DNA from: Acidobacteriota bacterium
Lineage (GTDB): Bacteria > Acidobacteriota > Holophagae > Holophagales > Holophagaceae
Direction: 5' to 3'
Assembly (NCBI GenBank): GCA_016195985.1
Contig: JACPYP010000022.1
Coordinates: 62,001 to 126,000 of the forward strand
Length of the DNA stretch: 64,000 nucleotides
Shown here piece by piece: positions 1 to 64,000 of the stretch. The notes under the pieces are model-generated. The model did no database searches, had not been told where the DNA came from, and was given only the letters and a program-made list of their open reading frames with translations. The first letter of the stretch is position 1; each line of letters opens with the position of its first letter. A program made the position numbers and the translations under genes.

Positions 1-16
1 TCACTGCGCGTAAAGA

Positions 17-256
17 TCAGGCCTTCGAGTGCTTCTCGATGTAGGCGATCGCGTCGCCGACGGTGCGGATCTTCTCCTGCTCGCTCTCAGGGATCTCAAG
101 GCTGAAGGCCTCCTCGATCGCCATGATGATCTCGACGGTGTCGAGGCTGTCGGCACCGAGATCGTCGACGAAGTGGCTGGACTCGGAGATGGAATCTTCG
201 GGCTTGGCCAGCTGCTCAGCAATGATCGCAATAACCTTCTTACGGACATCAGCCAT
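17..256 (-). CDS. acpP: Acyl carrier protein
   Basis: This 79-residue acidic protein is the cytosolic carrier that holds growing acyl chains on a 4'-phosphopantetheine arm during fatty acid synthesis. The attachment site is visible as GADSLD, with Ser37 the expected modified residue, and the length and charge are typical of the family. The start is the ATG at 256, which has a strong GGAGGAG ribosome-binding site just upstream. Earlier in-frame codons would add an unrelated leader. The gene diverges from the recombinase gene that begins at 393. No fabF or fabG lies in the window, so the rest of the fatty acid cluster is presumably beyond the left edge. Confidence 0.97.
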   Translation of the reverse strand: MADVRKKVIAIIAEQLAKPEDSISESSHFVDDLGADSLDTVEIIMAIEEAFSLEIPESEQEKIRTVGDAIAYIEKHSKA

Positions 257-284
257 CGGGGGCTCCTCCAAATCGAACCTGGAA

Positions 285-314
285 ACCCTAACACATCCCG
301 CGCCGATTTTCCAA
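285..314 (-). promoter_or_regulatory. Candidate acpP promoter
   Basis: On the minus strand TTGGAA (309-314) and TAGGGT (285-290) are separated by 18 bp and lie about 30 bp before the acpP start. They resemble sigma-70 -35 and -10 boxes. This is a visual match only. Confidence 0.35.
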
Positions 315-392
315 ACCTCAGGTAAAGCGCCCCCCGCAAACCCGCAAGAACAGAGGGATTGCACCGTTCAAGCAGCTGTGGAGGATGGAGAC

Positions 393-1328
393 ATGCCCCG
401 CCCGAAAACCATCGAGGAACCCGAGCACGGCTGGCCCCTGGGCTGGGGGGCCAGCCTGAGGGAATTCCGCACCCACCTGGCCGTGGAGCGAGGGCTGTCC
501 GGCAACACTTCGGCCGGCTACCTGTCGGACCTGAACCACCTCGCCGCCTGGGCCTGCGGACAGGACATCTCCGCGGAGGACCTTGGCCGCGACCACCTGA
601 CGGCCTTCATCGTGTCGCAGCAGGCCGCGGGAAAAGCCCCGCGCAGCCTCGCCCGCATGAGCTCCAGCCTGCGTGCCTTCCTCGGCTTCCTCCGCATGGA
701 GGGCGGCGGCGGCGCGGGCCCCGAAGCCGTCGTGAAGCCCCCGCGCCCGCCCCGCATCCTCCCGCGCACGCTGAGCGAGAGCCAGGTGGAAGCCCTGCTC
801 AACGCGCCGGATACCGCGACGCCGCTTGGCGTGCGGGACCGCGCCTGGCTGGAGCTGATCTACGCATCGGGGCTGCGCGTCTCCGAGCTGGCGAACCTGC
901 CTGCCCTATCGGTCTACCTGGACGAGGGCTTCCTCAAGGTCATGGGCAAGGGCAGCAAGGAGCGCCTCATCCCCTTTGGCACCGGAGCCGAGCGCTGGAT
1001 CCGGGCCTGGCTGGCCCTGCGGCCCGGGTTCAAACCCGCCGGCGGGGAACTCTTCGTGGGGCAGCGCGGCGAGAGCCTCAGCCGCCAGCATCTTTGGCGC
1101 CTGCTGAAGGGCTATGCGCGGATGGCGGGGCTGCGGGCCGAGGCCATCAGCCCGCATGTGCTGCGCCACGCCTTCGCCACCCACTTGCTGGACCACGGCG
1201 CCGATCTGCGCGCCGTGCAGGCCATGCTGGGCCACGCCGACATCAGCACCACCCAGATCTACACCCACGTCCACCAGGCCCGGCTCCGGGCGCTCTACGA
1301 CCAGATGCATCCCCGCTCCGGCCCCTGA
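393..1328 (+). CDS. Tyrosine recombinase, XerC/XerD type
   Basis: This 311-residue protein has the length and two-domain layout of the Xer recombinases that resolve chromosome dimers. An N-terminal SAM-like DNA-binding domain covers about residues 20-105 and the catalytic domain about 125-305. The full catalytic set is present: Arg162 (SGLRVSEL), Lys186 (GKGSKE), His255 and Arg258 (HVLRH), His281 (LGHADI) and the nucleophile Tyr290 (TQIYTHV). The start ATG at 393 follows GAGGATGGAG. The sequence does not let me choose between XerC and XerD. No attachment site or phage genes are nearby, which favours a housekeeping role over an integrase. Confidence 0.93.
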
Positions 1329-1414
1329 CCGCCGCAGCCGGATCCGGGACGTTCAACTGCGCGATGGACCATTCCCGCGTCTTTGGTGGATGATGGGCCA
1401 GGAGCCTCGAACCC

Positions 1415-2476
1415 ATGGCCGTGACCAAAACCCCTCGCAAGAAGCCCGCATCCGCCGTCGCCGCGGAGGAGAAGCCCGCCAAAGCCAAAGCCGAGGCCAA
1501 GGCCAAGGCCGCGCCTGCCAAGAAGGCCGTCGAGACCATCGCGGCAAAACCCGCCGCTGAACCAGTCGCGGCCAAGATCAAGGGCGCCGCCAGAGGCAAG
1601 GGCGCCAAGACCGCGGTGGCCGTGCCTGAGCCCCTCGCGCCTCAGGCTCCCGAGCCTGGAATCCCCGCGCCGGGACCCGAGAAAAAGGCCGCCGCCGCGA
1701 CCGCTGCCCCGGCCACCATTCCGGAACTGGCCCAGGCCATCCTTTCTGCCATCTGCGAAGGCCGGGCGGTGGAATTCCTCTTCGCCGACGCCGAGGCCAA
1801 CGCGCCCCGCACCTTCGAGCCCCGCCACCTCACTTTCGACGCCCTGAGCCAGGCCTGGTACGTCTGGGGCTGGGACCGCCGCTACAACGCCGAGCGGCAC
1901 CACCGCGTGGACCTGCTGGCCGAAGTCAATGCCGTGGAAGGCGCCGGCCGCGCCGCGCAGGGACCCTACGCGGAGGGCACTCCGGCGAACCTCATCGGCG
2001 GCTGGCTGGGCGGCGACCCGATCCACGTCAAGGCCACCCTGCTCAAACAGTGGGTGTTCGCGGTGAAGCAGGCTCCCCCTGCTTTCCCGAACTTCAAGAT
2101 CGAAGAGCAGAGCGACGGCCAGGCCTTGGTGTCCTTCACGGCCACCGATCTCCGCGCCATCTCCCGCTGGGCGATGCAGTTCGGCGACGGGATCCAGGTG
2201 CTGGAACCGGCCCGCCTGGTGGACCGCATCAAGCAGGTGGGCGCGGTGTGGGCCGGGCGCGAGCGGCTGGGAAGCCCCGCCCCCGCTCCCAAGCCCGCCC
2301 CACGGCCCGAACCCGCCCCCGAGCCCCGCCGCCATGAATCCCGCCCTGCCCGCGAGCCCCGCGAGCATCGGGCCGAGCGAGGACCAGAGCGGGAACAGAG
2401 GCCCGAGCGGGAACGCGAAGAGGCCCCCAAGTCGAAGCCGGGCAAGATCGAGGTCATCCGTTTCGACCGGCTCTGA
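1415..2476 (+). CDS. WYL-domain protein with histone-like tail, no HTH
   Basis: This 353-residue protein has three parts. Residues 1-100 are low-complexity Lys/Ala/Pro, like bacterial histone H1-type tails. Residues 103-175 resemble a WYL domain (AWYVWGWDRR, then HHRVDLL). Residues 200-275 resemble the WCX extension (ISRWAMQFGDGIQVLEP). Residues 285-345 are Pro/Arg/Glu-rich and the end is KIEVIRFDRL. WYL domains usually sense ligands or nucleic acid in HTH regulators, but no HTH is visible here. The start follows CCAGGAG. The gene converges on the next gene with only 3 bp between stop codons. A regulatory or nucleic-acid-binding role is inference. Confidence 0.75.
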   Translation: MAVTKTPRKKPASAVAAEEKPAKAKAEAKAKAAPAKKAVETIAAKPAAEPVAAKIKGAARGKGAKTAVAVPEPLAPQAPEPGIPAPGPEKKAAAATAAPATIPELAQAILSAICEGRAVEFLFADAEANAPRTFEPRHLTFDALSQAWYVWGWDRRYNAERHHRVDLLAEVNAVEGAGRAAQGPYAEGTPANLIGGWLGGDPIHVKATLLKQWVFAVKQAPPAFPNFKIEEQSDGQALVSFTATDLRAISRWAMQFGDGIQVLEPARLVDRIKQVGAVWAGRERLGSPAPAPKPAPRPEPAPEPRRHESRPAREPREHRAERGPEREQRPEREREEAPKSKPGKIEVIRFDRL

Positions 2477-2479
2477 GCC

Positions 2480-4045
2480 TCAGGGTTCCAACCGCCAGCT
2501 GCGCCGGCCGGGCCAAAAGCCGTAGGGCTGGCCCAGCCGGTCGAAGGTCACGCCCTTCAGCCGCCGGTGCACCAAGGCCCGCTGCTGGAAATAGTTGATC
2601 GGAATGATGGGCTTGTCCCGAAAGATGATGTCCGAAATCTGCCGGTAGATCCGCTTCCGGGCCTCATGGTCCAGGGTGTGCCGGCCTTCGTCGAACAGGC
2701 GGTCGATCTCCGGGTTCAGGTAGCCGCTCAAGTTGGCCTTGGTGCTGAAGCCCTCCCGGGTGAACAGGGGGCTGTCGAGGTCGGGATCCAGGGACAGCGT
2801 CCAACCGAAGGCCCAGATGTCGCCCTCCTGGCGCTGGGCCTTCAACATGACCTCCGAGTAGGACAGATGGCGAAGTTCGATCTGCATGCCCACCTTGGCG
2901 GCCTGTAGCGCCATCTGGTGGCTCACGTTCTGCTTGCTGGGAGGGAAGAAGTCATACATCAGCAGCTTGAGCGGACGGCCCTTCGCGTCGTGCCTGAGGC
3001 CATCGGCGCCGAATTTCCAGCCCGCGGCTTCCAGCAGCGCCGCGGCCCGCTCCGGCTGGGGAAGGGAGCGCGGGGTGGGGTTGTAAGCCCAGGTTTCCGG
3101 CGGCCAGAAGCTGGTCGACAACCGGGCCGGAAAGAAACGGCGGACCGTGGCCTGCTCTTCCCAGGGCAGCAATTCGTAGATGGCTTGCCTGAGGGCGGCA
3201 TCGCCCAGCGGACTGCGCTTTGAATCACAGTTGAGCACCAGGGCGTTGAATGTGGCCAGGGGCACGGACACGGCCTGCACCAGGCCCGCGCCCTGAGCGC
3301 CTTTGCGCACCAGGTAGTAGCGAAGCGAACCCACGCTGCTGTAGTGGAGCTGATCCCGCTGCATCAAGTCCAGCACCTTCACGTTGCCGAGCTGCATCAT
3401 GAGGAATCCCGGGGCCTGACCAGGATGCACGCCCCGGTAATCCGCCCAGCGTTCCAGGCGCACTTGCGTCTCGCTGCCCTTGCCCACCACCCGATAGGGG
3501 CCGGAGCCCACCGGCGCGAAATTGATGGGGTCTTGGAGCGGCTTGGGCCCGACTTCATAGTGGCGGCGGGGAACTGGAATGAAGTTGTAGAGGTCCGAAA
3601 GCAGGGTGCCCTGGGGCCGCTTGAGGCTGATCCTGACCGTGAGGGAATCCTCGGCCTTCAAATCGTCGAAGCTGGTCACGCCCCCCACCGTATCGGCGAC
3701 CTGGCGGACGCGGGGCAGCCGGAGGGCTTTCCAGGTGAAGACCAGATCCTCCGCTTCGATGGGAGTGCCGTCATGCCAGATCAAGCCGGGCCGCAGCTTC
3801 AGGACCACCTCCCGCCCGCCCCGGAGGACCTTCCATGATTCCAGGAGTTCGGGGACGTAGGTGCCGCTCGCGTCGACGGTGACCAGGCGGTCGAACAGCA
3901 AGTCCACCATCTCCACGTCCGTATCCTGGGACAGGAGCAGCGGGTTCAAGGTGGTCCATGCGTTCACGGCCACGCGAATCGTGTCCCCACCGGCCCAGAG
4001 ACCAGAAAGCAGGACGGAGACCAGGACGAGAGGGCGCCAGCGCAT
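2480..4045 (-). CDS. Family 5 extracellular solute-binding protein (peptide ABC transporter type), copy 1
   Basis: This 521-residue exported protein belongs to the OppA/DppA family, periplasmic proteins that deliver peptides or other small molecules to ABC importers. A short signal peptide (MRWRPLVLVSVLLSGLWAG) comes first, then family hallmarks: LNPLLLSQDTD, the LKPGL-type stretch LKLRPGLIWHDG, FAPVGSGPY, WAFGWTLSLDPD and the end QPYGFWPG. The start has GAGGGGG upstream. It lies 73 bp downstream of a paralogue of identical length on the same strand. No permease or ATPase genes are adjacent, so both must use a transporter encoded elsewhere. Substrate unknown. Confidence 0.9.
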   Translation of the reverse strand: MRWRPLVLVSVLLSGLWAGGDTIRVAVNAWTTLNPLLLSQDTDVEMVDLLFDRLVTVDASGTYVPELLESWKVLRGGREVVLKLRPGLIWHDGTPIEAEDLVFTWKALRLPRVRQVADTVGGVTSFDDLKAEDSLTVRISLKRPQGTLLSDLYNFIPVPRRHYEVGPKPLQDPINFAPVGSGPYRVVGKGSETQVRLERWADYRGVHPGQAPGFLMMQLGNVKVLDLMQRDQLHYSSVGSLRYYLVRKGAQGAGLVQAVSVPLATFNALVLNCDSKRSPLGDAALRQAIYELLPWEEQATVRRFFPARLSTSFWPPETWAYNPTPRSLPQPERAAALLEAAGWKFGADGLRHDAKGRPLKLLMYDFFPPSKQNVSHQMALQAAKVGMQIELRHLSYSEVMLKAQRQEGDIWAFGWTLSLDPDLDSPLFTREGFSTKANLSGYLNPEIDRLFDEGRHTLDHEARKRIYRQISDIIFRDKPIIPINYFQQRALVHRRLKGVTFDRLGQPYGFWPGRRSWRLEP

Positions 4046-4118
4046 CTTGGCCCCCTCATCGGTGCCCTATGGATCCGACGTGAATCCAAGCCCGGCCGGA
4101 GCCCGCGCCGGATGGCCT

Positions 4119-5684
4119 TCAATCCCCGAGCGTCCACCCTCTCCGCCCGGGCCAGAACCCGTAGCTCTGGCCCAGCTGGTCGAAGGCGACGCCATGCAGG
4201 CGCCGGTGGATCAGCACCCGCGTCTGCCGGTAGTTGATGGGGATGACCGGTTTGAACTGGTAGATGAGCTCCGCGATCTCCTGGTAGATCCGCTTGCGGG
4301 CCTCGGGATCCACGGTGTGGCGGCCCTCATCGAACTTCCGGTCGATCTCCGGATTCAAGAAGCCGCTCACGTTCGCTTTGGTCAGGAATCCTTCCCGCGT
4401 GAACAAAGGGCTATCCACATCCGGGTCCAAGGACAGCGTCCAGCCGAAGGCCCACAAATCGCCATCGTGTTGGGTGGCTTTCTCGAACACATCCCTCAAC
4501 GAGCCGGGCCGCAGGTCGAGATGGATTCCGACCTGGGCGGCCAGGTCGACCATCCGGCGAGCTTGGCTGTCCTTGGGCGAAGGCGCCCCGTCGTGGACGA
4601 CCAGACTGAGGCGCCGGCCTCTTGCATCCCGGCGGATGCCGTCAGGCCCCATCTTCCATCCCGCCGCTTCCAGAATGGCGGCCGCATTCGCCGCCTGGGG
4701 CAGCGGGCGGGGAGTGGCATTGTAGGCCCAGCTTTCGGGGGGCCAGAAGCTCGTGGCGAGGCGGCTGGGGAAGAACCGCCGCGCCCGGGCCAGCTGCTGC
4801 CACGGCACCAGCTCCGCGATCGCCTTGCGCACCGCCAGGTCCCCCAGCAAGCTGAGCCGGGAATCGCAATTGAGAAAGAACGCCTCGAAGGAAGCCAGAG
4901 GAAGCGACACCGCCTGGACCAGTCCCTTCCCCCGGGCTCCCTTCCGCACCAGGTAGTAGGTAAGCGGGTCCACGCCCGCATAGTGCAGCCGCTCCGCCTC
5001 GAAGGCGGGAAGATCGGCGGCGATGCCGTTTGCATCGATCTGCTCCACGGCGGCGGCGGATCCCGGGTGCACGCCGCGGTAGCCCTCCCACCGCTCCATG
5101 AGCACCCGGTGGCTGGTGGCCCTGCCGACCACCCGGTAAGGCCCCGATCCCACCGGCGCGAAATTCACGGCGGCCTCCCGGGGCCTGCTCCCCACCTGGT
5201 AATGGCGCCGGGGCACGGGAATGAAGGCGTAGAGATCCGCCATCAGGGTGCCCCGGGGGCGCTTGAGGCGGATCCGCACCGTCAAGGGCCCCTCGGCCGT
5301 CACACTGTCCATGCTGGGCACCCCCCCCGCCATGGAGGCCGTTTCCAGCACCAGGGGATGCTTCATGGCTTTCCAGGTGAAGACCAGATCCTCGGCGTCG
5401 ATGGGGTATCCATCCTGCCAGACCAGGCCCGGCCGCAGTTTCAGCACCACTTCCCGGCCGTCCTTGAGGATGGTCCAGGATTCCAGCAGTTCGGGGATGA
5501 ATTCCCCTTTGGCGTTGACCGTGACTAAGCGGTCGAAGAGAAGACCCACCGCCTCGGGGTCCGTATTCCGGGTCATGAGCAGCGGATTCAGCGTGGTCCA
5601 TTCCTTGACGGCGAACCGGATCGTCTCCCCCGCCCAAAGGCCGGAGAACAAACTCAACGCCAAGAGGAGGGAGGGCCAGCGCAT
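4119..5684 (-). CDS. Family 5 extracellular solute-binding protein (peptide ABC transporter type), copy 2
   Basis: This 521-residue paralogue of the next gene downstream shares the signal peptide style (MRWPSLLLALSLFSGLWAG), the FAPVGSGPYRVVG motif, FWPPE(S/T)WAYN, WAFGWTLSLDP and SYGFWPG. The two have diverged in the middle, where ligand contacts are expected, so they may bind different substrates. It begins at an ATG with GGGAGG close upstream. It follows the thioredoxin-like gene by 45 bp on the same strand, so the three may form one transcript. A tandem duplication is the simplest origin. Confidence 0.9.
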   Translation of the reverse strand: MRWPSLLLALSLFSGLWAGETIRFAVKEWTTLNPLLMTRNTDPEAVGLLFDRLVTVNAKGEFIPELLESWTILKDGREVVLKLRPGLVWQDGYPIDAEDLVFTWKAMKHPLVLETASMAGGVPSMDSVTAEGPLTVRIRLKRPRGTLMADLYAFIPVPRRHYQVGSRPREAAVNFAPVGSGPYRVVGRATSHRVLMERWEGYRGVHPGSAAAVEQIDANGIAADLPAFEAERLHYAGVDPLTYYLVRKGARGKGLVQAVSLPLASFEAFFLNCDSRLSLLGDLAVRKAIAELVPWQQLARARRFFPSRLATSFWPPESWAYNATPRPLPQAANAAAILEAAGWKMGPDGIRRDARGRRLSLVVHDGAPSPKDSQARRMVDLAAQVGIHLDLRPGSLRDVFEKATQHDGDLWAFGWTLSLDPDVDSPLFTREGFLTKANVSGFLNPEIDRKFDEGRHTVDPEARKRIYQEIAELIYQFKPVIPINYRQTRVLIHRRLHGVAFDQLGQSYGFWPGRRGWTLGD

Positions 5685-5729
5685 GATCCTCCCTTCATCG
5701 GTGTTTCCGGGCCATTCCTGATTCCCGGC

Positions 5730-6260
5730 TCAGTGGGGGCGCGGCGCGCCTTCCACCAGTTCCACCAGGGCCTCGGCCATGGACTGGCCTTGCTTGGGCG
5801 GGGTTTCCACCACGGCGCCCACCAGTTTCTGGGTTCCTCCGGGCCCGACCGCGAAGAGGAAGAAGGTGGGCACACGGTCCACCCCCTGGGAGAGGCAGCC
5901 CTTGGGCCAGGCCTTCGGGCTCAGGACCTTGTCCCGGTTGACGCCCAGGTAGTGGACCTCGATGAAGGGATTGGGCTCCGCCTCCAGGGCCAGCAAGGCC
6001 GGCAGCTCCCGGTGGGTGTCCGGGCACCAGGAACCGAACACCGCCACCAGGGTGAGGGGCCGCTGCACCGCCTTCCAGCGGGCCTTCAGATCTTCGCTGA
6101 GCTGCACCTTGGCCAGGTTGTCCCTGAAAACGGCCCCGTGGGCCAGGATGGCCTGGGCCGAGGTCTTGCCGAGCAGCGGGGCTCCCGCCTTGGCCGCCTG
6201 CGCCGCCAGCGCCGGATGTCCGAGTCCCAGGGTTCCCAGGGCCAGAAGCACAGCTTTCAT
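5730..6260 (-). CDS. Exported thioredoxin-fold protein with a single active-site cysteine
   Basis: The 176-residue protein starts with a signal peptide (MKAVLLALGTLGLGHPALA) and then a thioredoxin-like fold. The active-site position reads FGSWCPDTHRE, so the usual CxxC is reduced to Cys79 followed by Pro-Asp-Thr. The cis-proline region is recognisable as DRVPTFFLF. A single-Cys site cannot do standard dithiol chemistry by itself and fits a monothiol or redox-sensing role in the periplasm. The start at 6260 has AGGAGG upstream and is preferred over a longer frame. It is first of three co-directional genes and diverges from the Rrf2 regulator. Confidence 0.8.
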   Translation of the reverse strand: MKAVLLALGTLGLGHPALAAQAAKAGAPLLGKTSAQAILAHGAVFRDNLAKVQLSEDLKARWKAVQRPLTLVAVFGSWCPDTHRELPALLALEAEPNPFIEVHYLGVNRDKVLSPKAWPKGCLSQGVDRVPTFFLFAVGPGGTQKLVGAVVETPPKQGQSMAEALVELVEGAPRPH

Positions 6261-6308
6261 GGGGCCTCCTGGCCCAACTCTAGCCTCAATCGCCCCCATG
6301 GCCCTAAA

Positions 6309-6327
6309 CTTGACTCAATCGATCAAG
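6309..6327. promoter_or_regulatory. Inverted repeat upstream of the Rrf2 gene
   Basis: CTTGACTCAATCGATCAAG has 5-bp inverted arms (CTTGA/TCAAG) plus a symmetric A/T pair around the centre. It lies 32 bp before the rrf2 start and in the divergent space shared with the thioredoxin-like gene. IscR-type sites contain a similar GACT core, so autoregulation is plausible but unproven. Confidence 0.4.
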
Positions 6328-6358
6328 AATACTAGCCTGGAACCCTGGAGCGTCTCTC

Positions 6359-6865
6359 GTGAAGATTTCCGCCCGCGGCAGGTACAGCATGCAGGCCCTG
6401 TTCGACCTGGCTCATCACAGCCACGGACAGCCGGTGCCCCTGCATGTGATCGCCGAGCGGCAAAAGCTCTCCCTGCCCTTCCTTGAGCAGATCTTCAACA
6501 AGCTGAAGAAGGCCGGCGTGGTGGCCAGCGTCCGGGGCCCCAAGGGGGGTTACATCCTCACCCGCCCCTGCAACCAGGTGAGCGTGGGCGAAGTGCTGCG
6601 CCTCACGGACAGCAGCTTCTACGCCGTGGCCAAGGAGGATCCCAAGGCCGCCAACAAGGCCCTCATGGCCGATGAGCGCATGAGCCGCCTGCTCTGGAAC
6701 CGCCTGTCCGACCACATCTCGGCTTTCATGGAGAAGGTGACTTTCGCGGACCTGTGCTCCGAAACCGCCAGCAACAGCTGCCCTGACTGCACCTGCCCCG
6801 ACTACGTAAAGGACGTGCAAGGCCAATTGATCCGCGGCGAGCGGAAGGCCTGCGGCGTCATTTGA
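6359..6865 (+). CDS. Rrf2-family transcriptional regulator (IscR-like)
   Basis: The 168-residue protein opens with the classic Rrf2 winged helix (MKISARGRYSMQALFDLA, then LSLPFLEQIF and VRGPKGGY). Rrf2 regulators such as IscR and NsrR sense Fe-S status, nitric oxide or redox through a cluster. The C-terminal half has Cys133, Cys141, Cys144, Cys146 and Cys165, enough to hold a cluster. Translation starts at GTG 6359, preceded by CTGGAG. The last four bases overlap the start of ttcA, whose product is itself an Fe-S enzyme. The regulator therefore probably controls, or is at least co-produced with, that enzyme. Confidence 0.9.
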   Translation: MKISARGRYSMQALFDLAHHSHGQPVPLHVIAERQKLSLPFLEQIFNKLKKAGVVASVRGPKGGYILTRPCNQVSVGEVLRLTDSSFYAVAKEDPKAANKALMADERMSRLLWNRLSDHISAFMEKVTFADLCSETASNSCPDCTCPDYVKDVQGQLIRGERKACGVI

Positions 6866-7722
6866 GCAACCCCTGCGCCCTCCCCAGCCTGGCCCAGCCG
6901 CCCACGGAAGAGGATCTGAAGACCCTGCCTCGGCTGGAGCGCAAGATCGCGCGGCGCCTGGGCGAAGCCAATGCCCAGCACCGGCTCATCGGGGAAGGCG
7001 ACCGCATCCTGGTGGCCGTGAGCGGCGGCAAGGATTCCTGGGCCCTGCTCGACGTCCTGGAGCGCCTGCGCCGCCGCGCGCCGGTGGCCTTCGCCGTGGA
7101 GGCCGCCACGGTGGATCCCGGCTTCCCCCAGTTCAACCCCGATCCCATCGCTGAGGTCTGCGAAAGCATGGGCGTGCCGCACCACCTCATCCCTGCCCCC
7201 ATCGACAAGATGGTGCGCACCAAACCCGAAGAACTGCCCTGCATCATCTGCTCGCGGCTGCGGCGGGGCGTGCTCTACTCCTTCGCCAAGCAGCACGGCT
7301 TCACCAAGATCGCCCTGGGCCACCACCTGGACGACCTCATCGAGACCCTGCTCATCAACCTGTTCTTCGAAGGCCGCCTCAGCACCATGCCCCTGCGGCT
7401 GGTGAGCGATGACGGCGCCAACACGGTCATCCGCCCCCTGGGCACCTGCGAGGAAAAGGATCTGCAGCGCTACGCCTGGCTGCGGGGCTTTCCCATCGTG
7501 CCCTGCGGCTGCCCGCTCTGCGGCTGTTCCAGCCTGGAGAGCCGCCGCAAGCAGGTGAAGGAACTCGTCGCATCCATGGAAACCAGCATCCCCCGCCTGA
7601 AAGCCTCCATACTAGGGGCCATGGGTAACGTGAAACTGAGCCATCTGCTGGATCTCAGCCTCGGCGCCTCCGGGCTCGCCGCAGGCCCCGCTCCTACCCC
7701 TGAGGCGGCCATTCACCGATAG
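6862..7722 (+). CDS. ttcA: TtcA-like tRNA 2-thiolation enzyme (PP-loop)
   Basis: This 286-residue PP-loop ATPase resembles TtcA, which adds sulfur to cytidine 32 of tRNA using a [4Fe-4S] cluster. The ATP pyrophosphatase loop is SGGKDS at 54-59. The cluster CxxC is Cys127-Cys130 (PCIIC), and further cysteines at 215, 217, 220 and 222 (CGCPLCGC) include the third ligand position. LGHHLDDLIETLL matches the family helix. The likely start is TTG 6862, overlapping the regulator stop as TTGA, which implies translational coupling. TtcA is favoured over the related TtuA by the single CIIC motif and overall length. Confidence 0.85.
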   Translation: MSNPCALPSLAQPPTEEDLKTLPRLERKIARRLGEANAQHRLIGEGDRILVAVSGGKDSWALLDVLERLRRRAPVAFAVEAATVDPGFPQFNPDPIAEVCESMGVPHHLIPAPIDKMVRTKPEELPCIICSRLRRGVLYSFAKQHGFTKIALGHHLDDLIETLLINLFFEGRLSTMPLRLVSDDGANTVIRPLGTCEEKDLQRYAWLRGFPIVPCGCPLCGCSSLESRRKQVKELVASMETSIPRLKASILGAMGNVKLSHLLDLSLGASGLAAGPAPTPEAAIHR

Positions 7723-7730
7723 AGGAGTCC

Positions 7731-9254
7731 ATGCGCGCAGTCCTGAGCTTGTCCCTGAGCCTGCTTTGCCTTCCCGCCCTCCTCGCCCAGACCCCCGACA
7801 AACCCACCGACAAGAAGGCGGAGGCGAAGGCCGAGACGAAGACCGAATCCAGGCCCGAGGAAAAGCCCACGGTGACCTCCCACACCCTCGCCATGGGTGG
7901 GAAAACCCTGAAGTACACCGTGACCGCGGGGCTCATGCCGCTGAAGAACACCACCGGCGAGAAGGAAGCCGATGTCTTCTACATGGCCTACACGCTGGAT
8001 GGCGCCGAGGCCTCGAAGCGCCCCCTCATGTTCAGCTTCAACGGCGGCCCGGGATCCGCGAGCGTCTGGCTGCACCTGGGCGCCCTCGGCCCCCGGCGCG
8101 TGAAGATGGCCCAGGACGGCTTCATGCCCGCCCCGCCGTATCAGGTGGTGGACAACCCCGCCACCTGGCTGGACCAGACGGACCTGGTCTTCATCGATCC
8201 CGTGGGCACGGGGTACAGCCGCGCCGCGAAGCCGGAGCTCGCTTCCAAATTCCACGGCGTGCGGGGCGATATCGAAAGCGTGGGTGAGTTCATCCGCCTC
8301 TACCTGGGGCGCGCCAACCGCTGGAATTCGCCCCTCTTCCTCGTGGGCGAAAGCTACGGCACCACCCGCGCCGCGGGGCTGTCGGGGCACCTCATCGAGA
8401 AGGGCATCGCCTTCAACGGCATCGTCCTGGTGAGCTCCATCCTCAATTTCCAGACCCTCCATCCCACCGTGGGCAACGACCTGCCCTATCCGCTCTACCT
8501 GCCCACCTACACGGCCACGGCCTTCTACCACCACCGCCTGGCGCCGGAGCTCCAAAAGGATCTGCAGGCCACCCTCCGCCAGGCCGAGGCCTTCGCCGCC
8601 GGGCCGTACACCACCGCGCTGAACCAAGGAGACGCCCTCCCCCCGGCGGAACGGGAGGCCATCGCCACCCAATTGGCGCGCCTTACCGGCCTGGACAAGG
8701 CTTTCATCCTGAAGGCCGACCTCCGCGTGCAGGACAGCCACTTCTACAAGGAACTGCTCCACCAGGAAGACCGCGTGGTGGGGCGTCTCGACAGCCGATT
8801 CAAGGGGCCGGATCCAAGCGGCGTGACGGATTCCCCTGAATTCGATCCCAGCATGACGGCCATCCGGCCTCCCTACACCGCCGCCTTCAACGACTACGTG
8901 CGCCGCGAGCTGGGCTACGCCACCGACCATGAATACTTCATCCTGGGAGGAGGCGTCGGACGCTGGGACTGGGGCGCCAACGGCCGCTTCGCGGACACCA
9001 GCGACGCCCTGCGCCAGGCCTTCGCCAAGAACCCCTTCATGAAGCTGTTCGTGGCCAACGGGTACTACGACGTGGCCACGCCCTACTTCGCCACCCAGTA
9101 CACCCTTTCGCACATGCGCCTGGATCCCGCCGCCCACGCCCGCATCAGCCTGGGTTTCTACGAGGCGGGCCACATGATGTACATCGACGAGAAGAGCCTG
9201 CTCCAGCTGAAGAAGGATGTTTCGGCCTTCCTCGAGCAGGCCGTCCGCCGGTAG
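7731..9254 (+). CDS. Secreted serine carboxypeptidase-like peptidase (family S10)
   Basis: The 507-residue protein has a signal peptide (about 1-20), a Lys/Glu-rich linker (20-48), and an alpha/beta-hydrolase body typical of S10 carboxypeptidases. The substrate-binding NGGPGS motif is at 104-109, the nucleophile Ser208 lies in GESYG, Asp447 in GYYDVATP and His481 in AGHMMY, so the triad is complete. These enzymes remove C-terminal residues from peptides, here probably in the periplasm. The start has AGGAG 4 bp upstream and lies 8 bp after ttcA, so it may be read through from that operon, although the functions are unrelated. Confidence 0.9.
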   Translation: MRAVLSLSLSLLCLPALLAQTPDKPTDKKAEAKAETKTESRPEEKPTVTSHTLAMGGKTLKYTVTAGLMPLKNTTGEKEADVFYMAYTLDGAEASKRPLMFSFNGGPGSASVWLHLGALGPRRVKMAQDGFMPAPPYQVVDNPATWLDQTDLVFIDPVGTGYSRAAKPELASKFHGVRGDIESVGEFIRLYLGRANRWNSPLFLVGESYGTTRAAGLSGHLIEKGIAFNGIVLVSSILNFQTLHPTVGNDLPYPLYLPTYTATAFYHHRLAPELQKDLQATLRQAEAFAAGPYTTALNQGDALPPAEREAIATQLARLTGLDKAFILKADLRVQDSHFYKELLHQEDRVVGRLDSRFKGPDPSGVTDSPEFDPSMTAIRPPYTAAFNDYVRRELGYATDHEYFILGGGVGRWDWGANGRFADTSDALRQAFAKNPFMKLFVANGYYDVATPYFATQYTLSHMRLDPAAHARISLGFYEAGHMMYIDEKSLLQLKKDVSAFLEQAVRR

Positions 9255-9297
9255 TCCAGCGCGGGAACCTCCCTGAGGTTGGGGCCACGTCTGAAAC

Positions 9298-9705
9298 ATG
9301 CGATCCCCCCTCGCCACCTGGGGCCTGTGGACAGGCCTCGCAGCCTGCCTCGCGGCCCTCGCGGCCCATGGCGCGGAGGCCCTGCTGCCCCCTCCACCGG
9401 GCCCCGTTCCGACCCCCCTGGCCGCCTCCCGGCCCGCCGCGCCGCGCCTCCAGGGCCGGGTCTTGACGCCCCTCGAGATGCTCCGGGCCATGGTGGCCCA
9501 GGAACGGCGGCGGCGCGGCCTTCCGGAAGCCACGGTGGAGGTGTGGGGCACCGACGAGGAGGCCGCCCTGAAACGGCTCAGCCTCCAGGTGGCGGCCCAG
9601 GTGCGCCAGCAGTTCCATGTCACGGACAAGCGGGGCCACCAGGAGCTCTACGCGTTCATGCATCAGGACCCCAGCCGGCCGCCGGCCGCTCCGAGGGTGC
9701 CCTGA
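9298..9705 (+). CDS. Hypothetical exported protein
   Basis: I do not recognise this 135-residue protein. It has a hydrophobic N-terminus (residues 6-26, rich in Ala and Leu) that looks like a signal peptide, then a Pro/Ala-rich stretch (29-52), and a charged helical region with VLTPLEMLRAMVAQE and RLSLQVAAQVRQQF. The end is again Pro-rich. No good ribosome-binding site precedes the ATG, so the start is uncertain. It lies 43 bp after the S10 peptidase on the same strand. Confidence 0.55.
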   Translation: MRSPLATWGLWTGLAACLAALAAHGAEALLPPPPGPVPTPLAASRPAAPRLQGRVLTPLEMLRAMVAQERRRRGLPEATVEVWGTDEEAALKRLSLQVAAQVRQQFHVTDKRGHQELYAFMHQDPSRPPAAPRVP

Positions 9706-9804
9706 GGCGCACCTCAGCCACCCTAAGCATCCAGAACCCGCGGGCGTAGCCCAGCCATTCGCACCCGCGCCTCACACGCCACGCACCTCGCCGAAGGAGC
9801 CCCA

Positions 9805-10245
9805 GTGACCGCAGCCCCTTCTCCCGGAAGCCTGCAGGATTTCCGCGTGAATCTGAGAATCCAGTTGGCCGGGCTCTGGACCTCCCTGACCCTGTGCTAC
9901 CTCTACTGCGACTATTTCGAGCTGTACCAGCCGGGGAAACTGGCCTCGATGCTTGCCGGCAGGATGGGCCCCCTGGGCCAGGTCACCCAGGGGATCCTTC
10001 TGACCGCCTCGATCCTGCTGGCCATTCCCGGGCTGATGGTGGCCCTGTCGCTGCTGCTTCCGGCCCGGCTCTGCCGCCTGGCCAACCTGCTCTTCGGGGT
10101 GCTCTTCACCCTCATCATGGCGGTGATCCTTCCGCAGGCATGGCGGTACTACCAGTTTTTCGCCGTGGTGGAGATCTTGATCACGGCCACCCTCACCGGG
10201 CTGGCCTGGCGATGGCCGCGCGCCGATCCAGCGAAACCGGCCTGA
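9805..10245 (+). CDS. Small four-helix membrane protein (DUF6326-like)
   Basis: The 146-residue protein has about four membrane segments (near residues 20-40, 65-85, 92-112 and 117-136). The first pair contains LCYLYCDYFELYQPGK, which I associate with the uncharacterised DUF6326 family. Translation starts at GTG 9805 with AAGGAG 5 bp upstream. No catalytic motif is visible and the function is unknown. The gene converges directly on tetR, whose stop codon begins at the next base. Confidence 0.7.
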   Translation: MTAAPSPGSLQDFRVNLRIQLAGLWTSLTLCYLYCDYFELYQPGKLASMLAGRMGPLGQVTQGILLTASILLAIPGLMVALSLLLPARLCRLANLLFGVLFTLIMAVILPQAWRYYQFFAVVEILITATLTGLAWRWPRADPAKPA

Positions 10246-10818
10246 TCAGCGAGCGAGGGCCAGCGCCACCAGTTTTCGCGCCGCCTCGCCGGCGGCCTCC
10301 ACGTAGGCCGCGTCCCGGTGGGTGAGTGAGGCCGCGAAGGCGCCATCCAGAAGGATCACGATCTGTCGGGCCAGGGCCTCCGGAGAGGAGGCTGCCGCCA
10401 ATTCCGCCGCCAGCCAGGCCTCGAAGGCCCGCTTGTGGCGCGCGCCGGCCTTCCGGGCCGGATGCCCCGGCATGGAGGCCAGCTCGGCGATGGTGCGGAG
10501 GAAGGCGCAGCCGCGCCATTTGGGATGGCGCGCCGACTGGGCCAGGTTCCGGAAGATGGCTTCCACCTTCGCGGCAGGCCCTCCCGAAGCCTCCCGGTAC
10601 CACTGGGCCATGAGCGCCAGATTGGGCTGGTCGCGCGCCTCCAGGTAGGCCGCCACCAGATCATCCTTGCTGGAGAAGTGGTAGTAGAGCGTCCGCTTGG
10701 TTACCCCGGCCTTGGCCGCCACCGCGTCCACGCTCACGCCGCTGATGCCCTCCCGATAGAAGAGGTGGCTGGCCGCCTGGACAAGGCGGGCGCGGGTGGA
10801 TTGTCCGTCGCGGGGCAT
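10246..10818 (-). CDS. TetR/AcrR-family transcriptional regulator
   Basis: The 190-residue protein has an N-terminal TetR helix-turn-helix (residues 5-52, with AASHLFYREGISGVSVDAVA and GVTKRTLYYHFSSKDDL) and an all-helical ligand-binding domain. The C-terminal half resembles regulators of the AcrR_C-type group with a conserved GCAFL. It is transcribed divergently from the enoyl-CoA hydratase gene and the two share an intergenic region with an inverted repeat, so it probably represses itself and that gene. A fatty acyl or aromatic CoA intermediate is a reasonable guess for the ligand. Confidence 0.92.
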   Translation of the reverse strand: MPRDGQSTRARLVQAASHLFYREGISGVSVDAVAAKAGVTKRTLYYHFSSKDDLVAAYLEARDQPNLALMAQWYREASGGPAAKVEAIFRNLAQSARHPKWRGCAFLRTIAELASMPGHPARKAGARHKRAFEAWLAAELAAASSPEALARQIVILLDGAFAASLTHRDAAYVEAAGEAARKLVALALAR

Positions 10819-10822
10819 GGCA

Positions 10823-10846
10823 GGTATACCGAACAGTGAGTATACC
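10823..10846. promoter_or_regulatory. Candidate TetR operator
   Basis: GGTATAC (10823-10829) and GTATACC (10840-10846) are perfect inverted copies separated by 10 bp, and the left half extends into the self-complementary GGTATACC. The site lies between the divergent tetR (start 10818) and hydratase (start 10894) genes. Size and position fit a TetR dimer-pair operator. Confidence 0.65.
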
Positions 10847-10893
10847 TTCGGGCGCCGGAAGCGCAGCCTGGGGCAGCCTTTCCCGGAGCCCTC

Positions 10894-11709
10894 ATGCCCG
10901 ACCTCGTCCTCTTGCAAACCAGGGACCGCATCGCCACCCTCATCCTCAACCGGCCCGGGAAACTGAACGCCCTCAACTACGCGCTCATCGATCGCCTGCT
11001 CGCGCTGCTCGACGCCCTTGAAGGAGACGCCGCCGTGGGCGCCCTCATCCTCACGGGCGCCGGGGACCGCGCCTTCTCCGCCGGCGCCGACATCGCCGAG
11101 TTCTCCCAGAGCGTCGCCCGCGGAGCGGACGTGGCCGTGCGGGATTTCGTGGCCCGGGGCCAGCGGCTTACCGCCCGCATCGAGGCCTACAAGAAGCCCA
11201 TCGTCGCCGCCGTGAACGGACTGGCCTACGGGGGCGGCTGCGAGATCGCCGAGGCCGCGCCCCTGGCCGTCGCCAGCGAAGGCGCCACCTTCGCCAAGCC
11301 CGAGATCAACCTGGGCATGCCCCCCACCTTCGGCGGCACCCAGCGTCTGCCCCGCCTGGCAGGCCGCAAACGGGCCCTGGAACACCTCCTCACCGGCGAT
11401 CCCTTCTCCGCGCAGCGGGCGCTGGAACTGGGCCTGGTCAACCAGGTGGTGCCTCACACTGGGTTGCTGCCCGCCGCCCAGGATCTGGCTCAGCGCATCC
11501 TCCGCCACTCTCCCCTGGCGGTGTCGGCCATTCTCACTGCCGTGACCCGCGGCATCAACCTCAGCATCGCCGAAGGCCTGCTGGTGGAAAGCGAACAGTT
11601 CGCCCGCGTGGCTCCCACCGCCGATCTGCGCGAGGGACTGAACGCCTGGCTGGCGCGGCGCGCTCCGCAGTATGCCGGCTCCTGGTCGAAGGCTGCGCCG
11701 GACCGGTAG
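10894..11709 (+). CDS. Enoyl-CoA hydratase/isomerase family protein
   Basis: This 271-residue crotonase-fold enzyme probably hydrates 2-enoyl-CoA during fatty acid or aromatic acid degradation. The oxyanion-hole regions are FSAGADIAEF (about 61-70) and AYGGGCE (111-117). Both catalytic glutamates expected for hydratases are present at Glu117 and Glu137 (KPEINLGMPP), followed by the family motif FGGTQRLPRL. The ATG at 10894 has GGAG 5 bp upstream. The neighbouring divergent TetR gene and operator suggest substrate induction. No acyl-CoA dehydrogenase or thiolase is adjacent. Confidence 0.92.
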   Translation: MPDLVLLQTRDRIATLILNRPGKLNALNYALIDRLLALLDALEGDAAVGALILTGAGDRAFSAGADIAEFSQSVARGADVAVRDFVARGQRLTARIEAYKKPIVAAVNGLAYGGGCEIAEAAPLAVASEGATFAKPEINLGMPPTFGGTQRLPRLAGRKRALEHLLTGDPFSAQRALELGLVNQVVPHTGLLPAAQDLAQRILRHSPLAVSAILTAVTRGINLSIAEGLLVESEQFARVAPTADLREGLNAWLARRAPQYAGSWSKAAPDR

Positions 11710-11715
11710 CCGCCT

Positions 11716-12510
11716 TCAGAACAGGCCAGGCCGGATCTGCCGGAGCATCTCCCGGAAGGCATCCCCCGCGAGCCAATAGGCCAAGCCGGCACAGGCGCCC
11801 ATGCAGAAAAGCACCGCCAGTCCGGGAATCCAGGCGCCCAGCACGCCGCGCCAGGTTTCCACGCGATGGGTCCGGGAGAGCATGTAGCCCTGGTAACTGG
11901 CTGGAAGGAGAATCGCCACCAGAAGAGCGAGCACCTCGAACGCCTGGCCCGCCATGCCGGGGATCGACTTGGCGAGGTTGAACGGCAGGATGATCCACGA
12001 CAGCACGGCGGCGGTGTAGAGCGTGGACCGCAGCGTCGCCACCAGTCCGTGGCCGTGCTTCGTCCCCCGCGCCAGCCACAGGCCCGCGTGATTCATCAGG
12101 CCGCCGATCAGCCCGCCCAGGATCAGGCCCACCGGGGCGAAGAACACCACAGACAGGACGGGGATCATCAGCAGGATGCCTTCCGCCCGGCGCGGAGCGG
12201 GAAGGTGCGTCCAGGCCATCCAGAAGGGCTGGCGGGGCCACAGCGCGCCCAGCAGGCCCGGGATCACCGCCGGAAGGTAGCCCAGCAGACAGATGAAGCC
12301 AAGCGGCGCGCCCATGGCCTCGCCATTCCGGAATCCGGCCCCTGCCCGCTCCTGCGCGCTGAAGATCCAGCGGAAGGTTTCGATCACGCGCTGGCCGAAG
12401 CCTGGAATGCGGGGCTTGTCCTCGAAAGGGATCACTTCGCCGGGAGTGGCCGCGGCCGGAACGATATCTTCCAGGGCCGCCTGGGGAGGAGCGTAGGGAT
12501 CGATTTCCAC
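11716..12510 (-). CDS. YIP1-family membrane protein
   Basis: The 264-residue protein has a soluble Pro-rich N-terminus (1-60, beginning with the YAPP-type DPYAPPQ stretch) and about five membrane helices between 75 and 260. The pattern of a conserved HxxGLWLARGTKHG loop followed by RSTLYTAAVL is that of bacterial YIP1 proteins, whose function is poorly known. Start choice: GTG 12510 has CGGAG 6 bp upstream. Longer readings would run into rlmI, which ends at 12525. It is co-directional with rlmI and probably co-transcribed. Confidence 0.75.
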   Translation of the reverse strand: MEIDPYAPPQAALEDIVPAAATPGEVIPFEDKPRIPGFGQRVIETFRWIFSAQERAGAGFRNGEAMGAPLGFICLLGYLPAVIPGLLGALWPRQPFWMAWTHLPAPRRAEGILLMIPVLSVVFFAPVGLILGGLIGGLMNHAGLWLARGTKHGHGLVATLRSTLYTAAVLSWIILPFNLAKSIPGMAGQAFEVLALLVAILLPASYQGYMLSRTHRVETWRGVLGAWIPGLAVLFCMGACAGLAYWLAGDAFREMLRQIRPGLF

Positions 12511-12524
12511 GGGGATCTCCGTTG

Positions 12525-13715
12525 TCAGTCCAGGCTGAGCCACAGACCCTTCAGATAGAAACCTTCCGGATGGTTCAGGGCGTAGGGATGATCGGCGGGC
12601 TGCCCGAGATGCGCCAGCACGCGGGCTTCGCGGCCCGCCTCCAGCAGGGCCGTCCACACGGCCTCCTGGAAGCGCATTCGGTCCAGGTGCTGGCTGCAGG
12701 AGAAGCACCAGAGCATGCCGCCCGGCGCCGTGGCCCGGGCCCCCAGGCGGAAGACATCCTTGTAGGCCTTGAAGGCCTTGTCCACATCCTTGCGCTGCTT
12801 GGCGAAGGCGGGGGGATCCACGATGACGCGATCCCAGGCCATGGGCTCCAGCTGCCTCATGAGCTCGAAGGCATCGCCCTCCATCCGGAGGTGGGCCGCG
12901 GGATCCAGGCCGTTGGCGGCCCAATCGCGTTCGGCCTGATCCAGGGCTGCGGCGCTGATGTCCAGGGTGGCCACTTCCGCAGCGCCCCCCAGCCCCGCAT
13001 GGATGCTGAAGCCGCCGGTGTAGCCGAAGGCGTTGAGCACGCGCTTGTCCTTCGCCACGCGGCCCAGTTGAAGGCGGTGGTCGCGCTGGTCCAGGAAGAA
13101 GCCCGTTTTCTGTCCGCGCAGCAGATCGACGCTGAGCGTCGCGGTGCCCTCCCTGAGGGTGACGGGTCCGCCGAGGCTGCCCTTCAGCAGGCGGTTCACG
13201 GGATCGAGGCCCTCTTCGCGGCGGCCCGACTGGCTGCGCTCGACAAAGGCCGTGATGCCTTCCCGCTTGCCGATCTCGAAGAGAATGGGCCACCAGGTTT
13301 CCCGCAGGATCTCCAGCCCGGCCGTGCCCACCTGCAGCACCAGGGCCGAGGCGTAGCGGTCCACCACCAGACCCGGCAGGCCGTCGCCCTCGCCGAAGAT
13401 CCAGCGGCAGCCCCCTTCGGGATCCCACAGGCCCAGCTCCTTTCGCAGGACCAGGGCCGATTCGAAGCGGCGGCGGAAGAAGGCCTCGTCCAGCGGCGCG
13501 TCCTCGAAGCGGAAGATCCGCGCCGCCAGAGGGCTGGCCGGGCTGGCGGTGCCCACGCCCAGCACCATGCCCGAATCATCCGCCAGGCGCACCAGGTGCA
13601 CGTCAGAAGGCTTGGCCAGGGCCCCGGAATAGACCCAGGGGTGGCGCTTGGAGATCAAACCCTCCTTACCGGGTTTGAGACGCAACAACGGATAAGGCCA
13701 GCGTGGAGTGCTCAT
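12525..13715 (-). CDS. rlmI: 23S rRNA cytosine-C5 methyltransferase, RlmI type
   Basis: The 396-residue protein has an N-terminal PUA RNA-binding domain (about 8-85), a linker with WIFGEGDGLPGLVVDRY, and a Rossmann-fold methyltransferase. Visible motifs are GQKTGFFLDQRDHR, the SAM-binding VLNAFGYTGGFS, the acidic LDIS, and the catalytic-region VDPPAFAKQR. RlmI methylates cytosine 1962 of 23S rRNA in E. coli. I prefer the ATG at 13715 over a GTG two codons earlier; neither has a clear Shine-Dalgarno site. It diverges from the phosphodiesterase gene by only 30 bp. Confidence 0.9.
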   Translation of the reverse strand: MSTPRWPYPLLRLKPGKEGLISKRHPWVYSGALAKPSDVHLVRLADDSGMVLGVGTASPASPLAARIFRFEDAPLDEAFFRRRFESALVLRKELGLWDPEGGCRWIFGEGDGLPGLVVDRYASALVLQVGTAGLEILRETWWPILFEIGKREGITAFVERSQSGRREEGLDPVNRLLKGSLGGPVTLREGTATLSVDLLRGQKTGFFLDQRDHRLQLGRVAKDKRVLNAFGYTGGFSIHAGLGGAAEVATLDISAAALDQAERDWAANGLDPAAHLRMEGDAFELMRQLEPMAWDRVIVDPPAFAKQRKDVDKAFKAYKDVFRLGARATAPGGMLWCFSCSQHLDRMRFQEAVWTALLEAGREARVLAHLGQPADHPYALNHPEGFYLKGLWLSLD

Positions 13716-13745
13716 GTCCACAGATTAGCTTGTTACCCTTTTCAA

Positions 13746-14891
13746 ATGCGTGTCTCCGCCTGCCTCGCCATCCTTTTCGCAACCACCCTTTCCGCCGCGC
13801 CGCCGGTGCTGATGCTGAGCGCCGACGGCCTGGGCGCCGACCAGTTCACGGCCCGCTCCATGCCGAAGCTGTGGGCCCTGTCCGAGCAGGGGCGCCGGGG
13901 CGAGGGCCTGCCCCCCTTCCCCGCCACCACCTTCAACGGACATGTGACCATGGCCACAGGCTGCTGGCCCGAGCACCACGGCGTGGTGGCCAACGGCTAC
14001 GTGGATCCGGCCACAAAGAATCTGGTGCCCACGGCCTCCCGGGCGGAGGACCTGCAGCGCGAGCCCCTTTGGGTGGCCGCCACCCGCAGCGGCGTGCGCA
14101 CGGCGGTGTTCCAGTGGGTGGGCGCCACGGGGCCCTGGCAAGGCGTGAGCCCCTGGCGCCTGGATGTCTTCCGCCTGGGCCGGCCGGATTCCGAAGCGCT
14201 GGCCTTCAGCGAAGCCGCCCTCAAGGAAGGCGCCGGCCTGGTCATGACCTACCTCTCGGGCACCGACGAGGAAGGGCATCTCCACGGGCCCCGCAGCGCC
14301 GAGGCGTCCGCCAAGCTGAAGCAGATGGACGACCAGCTGGCGCCCTGGCTCCAGCGCATGCTGGTCGAGCATCCGGGCCTGCGGGTGATCATCGCCGCCG
14401 ACCATGGCATGACCCCCATGCGGAAGCGGGTGCACCTGCCCTCGGTGCTGGATGGCCTCAGCTGCGACCTCATCACTCACGGAGGCAGCGCCTACGTGTA
14501 TCTGAAACACCAGGGCGACACCGAGAAGGCCCTGGCCCGCCTCCGCCAGGCGGGCCTCAAGGCTTGGCCGAGGGCCGCGGTCCCCGTCAAATACCACCTC
14601 GCCGGCAATCCCCGGGTGGGCGATCTCGTGGTGCTGGCGCCGGAGGGCCAGTGGCTGTCCAAGGCCCGCTCCAGCCGCGAGGAGGCCGATGAGCACCACG
14701 GCCGCCAGGGGGCCCACGCCTACAGTTCGGACACCCCCAGCATGCACACCTGGCTCCTGATCCTGGGGGCTGGGCGCGGTCCCCTCGGTCCCGTGCCTCT
14801 CTGGGACCTGGCTCCCACCGCAGCCTCGTGGCTGGGCATCCGCTGGGCCCAGGCCCCGGATGGGAAGGCCCTGCCCGCCATATCGGATTAA
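13746..14891 (+). CDS. Secreted type I phosphodiesterase/nucleotide pyrophosphatase-like protein
   Basis: The 381-residue protein has a signal peptide (1-18) and an alkaline-phosphatase-superfamily domain like the ectonucleotide pyrophosphatase/phosphodiesterases. Metal and catalytic elements are visible: Asp27 in SADGL, the nucleophile region FPATTFNGHVTMATG (Thr62 by alignment to the family), the second metal site IAADHGM, and the late His in GRQGAHAYSS. These enzymes cleave phosphodiester or pyrophosphate bonds outside the cytoplasm. The 30-bp gap to rlmI leaves little room for separate promoters. The natural substrate is unknown. Confidence 0.88.
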   Translation: MRVSACLAILFATTLSAAPPVLMLSADGLGADQFTARSMPKLWALSEQGRRGEGLPPFPATTFNGHVTMATGCWPEHHGVVANGYVDPATKNLVPTASRAEDLQREPLWVAATRSGVRTAVFQWVGATGPWQGVSPWRLDVFRLGRPDSEALAFSEAALKEGAGLVMTYLSGTDEEGHLHGPRSAEASAKLKQMDDQLAPWLQRMLVEHPGLRVIIAADHGMTPMRKRVHLPSVLDGLSCDLITHGGSAYVYLKHQGDTEKALARLRQAGLKAWPRAAVPVKYHLAGNPRVGDLVVLAPEGQWLSKARSSREEADEHHGRQGAHAYSSDTPSMHTWLLILGAGRGPLGPVPLWDLAPTAASWLGIRWAQAPDGKALPAISD

Positions 14892-14945
14892 ACACTCCTA
14901 ATCCAGCGGCCGACAGGTTCCTGAGCCCTCTCCACAGGAGAAGCC

Positions 14946-16862
14946 ATGAGCCTGCTCGACCGCATGCCCTTCAAGGCCAAGCTGGCGGCGCTGCTGATCC
15001 TTCCCCTGGCCGGGTTCGCTTACTACAGCGTGGACGGCATCCTGCGCCACGCGCGGGAGGCGCGGGCCATGGCCCGCCTGGACCGTCTGGCGGTGCTGGC
15101 CACCCGCATCAGCCCCCTGGTGCACGAGCTCCAGAAGGAGCGCGGCGCCACCGCCCTCTTCCTGGGCAGCCAGGGCGCCACCTTCGGCGCGGAAGTGAGG
15201 GCCCGGCGGCAGGACACCGAAACGCGGCGGGCTGAATTGGAGGCCTTCCTCGCCGATTTCCAGGCGGACGCCTACGGCCCGGATTTCCAGCGCCTGCTTG
15301 CCAATGGGCGGAAAGAACTCGAATCGCTCAATCGACGCCGGGAAACCGCCACCCAGCTGAAAACCAGCGTCCAGGAGCATCTGGCCTACTACACAGGCCT
15401 CATCGGCGCCTGGCTGGCGGTGGCGGGGCAGATCCCCAACCTCAGCCAGGACGTGGGTCTGGCCAACATGGGCCATGCCTACGTGAACCTGATGCAAGGC
15501 AAGGAAAAGGCCGGCGTGGAGCGGGCCACGCTCAGCAACGTGCTGGCCGCGGGCCGCTTCGGCGAAGGTCTCTTCCCGCGGTTCGCCGCCCTGGGCGCCG
15601 CCCAGGATGTCTATTTCGCCCAGTTCCGGGCCTCCGCCACGCCGGCCCAGACAGCCTTCTTCAAGGAGAAAATGTCGGGCCCCTCCGCGGACGAAGTGGC
15701 GCGCATCCGGACCCTGGCCTTCGAGAAGGTGGCCACGGGGAATTTCGGAGTGGACCCGGCCCACTGGTTCAAGGTGTCCACGGACCGCATCAACAGCCTG
15801 AAGGAAGTCGATGACCGCCTCTCGGCGGACCTCTCCGCCCTGTCCCAGCACCTGCAGGCCGAAGCCCAATCAGCCCTGCGCGGGGCTCTGGTGGCCACTC
15901 TGGCCGTGTGGAGCCTCACCCTCCTGGCCGTGGCGGCCGTGATCCGCTCCACCTCCCGCTCCCTGGGCAACCTGGCGGCGAGCATGGAGGACATCGCCAT
16001 GGGCGAGGCGGATCTCACCCGCCGCATCCGCCAGGACAGCCAGGATGAGCTGGGCCGCGTGGCCTCCGCCTACAACCGCTTCGCCGAGAACCTCGCCGCC
16101 TTCGTGGGCCAGATCCAGGCTTCGGCCAGCATCATCGCCGAGACCGCTGCGGGCATCTCCAGCGGCAACCGCGGTCTGGCATCCCGCACGGAACAGCAGG
16201 CGGCCGGCCTGGAGGAAACCGCCGCCAGCCTGGAAGAGCTGACCTCCACCGTGAAGCAGACCGCCGCCGCCGCCGCGGGATCCAGCGACCAGGCCCGCCA
16301 GGCCTGCGAGCTCACCCAGGCCGGAGGCGACATGGTGCACCAGGTGATGGCCACCATGGACGAGGTGCGCAAAGCCTCCACCCGCATCGCGGAAATCACG
16401 TCCCTGGTCGACGAGATCGCCTTCCAGACCAACCTGCTGGCCCTCAACGCCGCCGTGGAAGCCGCCCGTGCGGGCGAGCACGGCCGCGGCTTCGCCGTGG
16501 TGGCCGGCGAGGTGCGCATCCTGGCCCGCCGCAGCAGCGACGCCTCCCGGGAGATCCGCGCCCTGGTGCAGGCCGGCGTAGACCGCGCCCAGGTGGGCAC
16601 GGAGCTGGCCGCCCATGCGGAGGAACGCATGCATGAGGTGCTGGCCAGTGTGGGCCGCGTGTCCGGCCTGCTCTCGGAAATCGCCACGGCCACCTCGGAG
16701 CAGAGCATCGGCCTCGACCAGGTGAACCAGGCGGTCGCCCACATGGACACGACCACCCAGCAGAACGCCGCCCTGGTGAGCGCCGCTGACCAGTCCTCGG
16801 CCTCCCTGGATGAAGAGGCCCGGCACCTGCTGCAGGAAGTCTCGCGCTACCGCATCCGGTGA
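14946..16862 (+). CDS. Methyl-accepting chemotaxis protein with NIT sensor domain
   Basis: This 638-residue chemoreceptor has a membrane helix near residues 10-28, a large helical periplasmic domain (about 45-305), a second membrane helix (312-333), a HAMP domain (334-387) and a cytoplasmic signalling domain. The periplasmic part carries [17 protein letters not shown], the hallmark of NIT domains, which in characterised proteins sense nitrate or nitrite. The CheA/CheW-contact hairpin is at 489-524 ([21 protein letters not shown]). It has AGGAGAAGCC before the ATG. No che genes are adjacent, so it is an orphan receptor. Confidence 0.93.
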
Positions 16863-16878
16863 GAACCTGACCGGAGCA

Positions 16879-16897
16879 GGCCCTCACGGGAAGGGCC
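16879..16897. terminator. Small hairpin between convergent genes
   Basis: GGCCCT and AGGGCC form a 6-bp stem with a 7-base loop in the 43-bp space between the convergent chemoreceptor and esterase genes. No T-tract follows, so termination activity is doubtful. Confidence 0.3.
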
Positions 16898-16905
16898 CGG
16901 ATGCA

Positions 16906-18783
16906 TCACGGGGCCGAGGCGCAGGTTCTCAGCCACTCCAGGTAATGCGCCTCGCCCTCCGGACTGGGGCCGTCGTGGCCTCGCCCAGGTTCGGCCCGGA
17001 AGGTGACTTTGGCGCCGGCCGCCCGCAGCCCTTCCACCATCTGAACCGTCTTGGCGAAGGGGCAATTGCGATCCTCCGTGCCATGAACAATGAAGAAAGT
17101 CTCGCCCTTGAGAGCGGCCAGGTTCAAGGGATCCCGGGCGTCGGGATGGCCCGCGCCCAGCCACGCAGGCCCCAGGTCGGGCTGTCCGGCGAATACGGCC
17201 AACCCGCGAAACCGCCCGGGCTGCTCCAGGGCCGTCCGGTAGACCCCGTACCCCCCCATGCTGAATCCCGCCAGGAACACGCGATGGGGGTCCACGGGGT
17301 AGTGGGCCAGCACGTCGGCCAGAGCCTCCCGCAGGTCGTCCTGGGCCTGGTCCGCGCTGTAGCAGTTCGACGTCCCCCGCCCCCTCGGCGCCAGCTGAAG
17401 CCAGCCTTCCGGGGCCCGGCTGCGGTCGAGCATGCCCCGGTCATCGTCGCCGCTGCCGTGGAGGTACACCAGCAAGGGCACGCGGGCGCCGGCCGCCAAA
17501 CCCTCCGGCACTCGGACCGTGTAGGGTTGGAGGGTCCCATCCAGACCGGAGCGGTAGGCCCGGCGCTGAAGGCCCGTCCGGGCGGCCACGGGATCCTGGC
17601 CTTGGACCACGGCCCGCAGATCGCGGTCCAGTTCTTCCAGGGCCACCCGCAGCCCACCGGCAGTCTCGTGCGGCTTGAGGCGGGCCAGGGCCGCCTCTGC
17701 CTCCCCCAAGCGGAAGGCGAGGGTGTGGCGGCTGCCCGGGGCAAGCGTCTTTGCGGCATTCACGGCTGCGCGGCCCGCCGGCAGGTCCAGGGTCGGCAGG
17801 ACCGTGAACCCGCGCCGGCTGGCCGGAACGCCAGGCCCCTCGATCTCCAGCTGATAGCCGCCCGCCGAGAGGCGAAGGCCCAGGTCCGGGCAGGCCTTCG
17901 TGAGCCCAGGGCCCACAGGAACGTCCAGCCGTCGGCGCAGGAGAGCTTCTCCCTCGCCACTGAACACCCGGATGGACAACGGCAGCCTGGCCCCCTCGGC
18001 TCCGATGGCGGCCACCCTCAACCCCAGCGATTCTCCCGCCCGGAGGTTCGACCGCAGCGGCTCCGCGGCCCAGGCGACATTCGCCGAAGCCCGAGGGGCC
18101 TCGAAGATCAAAGGATGGTACCGCCGGGGGCTGTTTTCCGAATCGATGCGGGGATCCTCCACCAGGACGTGCCGCGCCTTGCCATCTCCGCCTTGGGCCT
18201 GCACATAGGCCAAGTTGAGCCCCAGTTCGCCCACCAGTCCGCCCCCTTGGGCCAGCCAGGGATGGTACGAAGGAACCGAGGACCAGGGCACCAGCACCTC
18301 GAACGAAGCCCTGCCGTTCGCTTCCTTCCAGGCGAAGCGCGCGCCCGGCAGCGCCGTCATATCGAGATTCCGGTCCCGGTACCAGGTAAACGCATGTTGC
18401 CAGGTGCGCTGGCCTTCAGGCTGGGGCGAAAAACCCAGCACCCGGAACGCCTCCGCCGGCGCCCCGCCGGGGGCAGGCGTGGCCAGCACGAGCAGCACCC
18501 CATCCCCGTTCTGGTAGGCCCGGTCCCGGCAACGCACCTCGTCCTGGGCCGCCTCCACCTGCACGTACAGGAAGTCCGCCCCATAGGCGAGGCGGGCCTG
18601 AACCCGGGCAGAGCCGGCCTCAGGGGGTCGGAGGGTGAAGGCGGGGAGGCCCGCCAAGGCTTCGTCCAGCACTCCGTCGATCTTTGGCGCACGCTCCAGG
18701 AACGGCACGCTCAGGGGACGCGGCAAGGTTCCAGCCATCCCTGCCATGCAGACCAACGCCAATCCCATCCATCGCCAGCCCAC
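16906..18783 (-). CDS. Secreted two-domain esterase (CBM9-like domain plus alpha/beta hydrolase)
   Basis: The 625-residue exported protein starts with a signal peptide (about 1-19). Residues 25-215 resemble CBM9/DOMON-type carbohydrate-binding modules (KIDGVLDEA, NGDGVLLVL, FEVLVPWSSV). The C-terminal part from about 400 is an alpha/beta hydrolase of the PHB-depolymerase/prolyl-oligopeptidase group: LLVYLHGSGDDD, nucleophile Ser508 in GFSMGG, Asp571 in HGTEDRNCP and His603 in GRGHDG. A polysaccharide or feruloyl-type esterase is plausible but the substrate is not shown. The start is GTG 18783 with GGGAGG 7 bp upstream. It follows the transporter on the same strand. Confidence 0.85.
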   Translation of the reverse strand: MGWRWMGLALVCMAGMAGTLPRPLSVPFLERAPKIDGVLDEALAGLPAFTLRPPEAGSARVQARLAYGADFLYVQVEAAQDEVRCRDRAYQNGDGVLLVLATPAPGGAPAEAFRVLGFSPQPEGQRTWQHAFTWYRDRNLDMTALPGARFAWKEANGRASFEVLVPWSSVPSYHPWLAQGGGLVGELGLNLAYVQAQGGDGKARHVLVEDPRIDSENSPRRYHPLIFEAPRASANVAWAAEPLRSNLRAGESLGLRVAAIGAEGARLPLSIRVFSGEGEALLRRRLDVPVGPGLTKACPDLGLRLSAGGYQLEIEGPGVPASRRGFTVLPTLDLPAGRAAVNAAKTLAPGSRHTLAFRLGEAEAALARLKPHETAGGLRVALEELDRDLRAVVQGQDPVAARTGLQRRAYRSGLDGTLQPYTVRVPEGLAAGARVPLLVYLHGSGDDDRGMLDRSRAPEGWLQLAPRGRGTSNCYSADQAQDDLREALADVLAHYPVDPHRVFLAGFSMGGYGVYRTALEQPGRFRGLAVFAGQPDLGPAWLGAGHPDARDPLNLAALKGETFFIVHGTEDRNCPFAKTVQMVEGLRAAGAKVTFRAEPGRGHDGPSPEGEAHYLEWLRTCASAP

Positions 18784-18839
18784 CGCAGGACCTCCCGACC
18801 AAAGGGTTGTCTACGGGTGGCGGCGGCTTCGAGTTAGCC

Positions 18840-20525
18840 CTACATGATGAGGGCCAACAACACTTGGGCCAGCACGATCTTGAGGATGGTGGCCAGGGGG
18901 TAGACCGTGGCGAATCCGACATTGGGCAGCTCGTTGCCCGTCTGGTGGTTGGCGTAGCCCAGCACCACAGGCTGCGTGTGCGTGCCCGCCAGGATGCCGA
19001 ACATCACGTTGAGCGGAATGCCGAAAACCTTGTGGCCCAGCACCATGGTCAGGGAGTCCGCCACGAAGCAGACCAGGAAGGCCGCTCCAAGGAAGAGCGG
19101 CAGCACCGACGCGTCCTTCGACACGATGGCCCTGAATCCCTCGCCGGATATCACGCCGATGCCTGCGGCGAACAGCACCAGGCCGAACTGCCGGATGGTG
19201 TGGTTGGCGCTGTAGGGGAAATTCCACACCAGGGGCCCGATGCGGTGGTAGCGGCCCAGCACCAGGGCCGCGGCCAGGGGCCCCCCGGCGAAACCCAGCT
19301 TGAAGACGATGCCATGGCTCAGGGGAATGGGCAGCTGGCCCAGGGCCAAGCCCGCCGCCAGGCCCATGGCGAACGTGAGGAAACTCACTTCGCTGAGATC
19401 GCGGTAGCTGTCGCCGAAGAACTCCTCGATGGCCTCGATGTTGTCCCGGCGGGTGGTCACGCGGACGCGGTCGCCCAGCTCCAGCACGGTGTCTCCATCG
19501 GGCACGAACCAGAGGTCGCCCCGGCGCACGCGGGTGACGATGGCGCCGTGCTGGTTGATGAGGTCGAGTTTCCTCAGCGGCACGCCCACCACGTCCCAGC
19601 GCGACACGAAGACCCGCGTGGCATCCAGGGCGCTCTGATCGCGGTCCAGCTCCACGTGGCTGCGTTCGCCGATGAGCGCCTCGACCTTTTTCAGATCCTC
19701 CGGCGAACCCACCACGGTCACGAGGTCATCGACCTTCAAGCGGAAATCCGGCCCCGGAATCAGCAGTTCCGCCTTGCGCAGCACGCGGCCGAACACCACA
19801 TGGAGGCTTTGCGGCGACCGGAGGTCGTGCTTGCTCAGGGTCTCCGCCTCGGGCTGGGTCACGCGCACGGTCCAGACTTCCAGCTTCTGGTGGCCCGTCT
19901 GGTAGTCCTTGAGGCCGTCCGCCTCCTCCTTCAGGTTCACGCGGAACACCTTCGCGCTGACCATGATGACGAGCATGGGCACCAGCACGCCGATGGGATA
20001 GGCGATGGCGGAGGCCACCGTGGGCTGGGCCAGTTCCACGGGGCCCACGCCCGCCATGGCCTTCACGCGTTCGATGACGCCCGCCAGGGCCGGCATGTTG
20101 GTGAAACTGCCCGTGAGCAGGCCCGCCGCATAGCGGGCGTTGAATCCCATGAGGCGCGCCAGCAGCACCACGAAGCCCGTGGAGGCAATCATCACCAGGA
20201 AGACCACGGCGTTCTTCTTCATGCCCTCGCGGCTGAAGGCGGCCCAGAAGCTGTGGGAGATGGACAGGCCCATGGCGTAGACGAACACGGCCAGGCCCAA
20301 TTCATAAACCAGCTTCATCTCCTTTGAAATATCCTTCTTCAGGCCCGGATCCAGCCCCGGGGCCATGACCAGGGCGCCCAGGGCGATGCCCGCGAAGAGG
20401 ATGCTGGCGATGCCGAAGGAGGCGCCGGCGATGCGAATCTTGCTGATGGGGTAGCCCAGGGCCACCACCGCGAAGAGCATCAGCAGCGGGTTGTGCGCGA
20501 AGAAGAAGAGGACTTGCTCGATCAT
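18840..20525 (-). CDS. AspT/YidE-family membrane transporter with TrkA-C domains
   Basis: The 561-residue protein matches the aspartate:alanine exchanger family. There are two blocks of about five to six membrane helices (about 5-190 and 385-560) separated by a soluble region (about 205-375) holding two TrkA-C domains (for example FRLKVDDLVTVVGSPEDL and LELGDRVRVTTRRDNI). Such proteins exchange amino or dicarboxylic acids, though most homologues are uncharacterised. The ATG at 20525 has CGGAG 5 bp upstream. It lies between the cysteine desulfurase homologue (31 bp upstream) and the esterase (56 bp downstream), probably in one transcript. Confidence 0.88.
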   Translation of the reverse strand: MIEQVLFFFAHNPLLMLFAVVALGYPISKIRIAGASFGIASILFAGIALGALVMAPGLDPGLKKDISKEMKLVYELGLAVFVYAMGLSISHSFWAAFSREGMKKNAVVFLVMIASTGFVVLLARLMGFNARYAAGLLTGSFTNMPALAGVIERVKAMAGVGPVELAQPTVASAIAYPIGVLVPMLVIMVSAKVFRVNLKEEADGLKDYQTGHQKLEVWTVRVTQPEAETLSKHDLRSPQSLHVVFGRVLRKAELLIPGPDFRLKVDDLVTVVGSPEDLKKVEALIGERSHVELDRDQSALDATRVFVSRWDVVGVPLRKLDLINQHGAIVTRVRRGDLWFVPDGDTVLELGDRVRVTTRRDNIEAIEEFFGDSYRDLSEVSFLTFAMGLAAGLALGQLPIPLSHGIVFKLGFAGGPLAAALVLGRYHRIGPLVWNFPYSANHTIRQFGLVLFAAGIGVISGEGFRAIVSKDASVLPLFLGAAFLVCFVADSLTMVLGHKVFGIPLNVMFGILAGTHTQPVVLGYANHQTGNELPNVGFATVYPLATILKIVLAQVLLALIM

Positions 20526-20556
20526 GCATGCTCCGCGTCAGGTTCCATCCGGGCCA

Positions 20557-21591
20557 TCAGGTCGTTCGCTTGAGAGCCGCAAGGAGGGATTCCACCTCAT
20601 CGGCCCGGGCATCGGGAAGCAATGAGAATCGAAGCACCGAGCGGGCCTCCTCCAGGCTGTGGCCCAGGGCCGTGATGGCGTGGCTGGGTTTTACGGAGCC
20701 GCTGTGGCAGGCGCTGCCGGTGCTCACCGCGAAACCGGCCAGATCCAGGGCGGCGTGCAGCCCTTCGCCGTTCCGGCCCCGGAAGAGCAGGCAGCTGGTG
20801 TTGGGCAGGCGGGGCGAAGCGCCGCCGATGACCTCGATGCCGCGGTCCCAGGACAGGACCTCGGCTTCGAAGCGGTCGCGCAGCGGAGCGAGGGCCGCGT
20901 TCTTCGCCAGGCGCTCGGGCAGATGATGGGCCGCCGCCGCCAAACCGAGGATGGCGGGCAGATCCTCCGTGCCGCCCCGGCGCCGGCGCTCCTGGGGGCC
21001 TTCCATCACGGCCTCCCAGGGCAGCCCCGGCCTCATCCACAGCAGGGCCGCGCCCCGGGGGCCGCCCATCTTGTGGCCGCTGAACACCGCCGCATCGCAG
21101 TCCGACAGGTCCACGGGCACCTTGCCCCAGGCCTGGGCGCAATCCTTGATGCGCACGGCGCCGGGAAGCTGGGGCATGTCGTAGCAGATGCCCGTTTCGT
21201 TGTTGGCCGCCATCTGGGCCACCAGGGCCGCGCCCTCGGGCACCTCGGGCAGCCAACGCACCTGCGTCCACGCGCGCAGGGGGTTCAGACAGGCGCTGTG
21301 CTCGCCCGGAAAGACCGCGACGGGCAGCCCCCCCAGGGCGGGGCGGAGGCCCTCCAGCAGAAGGTGCAGGGCCTCGGTCGCGCTGGCGCAGAACACCAGT
21401 TCCCCAGGTGCCACATGGAGTCCCCCGGCCAGGCTCCGGCGGGCCTCCTCGAGCAGGTGCCGGGCCCGCTGGCCCTCGCGGTGGGTGCTGGTGGGATTGG
21501 CCCAGGCCTCCGCAAGGGCCCGCTGCACGGCCGCCACGGCCTCGGGATGGGGAGGCGCGGAGGCGTTGGCGTCAACATAGAGGCGAGGCAT
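20557..21591 (-). CDS. Cysteine desulfurase-like class V aminotransferase
   Basis: This 344-residue PLP enzyme resembles NifS/IscS, which take sulfur from cysteine for Fe-S clusters and thio-modifications. The PLP lysine is Lys174 in FSGHKMGGPRG, the catalytic cysteine is Cys295 in STGSACHSGS, and RRGGTED matches the RxGTE motif. It is shorter than housekeeping IscS (about 400 residues) and no iscU, fdx or hsc genes are nearby. It may therefore feed another acceptor, such as the tRNA thiolation enzyme encoded at 6.9 kb. That link is inference. Confidence 0.88.
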   Translation of the reverse strand: MPRLYVDANASAPPHPEAVAAVQRALAEAWANPTSTHREGQRARHLLEEARRSLAGGLHVAPGELVFCASATEALHLLLEGLRPALGGLPVAVFPGEHSACLNPLRAWTQVRWLPEVPEGAALVAQMAANNETGICYDMPQLPGAVRIKDCAQAWGKVPVDLSDCDAAVFSGHKMGGPRGAALLWMRPGLPWEAVMEGPQERRRRGGTEDLPAILGLAAAAHHLPERLAKNAALAPLRDRFEAEVLSWDRGIEVIGGASPRLPNTSCLLFRGRNGEGLHAALDLAGFAVSTGSACHSGSVKPSHAITALGHSLEEARSVLRFSLLPDARADEVESLLAALKRTT

Positions 21592-21639
21592 TCCCCCAGT
21601 CTACAGAGCGGCGAGGCCCCAGGAGGCGGTTCCCCCTCC

Positions 21640-23646
21640 TCAGAAACGGCGGCGTGCGATGAGGTTCAGCTCGCGGCCTCGCGTGAAGAAATAGCCGCCT
21701 TCCACCAGCGGCTGGCGCTCGTGGGCGTTCAAGGCGTTGTGGACCGTGACCTGGAACTCCGTGTGCTTCCAGAGTTCCAGGGCCCGCAGGGACAGATCCA
21801 GGGTCGAGCCTGATGGCAGGTCGGCGTAGGGCCCCTGGTCGTAGGACGGATGGAAGGTTCCCCCGGCCCCCAGGTCCATGCCGGCGTTCCGCGAGCGGGA
21901 GAACGTGCGGTAGCGCCCGGAGAAGACGAGGCTGCGGCTGGGCCTCCAAACCACCCCGAGGGATCCCACCACGGGCGGAAGGTAGAGCGCCTCCCCGCCA
22001 GGCGTGGCGTAAAGCTGGCGGGGGGTGAGCCGCACGTCGTAGGAGCGCTGGTAGGACAGGCTCGCATCCACGTCGAAAACCCGCGTCTCGTAGCGGAGCG
22101 ATCCGCTCGTGTCCCAGTAGCGGTAGCCTCCCACGCTTGCCGCACGCACCTGGTTGAAGCCCCGAGCCTCGGCGAAGTCCCAGTCGAATCCCATCAAGTG
22201 GCTGTACTTCCCGATGGCGCCGTTCCATTCCACGGACCAGGGACCGCCCAACCCGCGCTTCAACCATAGGCTGAGTTGCTGGTTGCGCTCGGGCTTGAGC
22301 TCCTGGCCCTGAACGTAGGGAACGAAGCTGGAACCGGCGGAACCGCTTCCGAAGCGGTACCACAGGTCCATGTAGCGCAGGCCCTCGGCGTAGCGGATGC
22401 CGCCTTCCGTGGGGCCTTCGCGGTACTGGGCCGACACCGAGGGAAGCACGCCGATGTTCGTGAACCCGGAAACCCGCTCCAGACGGAGCCCTCCTTCCAG
22501 GGAGAGGGATGGATTGATCCGCTCCAGCACTGCCACGGCCGCGCCCCCTGCCCCTCGGCGGACCGAGAAATTCATCACGCTCTGATCCAGGGGGCCCTGG
22601 TCCGGGCCCCCGCGCAACCAGGCATTCCGCGCGTCCAGGCTCACCTGGATCGAGGTCCCCGCCACCTCGTACTGCGCTTCCACCCTCAGGGAGGCCCGGG
22701 ATTCCTTCACCTGGTCCCAATTGGCCTGGGTCTGGGTGGTGGCCGAGGAGGCCAACCCCCACTTGGAAACGATGTGATCGCCCCCCAGGGCCACCTTCAT
22801 CCGCCAGCCGTCGGGGAGTTCAAGGGCCTGCGTGCCCTCGATGAAGGAGTAGCCCCAGCGCCGCCCGCAAAAGGCCGTGTCGAAATAATCGTGCTGAAGG
22901 TGGCGGGCCATGAGCTCGAAGTCCCCCTTCTGGACCAGCCCGCCCACCTGCCAGCTGGGGTCTTTGCGGTCCATCCGGTCGCCCTTGGCGAAGTCCGACC
23001 CGGCCTGGCGGACATCTTCGCCGCCCCAGCGCGTGACATCCCCGAACCAGGCGTACTGGCCGTCGCCCCCCCAGCGGTCGCCGCCCCGGGCGTGGAACAA
23101 GGATTTGTCGAAGCGGTCGGCATTGAGCGACTGGCTCAGGCGAACATCCACGCCCCCCTTCTGATCCGCGCCTTCAAAGGGAATGAGATCGACGACCATG
23201 TCCACGGCGCCGGCGGTGCCGTTCCGGTAGCTGGCGGCGGGACCGGTGTAGACGCGGACCTCCTTGAGCCCTTCCAGGAAGCCCGTGCTCCAATCCTGGT
23301 CGGCGCCGCCGAACCAGGCTTTGTTCAGGCTGTGCCCCTTGAACAGGATCAGGACCCGGGACATCTGGCTGGCCGAGAGTTGCGTTCCCGCATCCGAGGA
23401 AACCAAGGGGCCCGAGGCAGGAAAGGACCTCGAACGGTCCCGGGCGATCCGGATTCCCGGAAGGGTGGCCAAGAGGTCGGCCAGATCCCGGGCGCCGGAA
23501 TTCAAAATGTCCTCACGGGTGAGCACCCGCATCCCCGGAAGGCCTTCGAAGCCCGCGGCCGCGGCCCCCTCCGCCCCGCCCCACAGCAGAGGTTGGGACA
23601 GGACCAGGGGAGCCAGGCCCCTCAACAACTGGCGGAAACACGTCAT
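21640..23646 (-). CDS. TonB-dependent outer-membrane receptor
   Basis: The 668-residue protein has a signal peptide (about 1-25), a plug domain (about 38-150, with REDILNSGARDLADLLATLP and VEVRVYTGPAA-like YTGPAASYRNGTAG) and a C-terminal beta-barrel of alternating aromatic strands ending in Phe (RRRF), which is needed for Bam insertion. I see no clear TonB box. Start choice: ATG 23646 has AAAGGA upstream and gives a normal signal peptide, whereas the longer frame adds over 100 Pro/Ser-rich residues. It begins 46 bp after the giant DUF11 gene on the same strand, so co-expression is likely. No siderophore genes are nearby. Confidence 0.88.
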   Translation of the reverse strand: MTCFRQLLRGLAPLVLSQPLLWGGAEGAAAAGFEGLPGMRVLTREDILNSGARDLADLLATLPGIRIARDRSRSFPASGPLVSSDAGTQLSASQMSRVLILFKGHSLNKAWFGGADQDWSTGFLEGLKEVRVYTGPAASYRNGTAGAVDMVVDLIPFEGADQKGGVDVRLSQSLNADRFDKSLFHARGGDRWGGDGQYAWFGDVTRWGGEDVRQAGSDFAKGDRMDRKDPSWQVGGLVQKGDFELMARHLQHDYFDTAFCGRRWGYSFIEGTQALELPDGWRMKVALGGDHIVSKWGLASSATTQTQANWDQVKESRASLRVEAQYEVAGTSIQVSLDARNAWLRGGPDQGPLDQSVMNFSVRRGAGGAAVAVLERINPSLSLEGGLRLERVSGFTNIGVLPSVSAQYREGPTEGGIRYAEGLRYMDLWYRFGSGSAGSSFVPYVQGQELKPERNQQLSLWLKRGLGGPWSVEWNGAIGKYSHLMGFDWDFAEARGFNQVRAASVGGYRYWDTSGSLRYETRVFDVDASLSYQRSYDVRLTPRQLYATPGGEALYLPPVVGSLGVVWRPSRSLVFSGRYRTFSRSRNAGMDLGAGGTFHPSYDQGPYADLPSGSTLDLSLRALELWKHTEFQVTVHNALNAHERQPLVEGGYFFTRGRELNLIARRRF

Positions 23647-23692
23647 GGCAGATCCTTTGGCTGAGCGCGCTGAATGTCGAAGCTCCGGCGGG

Positions 23693-26600
23693 TCATGGCC
23701 CGCATCCCTGCACCGGGGTGCGGGCGCTCGCCTGGACCGTTCCGCCATTGCTGGTGAGGAAGACGGCGTGGTTCGCCAGGTAGAGATAGGGCAGGCGGAC
23801 GGCCATCCGGGTGGAAATCCGGATGGAGAAGGATTGCCCCGGCAGAACCGTTCCCACGGACCAGGTGTTGGTGGTTCCCAGGTCGGGAGCCGGACTGGCG
23901 GACAGGAACTGGACCTTCGGATCCAGGACCGACGTGATGACCACGTCCCTGGCGGTGACATTCGACACGTTGGAATAGGTCACCACATAGTCGATCGCGC
24001 CGCCGCAGGACACGGAGGATTGCAGGGAAGCATCGGAGATGGCCATTTGCGGAATGCCCACGGCGGCCTGGGTGACCTGGTTCCCCGGCTGGCTCAGATC
24101 GCCGTCCGTGGAGGTCTGGGCGTTGTTGGTGCCGCCTCCCGTGGCATCGAAGTTCACCGTGGCCTGGTTGAGGATCCGGTCCACGCCCGCCGGAAGCGGA
24201 GAATGGATGCGCACCTGGAAGCTGAGCGGAAGCTGCGCTCCGGGAGGGAGGACCAGGTTGGACACCCGCAGCGTCGGAGTTTCGGACAGGACCGTCGCCC
24301 CGGCCGGCACCACCACGCTTCCGGGCGCATACGTGGTGTTGGCGGGAAGAACATCGACGAACTCCACGCCCTGCATCAGGAAGCCGGAGGGGTTGCTGAT
24401 GAGGATGTCGTACCGCAGGTCATCCCCCGGCTCGATGGCCCCGCCATCGACGGGAACCACCAGCTCCGTGGCGCTGAGGCGGGGCATGTTGCCCACGGGA
24501 ATGACCGTGGGCTGCTGCCCGGGCAGGGCCGTGTCCCCGTCCGTGAGGACCGGCGTGTCGTTCGTTCCCGATCCCGTGGAATCGTAGGCGACCGTCCCCT
24601 GGCTGGACAAGACGAGGCCCGGCGAAATGCCGGATTGGACCACCACGTCAGAGACGAGGATGACCGTTCCGCCCGCGGGAATGTCGCCGGTCCACAGGGC
24701 CGCCTGGCTCGAAGCGTCGAACTGGACGGACCCGGAGCTGGCGGAATCGGATCCTGCCACGTGATCCGTGCGGGCCGGCAAGGGCCAGCGGTAGGCGGCG
24801 CCGCTCGAATCCTGGTTTCCCCGGTTCTGGATCACGGTGCGGTACCGGAGGCGGTCTCCGGGCGAGACGAGACCGTCCGCGTCCACATCCCCGGTCAGGG
24901 CCACCGTCAGGGTGGCGCCGTCCAGGTTGGGCCCCGCCCGCAGCGCCAGGACCGTGGCCTGATCACCGGGAACGACCGTGTCGCCGTCCGTGGGAAGCTG
25001 CGCGTCGTTCGTCCCGTCCCCATTCGAATCGAAGCCGAGCGCGCCCTGGCTGACGATCTGGGTGACGCCCGGGGCGACGGGCAGATCCACCCTCACCCGG
25101 AACGCGAGGCTCACCTGTCCGTGGGCCGGAATGTCGAGGCCCTGGACGCGGAGAACGGGCGAGACCGCCGTCAGGACGGTTCCCGTCGGGCTGATGAGGC
25201 TGCCTGCCACGAAGGAGGTGTGGGCGGGAATCGGGTCGGTGTAGTCCGCTCCCAGCACCGGGGTGTTGCCGAGGTTCTGGAAGATCATGGTGTAGAGGAT
25301 CTCGTCGCCGGGGCTGAGGTTCCCGCCGTTCACGTCCGTGGCCGATTTCAGCGCGCGGAGGTCGCTCGGGAGGGCCCCCACCGTCACGGCCGCCGAGGCC
25401 GTGGCCTGGCTGGCGGAACCGCAGGGCGCCGTCACCGTCAGGGTGTAGGTGGTCGCGCTCTCCGGCCCGCTGGACAGAACATAGGTTCCCCCCGAAACGA
25501 TGGGGAGCGCGCCCGGCTCGATGAGGCCCGAGCCGCCAGAGAAGGTGGCCGCGAAGGTCACGGCCTGCCCCGCGCCGATCCCCCCCGGCGTCGCGGTGAA
25601 GGAGGCGATGGCCGGGGCGGGATTCACCACGACCCGAGCCGAATGGTCCGTGCTGCCTCCAGGGCCCGTCAACGTCAGGGTGTAGGTCGTGGTCGCGGCA
25701 GGGGAAACAGGAATGGTTCCGGATCCGGCCGAGACATCCACCGCCAGGTTGCCCGGATTCAACAGGCCGCTGGTCGCGTCGGAGGCCGTCCATCCCAGCG
25801 TGGCGGAACAGCCGCTGGAAATGGCGGGGCCCGCGCTCAGGCTTCCAGTCGGAGCCCCGCCGCCGGAGACCGTGACCAGGGCCGTCGAGACCGCCTGGCT
25901 TGCCGATCCGCAGGGAGCCGTCACCACCAGACTGTACGTGGTGGTGGCCGAGGGTCCCGGATTGAGGATGAAGGGAACCCCCGAAGTCAGGACCTGGCCG
26001 CCAGGGCTGAGGACGCCGGTCCCTCCCGAGAAGGTGGCGTTGAAGGTGACGGAGGCCCCGGCGCTGATCTGCCCCGGCGAAGCCGTGAACGCCGAGATGG
26101 AGGGGGCCGGGTTCACCGTGACGGTGGCGCTGAAGGTGCTCGTCCCGCCTGGACCGCTGAGGGTCAGGGTGTACGTGGTGGTGCTGCCCGGCGAGACGAG
26201 GATCGAGCCGGAACCATTCGCGGCGGGAAGGCTCCCCACGCCGTTGTCGACGCTTCCGCCGGTGGCGTTGGCGGCCGTCCAGTTCAGGGTGGCGCTGCAG
26301 CCCGCCGAGATCGTGGTCCCTCCACTCAGGCTGCCTGCCGGGACGTTCCCCACGGCCACCGTGGCCTGGCGCGTGGCCTGGGAGGCCGCGCCGCAGGGGG
26401 CGGTCACGGTGAGCGTGTACGTGGTGCTGGCGCTGGGCCCTGGATCCAGGACGAGATCCACCCCCGAACTCAGGGGCAGGTTCCCCGGCGTGATGAGGCC
26501 CGTGCCACCCGAGAACGTGGCGGAGAAGGTCACGGGCGCGCCGGCTGCGATGGTGCTGGGCGCCACACCGAAGGCGGCGATGGAGGGCGCCGGATTCACG

Positions 26601-29600
26601 GTGACCGTGGCCGCATAGGTGGTCACGCCGCCGGGGCCCGTCAAGGTGAGGGTGTACGTGGTGGTGCTGGCCGGTGAAACCACCAGAGTGCCCGAACCGT
26701 TCCCCACGGGAAGACTGCCCCCCCCGTTGTCGAGGCTGCCGCTCGTGGCGCCCGAGGCCGTCCAGCTCAGGGTGGCGCTGCATCCGGCGGAGATGGCGGC
26801 CGGACCGCCCAGGCTGCCCGAAGGCGGGGCCGTAAGGGGCATGCGGGTGGGTTGGGCCCCGGCCGTGAGCGTGTCGCCGTCGGTGAGGACCGAATCGGCG
26901 TTGGAGCCCACCCCGGCCCCATCGTAGGCCAGGGTGCCCTGGTTCAGGATGCTCGTGACGCCCGAGGGAATGGAGCTGTCGACCAGCACCTGGAAGGTGA
27001 GCGAGGCCTGTCCTCCCGCCGGGATCAGCAGGCCGCTGACCTGCAGGGGCGAGGTGGAAACGAGGCTGGCGCCCGCCGGGAGCGTGGCGCTGGAGGGCAC
27101 ATAGCTGGTGTGGCTGGGCATCAGGTCCGTGAAGGTTCCGCCAGAGAGGGTGTAGCCGCTCGCGTTCTGGAAGGTCACCGTGTAGGTGAGTGTGTCCCCG
27201 GGGTCCGCGGTCGCGTGGCCGTTGGTGGCATCGGCGACGGTCATGGTCGCCACCGGGGCCGGAGCGCTCCCCAGCACGAGGGTGGCCGGCTGCTTCCCGG
27301 GCGAGGCCAGGTCCGCGTCCGTGAGGACCGACGTGTCGGGGCTGCCGCTTCCCGTGGCGTTGAAGGACACCGTGCCCTGGTTGGACACCGTGGTTCCAGG
27401 CGCCACCGCGGCGTTGACCTGGACATCGAACACCAGCTGGACCGAGGCACCTGCTGCCACGTCACCGGACCAGGTGATTTTGCGGGCCGTTCCGTCATAG
27501 GCCGCCGTGCCTGCGGATGCGGTCAGCGTCCCGGCCTTGAAGGTGACCTGGGAGGGCAGCGAATCTTCGAACGCGACGCCTGCCGCATCCTGGTTGCCCA
27601 TGTTCGGAAGGATGAGGGTATAGCGCAGGGTGTCGCCGGGCGAAGCGCCTCCGCTGGCGTCGGCATCGGCCACGAGGGCCACGGTCTTGGCGCTGGTGTC
27701 GAAGTTGGGACCCGCCGTCAGGGCGATGACCGTCGGCTGGCCCGGGGTGTTGCCGTCCGTCAGCAGCGTGGTGCCGTTGCTGCCGCTCCCCGTGGGATCG
27801 TAGAGCAGGGTTCCCTGGTTGGAGATCTGCGTGAGGCCCGCGGGAACGGCGGAGGGCACGCGCACCCTGAAGGTGAGAAGCGCCAGGCCGCCGCCCGGCA
27901 GATCGATGCCGGTGACATCCACCGGAGATTCCGTCACCACGGTGCTTCCCGCAGGCGCGGAAAGGCTGGAGGCCACATAGCTCGTGTTGGCCGGAAGGGT
28001 GTCCCTGAACTCGGCGTTCGACACGGAATAAGGCCCGCTGTTCTGGAGGCGGATGGTGTAGGTGAGCGTGCCTCCCGGCACGAGGTTGCCGCCCCCGTCC
28101 ACGGACACGGACTTTTCCGCCGTGACGACGGGGCCGCCGGAAAGAGGGGTGACGGTGGCGTCGGCGGAGGCGACGGTGCCGGGATCGTCCGTGAGAATTG
28201 CCGACAGGGTGTCCGCCCCCAGGCTGCCCTGGGTGCTCACAGAGGCCACCCCCGCCGCGAGGGGCCGCCCGATGACGGCCTGGAACGTGATGGTGGCCGA
28301 GCCGCCCGCCGCCAAGGAGGGGATATCGATGCGGATGGAGGCGTCCCCTCCCGAGTTGCCGGTGGTCACCGTTCCCGTCGTGCTGGTGGCGCTCCCGCTC
28401 ACCAGGCTCAGGTGGGTTCCCGGCGTGCATTGGAACACCGCGTTGGTGGCGGCACCGCCGCCCGGATTGGAGATCACGGCCGTGTAGGTCAACGTGTCGC
28501 CAGGCGTCACGGTGCCGCTCCCATCCGTGTCCGTGCCCAAGGCCGCCGTAAGGGTGGCGGCGAGGGCCGGCGAGCTGCTCACCGTCACGTCCACGGCACC
28601 GCCCGCGGAGGCGGAGGTCTGGTCCGAAGCGATCGAGTAGGTGGTGTTGCTGATCACCGTGCCGTTGGAAAGCCCTGCGCCCGCCTTGACCGTCAGGGTC
28701 ACGGTGCCGGAGGCGCCTGCCGCCACCGTTCCGAAGCTCCATCCCACCACGCCGGCGGTGTTGGTTCCCCCGTCCGAGGCGGAGACGAAGGTGGTGTTCC
28801 CGGGCAGCGTGTCGGACAGGCTCGCGTGGGTCGCCTGATCCGTGCCCGTGTTGCTGTAGTGCAGGGTATAGACGATGTCCTGGCCCGGCCCCACCGTCGC
28901 GGCGCCCGCGTTCTTGGAGACGGCCAGCACCGGCGCGCTGGTCAGGGCCGTGTTGGCGGTGGCGGTGGCGGAACCAGCCTCGTTGCAGCTCACGGCCAGG
29001 GAGCCGGAAAGCACGGTTCCGTTGGCGACGGGACTCGGCGCGGTTCCCGACACCGTGAAGCCGCCGCTCCCTCCTGAGGCCAGGGCGCCGACGGCCCAGG
29101 CCACCGTCCCGGCCCCGGCGTTGTAGACGCCGCCGCCCGTGGCGCTGATGAAGCTGTAGCCCGTGGGAAGGGTCAGCACGACGGTGGTGCCCGTGGCGGT
29201 GGTGGTGCCGGTGTTTCCGTAGGACACGGTGTAGGCCAGGCTGGCCCCGGCAGAAGCCGAAGCGGGAGCCGACAGGCCCGCGGCCATGACGGGCGCGCTC
29301 GTGGCCGTGGTGGAGGCGCTGGCGGAGGCCGGGCCCGTTTCATTGCAGGAAAGGCCGAGGGAGGCGGTCAGCACCGTGCCGTTGACCATGGGACTGTCCA
29401 CAGTGACGTGGACCGTCTGGCTTCCGCTCGCCCCTGCGGCCAGGGAGCCCAGGCTCCAGGTCACGGTCCGCGCCCCGGCGGCGTAGCTCCCGCCGCCCGT
29501 GGCGCTGACGAAGGTGACGCCGACCGGAAGGGTCAGCACCGCCGAGGTGCCCGTCGCGCTGGAGGTGCCCTGGTTGCCGTAGGACGCGGTGTAGTCGAAA

Positions 29601-32600
29601 CCCGTTCCCGAGGCCGCCGTGGCCGGCGCGGAAAGACCGTCCGTCAGCCCTGGCGACAGGGACACGGACACGTTGGCGGCGGTATTCAGCAGGGGATCGA
29701 AGGTGCCCGCCGGCGTCCCGCCGGAGCTGGTCACGGAGAGGTCGTTCGGGAAGGTCTGCCCTCCGACGCCCGCGGCGATATCGGCCCGGAACGTGATCTG
29801 GAGGATGCCGCTGGCAGGGATGCTGAACGTGCCCCAGGCGGGGACCTGATCCCCGGGGGTGGGCGAGGAGGTCACCGTTCCGCCCGTCACGGTCGTGGTG
29901 TCCTTGTAGGTGAAGCCCGAAGGCAGAGTGTCGGTCACGAGCACGCCGGTGGCTGCGGCGGTGCTGGTGTTCTGGATGGTGATGTCGTAGGAGGCCACCG
30001 CCCCGGAGGCGGTCTGGACCACCGTGGGCGTCGAGGTCGACTTGGCCGGCCGGAGCCCGCCCACGCCCGTCGTGAACGAGGCTGTGGCCGTGGTGGCGCC
30101 ACTGGCGGACAGGGAAGCATTGTCCACGGCATTGCCCGCGGAACCCGGGAAGAAGGTGACCTTCACGGATCCGGAGCTTCCCGCCGCCAGCGCGCCCAGG
30201 GACCAGGTGACGGTCCCCGGCCCGGAGGCGTAGACTCCCGGCGCAGTGGACGCTGCGTAGACCGCCCCGGCCGGCAGCGTGTCCACCAGGGTCGCGCTGG
30301 CCGAATCGGCTGTTCCTGAATTCGCGTACTGCAGGGTGTAGGTCAGGCTTCCGATCACGGGCGCGTTCTGCGCCACGGTGGCCGCGCTGCTCAGGGTGAG
30401 GGTGTCGCCGGAGATGGCGGTGATCTGCCGGACCTGGCCGGACACCAGGACGTACTGGTTCACCGAGAAGGCGGAGGGATCGCTGACTTGAAGGGCCGTC
30501 CCCGCGCTGGCGGCGGAGGCCACTGAACCCGGATATGGAGACGTGGAAGGCCCCAGCTTCACGAGGGACAGGACCGCCGAGGCCGATACGGTCGCGGTGG
30601 CGCTGGCCGACTTGGTGGCGGCATTGGCGGCCACCACCTGGGAGGTGGGCGTCACTGCGGTGCTCCCCGAGAGCATGGGGTTCTGCAGGAGGATCCGGTA
30701 GACCAGGGTCTGGGTCGCCCCCGCGGCCAGGGTTCCCAGGCTGAATTGGGTCCGGTTGTTCACAGCGTCGAAGGTGCCGGCGTCATCGCCGGATCCGTCG
30801 GTGAGCGGAGTCCCCCCCAGGGTCATGGACCCAGAAACGAAGGCGGCGTAGGACGGAACCGTGCCATAGGCCAGCACGCTGGAGGCGCTGGCGCCGCCGG
30901 TGTTGGCGACGGTGAGCGTCACCGTGAGCGTGTCGCCGGGGCTGCGGGTGCCGCTGGGGCTGATGGCCTCGGTCAGGCTCAGGTTGGGCAAGGGATTGAT
31001 GGTGACCGCCACCGCGTTGCTGGAGCGGGAACCCGAAGTCTGCGCATCCGAGACCGTGGCCGTGTTGGACAGCTGGGTCTGGGTCGCGGGGAAGGTGCCC
31101 GAGGCGCCGCCCTGCATCTGGAAGGTGAGGGAGGCGGAGGCGCCCGGAGCCAGGGATCCCAGGTTGTAGCTGAGGGTCCCCCCGGAAACGGAATCGGCCA
31201 CGGAGCCTCCGTTCACGCGGGTGCTGCCCGGCACATAGGCGAAGTAGGCCTGGACCGGGAGCACGTCGCCGAGGGTGACGCTGGTGGCGGTTCCGGTTCC
31301 GCCGTTGAGGGCCGTGAGGGTGTAGGTCACAGTCTCGCCGGGCCCGACAAGGGTGCGGTCCGCCGATTTGGCGACGGTGACGGAAGGCCTCAGGACGGTG
31401 GTGGCGGCCGCATCCGTGACTGCCGAAGTCTCGTTGCTCACGAGGGAGGCGAGGTTCGACAGGGAGGTGATTCCCGAAGCCAGAGGACTGTTCACCGTGG
31501 CCGCGATCACCAGGGTGCCCGCCTGCCCGCCCGTGACCTGGCCCGAGGTGGCCGTGTCTGAGGAGCGGACATTGAAGGTGTAGATCTGGCCGCTGACGGA
31601 GGCCGCCGACACCCCGGCGCCATTAAGGCTCGCGGTGGCGAAGGTCACCCCCGCTGGGAGCGTGTCGGCGATCTGCGCGCCGGTGGCATTGGTCTGGCCC
31701 GTGTTGGAGAAAAGGATGGTGTAGGTGAGGGTGTCGCCGGGGGCGGCCGTCAGCTTGTCCACCTGCTTATCGATGATGAGGTTGGCCGGAGGCGTCACGC
31801 AGTAGTTGGCGTTGGCGTTGGCGTTGGTGGTTCCGCCGCTGATGGGGTTCGTCACCGTTCCGCCGTACTGGAGGTAGACGGTGTCCGAACCGTTCGTGTT
31901 GGATTTCACGCTGTAGATCCACAGGAGGCGGTGCCCCTTCTGCAGGGTTCCGGACAGAGGAACCGTGAAGGGGGTTAGTGCGCCCTTGGTGCTGCCCGTG
32001 AAGGACTGGGTCGCCGTCGACCCCAGCTGGATCTTGGATCCGGTCGCGGAATCGTAGTCGAAGAGCTGGGTCTGGATCGTGATGCCGCCGCCGTTCGCGC
32101 GGTCCAGGTAGAAGCTCGTGGTCAGGTTGCCGCTGAGGTTCACGGCGTTGGCGATGGCCGGATCGGTGTAGAAGCGCACGGCCTCGACGTAGGTCTGGTT
32201 GGTGGGAGTGATCACCTGCGTGTTCGTCCCCGCGCCGCCGGGAACGGTGGTGGTGGCGACTTTCTGGGTGCCGTCGAAGCCCACGTTCGCTGTGCTGGCG
32301 TAGAAGTAGTAGGTGCTGCACACCGAACCGCTCTGGTTCACCCCCAGCCAGAACGAATTGCTGGCCGGGCTGACTCCCGTGGCTGCGAGGGTGACCGTGT
32401 TGACCAGCGGATTGGCGCCCGAGTACCCGCTGGGCACATTGAGCGTCACGGTCACCGAGCCCGTGGCGTTGGCCGCCAGATCCGCCAGGTTCCATGTGAC
32501 GGTGCCTCCGCTGTTCGTCCCTCCGCCGGTGGCCGACACGAAGGTGAGCCCGCTCGGGATGGGATCGGTCAGCACGAGGCCCGTGGCCGTGGCATTGCCC

Positions 32601-34867
32601 GTGTTCGCGTAGGAAATCGTGAAGACCACGTTGCTGTTCGCTGCCACGGTGGCCGGCGACGTCGATTTCTGGACCGACAGCACGGGCCGGGAGGCGTTTA
32701 CGTACAGGCTGGCGCTGGCCGTGGCCGTGCTGGCCTCGGTGGAGGTGAGCGAGGCCGTGTTGACGACCGGAACGGCGGCCCCGGAGGGGAAGGGATTGTC
32801 CACAGTGACCGTCACGGTCACGGATCCGGATCCGCCAGCCGGAATGCTTCCGAGGCTCCAGGCCACCGTCCGCGTGCCCGACGTGTAGCTCCCTCCGCCG
32901 GAGGCCGACACGAAGGTGAGGCCCGCGGGCAGCACGTCCGAAAGCGCCGCTCCCGTGATGTTCACGGGCGAATCGTTGCTGTAGGCCAGGGTGCAGGTGA
33001 CCGTATCCCCGGGGTTGGCCGAATTGACCGAGAAGGTCTTCAGCAAGGAGAGCCGGGGCGAGCCCACCGAGACCGATGTGCTTCCGGATGTCAGTGTTCC
33101 CGAGCTCGCCACGACTGTGGCGAGGTTGCTATAGGTTCCTGCTGAGGCCGGCGCCGTGGTCCTGAAGATCAAGGTCCTGCTCGACGAGGCGGGAACGGAA
33201 ACCGCGGGGAAGGTCCAGGTGAGGGTGCCGGTCGCGTTGTTGGCCGGGCCTCCGCTGGGGGCCCCGAGCGTCCCCCCCAGGCCCGCCGTCGTGTAGGTGA
33301 ATCCGGAAGGCAGGGTGTCGGTGATGCTGCTCACGGTGATGGCCGAGGCGTTCGTGTTGAACACCGTGATGGTGAAGTTGACGGTGGCGCCCGCGCTCAC
33401 GGGACCCGCGGCATCGCTGCTCTTCGTGGCGTAGGGAGGCGGAAGCCCGCAGGTGTTGGTGAAGGAGGCCGTCACGGCCCCCACCGCCGAGGGGTTGGTG
33501 TAGTTCGGCGGCGAAGGCGGCGAGCTGGGATCGAGCCAGCTGGTCGTGATGTTGCCTTCGGTATCGGTGGCCACGGCTCCGATCAGGTAGCGCCCGTTGG
33601 CCAGGGAGCTGGTGTTCCAGGTGGCGGTCCACTGCCCCAGCACGCTGCTGCTGGCCGCGCCGCTTCCGATGAGCGTCCAGCTGCTGCCGTCGTTGGCCGT
33701 CCCGTCCCCATTGAGGTCCGCATAGGCATAGAACTGCACCGAGGCCACCGTGGTCACGGCCACGCCGCCGGAGAAAGTCTGGGCATCGGCCACCTGGGCC
33801 GTGAGCGCCGCCGGTCCGCAGCCGCTGGCGGAGATGGAGGAGACAATGGGCTGGGGGATCGTGGTCCCCGTGGCGGTCAGCACATCGCCGAAGGGTGCCG
33901 GGGCATTGGGATCGGCGATGTAGGTGTAGTCCCCGGAGGTGACCACATCCTTCTGGAAGGGATTGTTCAGGCTGTTCGAGGTGGCGAACAGGAAGGAGAC
34001 CGGCGTGGCCTCCGTCACCAGGGGGCCTCCCACGGACCGGGCGTCGAGCAAGGCCAGCGGCACCTGGAAATCGAGGAAATATTCCGTGCAGCCCGAACCC
34101 GGAACGGCCGAGCAGCGCGTCATGCCATAGTCCCACGTGCTTTCCGAGCTTCCATTGGGCCAGGAAACATCCGGCGCATTGGCGCTATGGAAGTTGAGGA
34201 TCTTGCCTCCCGGGGCATCCACGAAGGCCGCCGGGAATTGGTTCACGAGGTAGATCCCTGCGGTGCTGATGTAGTCGAGGGATTGGACCTTGTTGGCGCT
34301 CCAGATGATGGAGATTCGATCCACGGGCGTGCTCGGCGCTCCGGTGCTTCCGTTCAGCTGGACGGCGAAATCGCGGTACCCGTCCCCGTTGATATCGATC
34401 AACACGGACCAGATGGCAGACTTCCAGGGGTCCGTGGTGGCGGCGGACCCGGCGCTGGGGCCCGTGGCGTAGGTGTTGGGCTGGGCCGCCAGGCGGAAGC
34501 GGAAGAACATCCGCTTGGAGGTGCTGTTGTAGGACCAGTAGACGCTGGGCAGAGTCTTGTCGGTGCAGCCGGAACTGACGTTGACGTAACTCTGGGGGGA
34601 GGTTCCGCCGTTGCTGGGATCGGAAGTGGCCGGGTCCGTGAGAGAGCTTCCCCGGCTCGTGTAGGTCGCCCAGGCAGCTTCTGCAGGCCAGGCTACGGGG
34701 GTCATCCCCGCGGGCTGCGTTCCGTAGACCGGCCATGTGTTCGCGGCCGGCCAGGGCGCGTCCGCGCTCAGGGCACCAGGCCGCAACAGGAAGAGGCCAA
34801 GCCCCAGAACCCGCCAGGCCGACCTGATCCCATGTGGCAGACACCGGTACATCACCTCGAGCGACAT
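23693..34867 (-). CDS. Giant secreted DUF11-repeat protein, about 3,724 residues
   Basis: One uninterrupted 11.2-kb frame encodes a giant surface or secreted protein. A signal peptide ends near LLRPGALSA. Residues about 40-330 form a unique N-terminal domain with Ca-binding-like stretches (DINGDGYRD; later DLNGDGTANDG). From about residue 480 come some 19 DUF11 repeats, each with PGDTLTYT-like and LPAGxTF-like strands. A non-repeat domain interrupts them (about 31795-32335), and three tandem 161-163-residue Ig-like units lie at 25367-26821. The C-terminus is a DUF11-like end without LPxTG, PEP-CTERM or barrel features. Start 34867 has GGGGG upstream; ATG 34852 and GTG 34903 are alternatives. 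An adhesin or stalk role is inferred. Confidence 0.9.
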   Translation of the reverse strand: MSLEVMYRCLPHGIRSAWRVLGLGLFLLRPGALSADAPWPAANTWPVYGTQPAGMTPVAWPAEAAWATYTSRGSSLTDPATSDPSNGGTSPQSYVNVSSGCTDKTLPSVYWSYNSTSKRMFFRFRLAAQPNTYATGPSAGSAATTDPWKSAIWSVLIDINGDGYRDFAVQLNGSTGAPSTPVDRISIIWSANKVQSLDYISTAGIYLVNQFPAAFVDAPGGKILNFHSANAPDVSWPNGSSESTWDYGMTRCSAVPGSGCTEYFLDFQVPLALLDARSVGGPLVTEATPVSFLFATSNSLNNPFQKDVVTSGDYTYIADPNAPAPFGDVLTATGTTIPQPIVSSISASGCGPAALTAQVADAQTFSGGVAVTTVASVQFYAYADLNGDGTANDGSSWTLIGSGAASSSVLGQWTATWNTSSLANGRYLIGAVATDTEGNITTSWLDPSSPPSPPNYTNPSAVGAVTASFTNTCGLPPPYATKSSDAAGPVSAGATVNFTITVFNTNASAITVSSITDTLPSGFTYTTAGLGGTLGAPSGGPANNATGTLTWTFPAVSVPASSSRTLIFRTTAPASAGTYSNLATVVASSGTLTSGSTSVSVGSPRLSLLKTFSVNSANPGDTVTCTLAYSNDSPVNITGAALSDVLPAGLTFVSASGGGSYTSGTRTVAWSLGSIPAGGSGSVTVTVTVDNPFPSGAAVPVVNTASLTSTEASTATASASLYVNASRPVLSVQKSTSPATVAANSNVVFTISYANTGNATATGLVLTDPIPSGLTFVSATGGGTNSGGTVTWNLADLAANATGSVTVTLNVPSGYSGANPLVNTVTLAATGVSPASNSFWLGVNQSGSVCSTYYFYASTANVGFDGTQKVATTTVPGGAGTNTQVITPTNQTYVEAVRFYTDPAIANAVNLSGNLTTSFYLDRANGGGITIQTQLFDYDSATGSKIQLGSTATQSFTGSTKGALTPFTVPLSGTLQKGHRLLWIYSVKSNTNGSDTVYLQYGGTVTNPISGGTTNANANANYCVTPPANLIIDKQVDKLTAAPGDTLTYTILFSNTGQTNATGAQIADTLPAGVTFATASLNGAGVSAASVSGQIYTFNVRSSDTATSGQVTGGQAGTLVIAATVNSPLASGITSLSNLASLVSNETSAVTDAAATTVLRPSVTVAKSADRTLVGPGETVTYTLTALNGGTGTATSVTLGDVLPVQAYFAYVPGSTRVNGGSVADSVSGGTLSYNLGSLAPGASASLTFQMQGGASGTFPATQTQLSNTATVSDAQTSGSRSSNAVAVTINPLPNLSLTEAISPSGTRSPGDTLTVTLTVANTGGASASSVLAYGTVPSYAAFVSGSMTLGGTPLTDGSGDDAGTFDAVNNRTQFSLGTLAAGATQTLVYRILLQNPMLSGSTAVTPTSQVVAANAATKSASATATVSASAVLSLVKLGPSTSPYPGSVASAASAGTALQVSDPSAFSVNQYVLVSGQVRQITAISGDTLTLSSAATVAQNAPVIGSLTYTLQYANSGTADSASATLVDTLPAGAVYAASTAPGVYASGPGTVTWSLGALAAGSSGSVKVTFFPGSAGNAVDNASLSASGATTATASFTTGVGGLRPAKSTSTPTVVQTASGAVASYDITIQNTSTAAATGVLVTDTLPSGFTYKDTTTVTGGTVTSSPTPGDQVPAWGTFSIPASGILQITFRADIAAGVGGQTFPNDLSVTSSGGTPAGTFDPLLNTAANVSVSLSPGLTDGLSAPATAASGTGFDYTASYGNQGTSSATGTSAVLTLPVGVTFVSATGGGSYAAGARTVTWSLGSLAAGASGSQTVHVTVDSPMVNGTVLTASLGLSCNETGPASASASTTATSAPVMAAGLSAPASASAGASLAYTVSYGNTGTTTATGTTVVLTLPTGYSFISATGGGVYNAGAGTVAWAVGALASGGSGGFTVSGTAPSPVANGTVLSGSLAVSCNEAGSATATANTALTSAPVLAVSKNAGAATVGPGQDIVYTLHYSNTGTDQATHASLSDTLPGNTTFVSASDGGTNTAGVVGWSFGTVAAGASGTVTLTVKAGAGLSNGTVISNTTYSIASDQTSASAGGAVDVTVSSSPALAATLTAALGTDTDGSGTVTPGDTLTYTAVISNPGGGAATNAVFQCTPGTHLSLVSGSATSTTGTVTTGNSGGDASIRIDIPSLAAGGSATITFQAVIGRPLAAGVASVSTQGSLGADTLSAILTDDPGTVASADATVTPLSGGPVVTAEKSVSVDGGGNLVPGGTLTYTIRLQNSGPYSVSNAEFRDTLPANTSYVASSLSAPAGSTVVTESPVDVTGIDLPGGGLALLTFRVRVPSAVPAGLTQISNQGTLLYDPTGSGSNGTTLLTDGNTPGQPTVIALTAGPNFDTSAKTVALVADADASGGASPGDTLRYTLILPNMGNQDAAGVAFEDSLPSQVTFKAGTLTASAGTAAYDGTARKITWSGDVAAGASVQLVFDVQVNAAVAPGTTVSNQGTVSFNATGSGSPDTSVLTDADLASPGKQPATLVLGSAPAPVATMTVADATNGHATADPGDTLTYTVTFQNASGYTLSGGTFTDLMPSHTSYVPSSATLPAGASLVSTSPLQVSGLLIPAGGQASLTFQVLVDSSIPSGVTSILNQGTLAYDGAGVGSNADSVLTDGDTLTAGAQPTRMPLTAPPSGSLGGPAAISAGCSATLSWTASGATSGSLDNGGGSLPVGNGSGTLVVSPASTTTYTLTLTGPGGVTTYAATVTVNPAPSIAAFGVAPSTIAAGAPVTFSATFSGGTGLITPGNLPLSSGVDLVLDPGPSASTTYTLTVTAPCGAASQATRQATVAVGNVPAGSLSGGTTISAGCSATLNWTAANATGGSVDNGVGSLPAANGSGSILVSPGSTTTYTLTLSGPGGTSTFSATVTVNPAPSISAFTASPGQISAGASVTFNATFSGGTGVLSPGGQVLTSGVPFILNPGPSATTTYSLVVTAPCGSASQAVSTALVTVSGGGAPTGSLSAGPAISSGCSATLGWTASDATSGLLNPGNLAVDVSAGSGTIPVSPAATTTYTLTLTGPGGSTDHSARVVVNPAPAIASFTATPGGIGAGQAVTFAATFSGGSGLIEPGALPIVSGGTYVLSSGPESATTYTLTVTAPCGSASQATASAAVTVGALPSDLRALKSATDVNGGNLSPGDEILYTMIFQNLGNTPVLGADYTDPIPAHTSFVAGSLISPTGTVLTAVSPVLRVQGLDIPAHGQVSLAFRVRVDLPVAPGVTQIVSQGALGFDSNGDGTNDAQLPTDGDTVVPGDQATVLALRAGPNLDGATLTVALTGDVDADGLVSPGDRLRYRTVIQNRGNQDSSGAAYRWPLPARTDHVAGSDSASSGSVQFDASSQAALWTGDIPAGGTVILVSDVVVQSGISPGLVLSSQGTVAYDSTGSGTNDTPVLTDGDTALPGQQPTVIPVGNMPRLSATELVVPVDGGAIEPGDDLRYDILISNPSGFLMQGVEFVDVLPANTTYAPGSVVVPAGATVLSETPTLRVSNLVLPPGAQLPLSFQVRIHSPLPAGVDRILNQATVNFDATGGGTNNAQTSTDGDLSQPGNQVTQAAVGIPQMAISDASLQSSVSCGGAIDYVVTYSNVSNVTARDVVITSVLDPKVQFLSASPAPDLGTTNTWSVGTVLPGQSFSIRISTRMAVRLPYLYLANHAVFLTSNGGTVQASARTPVQGCGP
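25367..26821 (-). repeat. Three tandem Ig-like repeat units inside the giant gene
   Basis: The units lie at 26339-26821 (161 codons), 25850-26338 (163) and 25367-25849 (161). Each has the order GSLxxG, (A/S)GCSATLxW, TTTYTLTLxGPGG, VNPAP, then TFxATFSGG and TTTYxLxVTAPCG(A/S)ASQA. Two conserved Cys per unit (GCSATL and APCG) suggest one disulfide each. They separate two groups of DUF11 repeats. Confidence 0.88.
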
Positions 34868-35056
34868 CAAGCCCCCAAGAACCGCTGGCCGAGTCATCGT
34901 CACGCGGGAGGCCGCCTGTTAAATTCCATTCAATTTGGATCAGTTTCTAGATAAAAACAGTGCGCGTTGAGATTACCTTCATGGAATTCCCATTCCGCGC
35001 CCTCCGGTCAGAATCTGTGAGGAAATGCGAAACGGCCCCCCGGGCTACCCTGGGGC

Positions 35057-35983
35057 ATGTCCCAATCCCTGGAAGGCAAGCTCGTCGTCGCCCTTTCGTC
35101 CCGGGCCCTTTTCGATTTCGAGGAGGAAAACCGCGTTTTCGAAGAGACCGATGACCGCGCCTACATGGCGCTGCAGCTGTCGCGCCTGGATGTGCCCGCT
35201 CAACCCGGCGTCGCCTTCCCCCTGGTGAAGAAGCTGCTGGCCTTCAACGGGAGCGGCGCAGGCCTCGTGGAGGTCGTGATCATCTCCCGCAATGATCCCG
35301 TGAGCGGCCTGCGCGTGTTCCACAGCGCACAGGCGGCCCAGTTGAAGCTGGAGCGGGGCGTGTTCACACGGGGAAGCTCGCCGTACCGGTACCTTCGCCC
35401 CTTGCACGCCACCCTGTTCCTGTCCGCCCGCGAGGAGGATGTGCGCGCGGCCCTGAGCGCGGGTTTCGCCGCCGCCCGGGTCTACCCCGACAGTGCTCTG
35501 GCCGCGGACCGCCACCCGCAGGAAATCCGCATCGCCTTCGACGGCGATGCCGTGCTGTTCAGTGACGAGGCTGAGCGCATCTACGCCCAGTCGGGCCTGG
35601 CGGCCTTCCAGGCCCATGAGACCGCCCGGGCCGCCATTCCCCTGCCCCCGGGGCCCTTCAAGCCCCTGCTGGAGGCCCTGAAGCCCCTCCAGGCCCAACG
35701 TGCGGATGCGCCCATGCGCATCCGCACGGCCCTGGTCACGGCCCGCAGCGCCCCCGCCCACGAGCGGGCCATCCGCACCCTCATGGCCTGGGACATCCAG
35801 GTGGACGAGGCCATGTTCCTGGGTGGCCTGGAGAAGGCGGAGTTCCTCCGCGAATTCGAGCCCGACTTCTTCTTCGACGACCAGACCGGCTACTGCGAGA
35901 CCGCCTCCCGCGTGGGGCCCACGGGCCACGTGGTAAGCGGCGTCAAAAACGAGCCACAGATGAACACGGATGAACACAGATAA
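35057..35983 (+). CDS. 5'-nucleotidase of the cytosolic NT5C1-like family
   Basis: The 308-residue protein matches the 5'-nucleotidase family that dephosphorylates nucleoside monophosphates in the cytosol. Recognisable blocks are LVVALSSRALFDFEEEN near the start, VVIISRNDP, AFDGDAVLFSDEAE, LVTARSAPAHERAI and PDFFFDDQTGYCE. The last nine residues (PQMNTDEHR) and the TAA stop come from a dispersed AACAC-rich repeat, so the native C-terminus has been replaced or extended. The upstream gene is divergent, so it has its own promoter in the AT-richer 34868-35056 gap, where I could not define boxes. Confidence 0.88.
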   Translation: MSQSLEGKLVVALSSRALFDFEEENRVFEETDDRAYMALQLSRLDVPAQPGVAFPLVKKLLAFNGSGAGLVEVVIISRNDPVSGLRVFHSAQAAQLKLERGVFTRGSSPYRYLRPLHATLFLSAREEDVRAALSAGFAAARVYPDSALAADRHPQEIRIAFDGDAVLFSDEAERIYAQSGLAAFQAHETARAAIPLPPGPFKPLLEALKPLQAQRADAPMRIRTALVTARSAPAHERAIRTLMAWDIQVDEAMFLGGLEKAEFLREFEPDFFFDDQTGYCETASRVGPTGHVVSGVKNEPQMNTDEHR

Positions 35984-36042
35984 GGGCCGCCAGGCATCCG
36001 TGTTCGTCTGTGTTCACCTGTGTTCACCTGTGTTCATCCACG
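35955..36042. repeat. AACAC-rich palindromic repeat
   Basis: The left arm (35955-35982) contains copies of a 10-base unit like GATGAACACG. The right arm (about 35995-36042) contains at least four reverse-complement copies like TGTGTTCACC. A GC-rich spacer separates them, so transcripts can fold into a long hairpin. The left arm supplies the final codons and stop of the 5'-nucleotidase gene. Confidence 0.85.
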
Positions 36043-36158
36043 GCTGAAAGATCCCTTTCTTACAGTGCGTCAAAATTCCTGGGGCACGATTCACTGTGAT
36101 ATCCGTCGGTCCGGTTCCAGGCCGCGCCACTGCTAGACTTGCTGGATCTGGAGGAGCC

Positions 36159-38006
36159 ATGTCCCGCAAGCTCGTAGAGTGCGTGCCGAACATCTCGGAA
36201 GGCCGGGATGCCGCGAAGATCAAGCAGGTGACGGATGCCGTCGCCGCGGTCGCCGGCGTGGAATTGCTGGATGTGGATCCCGGGGCGGACACCAACCGCA
36301 CCGTCATTACCTTCGTGGGCGGGCCCGAGGCTGTGCTGGAGGGCGCCTTCCGCTGCATCGCCGAAGCCGCCAAGGTCATCGACATGACCCAGCATCATGG
36401 CGCCCACCCCCGCATGGGGGCCACGGACGTGGTGCCCTTCGTGCCCGTCGAGGGCGTCACCATGGAAGAGTGCGCCGAGCTGGCCCGCCGCCTGGGAGAG
36501 CGCGTGGCCCGCGAGCTAGCCATTCCCGTCTACCTCTATGAAGCTGCCGCCTCCCGGCCTGAGCGCCGCAACCTGGCGGAAGTGCGCCGCGGAGAGTACG
36601 AAGGCCTGGCGAAGAAGCTTCAGGATCCCCAGTGGCAGCCGGATTTCGCGGCCCCCTTCAACCCCCAGGCCGGAGCCACCATCACCGGCGCCCGGGAATT
36701 CCTGGTGGCCTACAACGTCACGCTCAATTCCGGCAGCAAGGACCATGCGACGGACATCGCCTTCGAGCTGCGCGAGAAGGGCCGCGTGGCCCGCCGCGGC
36801 CGCATCAAGCCCTACTACCAGGCCGGCGAACTGATGTTCTACGCGGAAGGGTCCTTCCCCTGCGGCAACTGCGACTTCACCGGCGCCACCTTCGAGGAGA
36901 CGGTCGACCACTGCGCCAAGGCGCACGGCTACGATCTGCCGGGCCTCATGCGCCTCAACGATGTGGATCCCGCCAACCCCGTGGGCCAGAAGGTGCGGCG
37001 CCGGGGCATCTTCGACCACTGCAAGGCCATCGGCTGGTACGTGGACACCTACCGCCGCGCGCAGATCAGCATCAACCTCACGGACTACAAGCAGACCGCT
37101 CCCCACACGGTGCTGGAGGAGGCCCGCAGCCTCGCCCACGAGCGCGGCCTGGTGGTGACGGGCAGCGAAATCGTGGGCCTGGTCCCCTTCCAGTGCCTGC
37201 TGGCCTCCGGCAAGCACTACCTGAAGGCCATGGGCAAATCCACGGGCGTGCCCACCACGGACATCCTCCAGACCGCCGTGTTCTCCATGGGGCTGGATGA
37301 CGTGGCTCCCTTCGAGGTCGAGAAGAAGGTGCTGGGGCTGCCCTCCTACGACCCGAAGGCGCTGGTCTCCATGCAGGTCCACGCCTTCACCGACGAGGTG
37401 AGCCGCGACACCCCGGCGCCCGGCGGCGGCTCCATCGCGGCCCTGGCCGGCAGCCTGGGCGCGGCCCTGGCCAGCATGGTGGCCAACCTGGCCCAGGGCG
37501 GCGCAGACGTGGAGAAAGACGCCAAGCTCATCGCCGTGGCGGAACAGGCGCAGGCGCTCAAGGACCGCCTCATGGTGGCCGTGGATGCCGACACCAACGC
37601 CTTCAACGCCTTCATGGACGCCCGCCGCCTGCCCGACGCCACGCCCGAGCAGAAAGCCGCCCGCCAGGCCGCCATGCAGGCGGGCCTCAAGGTGGCCATC
37701 GACGTGCCCCTGGACACCGCCAAGGCCAGCTACGCGGCCCTGGAACTGGCCGGAGAAGCCTCGAAGCTCGGCAAGGTGGCCTCCATCACCGATGCGGCCG
37801 TGGGCGCCCAGATGGCCTTCGCGGGCGTGCGCGGCGGCATCTGGAACGTGGTCATCAACCTCAGGGACATCACCGATGCGGCCTATGTGGCCGACATGCA
37901 GGCCCAGTGCGCCGATCTTCTGGCCAAAGCCACCGGCAAGCTCGCCGAGGTGACCGCCTACATCGACCAGAAACTGGTGGACCGGCTGAACAAGGCGAAG
38001 AAGTAG
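36159..38006 (+). CDS. ftcD: Bifunctional glutamate formimidoyltransferase / formimidoyl-THF cyclodeaminase
   Basis: The 615-residue protein moves the formimino group of formiminoglutamate to tetrahydrofolate and then releases ammonia, linking histidine breakdown to the one-carbon pool. The transferase domain starts with KLVECVPNISEGRD and carries the catalytic His83 in HHGAHPRMGATD. The C-terminal cyclodeaminase (from about 405) has DTPAPGGGSIAALAGSLG. Between them is FPCGNCDFTG...HCAKAHG (Cys235, Cys238, His251, His256), spaced like a C2H2 zinc finger. GGAGGAGCC precedes the ATG. No other hut genes are in the window. Confidence 0.95.
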   Translation: MSRKLVECVPNISEGRDAAKIKQVTDAVAAVAGVELLDVDPGADTNRTVITFVGGPEAVLEGAFRCIAEAAKVIDMTQHHGAHPRMGATDVVPFVPVEGVTMEECAELARRLGERVARELAIPVYLYEAAASRPERRNLAEVRRGEYEGLAKKLQDPQWQPDFAAPFNPQAGATITGAREFLVAYNVTLNSGSKDHATDIAFELREKGRVARRGRIKPYYQAGELMFYAEGSFPCGNCDFTGATFEETVDHCAKAHGYDLPGLMRLNDVDPANPVGQKVRRRGIFDHCKAIGWYVDTYRRAQISINLTDYKQTAPHTVLEEARSLAHERGLVVTGSEIVGLVPFQCLLASGKHYLKAMGKSTGVPTTDILQTAVFSMGLDDVAPFEVEKKVLGLPSYDPKALVSMQVHAFTDEVSRDTPAPGGGSIAALAGSLGAALASMVANLAQGGADVEKDAKLIAVAEQAQALKDRLMVAVDADTNAFNAFMDARRLPDATPEQKAARQAAMQAGLKVAIDVPLDTAKASYAALELAGEASKLGKVASITDAAVGAQMAFAGVRGGIWNVVINLRDITDAAYVADMQAQCADLLAKATGKLAEVTAYIDQKLVDRLNKAKK

Positions 38007-38010
38007 GGGC

Positions 38011-38691
38011 CTATTCGGCCATCCAGAAAAACAGCGCCGTCATGCGCTTCGTTGCCAGATCGTGGCCGAAGTAGCCAGTGGCGGAATGGACGAGGTCTGC
38101 CCGGTAGAGCAGCAGGCGGTTGAACACGTTGGGAATGGACAACTCCGGGTGCCAGGCCTGGAGCGGCAGGCCCGCCACGCCCAAGGCCTCCCGCAGATTG
38201 GCGTGGGGCGGCGCGCAAAGGTTGCCCCCCAGAGTGCCGTTGGGATGGCGCAGACGGTAGAAGGTGGTGCCCGCCGCCCCCGGCGGCCTGGGCGTAAGGT
38301 AGATCACGGCTGCGTAGCGGCATAGCTTCCGCGAATCGGTGTGGGGCCGGGGGCCGGATTCCCGGGCCCCCACCACCTGTACCACGTTGTGGTTGAGGTA
38401 GGCACCGTCGGGGGCGGCCTCGGCCCAGATCCGCCTCGCGCCGGTCAGCTCCCGGACCTTCGCCTCAAGGGGCGCCAATTCCGCCTCCGTCAACGCCTGC
38501 CGCGACCGCATGCCGGGCCAGGTTTCCCGCGTATGCGGAAAGCCCAGTTCCCATTCCTGCCGGGACCGGAACCTCGCCGCCACGGCTCCAGCATCCGGAA
38601 AAAGGCCGTCCACCACCCAGTAGTCGCGGCCCTCCTGGGGGCGGCGGTAAGGAAGCGTCGGCCACCGCTGGGTAGCGCCGTGGAAGGGCAT
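38011..38691 (-). CDS. DUF6445-like 2OG-Fe(II) oxygenase family protein
   Basis: The 226-residue protein has the jelly-roll signature of Fe(II)/2-oxoglutarate oxygenases: His117 and Asp119 (RPHTDS), His202 ([11 protein letters not shown]) and a candidate 2OG-binding Arg216 ([10 protein letters not shown]). NHNVVQVV and YLTP mark the strands around the first motif. I associate this arrangement with the DUF6445 family, whose substrates are unknown. AGGAG lies 6 bp before the ATG. It converges on ftcD (4 bp between stops) and diverges from the heme chemoreceptor across a region containing a Fur-box-like palindrome. Confidence 0.78.
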
Positions 38692-38770
38692 GGCATTCTC
38701 CTGGAAGATCCGATCAGCCTACACCGGACCTCTTGAAGAAGCCTTTCGATCCGGATCGAGCCCCAAAAAC

Positions 38771-38789
38771 GACAACGAGAATCATCTCG
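38771..38789. promoter_or_regulatory. Fur-box-like palindrome
   Basis: The 19-mer GACAACGAGAATCATCTCG matches the classical Fur consensus at 12 of 19 positions by eye and contains the perfect inverted repeat CGAGA-ATCA-TCTCG. It lies 80 bp upstream of the oxygenase start and 126 bp upstream of the chemoreceptor start, both of which use iron. Confidence 0.4.
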
Positions 38790-38914
38790 GACTTGGACGC
38801 TTCCGGCATACATCCAATTGCCGGAAGGAATGGATGACGCTTTTCAACTCCAACTTGAAATCCGCCGAAGGATGGCTCGTACCCGTCATTCTTTTTTGCA
38901 AAGGGCGGCTTTCG

Positions 38915-40450
38915 ATGAAGAGAAAAGGGCTGGCTCTTAAATTCTTCCTGCCGGTATCCATCGTCTTGGCCTTGCTGGTGAGCCTGGTCATCTGGGGCGT
39001 CAGCTCCTACCAGACCTCGCAGGCCGAAAAGGCCTTTGAGGACCACCTGAGTTCCCTGGCGGTGGCTTCCCGGTCCATGTTCCATTCGGATGCGGAGGAT
39101 TACTGCCAGGCCCGCGGCATGAGCTTCCACCGGGTGCTGAGCGGACGCTTCGCGAAAGATCCCGCCTACGAGGCCTTCGAGCGGGCCAGCATCGCCCGCT
39201 TCGACAGCAACCCCGCCTTGGACGTGCAGGTGGGCCATTTCACCGATGCCAGCGGCCAGCCGCAGATCTACGCGCTCAGCCCCGGGCGGCTGAAAGAGGC
39301 CTGCACGCAATGCCACGGCGCCTTCGGCGTGGAGGCCTTCAGCGGCCGCAAGCCCGGCGAACTGGTGGCTTCTTTCGGTGTCTCCATGTCCACCGCGGAT
39401 CTGTACCGCACCCAGCGCAACATCCGCCTGCTCTCCACCGCCGGCGGGATCCTCCTGCTGGTCTTCATCAGCGCCGTCATCACCCGCCGCGTGAAAACAG
39501 CCATCCTCGAACCCCTGGACCACCTGTCCGAGGCCATCACCAGCGTGGCCACCGGCGACATGACCGTGAAAGCCCCCGTGGAAAGCGAGGATGAAATCGG
39601 CCGCCTGGCAGGCACCTTCAACCGCATGGTGTCTGATCTGAACACCGCCCTCGGCAACATGGGCCAGGCATCCGAACAGGTGGCCTCAGGCAGCGCCGAA
39701 CTGGCCGCCAGCGCGGAACAAATGAACCGCACGGTCCAGGCCACCGCCAAGACCGGCGAGGAGCTGCGGCGGGCCGGCCGAGAGGTCATCGAAGCCCTCC
39801 GGCAGCTGGACGCCAACGTGGAATCCATGGCGGATCACACCAGGCAGACGGATTCCAAGACCGACGAAGCCGTCCAGGACACGGACCGGGGCGCCGAAAC
39901 GGGCCGCGGCACCGCGCACGGCATGCAGGCCATCCAGCAGGCCACCACGCGCATCGTCCAGGCGGTGAAAGTGATCCAGGGCCTGGCCCGCCAGACCAAC
40001 CTCCTGTCCCTCAACGCGGCCATCGAGGCGGCCAAGGCCGGAGCCCAGGGGAAGGGCTTCGCCGTGGTGGCTGAAGAGGTCCGCATTCTGGCGGAGCGCA
40101 GCGGACAAAGCGCCAAGGAGATCGAAGAGACCATCCACGCCATGCAGAATGCGGTGGAGGAAGGAACCTCCAGCGTGGATGTGACCCTGCACCACCTCGA
40201 AGCCATCCGGGCCCGCATCTCCCAGGTGTCCAGCAGCATCCACGAGATCGGCAGTCTGAGCGAGGGGCAGGCCCGCACCAGCCAGAACGTGGGCCGCCTC
40301 ATGAACCAGACCGCCTCGCGCCTGGACGAGAACGCCAGCGCCACCCACCAGATGGCGGGTGCCGTGCGCGAAGTCGCCGCCACCTCGGAGGGCCTTTCCC
40401 GGGTGGCTGAGGGCCTCAAGGAAACCGTGCAGAGGTTCAGGCTGCGATAA
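38915..40450 (+). CDS. Methyl-accepting chemotaxis protein with periplasmic c-type heme motif
   Basis: The 511-residue chemoreceptor has membrane helices at about 10-31 and 171-190 flanking a periplasmic domain that resembles the Tll0287/DUF3365 sensor fold. That domain carries a covalent heme-binding motif, Cys130-Thr-Gln-Cys133-His134, followed by [12 protein letters not shown] follows (191-243), then the MCP domain with [21 protein letters not shown] heme-c sensor outside the membrane fits redox or gas taxis, as in metal-reducing bacteria. I start at ATG 38915 because it gives a normal signal anchor; the frame is open for 75 more codons upstream but that part looks non-coding. AAAGGGCGG precedes it. 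Confidence 0.9.
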
Positions 40451-40489
40451 TCCAACCCAGCCACCCTCCTCGGCGACCAGCGGAATCCC

Positions 40490-41434
40490 ATGCCCGAGCC
40501 GAACCCGATGCCCAAGCCTAACCAAGGCGCTTCCCACCAAGACCAGATCAGCCTCACCGAAGCGGGGCTGACCGTTTGCGCCCACCTCGCTGCCAAGCAC
40601 CCTCGCGCCTCGGCCTCCGAATGGATCGAGCGGATCCAGGCAGGTCAGGTTCTCCTTGATGACCAGCCGGCCAAGCCGACGGATCTGCTCCGGAAGGGCC
40701 AGCGTCTGGTCTGGAAGCGTCCGCCCTGGGTGGAGCCTGAAGCGCCCCTTGCCACCGCCGTCCTTTATGAAGACGGGGATCTGCTGGCCGTGGCCAAACC
40801 CAGCGGTCTGCCCACGCTACCGGGGGGCGGCGAGTACCAGGACCACACGCTCCTGGCCCTGGTGCGGCGGCGGCACCCCGAGGCCAGCCCCATGCACCGT
40901 CTCGGCCGAGGAACATCCGGCGTCGTGCTCTTCGCCCCCACCGCCGCCGCCCGGAAGCCGCTTCAGAAGGCCTTCCAGCTGGATGGAACCCGCAAGATCT
41001 ACCGGGCCCTTTGCACCGGACACCCCCTGGCCGACACCTTTGAGATCGAGGCGCCTATCGGGGAAGTGCCCTACCCTCCTCTGGGGTTGCTCCATGCGGC
41101 CTCCGAGCATGGACGTCCCTCCTTCAGTCGCGTGTCCGTGCTTGAGCGGCAGGAAAACGGAACCCTCGTGGACGTGGACATCCGCACTGGCCGCCCGCAT
41201 CAGATCCGCATCCATCTGGCCTGGGCAGGGCACCCCCTGGTGGGAGACCCTCTCTACGGCCCCGGCGGCACGCCTCGGCCCGGAAGCAGCGCCCTGCCCG
41301 GCGACCTGGGCTACCTGCTGCACGCCCACCGGCTGGAGCTGGCCCATCCTCGCACCGGAGAGTGGATCACCCTTAGCTGTGCGCCACCACCCACCCTGAG
41401 GGCCTTCCACGAAAAGCACCCAGGGCGGAGGTAA
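40490..41434 (+). CDS. RluA-family pseudouridine synthase lacking the usual catalytic Asp
   Basis: The 314-residue protein has an S4-like N-terminus (about 20-75), then the RluA catalytic domain: LAVAKPSGLPTLPGG, MHRLGRGTSGVVLFA, KIYRALCTG, and RTGRPHQIRIHLAW plus GDPLYG. These enzymes convert uridine to pseudouridine in rRNA or tRNA. The motif normally reads HRLD(K/R)xTSG with an essential Asp; here that position is Gly139. The surrounding motifs are intact, so either this is a Gly-variant subfamily with altered chemistry or a catalytically dead RNA-binding protein. The start lacks a clear Shine-Dalgarno site; Met7 is an alternative. Confidence 0.85.
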   Translation: MPEPNPMPKPNQGASHQDQISLTEAGLTVCAHLAAKHPRASASEWIERIQAGQVLLDDQPAKPTDLLRKGQRLVWKRPPWVEPEAPLATAVLYEDGDLLAVAKPSGLPTLPGGGEYQDHTLLALVRRRHPEASPMHRLGRGTSGVVLFAPTAAARKPLQKAFQLDGTRKIYRALCTGHPLADTFEIEAPIGEVPYPPLGLLHAASEHGRPSFSRVSVLERQENGTLVDVDIRTGRPHQIRIHLAWAGHPLVGDPLYGPGGTPRPGSSALPGDLGYLLHAHRLELAHPRTGEWITLSCAPPPTLRAFHEKHPGRR

Positions 41435-41461
41435 GCCGACCTTGTGGCGCCGGGGAAGAGA

Positions 41462-41489
41462 TTGATGGTTTTCAAAAATTGGATACAAT
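41462..41489 (+). promoter_or_regulatory. gntR promoter with embedded operator
   Basis: TTGATG (41462-41467) and TACAAT (41484-41489) are spaced by 16 bp like -35 and -10 boxes. The palindrome ATTG-GATA-CAAT (41478-41489) covers the -10 box and resembles FCD/FadR-type GntR sites. The gntR ATG begins only 7 bp after the -10 box. Confidence 0.6.
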
Positions 41490-41495
41490 TATTCA

Positions 41496-42164
41496 ATGAT
41501 CCTTCGAACCACCCCCTGCATCAAGGCGATCACCACCGCAGGTGCCCTGGCGGAGCGCCTCCGGAACGAAATCAACGCTGGCCGCTGGACAGTGGGTGAA
41601 ACGCTCCGCCAGGAGGAACTCGCTTCCGAATTCGCCGTGAGCCGAATTCCGATTCGGGAAGCACTCGCTCAACTTCACGCAGAGGGCCTCATCGTGGTTG
41701 AGCACTACCGGGGTGCACGGATCAAAGGGCTGGAGCCCCTCCAGGTGGAGGAGCTGTTCGACCTGCGGTTGCTCATCGAGGGCGACCTGCTGCGGCGGGC
41801 GATTCCGGCACACACGAAGGCGTCCGTTCGGCGCCTCCAGCTCATTCAGACTCAGCTCCGCCATGAGGAGAACCGGTTGGGTTGGATCGCCAGCGACCGG
41901 GCCTTCCATGAAGCCCTGTACGCCCCCGCGGACCGCCCACAGAGCCTGGCGCTCCTGGGCCAACTCCGCGCCCCGGTCGAACGGTTCAGCCTTCAGCAAC
42001 TCTCCCCGCGCGCAAGGCAGCGCGAATGGGATCAGGAGCATCGGGCCCTCATCTCCGCAGCTGCCGCTAGAGACACAGACACTGCGCTGGCAGCGATCAA
42101 GAAACACCTCGACGGCACCCGGGCAATTGTCCTTGCGGCCGCGTGCAGCCCCCAGGAGGAATGA
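41496..42164 (+). CDS. GntR-family regulator with FCD effector domain
   Basis: The 222-residue protein has a winged helix (about 12-78: LRNEINAGRWTVGETLRQEELA and VSRIPIREALAQLHAEGLI) and an all-helical FCD domain (about 85-210) with the DRAFHEALY motif that often binds a metal near the ligand. FCD regulators respond to organic acids or amino acid derivatives. The ATG sits directly downstream of a promoter with no ribosome-binding site, suggesting leaderless translation. The osmC-like gene follows immediately, so they form one operon that probably represses itself. Confidence 0.92.
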   Translation: MILRTTPCIKAITTAGALAERLRNEINAGRWTVGETLRQEELASEFAVSRIPIREALAQLHAEGLIVVEHYRGARIKGLEPLQVEELFDLRLLIEGDLLRRAIPAHTKASVRRLQLIQTQLRHEENRLGWIASDRAFHEALYAPADRPQSLALLGQLRAPVERFSLQQLSPRARQREWDQEHRALISAAAARDTDTALAAIKKHLDGTRAIVLAAACSPQEE

Positions 42165-42647
42165 ATGGGCATCCATACCGCCACGATCGAATGGCAACGC
42201 CATGCGCAGCCCTTCCTCGACAACCGGTACAGCCGGGTGCACCGGTGGCGCTTCGATGGCGGGGCGGAGGTGCCCGCGTCGAGTTCACCCCATGTCGTGC
42301 GGGTTCCCTTCTCGGACCCCAGCTGCGTCGATCCGGAAGAAGCCTACGTCGCGGCTCTGTCCAGCTGCCACATGCTGTGGTTCCTGAGCATCGCCGCCAG
42401 CCGCGGGTACTGCGTGGATCGCTATGTGGATCAGGCTGAGGGCCTGATGGCGCGCGGCGAAAACGGCAAGGAGTGGATCATTCGGGTAACCCTCGCCCCC
42501 CAGGTCGTCTTCAGCGGAACAGGGGTGCCCACCGATGAGGTGGTTGCAAACCTCCACCATGAAGCCCACAAGGAATGCTTCCTGGCCCAGTCCGTCCGCA
42601 GCGACATCCAGATCGTTCCCACCTGGGAGTACCAAGCCACCAACTAA
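42165..42647 (+). CDS. OsmC-family peroxide-reducing protein
   Basis: The 160-residue protein shows the OsmC/Ohr layout with the two conserved cysteines, Cys68 in ALSSCHMLWFLSIAA and Cys138 in HKECFLAQSV. In characterised relatives these reduce organic hydroperoxides using thiols. Its opening (ATIEWQRHAQPFLDNRYSRVH) and PEEAYVAALSSC are typical of an OsmC subgroup. The ATG directly follows the gntR stop codon and is preceded by CAGGAGGA, so both genes are on one mRNA and the regulator probably controls this detoxification gene. Cytosolic. Confidence 0.9.
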   Translation: MGIHTATIEWQRHAQPFLDNRYSRVHRWRFDGGAEVPASSSPHVVRVPFSDPSCVDPEEAYVAALSSCHMLWFLSIAASRGYCVDRYVDQAEGLMARGENGKEWIIRVTLAPQVVFSGTGVPTDEVVANLHHEAHKECFLAQSVRSDIQIVPTWEYQATN

Positions 42648-42731
42648 GGCGTGGAAGAACCCAGCAGGTGGACCCCCAACCGCGCTGGCTGACTACCCGG
42701 TCTTGGAAACGGCCTCGTTGATCCGCCAGGA

Positions 42732-44363
42732 TCAGTTGTGGACGCCCGGCGCCTCGCGGCCCATGCGCTCGACGTACTCGGCGTACGACCCCTGGAACAG
42801 CACGGGCCCTTCATGCTCTTCGCCGCCCAGTTCCAGCACCCGGTTGGCCAGGCCACGCAGGAAGCTGCGGTCATGGGAAACGAAGATCATGGTGCCCTCG
42901 AATTCCTTGAGCGCCTCGATGAGCATTTCCTTGGTGGCCAGATCCAGGTGGTTGGTGGGCTCGTCCAGCACCAGGAAATTGGGAGGATTGAAGAGCATGC
43001 GCCCCATGACCAGGCGTGACTTCTCGCCGCCGGAAAGAGAGCGCACCTTCTTGTCCACGTCATCGCCCGAGAACTGGAAGGCGCCCAGCAGGTTTCGCAG
43101 CACGCCCAGGCCCTCCATGGGGAAATCCTTCTGCATCTGTTCAAGGACCGTGAGCTCGGGGTCCAGCAGGTCCAGGGCCTGCTGGGAGAAGTAGCCCAGG
43201 CTGAGGCTGGCGCCCAGCTTGACGTTGCCCGCGTCGGGCTGGACGGCCCCGGAGATCATCTTCAGCAGGGTGGACTTGCCGGCGCCGTTCTTGCCCATGA
43301 CGCACCAGCGTTCGCCGCGGCGGATGTGGAAGGCGAACTGGTCGTAGATGCGGCGCTGGCCGTAGGCCTTGCTGATGCCCTCCAGCATGAGCACGTCGTC
43401 GCCGGAGCGGCCTGGGCTCCGGAATTCCCACTTCACCACCCGGCGGCGCCTGGGCGGCTCGATGCGCTCGATCTTGTCCAGCGCCTTCACGCGGCTCTGC
43501 ACCTGGGCGGCCTTGGCGGCGTGCGCCGAGAAGCGCTCGATGAAGCGCTGCTCTTTTGCCAGCTTGGCCTGCTGGCGGGCGTAGGCAGCCTCCTGGTTGG
43601 CTTCCCGCTGCTCGCGCTCCTTCACGTAGAAATCGTAGTTGCCTGAGTAGGTGACGATATCGCCGCCGTCGATCTCCAGAACCTTGGTGACCACGCGGTT
43701 CATGAAGTCGCGGTCATGGCTGGTCATCAGGAGCGTGGCGGGAACGTTCTTCAGGAAGGTCTCCAGCCAGAGGATGGATTCGATGTCCAGGTGGTTGGTG
43801 GGCTCGTCCATGAGCAGCACGTCGAAGTTGCCCAGCAGCACCTTGGCCATGGAGACGCGCATCTTCCAGCCGCCGGAAAGGGCGCCGACGTCGCCGTCGA
43901 TCTGGGCGTCCTCGAAGCCCAGGCCGTGCAGACAGGCCCGGGCCTTGGCTTCCAGCTCGTAGCCGCCCAGGTGCTGATACTCCTCCTGCACATGGCCGAA
44001 GCGATCGAGGATCTGCTCCAGCTCATCACCGCGGTCGGGGTCGGACATGGCGTGTTCCAGTTCGAGCAGCTCATGGTGCAGGTCGCCCAGGCGTCCGCTG
44101 CCCGCGATGGCTTCGTCCAGCACCGGGCGCCCCGACATCTCGTCCACTTCCTGGCGGAAGTAGCCGAGCGTGAGTTTCTTCGGCAGGGTGACCGAGCCGT
44201 CATCAGGGGATTCCTCGCCCATGATCATGCGGAACAAGGTGGATTTCCCTGCGCCGTTGGGCCCCACCAGGCCGGCCTTCTCGCCAGGATTGAGCTGGAA
44301 ATCCGCATCGATGAAGAGGATCTGCTTGCCGTACTGCTTGCTGACATTCGAGAACGAGATCAT
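42732..44363 (-). CDS. ABC-F family ATPase (YbiT/EttA-like)
   Basis: The 543-residue protein has two ABC ATPase domains and no membrane part, as in ABC-F proteins that act on the ribosome. Walker A motifs are GPNGAGKST and GKNGAGKST, signature motifs LSGGWKMR and LSGGEKSR, and both Walker B segments read MDEPTNHLDI or LDEPTNHLDL. The inter-domain linker is Lys/Arg/Gln-rich (about 240-315). I use the ATG at 44363, which has CGGAG upstream; the longer frame adds an unrelated 32 residues. It may relieve stalled translation; a resistance role is not indicated. Confidence 0.92.
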   Translation of the reverse strand: MISFSNVSKQYGKQILFIDADFQLNPGEKAGLVGPNGAGKSTLFRMIMGEESPDDGSVTLPKKLTLGYFRQEVDEMSGRPVLDEAIAGSGRLGDLHHELLELEHAMSDPDRGDELEQILDRFGHVQEEYQHLGGYELEAKARACLHGLGFEDAQIDGDVGALSGGWKMRVSMAKVLLGNFDVLLMDEPTNHLDIESILWLETFLKNVPATLLMTSHDRDFMNRVVTKVLEIDGGDIVTYSGNYDFYVKEREQREANQEAAYARQQAKLAKEQRFIERFSAHAAKAAQVQSRVKALDKIERIEPPRRRRVVKWEFRSPGRSGDDVLMLEGISKAYGQRRIYDQFAFHIRRGERWCVMGKNGAGKSTLLKMISGAVQPDAGNVKLGASLSLGYFSQQALDLLDPELTVLEQMQKDFPMEGLGVLRNLLGAFQFSGDDVDKKVRSLSGGEKSRLVMGRMLFNPPNFLVLDEPTNHLDLATKEMLIEALKEFEGTMIFVSHDRSFLRGLANRVLELGGEEHEGPVLFQGSYAEYVERMGREAPGVHN

Positions 44364-44489
44364 GGGTCTCCGGAACGAGGTAGGGATCCCGGAGCCTTGG
44401 CCAGGCTTTCCAGAATCAAGCGGCCCAGGCTCGGAACAAGGCGAAGCCTGTGGCCGCAAAAAGCCATGGTACCACAGGGGAAACGGGGG

Positions 44490-46331
44490 CTAAGCGCCGG
44501 CCCGGGGCCCGTGCATGAGCTCCAACACGGCTTGGTTCATGCGGAGCCTGGTCTCGTGGCGCTCGAAGGCGCGCGTCAGGTAGCGGGCCCGGATCTCCAT
44601 GCCGCTGCCCCCGGGAATCACCTGGACCCCCGGAACAGCCGAGAAGGCCTTCACCTTGTAGCGGGCCGCGGTCTGCTGCCACTCCGCCTCGGCGATCTTT
44701 GCGTTGGCCTCGGTCTGCTGTTCCACCAGCCTCTGCACGCCATCGATGGTCGCGTAGGGATCCTGGCCCGCGGGGACGACGACGTGGAGTTCATCCCACA
44801 TCCACTTGCCGGAGGTGGAGAAGTTGAAGAAGTGCCCTTCGATGGCGAAATTGTTCACGAAGGCCACGCGCCTCCCGGTGGGATGGCCCGCATCGCTCCA
44901 GTTGCCCGTCTCCAGGATCACCGTGCGGAGCAGCCCGATTTCCACCACTTCCCCGCCCACGCCGCGGATCTCCACCCAGTCGCCCAGCCGGATGCCGTTC
45001 TTCCCCATGAGGATGAACCAGCCGAAGAAGGCCACGATGAAATCCTTGAGGGCCACCGTCAGACCGGCGCCGGCGAGGCCGAAAACCGTCGTGGCCTGGG
45101 CGGGCACGCCCACGATGAGGAACCCGATGGCCAGCACCGCGATCACGCGGATGATCACTTTCAGGACGGATTTCGAGGCCCCCGCGGAAGTGCGCTCCTT
45201 GGAGGATCTGGAGTGGTGAAGGGTCCAGTCGATGAGCAGGCCCAGCAGGTAGGCGGCGAGCACGACTCCCAGCATCTCCAGGCCCTGGGCCAGCAGCTTG
45301 TGGAGGGCGGCGTTGCGATAGCCATCCGCCAGGCCCAGCCAGGCGCCATAGGCCTCTACCAGCCCTTGCTGGTCCTGGATCCGCCGCGCCATGCTGGCCA
45401 GGCGGCGCTGCACATCGCCGAACTGCTTGAGAGAGGAAACAGCGGCCTTCGCCTCATCCCGGTCCAGGCCCCGGCTGGCCCCCTTCATGAGCGTCGACGC
45501 GGTACTGCGGGCCGCCTCTCGCTCCTCTTTCTCCTTGTTGGCCTGGGCCTCGATCTCCCCGCGGCGCTTGGCCAGGGCCTGTTCCTTGGCCTGGGCTTCA
45601 GCCTGGGCCCTTTCCAGCCTGACGCACTTGTCCCGCTGGACCCGCCACTCCACCAGCCTTCCGATGAAGCTGCTGCTTTGAAAGGCGCTCGGCGGCTTGG
45701 CTGCGGCCATGGCCTGGGAGGATTCCCGGTCCGCGGCCTCGTGGGCCTCTTTCAGGCGCCGGATCTTGGCCTGGGGGTCGCCCCCGGCCTGGGCGAGGTC
45801 GTTGGAGGCTGTCTCCAACTCATCCTTGTCCAGCTCCAGCTGGGCCTTGGTGATGTCGATCTGGTCTTCCAGCGCGTCTTTCGCAGATTCAGGCGCAGCG
45901 GCCAGCTGCTTGGAGAGGCGCGCCACCATCTGCTCTCCAGTCTCCACGGCAGACTGGGCCTTGGTCTTGGCCTCGAACAGCTCTTTCAGTTCCGCCGTCT
46001 TGGGCACCGGGGTGGTGGCCGCGCGGCGGAGAGCGTCGGAGAAGGCCAGATCCACCGAATGGTTTCCCAAGCGCTCGGCTTGAAGGGCCAGCTGTTTTTC
46101 CTCGAAGGTGACGGCCAAGGGCAGCAGGCTCCGGGCCGTAAGCAGGGGCGTCTGATCCACCAGCCGCATCTGCACAGGCGCGCCGCGGCGGCCCTGCTTG
46201 GCCTTGGGGGCCGCGGCCGCCTCCTGGCCCTGGGGCGGCGGGGGAACCTCCCGAGTCCACACCCAGCCGGCTGTGACCCCGGCGGTGAGAACCAGGAGAA
46301 TGGCTGCGGGAACCCATGTCCTTGCGTTCAT
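44490..46331 (-). CDS. Mechanosensitive ion channel (MscS) family protein with long coiled coil
   Basis: The 613-residue protein begins with a membrane or signal segment (about 8-27), followed by a long Ala/Lys/Glu/Gln-rich helical region (about 70-330) that should form coiled coils in the periplasm. Two or three membrane helices follow (near 345-440), then the MscS pore and beta domain: FGLAGAGLTVALKDFIVAFF and GDWVEIRGVGGEVVEIGLL. MscS channels release solutes on osmotic downshock. The coiled-coil N-terminus is much longer than in MscS itself and resembles MscK-type sensors. Start is uncertain (ATG 46331 or TTG 46343); neither has a clear ribosome site. Confidence 0.85.
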   Translation of the reverse strand: MNARTWVPAAILLVLTAGVTAGWVWTREVPPPPQGQEAAAAPKAKQGRRGAPVQMRLVDQTPLLTARSLLPLAVTFEEKQLALQAERLGNHSVDLAFSDALRRAATTPVPKTAELKELFEAKTKAQSAVETGEQMVARLSKQLAAAPESAKDALEDQIDITKAQLELDKDELETASNDLAQAGGDPQAKIRRLKEAHEAADRESSQAMAAAKPPSAFQSSSFIGRLVEWRVQRDKCVRLERAQAEAQAKEQALAKRRGEIEAQANKEKEEREAARSTASTLMKGASRGLDRDEAKAAVSSLKQFGDVQRRLASMARRIQDQQGLVEAYGAWLGLADGYRNAALHKLLAQGLEMLGVVLAAYLLGLLIDWTLHHSRSSKERTSAGASKSVLKVIIRVIAVLAIGFLIVGVPAQATTVFGLAGAGLTVALKDFIVAFFGWFILMGKNGIRLGDWVEIRGVGGEVVEIGLLRTVILETGNWSDAGHPTGRRVAFVNNFAIEGHFFNFSTSGKWMWDELHVVVPAGQDPYATIDGVQRLVEQQTEANAKIAEAEWQQTAARYKVKAFSAVPGVQVIPGGSGMEIRARYLTRAFERHETRLRMNQAVLELMHGPRAGA

Positions 46332-46366
46332 GCCAACAGACAACCACGAATGGCACGGGAACGCAA

Positions 46367-46395
46367 AAGCCCCCGGGGGACCACCCCGGGGGCTT
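46367..46395 (-). terminator. Rho-independent terminator of the small Cys-rich gene
   Basis: A perfect 12-bp stem (46367-46378 with 46384-46395; CCCCCGGGG core) encloses a 5-base loop and is followed on the minus strand by TTTTGCG. It lies 20 bp after the small Cys-rich gene. Confidence 0.85.
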
Positions 46396-46415
46396 GAACC
46401 TCTTGGATGCGGCGC

Positions 46416-46610
46416 TCAGCCCTTCTTCGGCTCGGCCTTCTTCTCATCCTTCTTCTTGGCGCAGTCGGGGCAGTCCTTGCAGGTCTTCTTGTTCTTCTCG
46501 CAGCAGGCCATTCCGCAGGCGGCCTTCTTGGGCTCGGCCTTTTTCTCGTCGGCGGCATAGCCAACCAGAGCGAAGGAACTCACGAGGGCGAGGGCCAGGA
46601 ACTTCTTCAT
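46416..46610 (-). CDS. Small exported Lys/Cys-rich protein
   Basis: The 64-residue precursor has a clear signal peptide (MKKFLALALVSSFALVGYA) and a mature part of only about 45 residues. It is flanked by two copies of the motif EKKAEPKK and holds six Cys in CGMACCEKNKKTCKDCPDC. The repeats suggest a positively charged tether, and the Cys cluster suggests metal binding or disulfides. I know no named family for it. GGAG precedes the ATG and a strong terminator follows, so it is a stand-alone transcript. A periplasmic metal-binding role is speculation. Confidence 0.75.
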   Translation of the reverse strand: MKKFLALALVSSFALVGYAADEKKAEPKKAACGMACCEKNKKTCKDCPDCAKKKDEKKAEPKKG

Positions 46611-46690
46611 GGGAATCTCCAGAAGGGTGGGACACGGTCCCACGGATGGACACTACCCCAAGGCCCCAGCCGCGCCAATGCCAAAATGCT

Positions 46691-47587
46691 TCAGCTGCCG
46701 AACAGGTTCTTCATGACCATGAGGGCCATGGCGGGATTGGCCGCCAGGCGGCGCTTGAGGTAGTGCACGGCGTATTTCCAATCCTCGGCGAAGGGAACGT
46801 AGAGGCGGATGATCTGGCCCCGCTTGACGATTTCCTGCTGCAGTTCCTGCCGGGGAACGCCCAGCAGCATCTGGAACTCGTAGGCGTTCTTGGGCACGCC
46901 CTTCTGGTCGAGGTAGGCCATGCAGCGCCGTACCAGGGGTTCGTCGTGGGTGGCGATTTCCGGGTAGTGGCCGTTGTCCAGAAGCAGTTGCACGTATTCG
47001 AAGAGCTTCTCCTTCATGTCCGGCTTTTCCTGCAGCGCGATGTCGGCCGCCTCGCGGTAGATGCCGATGCAGATGCGCACCTTGCAGGGCTTGCTGTGCA
47101 GGTTCTTGATGTCCTCCGGGGTGCGGAAGAGGCGGCTCTGCAATACGATGCCGAAGTTGTCGAACTCATCGCGGACGGCCCTGAACATGCGCAGCGTGAC
47201 GTCCGTGAAATGCCGGTCCTCCATGTCCAGGGTGATGTGCATCTTGTGGGCCGCCGCGGCGGACACGATGCGGCGCAGGTTCTCCTGGCAGTACGCCTCG
47301 CTCTCGTTGATGCCGAGAGAGGTGGGCTTGAGGCTGATGCTGGCGTAGGGGCGGTCCTTCAGGGCCTCCACCATGCGCAGGTAGACCTGCACGGTGGCTT
47401 CCACGTCTTCGCGGCTGAACACTTCCTCGGCCAGCAGGTCCACGGTGGAATAGATGCCGGATTTCTTGTGGAGCTCATCCGCCTTGGACACGCCGCTGGC
47501 AATGCCCTTCCCCGCGATGTAGGGCGAGGCGAAGGTCCGGACCAGCGGGCCAGGCATGAGGTCGATGATCGTGCGTTTCAAATCCAC
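46691..47587 (-). CDS. Proline dehydrogenase (FAD-dependent)
   Basis: The 298-residue protein is a monofunctional PRODH with a TIM-barrel that oxidises proline to pyrroline-5-carboxylate. Family landmarks are SLKPTSLG, LDMEDRHFTDVTL, KVRICIGIYREAADIALQ, EFQMLLGVPRQE and the C-terminal YVPFAEDWKYAVHYLKRRL with paired arginines for substrate carboxylate binding. Translation starts at GTG 47587 with GGGAGG 7 bp upstream. The usual partner, P5C dehydrogenase, is not adjacent. The aldehyde-dehydrogenase-like gene at 49.8 kb lacks catalytic residues and is not a convincing substitute. Confidence 0.9.
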   Translation of the reverse strand: MDLKRTIIDLMPGPLVRTFASPYIAGKGIASGVSKADELHKKSGIYSTVDLLAEEVFSREDVEATVQVYLRMVEALKDRPYASISLKPTSLGINESEAYCQENLRRIVSAAAAHKMHITLDMEDRHFTDVTLRMFRAVRDEFDNFGIVLQSRLFRTPEDIKNLHSKPCKVRICIGIYREAADIALQEKPDMKEKLFEYVQLLLDNGHYPEIATHDEPLVRRCMAYLDQKGVPKNAYEFQMLLGVPRQELQQEIVKRGQIIRLYVPFAEDWKYAVHYLKRRLAANPAMALMVMKNLFGS

Positions 47588-47647
47588 GGTATTCCTCCCG
47601 TCGTTCCCTGCGCGGCGCCCCATTCCAGATGGAGGAAGGGCCCATCA

Positions 47648-47673
47648 AATATACCGGCAACGCCTCAACTCAA
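47648..47673 (-). promoter_or_regulatory. Candidate proline dehydrogenase promoter
   Basis: On the minus strand TATATT (47648-47653) is a good -10 box about 60 bp before the GTG. TTGAGT (47668-47673) is nearby but the 14-bp spacing is short. A perfect small palindrome CGCCTC-N7-GAGGCG (47661-47679) overlaps it and could be an operator. Confidence 0.35.
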
Positions 47674-47715
47674 GAGGCGAAGCGCCGTGAGATGTGACGG
47701 GGCGCGAGCGTACGC

Positions 47716-47745
47716 AAAAACCCCGCAGGCTCAGCGACTGCGGGG
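47716..47745 (-). terminator. Rho-independent terminator after tRNA-Lys
   Basis: On the minus strand an 8-bp stem (CCCCGCAG/CTGCGGGG, 47738-47745 with 47721-47728) with a 9-base loop is followed by TTTTTG. It lies 9 bp beyond the encoded CCA end of the tRNA. Confidence 0.88.
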
Positions 47746-47754
47746 GTGTTGATC

Positions 47755-47831
47755 TGGTGGTCCCTCCCGGACTCGAACCGGGGACCCTCTGATTAAGAGT
47801 CAGATGCTCTAACCAGCTGAGCTAAGGGACC
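47755..47831 (-). tRNA. tRNA-Lys (anticodon CUU)
   Basis: The 77-base gene folds as a standard cloverleaf on the minus strand. The acceptor stem is GGTCCCT/AGGGACC, the D-arm is AGCTCAGCTGGTTAGAGC, the anticodon loop reads CT-CTT-AA and the T-arm is CCCGG-TTCGAGT-CCGGG. The discriminator is A and the CCA end is encoded (47755-47757). A terminator follows. Confidence 0.96.
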
Positions 47832-47891
47832 ACGAGAAGGAAAGTCTACCAGGGACAGGGAAGAACGCAAGAGGTCGTTCTGCACCTGTTC

Positions 47892-48884
47892 TTAGAGTGT
47901 CGGCATCTTCATGGCATCCCTCACTTCGGCCATGGTTTCCGAGGCCACTTTGCGGGCGCGGGCGCTGCCCTCGCGGAGGACGCCGTCGATGTCGCCGGGG
48001 CGGGCCAGGTGGTCCTCGATCTTTTCGCGCACCGGCTCCACGCGGCGGATGATGGCCTCCGCCACGCGCTTCTTGCAGTCGAAGCAGCCGATGCCCGCGC
48101 GGCGGCATTCGGTGTTCACCAGGTCCACCGTGGCGGCATCGCTGAAGAGCTTGTGGAACTCGAAGACCGGGCAAATGTCGGGGTTGCCTGGATCCGCCTT
48201 GCGGACCCTGGCCGGATCCGACGCCATCTGGCGGGTGCACTTCTCCAGGATGTCGGCATTGCTGTCGCGCAAGTAGATGCAGTTCCCGTAGCTTTTGGAC
48301 ATCTTCTTGCCGTCCAGGCCGGGCACCTTGGGCGTCTTGGTGAGCACCGCGGCCGCTTCAGGGAAGACCTCGCGCTTGAATAGGAAGTTGAAGCGGCGCA
48401 CCACCTCGCGGGCCAGTTCCAGGTGGAAGAGCTGGTCTTCGCCCACGGGCACCTTGTGGGCCTTGTAGACGATGATGTCGGCGGTCTGCAGCAGCGGATA
48501 GCCCAGGAAGCCGTAGCTGCCCAGATCGGCCACGGCGTTCTGCAGCTTTTCCTTGTAGGTGGGCACGCGCTCCAGCCAGGAGAGCGGCGTCACCATGGAA
48601 AGCAGAAGATGCAGCTCCGCGTGTTCCTTCACCAGGCTCTGCACGAAGATCGTGGCCTGGTTGGGATCCAGCCCCGCCGCCAGGTAGGTGGCCGTCAGCT
48701 CCTGCGTCGCGGGCCAGATCTCCTCCACGGATTCGTACTTCGACGTGAGCGCGTGCCAGTCCGCGATCATGTAGAAGGCTTCGCCTTCGCCCTGCAGCCG
48801 CGTGAAGTTGTCGAGGGCCCCCACGAGGTGGCCGATGTGCTGTGAGCCCGAGGGCTGAATGCCAGAGAGGACGCGTTGCTGCAT
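47892..48884 (-). CDS. trpS: Tryptophanyl-tRNA synthetase, iron-sulfur type
   Basis: The 330-residue class I synthetase charges tRNA-Trp. HIGH is at residues 16-19 and KMSKS at 194-198. The C-terminal part contains Cys238, Cys260, Cys267 and Cys270 (C-x21-C-x6-C-x2-C; CRRAGIGCFDC). This is very close to the C-x22-C-x6-C-x2-C motif that holds a [4Fe-4S] cluster near the anticodon in Thermotoga TrpRS. The ATG has AGGAG 8 bp upstream and lies 3 bp after the stop of the site-2 protease gene, so the two are co-transcribed. Confidence 0.96.
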   Translation of the reverse strand: MQQRVLSGIQPSGSQHIGHLVGALDNFTRLQGEGEAFYMIADWHALTSKYESVEEIWPATQELTATYLAAGLDPNQATIFVQSLVKEHAELHLLLSMVTPLSWLERVPTYKEKLQNAVADLGSYGFLGYPLLQTADIIVYKAHKVPVGEDQLFHLELAREVVRRFNFLFKREVFPEAAAVLTKTPKVPGLDGKKMSKSYGNCIYLRDSNADILEKCTRQMASDPARVRKADPGNPDICPVFEFHKLFSDAATVDLVNTECRRAGIGCFDCKKRVAEAIIRRVEPVREKIEDHLARPGDIDGVLREGSARARKVASETMAEVRDAMKMPTL

Positions 48885-48887
48885 GGA

Positions 48888-49637
48888 TCAAGCTCCTAGG
48901 ATCATGCGGGCGATCGCTTCGATCGCAGTGAGAATCACCCCGAAGACGGGGCCGATGGCATAGCCCAGCAGGCCAGTGAGGGCGAGAACGATGAGGACGC
49001 CCCCCATCCAGGGCTGGACCCGGTCGAACTTGGGCAGCCAGCGCCAGGGCAGCATGCCCCGGAGGATACCTGCGCCATCCAAAGGCCCCATGGGCAGGAG
49101 GTTGAACAAGGCCAGGCCGATGTTGATGAGCACAAGCCTGCCGCAGAGGGCCAGCGCCAGGGTCATGCCCGTCCCCAGTTCCAGTGCATGGAGGCTCTCC
49201 ACCTTGCGGGCCAGCAGCGCGTGGCCGAAAAGGCGCAATTCCATGGCCGGGGGTAGGCCCACGGCGCTGACCAGCACCAGGAGAACCGCCAGAAAGATCA
49301 GGGCCAGGATCAGGTTCGACGTGGGCCCGGCCGCCGCCACGAGGGCGTAGCCGCCCCGCTGGCTGAAACGGCGGGTCAGGTTGCGGGGATCCACCGGCAC
49401 GGGCTTGGCCCACCCGATGAAGGGAAAACCAGTGACCATGCCCAGGAGGGGGAAGACGAAGGTGCCCAGTGGGTCCATGTGGGCCAGGGGGTTCAGGGTC
49501 ATGCGGCCCAGGCGCGCGGCGGTGTCATCCTCCAGCCAGTGGGCCGCCGTGGCGTGGCTGGCCTCGTGAACGCTGAGGCTGAACAGCAAGGCCACGTAGC
49601 TGACGAGAATGGTGGGGATGGAGAGGTTGTCGAACAC
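48888..49637 (-). CDS. Site-2 protease family metallopeptidase (M50)
   Basis: The multi-pass membrane protein carries the zinc motif HEASH (residues 24-28 in LSVHEASHATAAHW) and the second motif NLLPMGPLDG with the third ligand Asp. These intramembrane proteases, including the short Rip/YwhC-like group, cut membrane-bound substrates such as anti-sigma factors. I chose GTG 49637 (249 residues), which has GGAG 5 bp upstream. ATG 49682 would add 15 residues but lacks a ribosome site and crowds the divergent gene. It heads a transcript with trpS. The substrate is unknown. Confidence 0.88.
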   Translation of the reverse strand: MFDNLSIPTILVSYVALLFSLSVHEASHATAAHWLEDDTAARLGRMTLNPLAHMDPLGTFVFPLLGMVTGFPFIGWAKPVPVDPRNLTRRFSQRGGYALVAAAGPTSNLILALIFLAVLLVLVSAVGLPPAMELRLFGHALLARKVESLHALELGTGMTLALALCGRLVLINIGLALFNLLPMGPLDGAGILRGMLPWRWLPKFDRVQPWMGGVLIVLALTGLLGYAIGPVFGVILTAIEAIARMILGA

Positions 49638-49762
49638 CCGGACTCCGGCAATCCACCAGTGTACAGGCTGGAAGCGCGCCATTGGAGACCGTCTCTGCGG
49701 GAACAGGTGCAGGAATGGTACTTGCTGTGGTTATCCTTAATGCATCCGCTCTGGAGCCAGGC

Positions 49763-51325
49763 ATGTATCTGAAAGCCAACTCGCCTCATGCCGCCACCGC
49801 GGGAAAAAGCGTCATCGGATTCAACATGATCAATGGCAAGGAAGTGGAGGGCGATCTCTCGCTCATTCAATCCAAGTCGGCGGCGGACAACCGCGACCTT
49901 GTGGGGATGTTTCCCGACAGCGGCGAGAAGGATGTGGCCCGGGCGGCCAAGGCCGCTGCCGACGCCTTCGGCCCCTGGTCCCGCACACCGCTGGCCCGGC
50001 GCCAGGCCGTGGCCAGCCAGACAGCCGCCATCCTGGCCGCCCACCGGGACAAGCTGGCCCGCATCGTCACCCGGGAAATCGGCATGACCCCCCGCGAGGC
50101 CGATGGTGAAGTGCAGCAGGCGATCGATGCCTGCACGTACTTCGCCGGAGAGGCCGAGGCCCGCCTGAAGAAGCCCCTGGCCAAGGGAACCCGCCGCCGG
50201 CCCATCGGCGTCTGCGCCATCCTCGCCACAGGCAGTTCGCCTCTGGCGGCTCCGGCCCGCAAGATCCTCCCCGCCATCCTCTGCGGCAACACAGTCGTGT
50301 GGAAACCCAGCGACAACGCTCCCACCGCCGCCTACTTGCTGCTGCGCGCCATGATGGAAGCGGGCCTGCCCCACGGCGTGGTGAACACCGTGAACGGCCG
50401 CGGCCGGGCCGGCTGCGGCAAGCACTTCCTGGCCGGCATCGACAAGGGCCTGTTCCAATCCTTCAGCTTCGTGGGCTCCGCCGGCCTGGGCCGCCACGTG
50501 GGCGAAGTTTGCGGCCGGCATCTGGTGCTGCCCAACCTGGAGGTGATGGGGAAAGCCCTCATGGTGGTGCTGCCCGACGCGAACCTCAAGCAGGCCGCCG
50601 CCGATGCCGCCCTTGCCGCCTTCAGCCAGGCCGGCCAGGGGCAGGCCGCCCTGGGCAACATCCTGTTGCACCAGGAATGCGCCGCCGCTTTCAAAAGGGC
50701 CTTCCTGGCCAAGGTAGCCAGCCTGCAGGTGGGCAATCCTCTCAGCGATCCCGACGTGGCCTACGGCCCCATGCTCAATGCCCGCTCGGCCACCGCCTTC
50801 CGGGAGCACTGGGAGAAGGGCCTGGCCGAAGGCGCCACCCTGCTCGCCGGCGGAGAGCAATGGAATGAATCCCATCGCACGGCCCAGGTGAAGGGCAACG
50901 TCGGCCACGGCATCTACATGCAGCCCTGCGTATGGGAGGGCGTGACTCCCGGGATGGAGTTGTTCCGCCACCGCGTCATGGGACCCACGGTGAACCTCAC
51001 CACCTTCAGCGAGCTCGATGAAGCGCTGGGCTGGCTGGGCGCCGCCGAATGCGGCCTGGCCCACAGCCTCTACACCCGCGACCGCGAAGCCATCCAGCGC
51101 TTCCAGCGGGCGAGCAGGGCTGATCTCGTGCTGATCAATGCCGCAGCCACGGATCCCTCCGCCCTCCTGCCCTTCACCGGGCACGGCACGCTGCCTGGCC
51201 GTCAGAGCGCCATTGAGCCCTTCAGCCGCTGGCAGTCCGCCAACCAGGATCCCGGGGAGGAGGCCGCACCCGCGGAAGAACCCAGCGCGACGCCCGCGCT
51301 CCAAACCGACTGGGCCAGTCTCTAG
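49763..51325 (+). CDS. Aldehyde-dehydrogenase-superfamily protein lacking catalytic Cys
   Basis: The 520-residue protein follows the ALDH fold along its length: SVIGFNMINGKE at the start, the NAD-binding VVWKPSDNAP (Lys181), SFSFVGSAGLGRHVG, and Glu260 in LEVMGK. At the active site the GQxC motif reads GQGQ, so the nucleophilic Cys is Gln294. The oxyanion Asn of the WNFP motif is also missing (TGSSPL, about residues 156-161). It is unlikely to be a normal dehydrogenase. The C-terminal tail (about 490-520) is Pro/Glu/Ala-rich. GGAG lies 8 bp before ATG 49763. A histidine kinase gene follows after 5 bp. Confidence 0.85.
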   Translation: MYLKANSPHAATAGKSVIGFNMINGKEVEGDLSLIQSKSAADNRDLVGMFPDSGEKDVARAAKAAADAFGPWSRTPLARRQAVASQTAAILAAHRDKLARIVTREIGMTPREADGEVQQAIDACTYFAGEAEARLKKPLAKGTRRRPIGVCAILATGSSPLAAPARKILPAILCGNTVVWKPSDNAPTAAYLLLRAMMEAGLPHGVVNTVNGRGRAGCGKHFLAGIDKGLFQSFSFVGSAGLGRHVGEVCGRHLVLPNLEVMGKALMVVLPDANLKQAAADAALAAFSQAGQGQAALGNILLHQECAAAFKRAFLAKVASLQVGNPLSDPDVAYGPMLNARSATAFREHWEKGLAEGATLLAGGEQWNESHRTAQVKGNVGHGIYMQPCVWEGVTPGMELFRHRVMGPTVNLTTFSELDEALGWLGAAECGLAHSLYTRDREAIQRFQRASRADLVLINAAATDPSALLPFTGHGTLPGRQSAIEPFSRWQSANQDPGEEAAPAEEPSATPALQTDWASL

Positions 51326-51330
51326 CTTCC

Positions 51331-52725
<1,395 letters not shown>

Positions 52726-52745
52726 GTGAGGGAACGAGGCCTCCC

Positions 52746-53525
52746 TTAGAGTTCCTGGCCTGCCAAGGCCGCGCCAAGGTCGCCAGCTTCCCCGCCCAAC
52801 CGGAGGCGCAGAAGGAACTCCACATTGCCTTCCCCGCCCTTGATGGGGCTGAGCGCCAGGGCTTGCGGGCGCAACTCAGTTCCCGCAAAGAAGGTCCAGG
52901 TGTCCACCAGCACCCGCCGGTGAACGGCCCCGTCGCGCACGATGCCCCCCGCGCCCACATCGTCGCGGCCCGCCTCGAACTGGGGCTTCACCAGCAGCAC
53001 GGCCTCGGCTCCGGGCTGCAGGCTGGGCAGCACCGGCGGAATGGCCAGGCGCAGCGAGATGAAGCTCAGATCGGCCACCAGGAGGGCGCAGCGCTCGGGA
53101 ATGGCGCCGGGGTCCCAGGTGCGGAGGTTCACCTGTTCCATGGACACCACCCGGGCATCGCTGCGGAGCTTCCAGTGCAGCTGGTTGGTGCCCACGTCCA
53201 CGGCGTAGACTTTCGCAGCGCCCCGCTGCAACAGGCAGTCCGTAAACCCCCCGGTGCTGGAGCCGGCGTCGAAACAGACCAGCCCTCCGGGATCGATGCC
53301 CCACCGGTCCAGGGCCCCGGCCAGCTTCAGGCCGCCCCGGCTCACGAAGGGCAGAGCCTCGCCCCGCAGGCGGATGGCGGCGGCCTCGTCCACGGCCGTG
53401 CCGGCCTTGGTCACGGGGCGGTCCCCCACCAGCACGTCCCCGGCGAGGATGCGGGCCTGGGCCTTGGCGCGGGTTTCGCACAAGCCCAGCTGCACCAGCA
53501 GCTGATCCAGCCGCACCTTAGCCAC
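52746..53525 (-). CDS. tlyA: TlyA-family rRNA 2'-O-methyltransferase
   Basis: The 259-residue protein has an N-terminal S4 RNA-binding domain (about 3-60: VRLDQLLVQLGLCETRAKA) and an FtsJ-like methyltransferase (DAGSSTGGFTDCLLQ as SAM loop, VADLSFISLRL, LVKPQFEAGR). In mycobacteria TlyA 2'-O-methylates cytidines of 16S and 23S rRNA; some relatives are annotated hemolysins. I start at GTG 53525, which matches the family N-terminus and overlaps the mltG stop by 8 bp. GTG 53516 is an alternative. Neither has a ribosome site, so coupling to mltG is likely. Confidence 0.9.
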   Translation of the reverse strand: MAKVRLDQLLVQLGLCETRAKAQARILAGDVLVGDRPVTKAGTAVDEAAAIRLRGEALPFVSRGGLKLAGALDRWGIDPGGLVCFDAGSSTGGFTDCLLQRGAAKVYAVDVGTNQLHWKLRSDARVVSMEQVNLRTWDPGAIPERCALLVADLSFISLRLAIPPVLPSLQPGAEAVLLVKPQFEAGRDDVGAGGIVRDGAVHRRVLVDTWTFFAGTELRPQALALSPIKGGEGNVEFLLRLRLGGEAGDLGAALAGQEL

Positions 53526-54534
53526 GGGCGAGCCGTTTCTGGCGGGTGATCTCCTGGCGGTACACCCCCACGTTGCGGTTGTGGTCCCGCAGGGTGGGGG
53601 CGAAGTTGTGGCCTCCCCTCCCCGTGGCGACGAAGTAGAGGTCCTTGCCCACGAGGGGTTCCCGGGCCGCCTGGATGGCCGTGGAACTGGGGATGGCGAT
53701 GGGCGTGGGGGGCAGGCCGCTGACGGTGTAGGTGTTGAAGCGGTGCGCGCGGCGGATGTCGGCGGCGGTGGGCGCGGTGAAGCGCAGGTCTTCGCTGAGC
53801 CAGCGGGCATAGAGGCTGGTGGGATCGCATTGCAGGCGCATGCCGATGTCCAGGCGCTTCTTGTAGACCCCGGCCACATGCGGCTGTTCCTCCACCAGCT
53901 TGGTCTCCTTTTCCACCAGGCTGGCCAGGATCAGGGTTTCATAGGGAGGCAGCGCGCCCCCGCCCAGCTTCGGACGCACCTGGGCGTGGAAGGCCTCCAC
54001 CAGCATGAGCATGACCTCCTCCGGCTCCATGGCGTGGTGCAGCTTGTAGGTGGCCGGGGCGACAAGGCCCTCCAGGGTTTCCGCCCCCTCGAAACCGGCG
54101 GTCTTGGCCAGTCTGGGGCTCTTCCAGAGGATCCAGAAGACCTCCTCCGGCACGAAATCCTTCAACCGCCTCTGCACGGACCAGGCGTGGGCGCCTTCCG
54201 GGATGGACACGGCGGTGTAGTGGATTTCGGCCCTGCGCAGCTTCCCGGCCACCTCGGAGAGGCTGGCCCGGGGGCTGAACGCGTATTCGCCGCGGATGAG
54301 CTGCAGCTTGCGGGACCGGGCCCAGAGCTTGAACAACGAGGCCGAGCGGATGACACCGTCCCGCTCCAGCTCGTCCGCCACCTGGTTGATGTTGGCGCCC
54401 CGTTTCACCAGGACGGTGGCCTCCCGCCTCAGAGGGCCCTGCCCCTTCCAGGCCCACCAGCCGCCGAGGCCCGGGACCGCCGCCAGAAGAAGGGTGGCCA
54501 GGAAGAGCCGGAGGGAGGTAGAGGATCGTGCCAT
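53518..54534 (-). CDS. mltG: Endolytic murein transglycosylase
   Basis: The 338-residue protein is an MltG/YceG lytic transglycosylase that cuts nascent glycan strands in the periplasm. It has an N-terminal membrane anchor (about 8-28), a LysM-like region, and the catalytic domain with ILASLVEKET (the Glu at 208 is the likely catalytic residue), CDPTSLYA and NTYTVSGLPPTPI. GGAGG lies only 1 bp before the ATG, closer than usual. The gene diverges from the permease gene by 47 bp and its 3' end overlaps tlyA. Confidence 0.93.
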   Translation of the reverse strand: MARSSTSLRLFLATLLLAAVPGLGGWWAWKGQGPLRREATVLVKRGANINQVADELERDGVIRSASLFKLWARSRKLQLIRGEYAFSPRASLSEVAGKLRRAEIHYTAVSIPEGAHAWSVQRRLKDFVPEEVFWILWKSPRLAKTAGFEGAETLEGLVAPATYKLHHAMEPEEVMLMLVEAFHAQVRPKLGGGALPPYETLILASLVEKETKLVEEQPHVAGVYKKRLDIGMRLQCDPTSLYARWLSEDLRFTAPTAADIRRAHRFNTYTVSGLPPTPIAIPSSTAIQAAREPLVGKDLYFVATGRGGHNFAPTLRDHNRNVGVYRQEITRQKRLARG

Positions 54535-54581
54535 GCCTCCAGGATGCCGTGGTAGCTTGGATCCATCTACCCAAGGAACCC

Positions 54582-55997
54582 ATGAACGCACCTGGCTACC
54601 GCCGACACGTCGGCCTGTTTTCCGCCACCATGCTCATCGCCGGCTCCATGATCGGATCGGGCGTCTTTATCGTCGCGGCGGACATGGTCCGCACGGGACG
54701 CACGGGGGGATTCCTGCTGGCGGCCTGGGGCCTCACGGCGGTCCTCACCCTCTTTGCGGCCCTGAGCTACGGCGAACTGGCAGGCATGTTCCCGAAGGCC
54801 GGAGGCCAATACACCTACCTCCGTGAAACCTACGGGCCCGTCTCCGGCTTTCTCTACGGCTGGACCTTCTTCGTGGTCATCGAATGCGGCACCATCGCCG
54901 CCGTGGCCGTGGGGTTCGGCAAGTACCTGGGTTCCTTCTTCCCGGCCATCACCGACACGGCCTGGATCGGCCCCCACCTGGACGTGCCCCTGATGCGGGT
55001 CACCCAGGCCATCAGCGTGGGCCCCTACCACCTGGGCCTGACGCCTTCGCGCCTCTCGGGCATCGCCGTGGTGCTGTTCCTCAGCGCCGTGAACCTTTAC
55101 GGCGTCAAGCTGGGGGCCCGCATCCAGAACCTGTTCACCGTCGCCAAGATCGGCGGCCTCGCGGCGCTGATCCTGCTGGGGCTGCTGCTGGAACCCTCGG
55201 TGGCCCCCGTCCAGGCGCCCTTCCTGCCCATGGACGGCTCGCCTGCCTTGCCCTTCCTGACTGCCCTGTTGGTGGTGCAGACCGGCAGCATGTTCTCGGC
55301 GGATGCCTGGAATTCGGTCACCTTCATCGCCGGGGAGGTGAAGGCGCCCGAGCGGACCATTCCCTACTCGCTGCTCATCGGCACCACCATGGTCTGCGGG
55401 CTCTACTTCCTGGCCAACGCGGTCTACCTGAAGGTGCTGGGGCCTACCGGCATCGCCAACGCCCCTCAGGACCGGGTGGGCAGCCTGGCTCTGCAGGTGC
55501 TCCTGGGCAGCGGCGGCGGGCTGATCATGGCCGGCAGCATCCTTGTCTCCATGTTCGGCTGCCTCAACGGCCTGGTGCTCTCCGGCGCCCGGGTCTACCA
55601 GCGCATGGCCGAGGACGGCCTTTTCTACCCCAGCGCCGCCAAGCTCAACGCCCACGGCGTGCCGGCCTTCGGCCTCTGGATCCAGGCCTTCTGGACCTGC
55701 CTGCTCACCCTCACGGGAACCTACGGGCAGTTGCTGGATTTCGTCATGCTGCCCACCATCCTCTTCTACATCCTCACAGTGGGCGGCGTCTTCCTCCTGC
55801 GCTGGCGGCGGCCTGAGCTGGAACGCCCCGTGCGGGTCTGGGGCTATCCGGTGGTGCCGGCCCTCTACCTCCTGGGCGCCACCGCCATCGTCGGCGCCCT
55901 CTTCATCCACCGCCCCAGCTATTCCTGGCCCGGCCTCCTGCTGGTGGCGCTGGGATGGCCCGTGTACCTGGCGGTGAAACCCCGCGTGAAGGCCTGA
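54582..55997 (+). CDS. APC-family amino acid permease
   Basis: The 471-residue protein has about 12 membrane helices and the APC landmarks SATMLIAGSMIGSGVFI in helix 1, SYGELAGMFPKAGGQYTYL in helix 2 and AWNSVTFIAGEVKAPERTIP in the helix 6-7 region. It probably imports or exchanges an amino acid. AAGGA lies 5 bp before ATG 54582. The dehydrogenase gene follows by 16 bp, and its type suggests that the imported substrate may be lysine or a related amino acid. That is inference from context. Confidence 0.92.
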   Translation: MNAPGYRRHVGLFSATMLIAGSMIGSGVFIVAADMVRTGRTGGFLLAAWGLTAVLTLFAALSYGELAGMFPKAGGQYTYLRETYGPVSGFLYGWTFFVVIECGTIAAVAVGFGKYLGSFFPAITDTAWIGPHLDVPLMRVTQAISVGPYHLGLTPSRLSGIAVVLFLSAVNLYGVKLGARIQNLFTVAKIGGLAALILLGLLLEPSVAPVQAPFLPMDGSPALPFLTALLVVQTGSMFSADAWNSVTFIAGEVKAPERTIPYSLLIGTTMVCGLYFLANAVYLKVLGPTGIANAPQDRVGSLALQVLLGSGGGLIMAGSILVSMFGCLNGLVLSGARVYQRMAEDGLFYPSAAKLNAHGVPAFGLWIQAFWTCLLTLTGTYGQLLDFVMLPTILFYILTVGGVFLLRWRRPELERPVRVWGYPVVPALYLLGATAIVGALFIHRPSYSWPGLLLVALGWPVYLAVKPRVKA

Positions 55998-56013
55998 TTT
56001 CATAGGAGTCGTC

Positions 56014-57135
56014 ATGCTCCACGTCGTCGTTCTCGGGGCCGGCCGCGTCGGCGGGGCCATGGCCAAGGACCTCAGCCAGGATTTTCGGGTCACGGTGGCC
56101 GACCGCTCCCCCGGCGCCCTGGCCCGCCTGAAGGGAGCAGGGCCAGAGGCGCGGCGGGCGGACTTCTCGCGGCCGGAAGCCGTGGCTGAGGCGGTGGCGG
56201 ACGCGGATCTGGTGGTGGGCGCCGTGCCCGGCTTCATGGGCTTTGCCATGGCCCGGGCCGTGCTGGAGGCAGGCAAGCCCCTGGTGGACATCTCCTTCTT
56301 CAATGAAGATTGCTTCGAACTGGATGCCCTCGCCAAACGCCAGAACCTCACCGCCATCGTGGACTGCGGCGTGGCCCCCGGCTGCGGCAACCTCATCCTG
56401 GGCGACCTCTCCCGCCAGTGGGACCGCATCACATCCTTCGAATGCCTGGTGGGCGGGCTGCCCGTGGTCCGCACCTGGCCCTACGAATACAAGGCCGGCT
56501 TCAGCCCCATCGACGTGATCGAGGAATACACCCGCCCGGCCCGCTACGTGAAGGATGGACGCGTCGTCACCCTGCCGGCCCTGTCGGAGCCGGAACTGCT
56601 GGATTTCGAGGGCCTGGGCACGCTGGAAGCCTTCAACACGGACGGATTGCGCAGCATCATCAAGACCTTCCCCAAGGTGCCTTCCATGAAGGAGAAGACC
56701 CTGCGCTACCCGGGCCACATCGACAAGATGCGCATGCTCCGGGAATCGGGCTTCTTCAGCAAAGACAAGATCCTGGCGGGCGGGATGGAGGTGAGCCCTT
56801 TGGACCTGACCACCGCCCTGCTCTTTCCCCTCTGGTTCATGGAGGAGGGCGACGAGGATTTCACTGTGATGCGGGTGGTGGTGGAAGGCGAGAAGAGCGG
56901 TCAGCGCATGCGCAAGGAGCTGAACCTGCTGGACCGCTACGACCGCGCCACAGGTACCACCTCCATGGCCCGCACCACCGGCTACACCTGCGCAGCGGCG
57001 GTGCGCCTGCTGGCCAAGGGCGGCTACTCGCGGAAGGGCGTCAGCCCGCCGGAATACCTGGGCCAGGAGCCCGGCGCCTGGGATTTCATCCGCGAGGATC
57101 TGGCCCGGCACGGTGTCATCTTCACCGAAAGCTGA
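56014..57135 (+). CDS. Saccharopine/lysine dehydrogenase-family protein
   Basis: The 373-residue protein has an NAD(P)-binding Rossmann domain (VVVLGAGRVGGAMA, then DLVVGAVPGFMGFAMARAVL) and a saccharopine-dehydrogenase C-terminal domain (CGVAPGCGNLI, SFECLVGGLP, YEYKAGFSP). Relatives include lysine 6-dehydrogenase, which oxidatively deaminates lysine, and other saccharopine-type enzymes. AGGAG precedes the ATG by 5 bp. Linkage to an amino acid permease supports an amino acid catabolic role in the cytosol. The exact substrate cannot be read from the sequence. Confidence 0.85.
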   Translation: MLHVVVLGAGRVGGAMAKDLSQDFRVTVADRSPGALARLKGAGPEARRADFSRPEAVAEAVADADLVVGAVPGFMGFAMARAVLEAGKPLVDISFFNEDCFELDALAKRQNLTAIVDCGVAPGCGNLILGDLSRQWDRITSFECLVGGLPVVRTWPYEYKAGFSPIDVIEEYTRPARYVKDGRVVTLPALSEPELLDFEGLGTLEAFNTDGLRSIIKTFPKVPSMKEKTLRYPGHIDKMRMLRESGFFSKDKILAGGMEVSPLDLTTALLFPLWFMEEGDEDFTVMRVVVEGEKSGQRMRKELNLLDRYDRATGTTSMARTTGYTCAAAVRLLAKGGYSRKGVSPPEYLGQEPGAWDFIREDLARHGVIFTES

Positions 57136-57151
57136 GCAGGGACGGGAGCCC

Positions 57152-58000
57152 TCAGTCCAATTCCCGGTGGCGGATGGTCAGGGCCGCCACGTCGCCCTTG
57201 AGGCGGTGCGCCAGCATTTCCACCAGGGCCACAGAGCGGTGCTGGCCGCCGGTGCAGCCGATGGCGAGGGTGTGGTAGGCGCGGCCCTCCTGGCGCACCA
57301 GGGGCAGGGACCAGCGCAGCCAGGCTTCGGCTCTTTCGAGGAATTCCCGGAATTCGTGGGACTCCAGCAAGTACTCCTGCACGGCCCAATCCCGCCCGGT
57401 AAGCGGCTTCAGGGCCTCCACGTAGAAAGGGTTGGGCAGAAACCGGGCATCCAGCACCACGTCCGCGTCCGCGGGCACGCCCCGCTTGAAGCCGAAGCTG
57501 AGCAGCCGGACGGCCGTCTGCCGCGTGGGCAGCTGGGGCACCAGGGCGGCGATGCGCAGTCTCAATTCGGAAAGACTCAGGCCCGTGGTATCGAGGATGG
57601 TGGTGGCCATGGCCCGGATGGGCGCCAGCAGCTCGCGCTCCCGCTGGATGCCCTCCCCCGCCGTGCCCAGCAGGGCCAGGTGATGGGGACGCCGGGTTTC
57701 GGAGTAGCGGCGCAACAGCACCGATTCCTCCGCCTCCACGAACACAATCTGCACCGGCACATTGCCATCACGCAACCGCTCCACCAGGGGGCCGAATTCC
57801 TGCGCGAAATCAGCCTGGCGGCTGTCCATGCCCACCACCAGCCGCTCGTGGCCCGGCGTCAGCTTGGATTCCAGTTCCAGCAGCGGCTCCAGCAGCCGCG
57901 GGGGCACGTTGTCCAAGGCGGTGCATCCGCTGTCCTCCAGGGCGCCCAGCACCGAATGGCGGCCGGCCCCTGAGAGTCCTGTCACAACGATGAGTTCCAT
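57152..58000 (-). CDS. rapZ: RapZ-family nucleotide-binding protein with altered P-loop
   Basis: The 282-residue protein matches RapZ/YvcJ throughout: DNVPPRLLEPL, LVVGMDSR, QIVFVEA(E), LLRRYSETRRPHHL, and the C-terminal LSFGFKRGVPADADVVLDARFLPNP and CTGGQHRSV. RapZ proteins bind nucleotides and, in enterobacteria, guide RNase E to small RNAs; others are linked to cell-wall precursor control. The Walker A segment is GLSGAGRHS, with Arg14-His15 where GKS is usual. I use ATG 58000; an upstream ATG at 58024 is also in frame. Confidence 0.9.
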   Translation of the reverse strand: MELIVVTGLSGAGRHSVLGALEDSGCTALDNVPPRLLEPLLELESKLTPGHERLVVGMDSRQADFAQEFGPLVERLRDGNVPVQIVFVEAEESVLLRRYSETRRPHHLALLGTAGEGIQRERELLAPIRAMATTILDTTGLSLSELRLRIAALVPQLPTRQTAVRLLSFGFKRGVPADADVVLDARFLPNPFYVEALKPLTGRDWAVQEYLLESHEFREFLERAEAWLRWSLPLVRQEGRAYHTLAIGCTGGQHRSVALVEMLAHRLKGDVAALTIRHRELD

Positions 58001-58034
58001 GCCCTTAGTTTGCAGCAGGGCCATGGGCCGCGCC

Positions 58035-58076
58035 CAAGAAAATCGCGGGGGCCGATGGGCCCCCGCGATTTTCTTG
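58035..58076 (-). terminator. Strong hairpin terminator after secA
   Basis: A perfect 19-bp stem (58035-58053 with 58058-58076) encloses a 4-base loop. Read from secA the right side of the stem ends in GATTTTCTTG, giving a T-rich exit. It separates secA from rapZ. Confidence 0.85.
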
Positions 58077-58094
58077 GATAGGAACAGACGGAGA

Positions 58095-60713
58095 TCAGTC
58101 TTCCAATCCGCCAGCGGTGAAGCGCAGCACCCGCTGGATGCCGTCCGGGGCATTGCCCTGCTCGTCGGGCCCCAGCTCGAAGGTTTCAGAGGGCCCGCGG
58201 AAGAAGTCCTCGTCAGGCACATAGGCGGGCTGGGGTTCCACCCGGTAGAGGTACGAAATGATTTCATCCTCGTAGCCAAAGCGCATCTGCTCGAAGTACT
58301 CGTAGCTTTCGCGCTTGTACTCGACGAGCGGATCCTTCTGGCCGTAGCCGCGGAAGCCGATGGCCTCCTTCAGGTGGTCCATGACCAGGAGGTGCCGCTT
58401 CCAGGCGGCGTCGATGATCTGCAGGATGGACCAACGCTCGTAGCTGCGCATGCCTTCGCCGCCCAGCCGCTCGTCCTTGCCCTCGTAGTAGGTCTGCACC
58501 AGCTTGGCCAAGGCTTCGCTGGCCTGGGCCTGGGGCAGCAGGCCGATGGCGTCCACCTCTTCGCCCGTGAGCGTGAAGAGCTGCTCGACACGCTCTCGGA
58601 AACCCGGCAGGTCGCGCTCGCCCTTGTCCACCAGGAAATCATGGGCCAGGCCTTCAGCGATCTCGCCCGCCACCCGGAGGACGTACTCGCGGGTGTTGCC
58701 CTTGAGGATCTCCGTGCGCAGCCCGTAGAAGAAGATGCGCTGCTTGTTCATCACATCGTCGTACTCGAGCAGGTGCTTGCGGATCTCGAAATGGTGCGCT
58801 TCCACTCGCTTCTGGCTGCGCTCGATGGCGCGGGTGACCATGCCGGCCTCGATGGGCTCGTCATCGTTCATGCCCATGGCGCCCATGAGGTTCTTGATGC
58901 GGTCGCCGCCGAAGATCCGCATGAGGTCATCCTCAAGGGACAGGTAGAAGCGGCTGGAGCCGGGATCGCCCTGGCGGCCGGCGCGGCCCCGGAGCTGGTT
59001 GTCGATGCGGCGGCTTTCGTGGCGCTCCGTGCCGAGGATGTGCAGGCCGCCCAGGCCCACCACCTCCTCGTGCTCGGCGGCCGTCTGCTCGCGCATCTGC
59101 TCCACCAGGGCCGCGAACTCCGCGGTTTCCAAACCGTCTTCGTCGTAGAGGGCGATGCCCTTCTTCTTGGCCTCGATGCGCGCAAGGCCTTCGGGATTGC
59201 CGCCGAGGATGATGTCCGTGCCGCGGCCCGCCATGTTGGTGGCGATGGTGACGGCGCCCTTGCGGCCAGCCTGGGCGATGATCTCCGCCTCGCGCTCATG
59301 GTGTTTGGCGTTGAGCACCACGTGGGGGATGCGGGCGGCCTTAAGCGAATCGGCCAGTTCCTCGCTGCTGTCGATGCTGGCCGTGCCCACCAGGACCGGC
59401 TGGCCCTTGGCGTGCAGGTCGCGGATCTCTTCGACGATGGCCTTCTTCTTGCCGCTCCGGGTGGAATACACCGTATCGGCGAAATCCTTGCGGACCATCG
59501 GCATGTTCGTGGGCACCACGAGCACGTCCACCTTGTAGATGGAGTGCAGTTCCGTGGCCTCGGTTTCCGCCGTGCCGGTCATGCCCGCCAGGCGGTTGTA
59601 CATGCGGAAGAAGTTCTGGAAGGTGACGGTGGCCAGGGTCTGGTTCTCCGCGTTGACTTCCACCCCTTCCTTGGCCTCGATGGCCTGGTGCAGGCCGTTG
59701 GACCAGCGCCGCCCGGGCATGGCGCGGCCGGTGAACTCGTCCACGATGACGACTTCCATGCCCTTCCCGTCCTCCTTGGGACGCACCATGTAGTCCACGT
59801 CCAGCTTGTACAGGTTGTGGGCCAGCAGGGCCTGGTTGAGGCCGTGAAGGGTTTCGATGCTGGTGGGGTCGTAAAGGTTCGCCACGCCGAGCAGCTGCTC
59901 CGCCTGGTGGATGCCGTCGTCGGTCAGCATGACCTGGCGGTCCTTCTCGTCGACCTTGTAGTGGGTCTCCGCCTTGAGCTTGGGGACGATGGCGTCGATG
60001 CGGAAGTATTTGGAAGTGTCTTCCTCGCTGCTGCCCGCGATGATGAGCGGGGTGCGCGCCTCGTCGATGAGGATGCTGTCCACTTCGTCGACGATGGCGA
60101 AGTTGAAGCCGCGCTGGGTGAAGTCGGCAAGATCCCACTTCATGTTGTCGCGCAGGTAGTCGAACCCCAGCTCGTTGTTGGTGGCGTAGGTGATGTCGGA
60201 ACCGTAGGCGTCGCGCCGCTGCTGATCGTCAAGGCCGTGCTGGATGACGCCGATGCTCAGGCCCAGCCAGTTGTAGAGCCGGCCCATCCACTCCGCGTCG
60301 CGGCGGGCCAAGTAGTCGTTCACCGTCACCAGATGGGCGCCCTGGCCCGCCAAGGCATTGAGGTAGAGCGGCAACGTGGCGGTCAGTGTCTTGCCCTCGC
60401 CGGTGCGCATCTCAGCCACCTTGCCTTCGTGAAGGGCCATGCCGCCCACCAGCTGCACGTCGAAATGGCGCATCTTCAGCACGCGCTTGCTGGCTTCCCG
60501 GGCCACTGCGAAAGCCTCGGGCAGGATGTCGTCCAGAGTCGCGCCGTTGGCGAGCTTTTCCTTGAAGTAGGGCGTCTTCGCCTTGAGATCCTCATCGCTG
60601 AGGGCCGAGATTCCGGGCTCCAAGGAGTTGATATGCTGGACCTTGGCCCACAACCGCTTCAGCTCCCGGTCGTTTTTGGAGCCGATGAGTTTCTTAAGGA
60701 TGTTGTCGAGCAT
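58095..60713 (-). CDS. secA: Protein translocase ATPase SecA
   Basis: The 872-residue motor drives unfolded proteins through SecYEG. Walker A is at 102-109 (MRTGEGKT), Walker B is [14 protein letters not shown], and the preprotein-binding, helicase ([27 protein letters not shown]) and helical-wing regions are all present. The usual zinc-binding SecB-contact tail (CxC...HC) is absent; the protein ends in an acidic [10 protein letters not shown]. It diverges from ndk and is followed by a strong terminator, so it is probably monocistronic. Confidence 0.97.
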
Positions 60714-60852
60714 GGAACCGTCCAGTCGCGTAAACCATCGATTGTAGCGTGACGGCCCCCCGTTTCCCAGCGCTGGTCCGACCTTTCAAGGCTTCGAGGT
60801 TGCCGATTTTACCCACACAAGGCACACTGATTGTTTGGATTCTGGAGGAATC

Positions 60853-61272
60853 ATGGCGCTTGAGCGCACCTTTGCCATCGTGAAGCCCGATGCCGTCAAG
60901 GACGGCCACATCGGCGAGATCGTCAGTGCCATCGAACAGAGCGGCTTGAAGGTGGTCGGCCTCAAGCTCACCCGCCTCACGCCCGCCATCTGCCAGGGCT
61001 TCTACCATGAGCACGTGGGCAAGGGCTTCTACGCGGAACTGGAAGCCTTCATGACCGAAGGCCCCGTGGCGCTCATGGTGCTGGAAGGCGACAATGCCAT
61101 CCTCCGCTGGCGCGACCTCATGGGCGCCACCAACCCCGCCAACGCCGCCGAGGGCACCCTCCGCAAGCGCTTCGGCGCCAGCATCGGCCGCAACGCCACC
61201 CATGGCAGCGACAAGCCCGAGAGCGCCAAGTTCGAGGTCGGCTACTTCTTCAATGCCTTCGAGCAGATGTAA
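60853..61272 (+). CDS. ndk: Nucleoside diphosphate kinase
   Basis: The 139-residue enzyme transfers the terminal phosphate between nucleoside triphosphates and diphosphates. It begins ERTFAIVKPDAV and the phospho-histidine is His117 in GRNATHGSD, with EVGYFFNAFEQM-type C-terminus. The start ATG 60853 follows TGGAGGAATC. It is transcribed divergently from secA across 139 bp where I cannot fix promoter boxes with confidence. A classic terminator follows, so it is a single-gene unit. Confidence 0.97.
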   Translation: MALERTFAIVKPDAVKDGHIGEIVSAIEQSGLKVVGLKLTRLTPAICQGFYHEHVGKGFYAELEAFMTEGPVALMVLEGDNAILRWRDLMGATNPANAAEGTLRKRFGASIGRNATHGSDKPESAKFEVGYFFNAFEQM

Positions 61273-61282
61273 TCCAGGCCCC

Positions 61283-61363
61283 AGTCTTCAGGGATCAGTC
61301 TTCAGTGCAACGGCGCCCTTCAGGCGCCGTTGTCGCTTTTACTGAGGACTGAAGACCGAAGAC
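61283..61363. repeat. CAGTCTTCAG repeats with inverted partners around the ndk terminator
   Basis: Two copies of a CAGTCTTCAG-like unit (61282-61306) precede the terminator. Inverted relatives (ACTGAGGACTGAAGACCGAAGAC, 61341-61363) follow it, so the whole segment can form a second, outer stem. The right arm abuts the stop codon of the convergent gene. Confidence 0.7.
61308..61340 (+). terminator. Rho-independent terminator of ndk
   Basis: CAACGGCGCC (61308-61317) and GGCGCCGTTG (61323-61332) form a perfect 10-bp stem with a 5-base loop, followed by TCGCTTTT. It lies 35 bp after the ndk stop. Confidence 0.9.
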
Positions 61364-61837
61364 CTACTCCTCCATCACCGCCAGAAGGGCCGATTGGCCC
61401 AGGCGGCGCACGCCAGGCAGCAGGTCGGCGCTCTGCAGCCCCTTTTCGCTGAACCACTGGCCCCCCGGTGGCGGGGGCGGCAGCTCTTCTTCTGGCGCCT
61501 TGGTGCGCAACAGATGGCTGAGGTAGAGGCGCTGCTGTCCTTCCAGGCCTTCGAGACGAAGCAGCCAGGGAGTCGGGAGGCGGCTGGTGCGCTCGTCGAA
61601 GACCACCGGCAGCACGGAACGGTCCACGAAGCGGAAAGGCATGCCCCAGGCGGCCTCGATCTGGGCGTTCAGCAGGGAAGTGGGCAGGAAGCCCGGGGCC
61701 CAGGGAATCTGCGCGGGCATGAGCAGGCCCCGGTGCGGGCTGTGGGGCGACGGCACCAGCAGCACGAAGGGCGTCTGCTGTCCGTGGACCAGCACCCCCT
61801 CGATGAAGGTCGTGAGGTGGACCCGGCCTTCGGCCAT
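61364..61837 (-). CDS. Hypothetical protein translationally coupled to proS
   Basis: I do not recognise this 157-residue protein. It is soluble and Pro/Leu-rich, with VLVHGQQTPFVLLVPSPH near the N-terminus, a central FRFVDRSVLPVVFDERTSRL and a run of Pro and Glu around residues 113-125. Its ATG shares a base with the proS stop (TGATG), so ribosomes finishing proS probably restart here. Such tight coupling suggests a gene kept with proS in this lineage. No signal peptide or membrane helix is visible. Confidence 0.7.
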   Translation of the reverse strand: MAEGRVHLTTFIEGVLVHGQQTPFVLLVPSPHSPHRGLLMPAQIPWAPGFLPTSLLNAQIEAAWGMPFRFVDRSVLPVVFDERTSRLPTPWLLRLEGLEGQQRLYLSHLLRTKAPEEELPPPPPGGQWFSEKGLQSADLLPGVRRLGQSALLAVMEE

Positions 61838-63687
61838 CAGCGCCCCCCCGCCGCTTCCAGGTCGGCCATGATGCGGTCGCGGGCCGCCGAAACCTCTGCC
61901 ACGGCGGCTTCGGGCTTCAGCTTGACCACGTCCTTGGTGCGTCGATCCCGCAGTTCCACGATGCCGTCCTTCAGGCCCTTGGCGCCCACGGTCAGGCGCA
62001 GGGGGAAACCCAGCAGATCGGCATCCTTGAACTTGGCGCCGGGGCTCAGACCTTCACGGTCGTCATGCAGCACCTCGAAACCGGCGGCCTCGAGATCCTT
62101 CTCCACCTGGCTGGCCACGCCCGAAACCTCGGCGCTGCCGGGATCCAGACAGACCACGTGCACCTGGTAGGGGGCGATGGGCCAGGGCCAGATGATGCCA
62201 TCGGCGTCGTAGTTCTGCTCCACGGCCGCCGCCACCGTGCGGGTGATGCCGATGCCGTAGCAGCCCATGACCATGGGGTTCTCCTTGCCCTGTTCGTCGA
62301 GGAACGTGCAAGACATGGACTTCGAGTACTTCGTGCCGAGCTTGAAGACCTGCCCCACCTCGATGCCGCGGAAGGCCTGGTAGGTGCCCTTCCCGCAGCG
62401 CGTACAGGTGTCGTGTTCCGCGGCCATCCGCAGGTCGGTGAAGGTGCAGCCCGGGAGGTCACGTGCCGGATCCAGGCCGAAGTGGTGGTAATCCGTGCGG
62501 TTCGCGCCACAGGTGAGGTTCACCGCGCCCTTGAGGCTGGCATCCACCAGGATCAGCACATCCTTCAGGCCCACGGGGCCCATGAAGCCAGTCTTGGCGC
62601 CCGTGAAGCCCTCGGCCTCCTCCAAGGGCATGAGTTCCATCTCCGCGGCCCCGGCGAAGTTCTTCACCTTGACGGGGTTGACCTCGTGATCGCCCCGCAG
62701 CACCGCGCCCACCAGCTTGGTGGAGCCGTCCGCGAAGGTGGCCCGGTACAGGAAGAACTTGCTGGTCTGGCTGAGGGGCATGCCGTCGTGCTCGGCATCC
62801 TTCATCCCGGCGGCTTGTTCCACCTGGCCCAGCACCCCCGGAGTGCAGAAATGGTCGCGCTTCAGCTCGAAGGCCGCACCACGGTCTCCCGCGGGGTCTC
62901 CCGCGGGCAACGCCGGAGCCTCCGTCTTCTCGATGTTGGACGTGTAATCACAGGCATTGCAACTCAGGATGGCATCCTCGCCGCTGCCTGCCAGCACGTG
63001 GAATTCGTGGGTGAAGCTGCCGCCGATGGCGCCGCTGTCCGCTTCCACGGGGCGGAACTTCACGCCCAGCCGGGAGAAGATGCGTTTGTAGGCGTTGAAC
63101 ATGACCCAGTACTCGCGGTCCGCGCATGTGTCATCCGCGTGAAAGGAATAGGCGTCCTTCATGGTGAACTCGCGGCCCCGCATGAGGCCGAAGCGGGGAC
63201 GGCGCTCGTCGCGGAACTTGGTCTGGATCTGGAACAGGTTCATGGGCAGCTGTTTGTAGCTGCGCACGTTCTTGCGAACGATGTCCGTGATCACTTCCTC
63301 GTGAGTGGGGCCCAGGCAGAAGTTGTAGAACTCGCGCTCATCGGGCTTTTCGCCCCGGGCCCGGCGCTCGGCGACTTCGGCCTTGGCCTTGCGGTCGCAG
63401 AAGCGCAGCAGCTCGTCGCCATAGAACTTCCAGCGGCCGCTTTCCTGCCACAGCTCCGCGGGCAGCACCGCGGGCATGGTCAGCTCCTGACAGCCGTCCT
63501 TGGCCAGCTCCTCCCGGACGATCTCCTCGAACTTGCGGATGCTCCGGAAAGCCAGGGGCAGGTAGCTGTAGATGCCTGCGGCCACCTTCTGGATCATGCC
63601 GGCCCGCATCATGAGCTGCTGGCTCACCACATCGGCATCGCGCGGCGTTTCGCGCAGGGTCTGGATCAGGAGCTTCGACTGCTTCAT
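61837..63687 (-). CDS. proS: Prolyl-tRNA synthetase (bacterial type with editing insertion)
   Basis: The 616-residue class II enzyme charges tRNA-Pro. Motif 1 is around RAGMIQKVAAGIYSYLP, motif 2 is TKFRDERRPRFGLMRGREF and motif 3 is MGCYGIGITRT. Between motifs 2 and 3 lies the YbaK-like INS domain (about 225-400) that hydrolyses mischarged Ala-tRNA-Pro, and CTRCGK adds a zinc-type motif. The C-terminal anticodon-binding domain includes LRLTVGAKGLKDG. GAGG precedes the ATG. The unknown gene downstream overlaps it by one base. Confidence 0.97.
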   Translation of the reverse strand: MKQSKLLIQTLRETPRDADVVSQQLMMRAGMIQKVAAGIYSYLPLAFRSIRKFEEIVREELAKDGCQELTMPAVLPAELWQESGRWKFYGDELLRFCDRKAKAEVAERRARGEKPDEREFYNFCLGPTHEEVITDIVRKNVRSYKQLPMNLFQIQTKFRDERRPRFGLMRGREFTMKDAYSFHADDTCADREYWVMFNAYKRIFSRLGVKFRPVEADSGAIGGSFTHEFHVLAGSGEDAILSCNACDYTSNIEKTEAPALPAGDPAGDRGAAFELKRDHFCTPGVLGQVEQAAGMKDAEHDGMPLSQTSKFFLYRATFADGSTKLVGAVLRGDHEVNPVKVKNFAGAAEMELMPLEEAEGFTGAKTGFMGPVGLKDVLILVDASLKGAVNLTCGANRTDYHHFGLDPARDLPGCTFTDLRMAAEHDTCTRCGKGTYQAFRGIEVGQVFKLGTKYSKSMSCTFLDEQGKENPMVMGCYGIGITRTVAAAVEQNYDADGIIWPWPIAPYQVHVVCLDPGSAEVSGVASQVEKDLEAAGFEVLHDDREGLSPGAKFKDADLLGFPLRLTVGAKGLKDGIVELRDRRTKDVVKLKPEAAVAEVSAARDRIMADLEAAGGR

Positions 63688-63740
63688 GGGGGCCTCGAAC
63701 CTTCAAGTCTAGCCCATGACCCACCGCTCCTGCGGCCTCA

Positions 63741-63786
63741 GATCCCACGGCCAAGCTTCGCCTGGCCGTGGGCCTGGCCGTGGGAT
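63741..63786. repeat. Competing hairpins from a duplicated arm
   Basis: CCCACGGCCA (63744-63753) can pair perfectly with TGGCCGTGGG at 63763-63772 (10 bp, 9-base loop) or with a second copy at 63775-63784, where the stem extends to 12 bp. It lies between yqeY and proS. Confidence 0.7.
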
Positions 63787-63792
63787 GGGGGC

Positions 63793-63835
63793 CCGGGAGG
63801 ACATCTCGAGCGAAGCGAGCAAGCGGTCCCCCCGG
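63793..63835. repeat. REP-like palindrome
   Basis: CCGGGAGGAC (63793-63802) and GTCCCCCCGG (63826-63835) form a 10-bp stem with one mismatch. It encloses a smaller CTCG-AGCGAAG-CGAG hairpin (63805-63819). The nested layout is like intergenic REP elements. Confidence 0.6.
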
Positions 63836-63841
63836 ACAGCA

Positions 63842-64000
63842 TCAGCTCAGCAGGCTCTGCACCAGGGCGCTGGCAGCCTTGCCGTCGATGGCGCCGCCAT
63901 GGGCGGCCTGGAGCGCCTTCATGACCAGGCCCATATCCTTCTTGGAGGCCGCCCCGCTCTGGGCGATAGCGGCCTTCACGGCCTCCTCCAGGGCCGGCCC
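63842..64000 (-). CDS. GatB/YqeY-domain protein, C-terminal part
   Basis: Only the last 52 codons lie in the window; the 5' end is beyond the right edge. The readable end is ALEEAVKAAIAQSGA, KKDMGLVMKALQAAHGG and GKAASALVQSLLS, which matches the tail of YqeY-like proteins related to the tRNA-binding region of GatB. Its cellular role is uncertain. It is on the same strand as proS but separated from it by two palindromic elements, one of which may end its transcript. Confidence 0.85.
   Translation of the reverse strand, partial: GPALEEAVKAAIAQSGAASKKDMGLVMKALQAAHGGAIDGKAASALVQSLLS

Follow-up and report, generated by a model that had tools for sequence, protein, structure and literature searches.

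Organization of the locus

The window, by which we mean the whole 64,000-nucleotide stretch of Acidobacteriota (Holophagaceae) DNA that was analysed, carries on its minus strand a gene for a giant DUF11 (CLIPPER) protein, followed on the same strand by a gene for a TonB-dependent receptor-like protein and flanked by class-V aminotransferase and 5'-nucleotidase genes (Table 1). The giant gene starts at a GTG (34903), with an in-frame ATG 12 codons downstream (34867), which is where a preliminary description of this DNA had placed the end of a long frame without a stop. That frame is borne out here, with 3,736 codons on the minus strand and no internal stop, and the plus-strand reading of the same stretch contains several stops. 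Judged by eye, the start of the protein resembles a signal peptide, with GLGLFLL followed by GALSA, and no lipobox cysteine was seen in it. Homology backs the coding assignment: in local BLAST alignments with the low-complexity filter off, residues 31–2148 align with the protein of the relative G067 at 54% identity, and residues 1–3504 with that of the locus L052 at 36%. Because these homologues align over long stretches, we regard the frame as a real coding gene.

Table 1. Features of the giant-gene locus, in window coordinates
Feature	Position	Strand	Basis
Flanking class-V aminotransferase, left flank of empty site	20557..21591	-	Pfam, congener comparison
Insertion, 13,465 bp, giant gene and receptor	21592..35056	.	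Flanks direct neighbours in congeners
TonB-dependent receptor-like gene, 668 aa, plug and divergent remainder	21640..23646	-	Pfam Plug
Giant DUF11 (CLIPPER) protein, 3,736 aa, one frame	23693..34903	-	ORF, Pfam, own-repeat HMM
DUF11 units 16-19, no complete triad; C-terminus without recognised anchor	23696..25366	-	Pfam, own-repeat HMM, triads
Three tandem Ig-like copies, ~161 residues each, residues 2696-3179	25367..26818	-	Repeat comparison
DUF11 units 4-15, triad complete in 4, 5, 7, 8, 11, 13	26900..31786	-	Own-repeat HMM, triad anchors
Inserted domain, residues 855-1040, no Pfam match	31784..32341	-	Pfam scan of 31769-32341
DUF11 units 1-3, isopeptide triad complete in all	32354..33445	-	Own-repeat HMM, triad anchors
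Ig-like domain after head, ~residues 350-488	33440..33855	-	AlphaFold2 model matches
Head domain, residues 68-350, predicted CBM9/CBM74/DOMON-like beta-sandwich	33854..34702	-	AlphaFold2 and VIA-align
Putative signal peptide region, no lipobox	34760..34867	-	Judged by eye, counted from ATG 34867
Flanking 5'-nucleotidase, right flank of empty site	35057..35983	+	Pfam, congener comparison

The giant gene and its receptor neighbour occupy one probable insertion

A gap of 46 bp separates the giant gene from the receptor gene that follows it, and no other gene lies in the 13,465 bp between the flanking genes. These flanks adjoin in all 15 congeners examined (of 46), with gaps of ~21 to 234 bp by match borders (the gap sequences were inspected in ten of the 15). 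Given this empty site, parsimony favours the arrival of both genes in one insertion, as far as can be read from sequence comparison; repeated loss in the congeners is the less likely alternative. No integrase was recognised by Pfam among ten neighbouring genes scanned, and no flanking repeat longer than 10 bp was found at the insertion. The GC contents of the inserted genes (0.69 and 0.67) differ little from the value for the window as a whole (0.67), and promoter-like and terminator-like sites at the locus occur at background level only. Relatives of the N-terminal head module described below were found neither in plasmids (at E ≤ 1e-5) nor, by pattern scan, in viral contigs, and hence no mobile carrier was identified.

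The receptor is recognised by its Plug domain (E 6.6e-8, 33.5 bits against a Pfam cut-off of 23.9). No beta-barrel model matched it in Pfam at E ≤ 0.01, the NCBIfam receptor models match weakly and far below their cut-offs, and a search against the PDB gave no match. Counting the receptor itself, matches occur in 14 of the 77 family genomes and in at least 70 of the 396 genomes of a phylum sample; among the matches listed, all others are partial, covering up to ~290 of the 668 residues on the plug side. The idea that the receptor is a conserved partner of the giant protein finds no support, as its relatives are only partial and it does not stand beside the giant gene in the family members G066 and G067.

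The stalk contains 19 DUF11 units, nine of them with complete isopeptide triads

Pfam assigns 19 stretches of the giant protein to DUF11 (PF01345) with 497.4 bits, the cut-off for membership being 24.6 bits, and an HMM trained on the repeats of the protein itself finds 19 units above 8 bits, in agreement with the count of about 19 given in the preliminary description. NCBIfam gives 475 bits for a DUF11 repeat model and 156 bits (cut-off 30) for the isopeptide-forming fimbrial domain TIGR04226. The DUF11 family was characterised in 2025 and renamed CLIPPER, a domain that carries isopeptide bonds and builds the stalks of fibrillar adhesins (PMC12617251). A profile of 18 of our 19 units, leaving out unit 7 with its insertion, matches 9IFR, a solved CLIPPER structure, at E 8.2e-4, and the Lys and Asn of the profile align with the bonded pair of 9IFR as reported in the same text (PMC12617251). 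The catalytic residue is given there as Asp-748 (PMC12617251), and the DxL aspartate falls at 749 when the 9IFR chain is counted from Lys-715 as the fixed point, which we take as a difference in numbering.

With triad anchors placed by eye on each unit, the Lys/Asp/Asn triad is complete in nine of the 19 units (1–5, 7, 8, 11, and 13), unit 7 having its insertion between the Lys and the Asp. The remaining ten are incomplete, among them all of units 14–19; unit 16 has a triad without the Asn. Lys–Asn cross-links, if formed, would cluster towards the head. Lysine accounts for 0.84% of the residues in the mature protein, and the 90 positions that lie 34–38 residues ahead of the Asp site in 18 units (all but unit 7) hold nine lysines, one of them in unit 16, compared with 0.76 expected; the corresponding probability of 8e-8 is descriptive only, since the positions were picked after the repeats had been seen. 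A rough motif count, made in the same way for relatives, gives complete triads in six of nine motif-bearing units of the giant protein, in 1/6 for G067, 0/6 for G066, and 2/6 for G116, and in 11/14, 6/8, 4/7, 4/5, and 3/4 for L052, L053, L055, L056, and L058, respectively. The low counts in G067 and G066 compared with L052–L058 indicate, at the level of sequence, that most triads are gone from the closest relatives and that more distant ones retain them. A phmmer search with a single repeat returned lectins (best E 6e-6, in several short, weak pieces) and beta-lactamases, which we took as chance matches.

The three Ig-like units noted earlier are confirmed as tandem copies that are 59–68% identical to one another, each holding two Ig-like halves by eye. 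A stretch resembling the inserted domain occurs in G066, G067, and G116 (by eye). The G116 giant (L041:6618-18101) also has many intruding hairpin-like repeats of the form 'GSGYTSAPTV...GGGGSGA' within its DUF11 region, again by eye. At the C-terminus, where the last 477 and the last 265 residues were scanned, Pfam returned only DUF11-type families, with a Dockerin_1 row at E 0.32, below cut-off, and no type IX sorting domain, so the earlier statement that no known anchor is visible there is upheld within Pfam's reach. Nor did Pfam recognise an enzyme domain, Peptidase_C25 included, anywhere in the protein. A search for SprA_N returned nothing in the window's genome or in any other genome searched, controls included.

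Predicted fold of the head: a ligand-binding-type beta-sandwich

The stalk is preceded by an N-terminal module of ~440 residues, and the first 500 residues of the protein have no Pfam match above cut-off. An AlphaFold2 model of the whole module reached a mean pLDDT of 77.7 from an alignment of only 13 sequences. Foldseek ranked Sas6 first for it (E 3.4e-7), but with TM-scores near 0.2. The head domain was also folded alone; for residues 68–350 the mean pLDDT was 81.3, from only 15 sequences. With this model, Foldseek gave nothing at E ≤ 0.001 (best E 7.3e-3), and VIA-align placed 7uwu first (Z 9.5, 188 aligned residues, 4.0 A, 13% identity), followed by 4jpq (Z 8.4), 2ivf (8.0), and 1i82 (6.6). 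Rows identified by name include CBM9 (6.6 and 6.4), nitrite oxidoreductase (6.6), and dopamine beta-hydroxylase (6.2), and antibody rows begin at Z 5.0. The head's Z of ~9 at 13% identity is modest, and according to the tool a best Z of 7–8 is usual for models with no true relative. We take 7uwu to be the CBM74 of Sas6, 4jpq a putative carbohydrate-binding protein, and the row at Z 8.0 the ethylbenzene dehydrogenase subunit; the top matches are thus presumably sugar- and heme-binding sandwiches of one type. The Ig-like domain that follows the head resembles, in its model, SiiE (Z 8.9) and fibronectin-III domains.

The head is thus likely, judging from the predicted fold, to be a ligand-binding-type beta-sandwich. 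Alignment A1 (eight sequences including the giant protein) has 34 invariant columns, among them no Met or His, which makes sugar a more likely ligand than heme. One Lys is invariant, and Lys is the heme ligand in the ethylbenzene dehydrogenase subunit, which leaves heme as the second candidate. We do not claim membership of CBM74, CBM9, or DOMON: none of these Pfam families matches the head at E ≤ 1, and a profile of the head found no solved structure among PDB chains at E ≤ 1 or E ≤ 10.

Relatives occur in several phyla

Within the family, the head was found in four of 77 genomes, several of which are incomplete: the window's own, G066 and G067 from another genus, and G070, which holds only a fragment. 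In the window's genus it occurs in one of 47 genomes, the window's own, and the idea of a giant gene common to the whole genus was rejected on this count, several of the 47 being incomplete drafts. The G070 fragment (L047, about 9700-10143) is a decayed piece of the head between the neighbours that flank the giant gene in G066 and G067, which are of the same genus as G070. In the phylum sample, at least eight of the 396 genomes have the head, the window's own included.

A scan of named genomes with a single head sequence found nothing; a profile scan with alignment A1 found 14 head loci. They belong to Holophagaceae UBA692 (the same as G067), other Acidobacteria (one labelled Thermoanaerobaculum), three Chloroflexi, two Nitrospirae, CSSED10-310, Desulfobacteraceae, and an unclassified MAG, and the head is 47–57% identical in the Chloroflexi and Nitrospirae MAGs. 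Pfam was run on ten of the loci (all but L059, which ends at a contig end, L061, L062, and L065), with L057 represented by L041, where the same gene is complete. DUF11 was recognised in seven of the ten, a C-terminal Peptidase_C25 in six, and both in three. Frames of comparable length occur among the relatives, with 3,828 codons in G116, 3,024 in L053, and at least 3,880 in L052, whose C-terminal side is interrupted by a contig end. The long relatives examined keep one frame rather than being split into several proteins, G070 having only its fragment. DUF11 itself is found in 11 of the 77 family genomes, the window's own included.

The preliminary description had raised the possibility of a new type of cell-surface fibre. 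This does not hold: relatives of similar length and the same domain order exist in Acidobacteria, Chloroflexi, and Nitrospirae, and DUF11 stalks have been published. The protein is a variant of a known adhesin class with an unclassified head rather than a new kind of fibre. Literature searches joining Holophagaceae with adhesin, Geothrix with DUF11, or gingipain with DUF11 returned no papers in the library searched.

C25 was found in five of the nine head-bearing genomes searched, being absent from G000, G066, G067 (83% complete), and G070 and present in all five others. In L054, L055, L058, and L064, which span three phyla, a radical SAM gene comes after the C25 gene (tested in L054, L055, and L058, by eye in L064), and after it a gene for a protein of ~300 residues, which has a weak HprK-related kinase B/ScmC match in L055 and L058 and was judged by eye in the other two. 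A signal-peptidase-like gene comes next in L058 and L064 (tested) and in L054 (by eye), and this neighbourhood looks like a peptide-maturation cassette. Near the DUF11–C25 giant of a Nitrospirae MAG lies a gene for an FGE-sulfatase protein with a lipoprotein-like start (L055:8092-9087, minus strand).

Relatives in the family have other neighbours

The giant gene has other ARRANGEMENTS in its relatives G067 and G066, where it stands third, after genes for a barrel-like protein of ~199 residues and a lipoprotein-like protein of 608 residues. The G067 copy of the latter has an FGE-sulfatase domain by Pfam. The FGE lipoprotein of the relatives has a match to GldK that lies below cut-off (75.3 of 350 bits). 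The barrel-like protein itself has no Pfam match; a relative of it in G048 matches OMP_b-brl with 31.3 bits (cut-off 28.7). The G066 barrel gene (L040) contains one in-frame TAG. The same gene order is seen in G048, with a DUF11 frame of 1,449 codons, and in G044, with a repeat protein that ends at the contig end. These four genomes hold the only near-full-length matches to the lipoprotein among the matches listed for the 77 family genomes, and relatives of the barrel protein, many of them weak, occur in 45 of the 77. In the window's genome, one of the barrel relatives and a lipoprotein-like match together adjoin a gene whose protein has a Peptidase_S74 domain. From the order in these four genomes and in the window's own, we conclude that a barrel-like protein and a lipoprotein recur beside large surface-type proteins in the family, and that the locus in the window departs from this pattern in having a receptor instead.

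Several further observations concern these genes. The recurrent Holophagaceae order of small barrel-like protein, FGE-sulfatase lipoprotein, and large repeat protein is seen at L039:5045-7486, L040, L079, and L080. Close to the barrel/lipoprotein-like pair of the window's genome is a frame of 852 codons (L087:12567-15122, minus strand) that resembles phage tail fibres, with collagen-like and Peptidase_S74 (endosialidase chaperone) domains. Two more giant frames of that genome, with 3,292 (L081:1116-10994) and 2,130 codons (L082:1132-7524), are related over parts of their length to the FGE lipoprotein, namely to its Ig-like N-terminal portion.

Proposed function and alternatives

The reading that we favour, and hold to be reasonably probable, is that of a horizontally acquired, fibrillar-adhesin-like fibre with a glycan-binding head and an isopeptide-stiffened stalk, whose receptor was acquired together with it. 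The protein would be exported, presumably by Sec, and either secreted or kept on the surface. Its head, with the predicted CBM9/CBM74/DOMON-like fold, would bind a ligand, most likely a glycan, and the 19 CLIPPER units and the Ig-like copies would form a stalk of ~3,200 residues, stiffened on the head side by intramolecular Lys–Asn isopeptide bonds. The gene would have been gained horizontally as a two-gene cassette with the TonB-dependent receptor, which, if the two are co-transcribed and functionally linked, probably imports ligand captured by the head or helps to hold the fibre. That link may also be accidental, as the receptor does not adjoin the gene in G066 and G067. The role in adhesion or as a stalk suggested in the preliminary description gains support from the identity of DUF11 with the CLIPPER stalk domain and from the predicted ligand-binding type of the head.

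We consider it unlikely, but worth weighing, that the protein is instead a structural scaffold serving as matrix, as stalk, or in aggregation, without a specific ligand and with an N-terminal module that only caps or assembles the fibre. Most of its length is Ig-like repeat with no anchor or enzyme domain recognised by Pfam, and the DUF11 proteins cited in PMC12617251 stabilise archaeal cell aggregates or are proposed S-layer parts. However, the head is conserved across phyla and occurs without DUF11 on the C25 proteins L054, L063, and L064, from which we argue that it has an activity of its own.

Descent from gingipain-family (C25) surface peptidases, with loss of the catalytic domain and a substrate that is now only retained or competed for, strikes us as improbable. 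It would fit both the C-terminal Peptidase_C25 of six of the ten Pfam-scanned named relatives (of 14) and the way in which C25 is divided among the head-bearing genomes, but the giant protein has no C25 match, and L053 (unclassified MAG) and L056 (Chloroflexi), whose C-termini are complete, likewise lack the domain.

The receptor could also be dedicated to the giant protein, either exporting it or tethering it to the outer membrane, by analogy with Oar, which according to PMC6434023 is needed for PopC secretion in Myxococcus. The two genes fill one insertion and share a strand, with no terminator-like site in the 46-bp gap (the scan being at background level), and yet we doubt this role: no receptor stands beside the gene in G066 and G067, relatives of the receptor are only partial in the family and phylum samples, and TonB-dependent receptors normally import. 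A more far-reaching version, in which the insertion is a self-contained fibre module whose receptor exports or tethers the adhesin in place of the relatives' barrel-like protein and FGE lipoprotein, is speculative and, in our estimate, has a small chance of being correct; if true, Gram-negative bacteria would have a way of displaying giant fibres that is coupled to a receptor. That the frame is a pseudogene or an assembly artefact is hardly credible, for in spite of the one decayed relative known (G070), all 3,736 codons are open, long relatives exist, and isopeptide triads are retained.

The proposed glycan-binding fibre would add a giant, probably partly isopeptide-bonded adhesin to this class, and its unclassified head is common to stalk proteins and C25 peptidases across phyla. 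The occupied and empty sites, together with the same adhesin beside different outer-membrane partners in relatives, amount to a natural experiment that makes the Gram-negative display of giant fibres without a recognised anchor testable.

Comparison with known systems

The DUF11 giants of G066 and G067 (UBA692) have the same head followed by a DUF11 array, with best local alignments of 50% and 54% identity, respectively, over more than 2,000 columns. They differ in their distal Flg_new_2/InlB-type repeats (by Pfam for G067/L060, by eye for G066) and in their locus, where the barrel-like protein and the FGE lipoprotein precede and no receptor follows. The C25 (gingipain-family) proteins of L041, L054, L055, L058, L063, and L064 share the head module, and those of L041, L055, and L058 the DUF11 stalk as well, whereas their C-terminal Peptidase_C25 was not found in the giant protein or its genome.

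SprB-type giant adhesins are secreted by the type IX system, with the lipoproteins GldK and GldJ. The likeness to them is one of working only: they too are giant adhesins, and the relatives' barrel-like protein and FGE lipoprotein, with its sub-cut-off GldK match, recall the SprB/GldK/GldJ systems. In contrast to these, the giant protein showed no sorting domain when its C-terminus was scanned with Pfam, and the FGE lipoprotein is not beside its gene. CLIPPER adhesins such as Acinetobacter silvestris B9T28_05395 (9IFR) resemble it in their tandem triad-bearing DUF11 units, their length, and their Gram-negative host (PMC12617251). The 9IFR protein bears the label 'OmpA-like domain-containing protein', whereas the giant protein has no recognised C-terminal anchor, and the latter further differs in its other, unclassified head and in having only nine of 19 triads intact.

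For the head itself, the nearest system is Sas6/CBM74, a starch-binding protein of Ruminococcus bromii. Although identity is 13% and there is no sequence match, it is the best structural match to the head, and its sandwich and the next Ig-like domain were both aligned in order (7uwv, 7uww).
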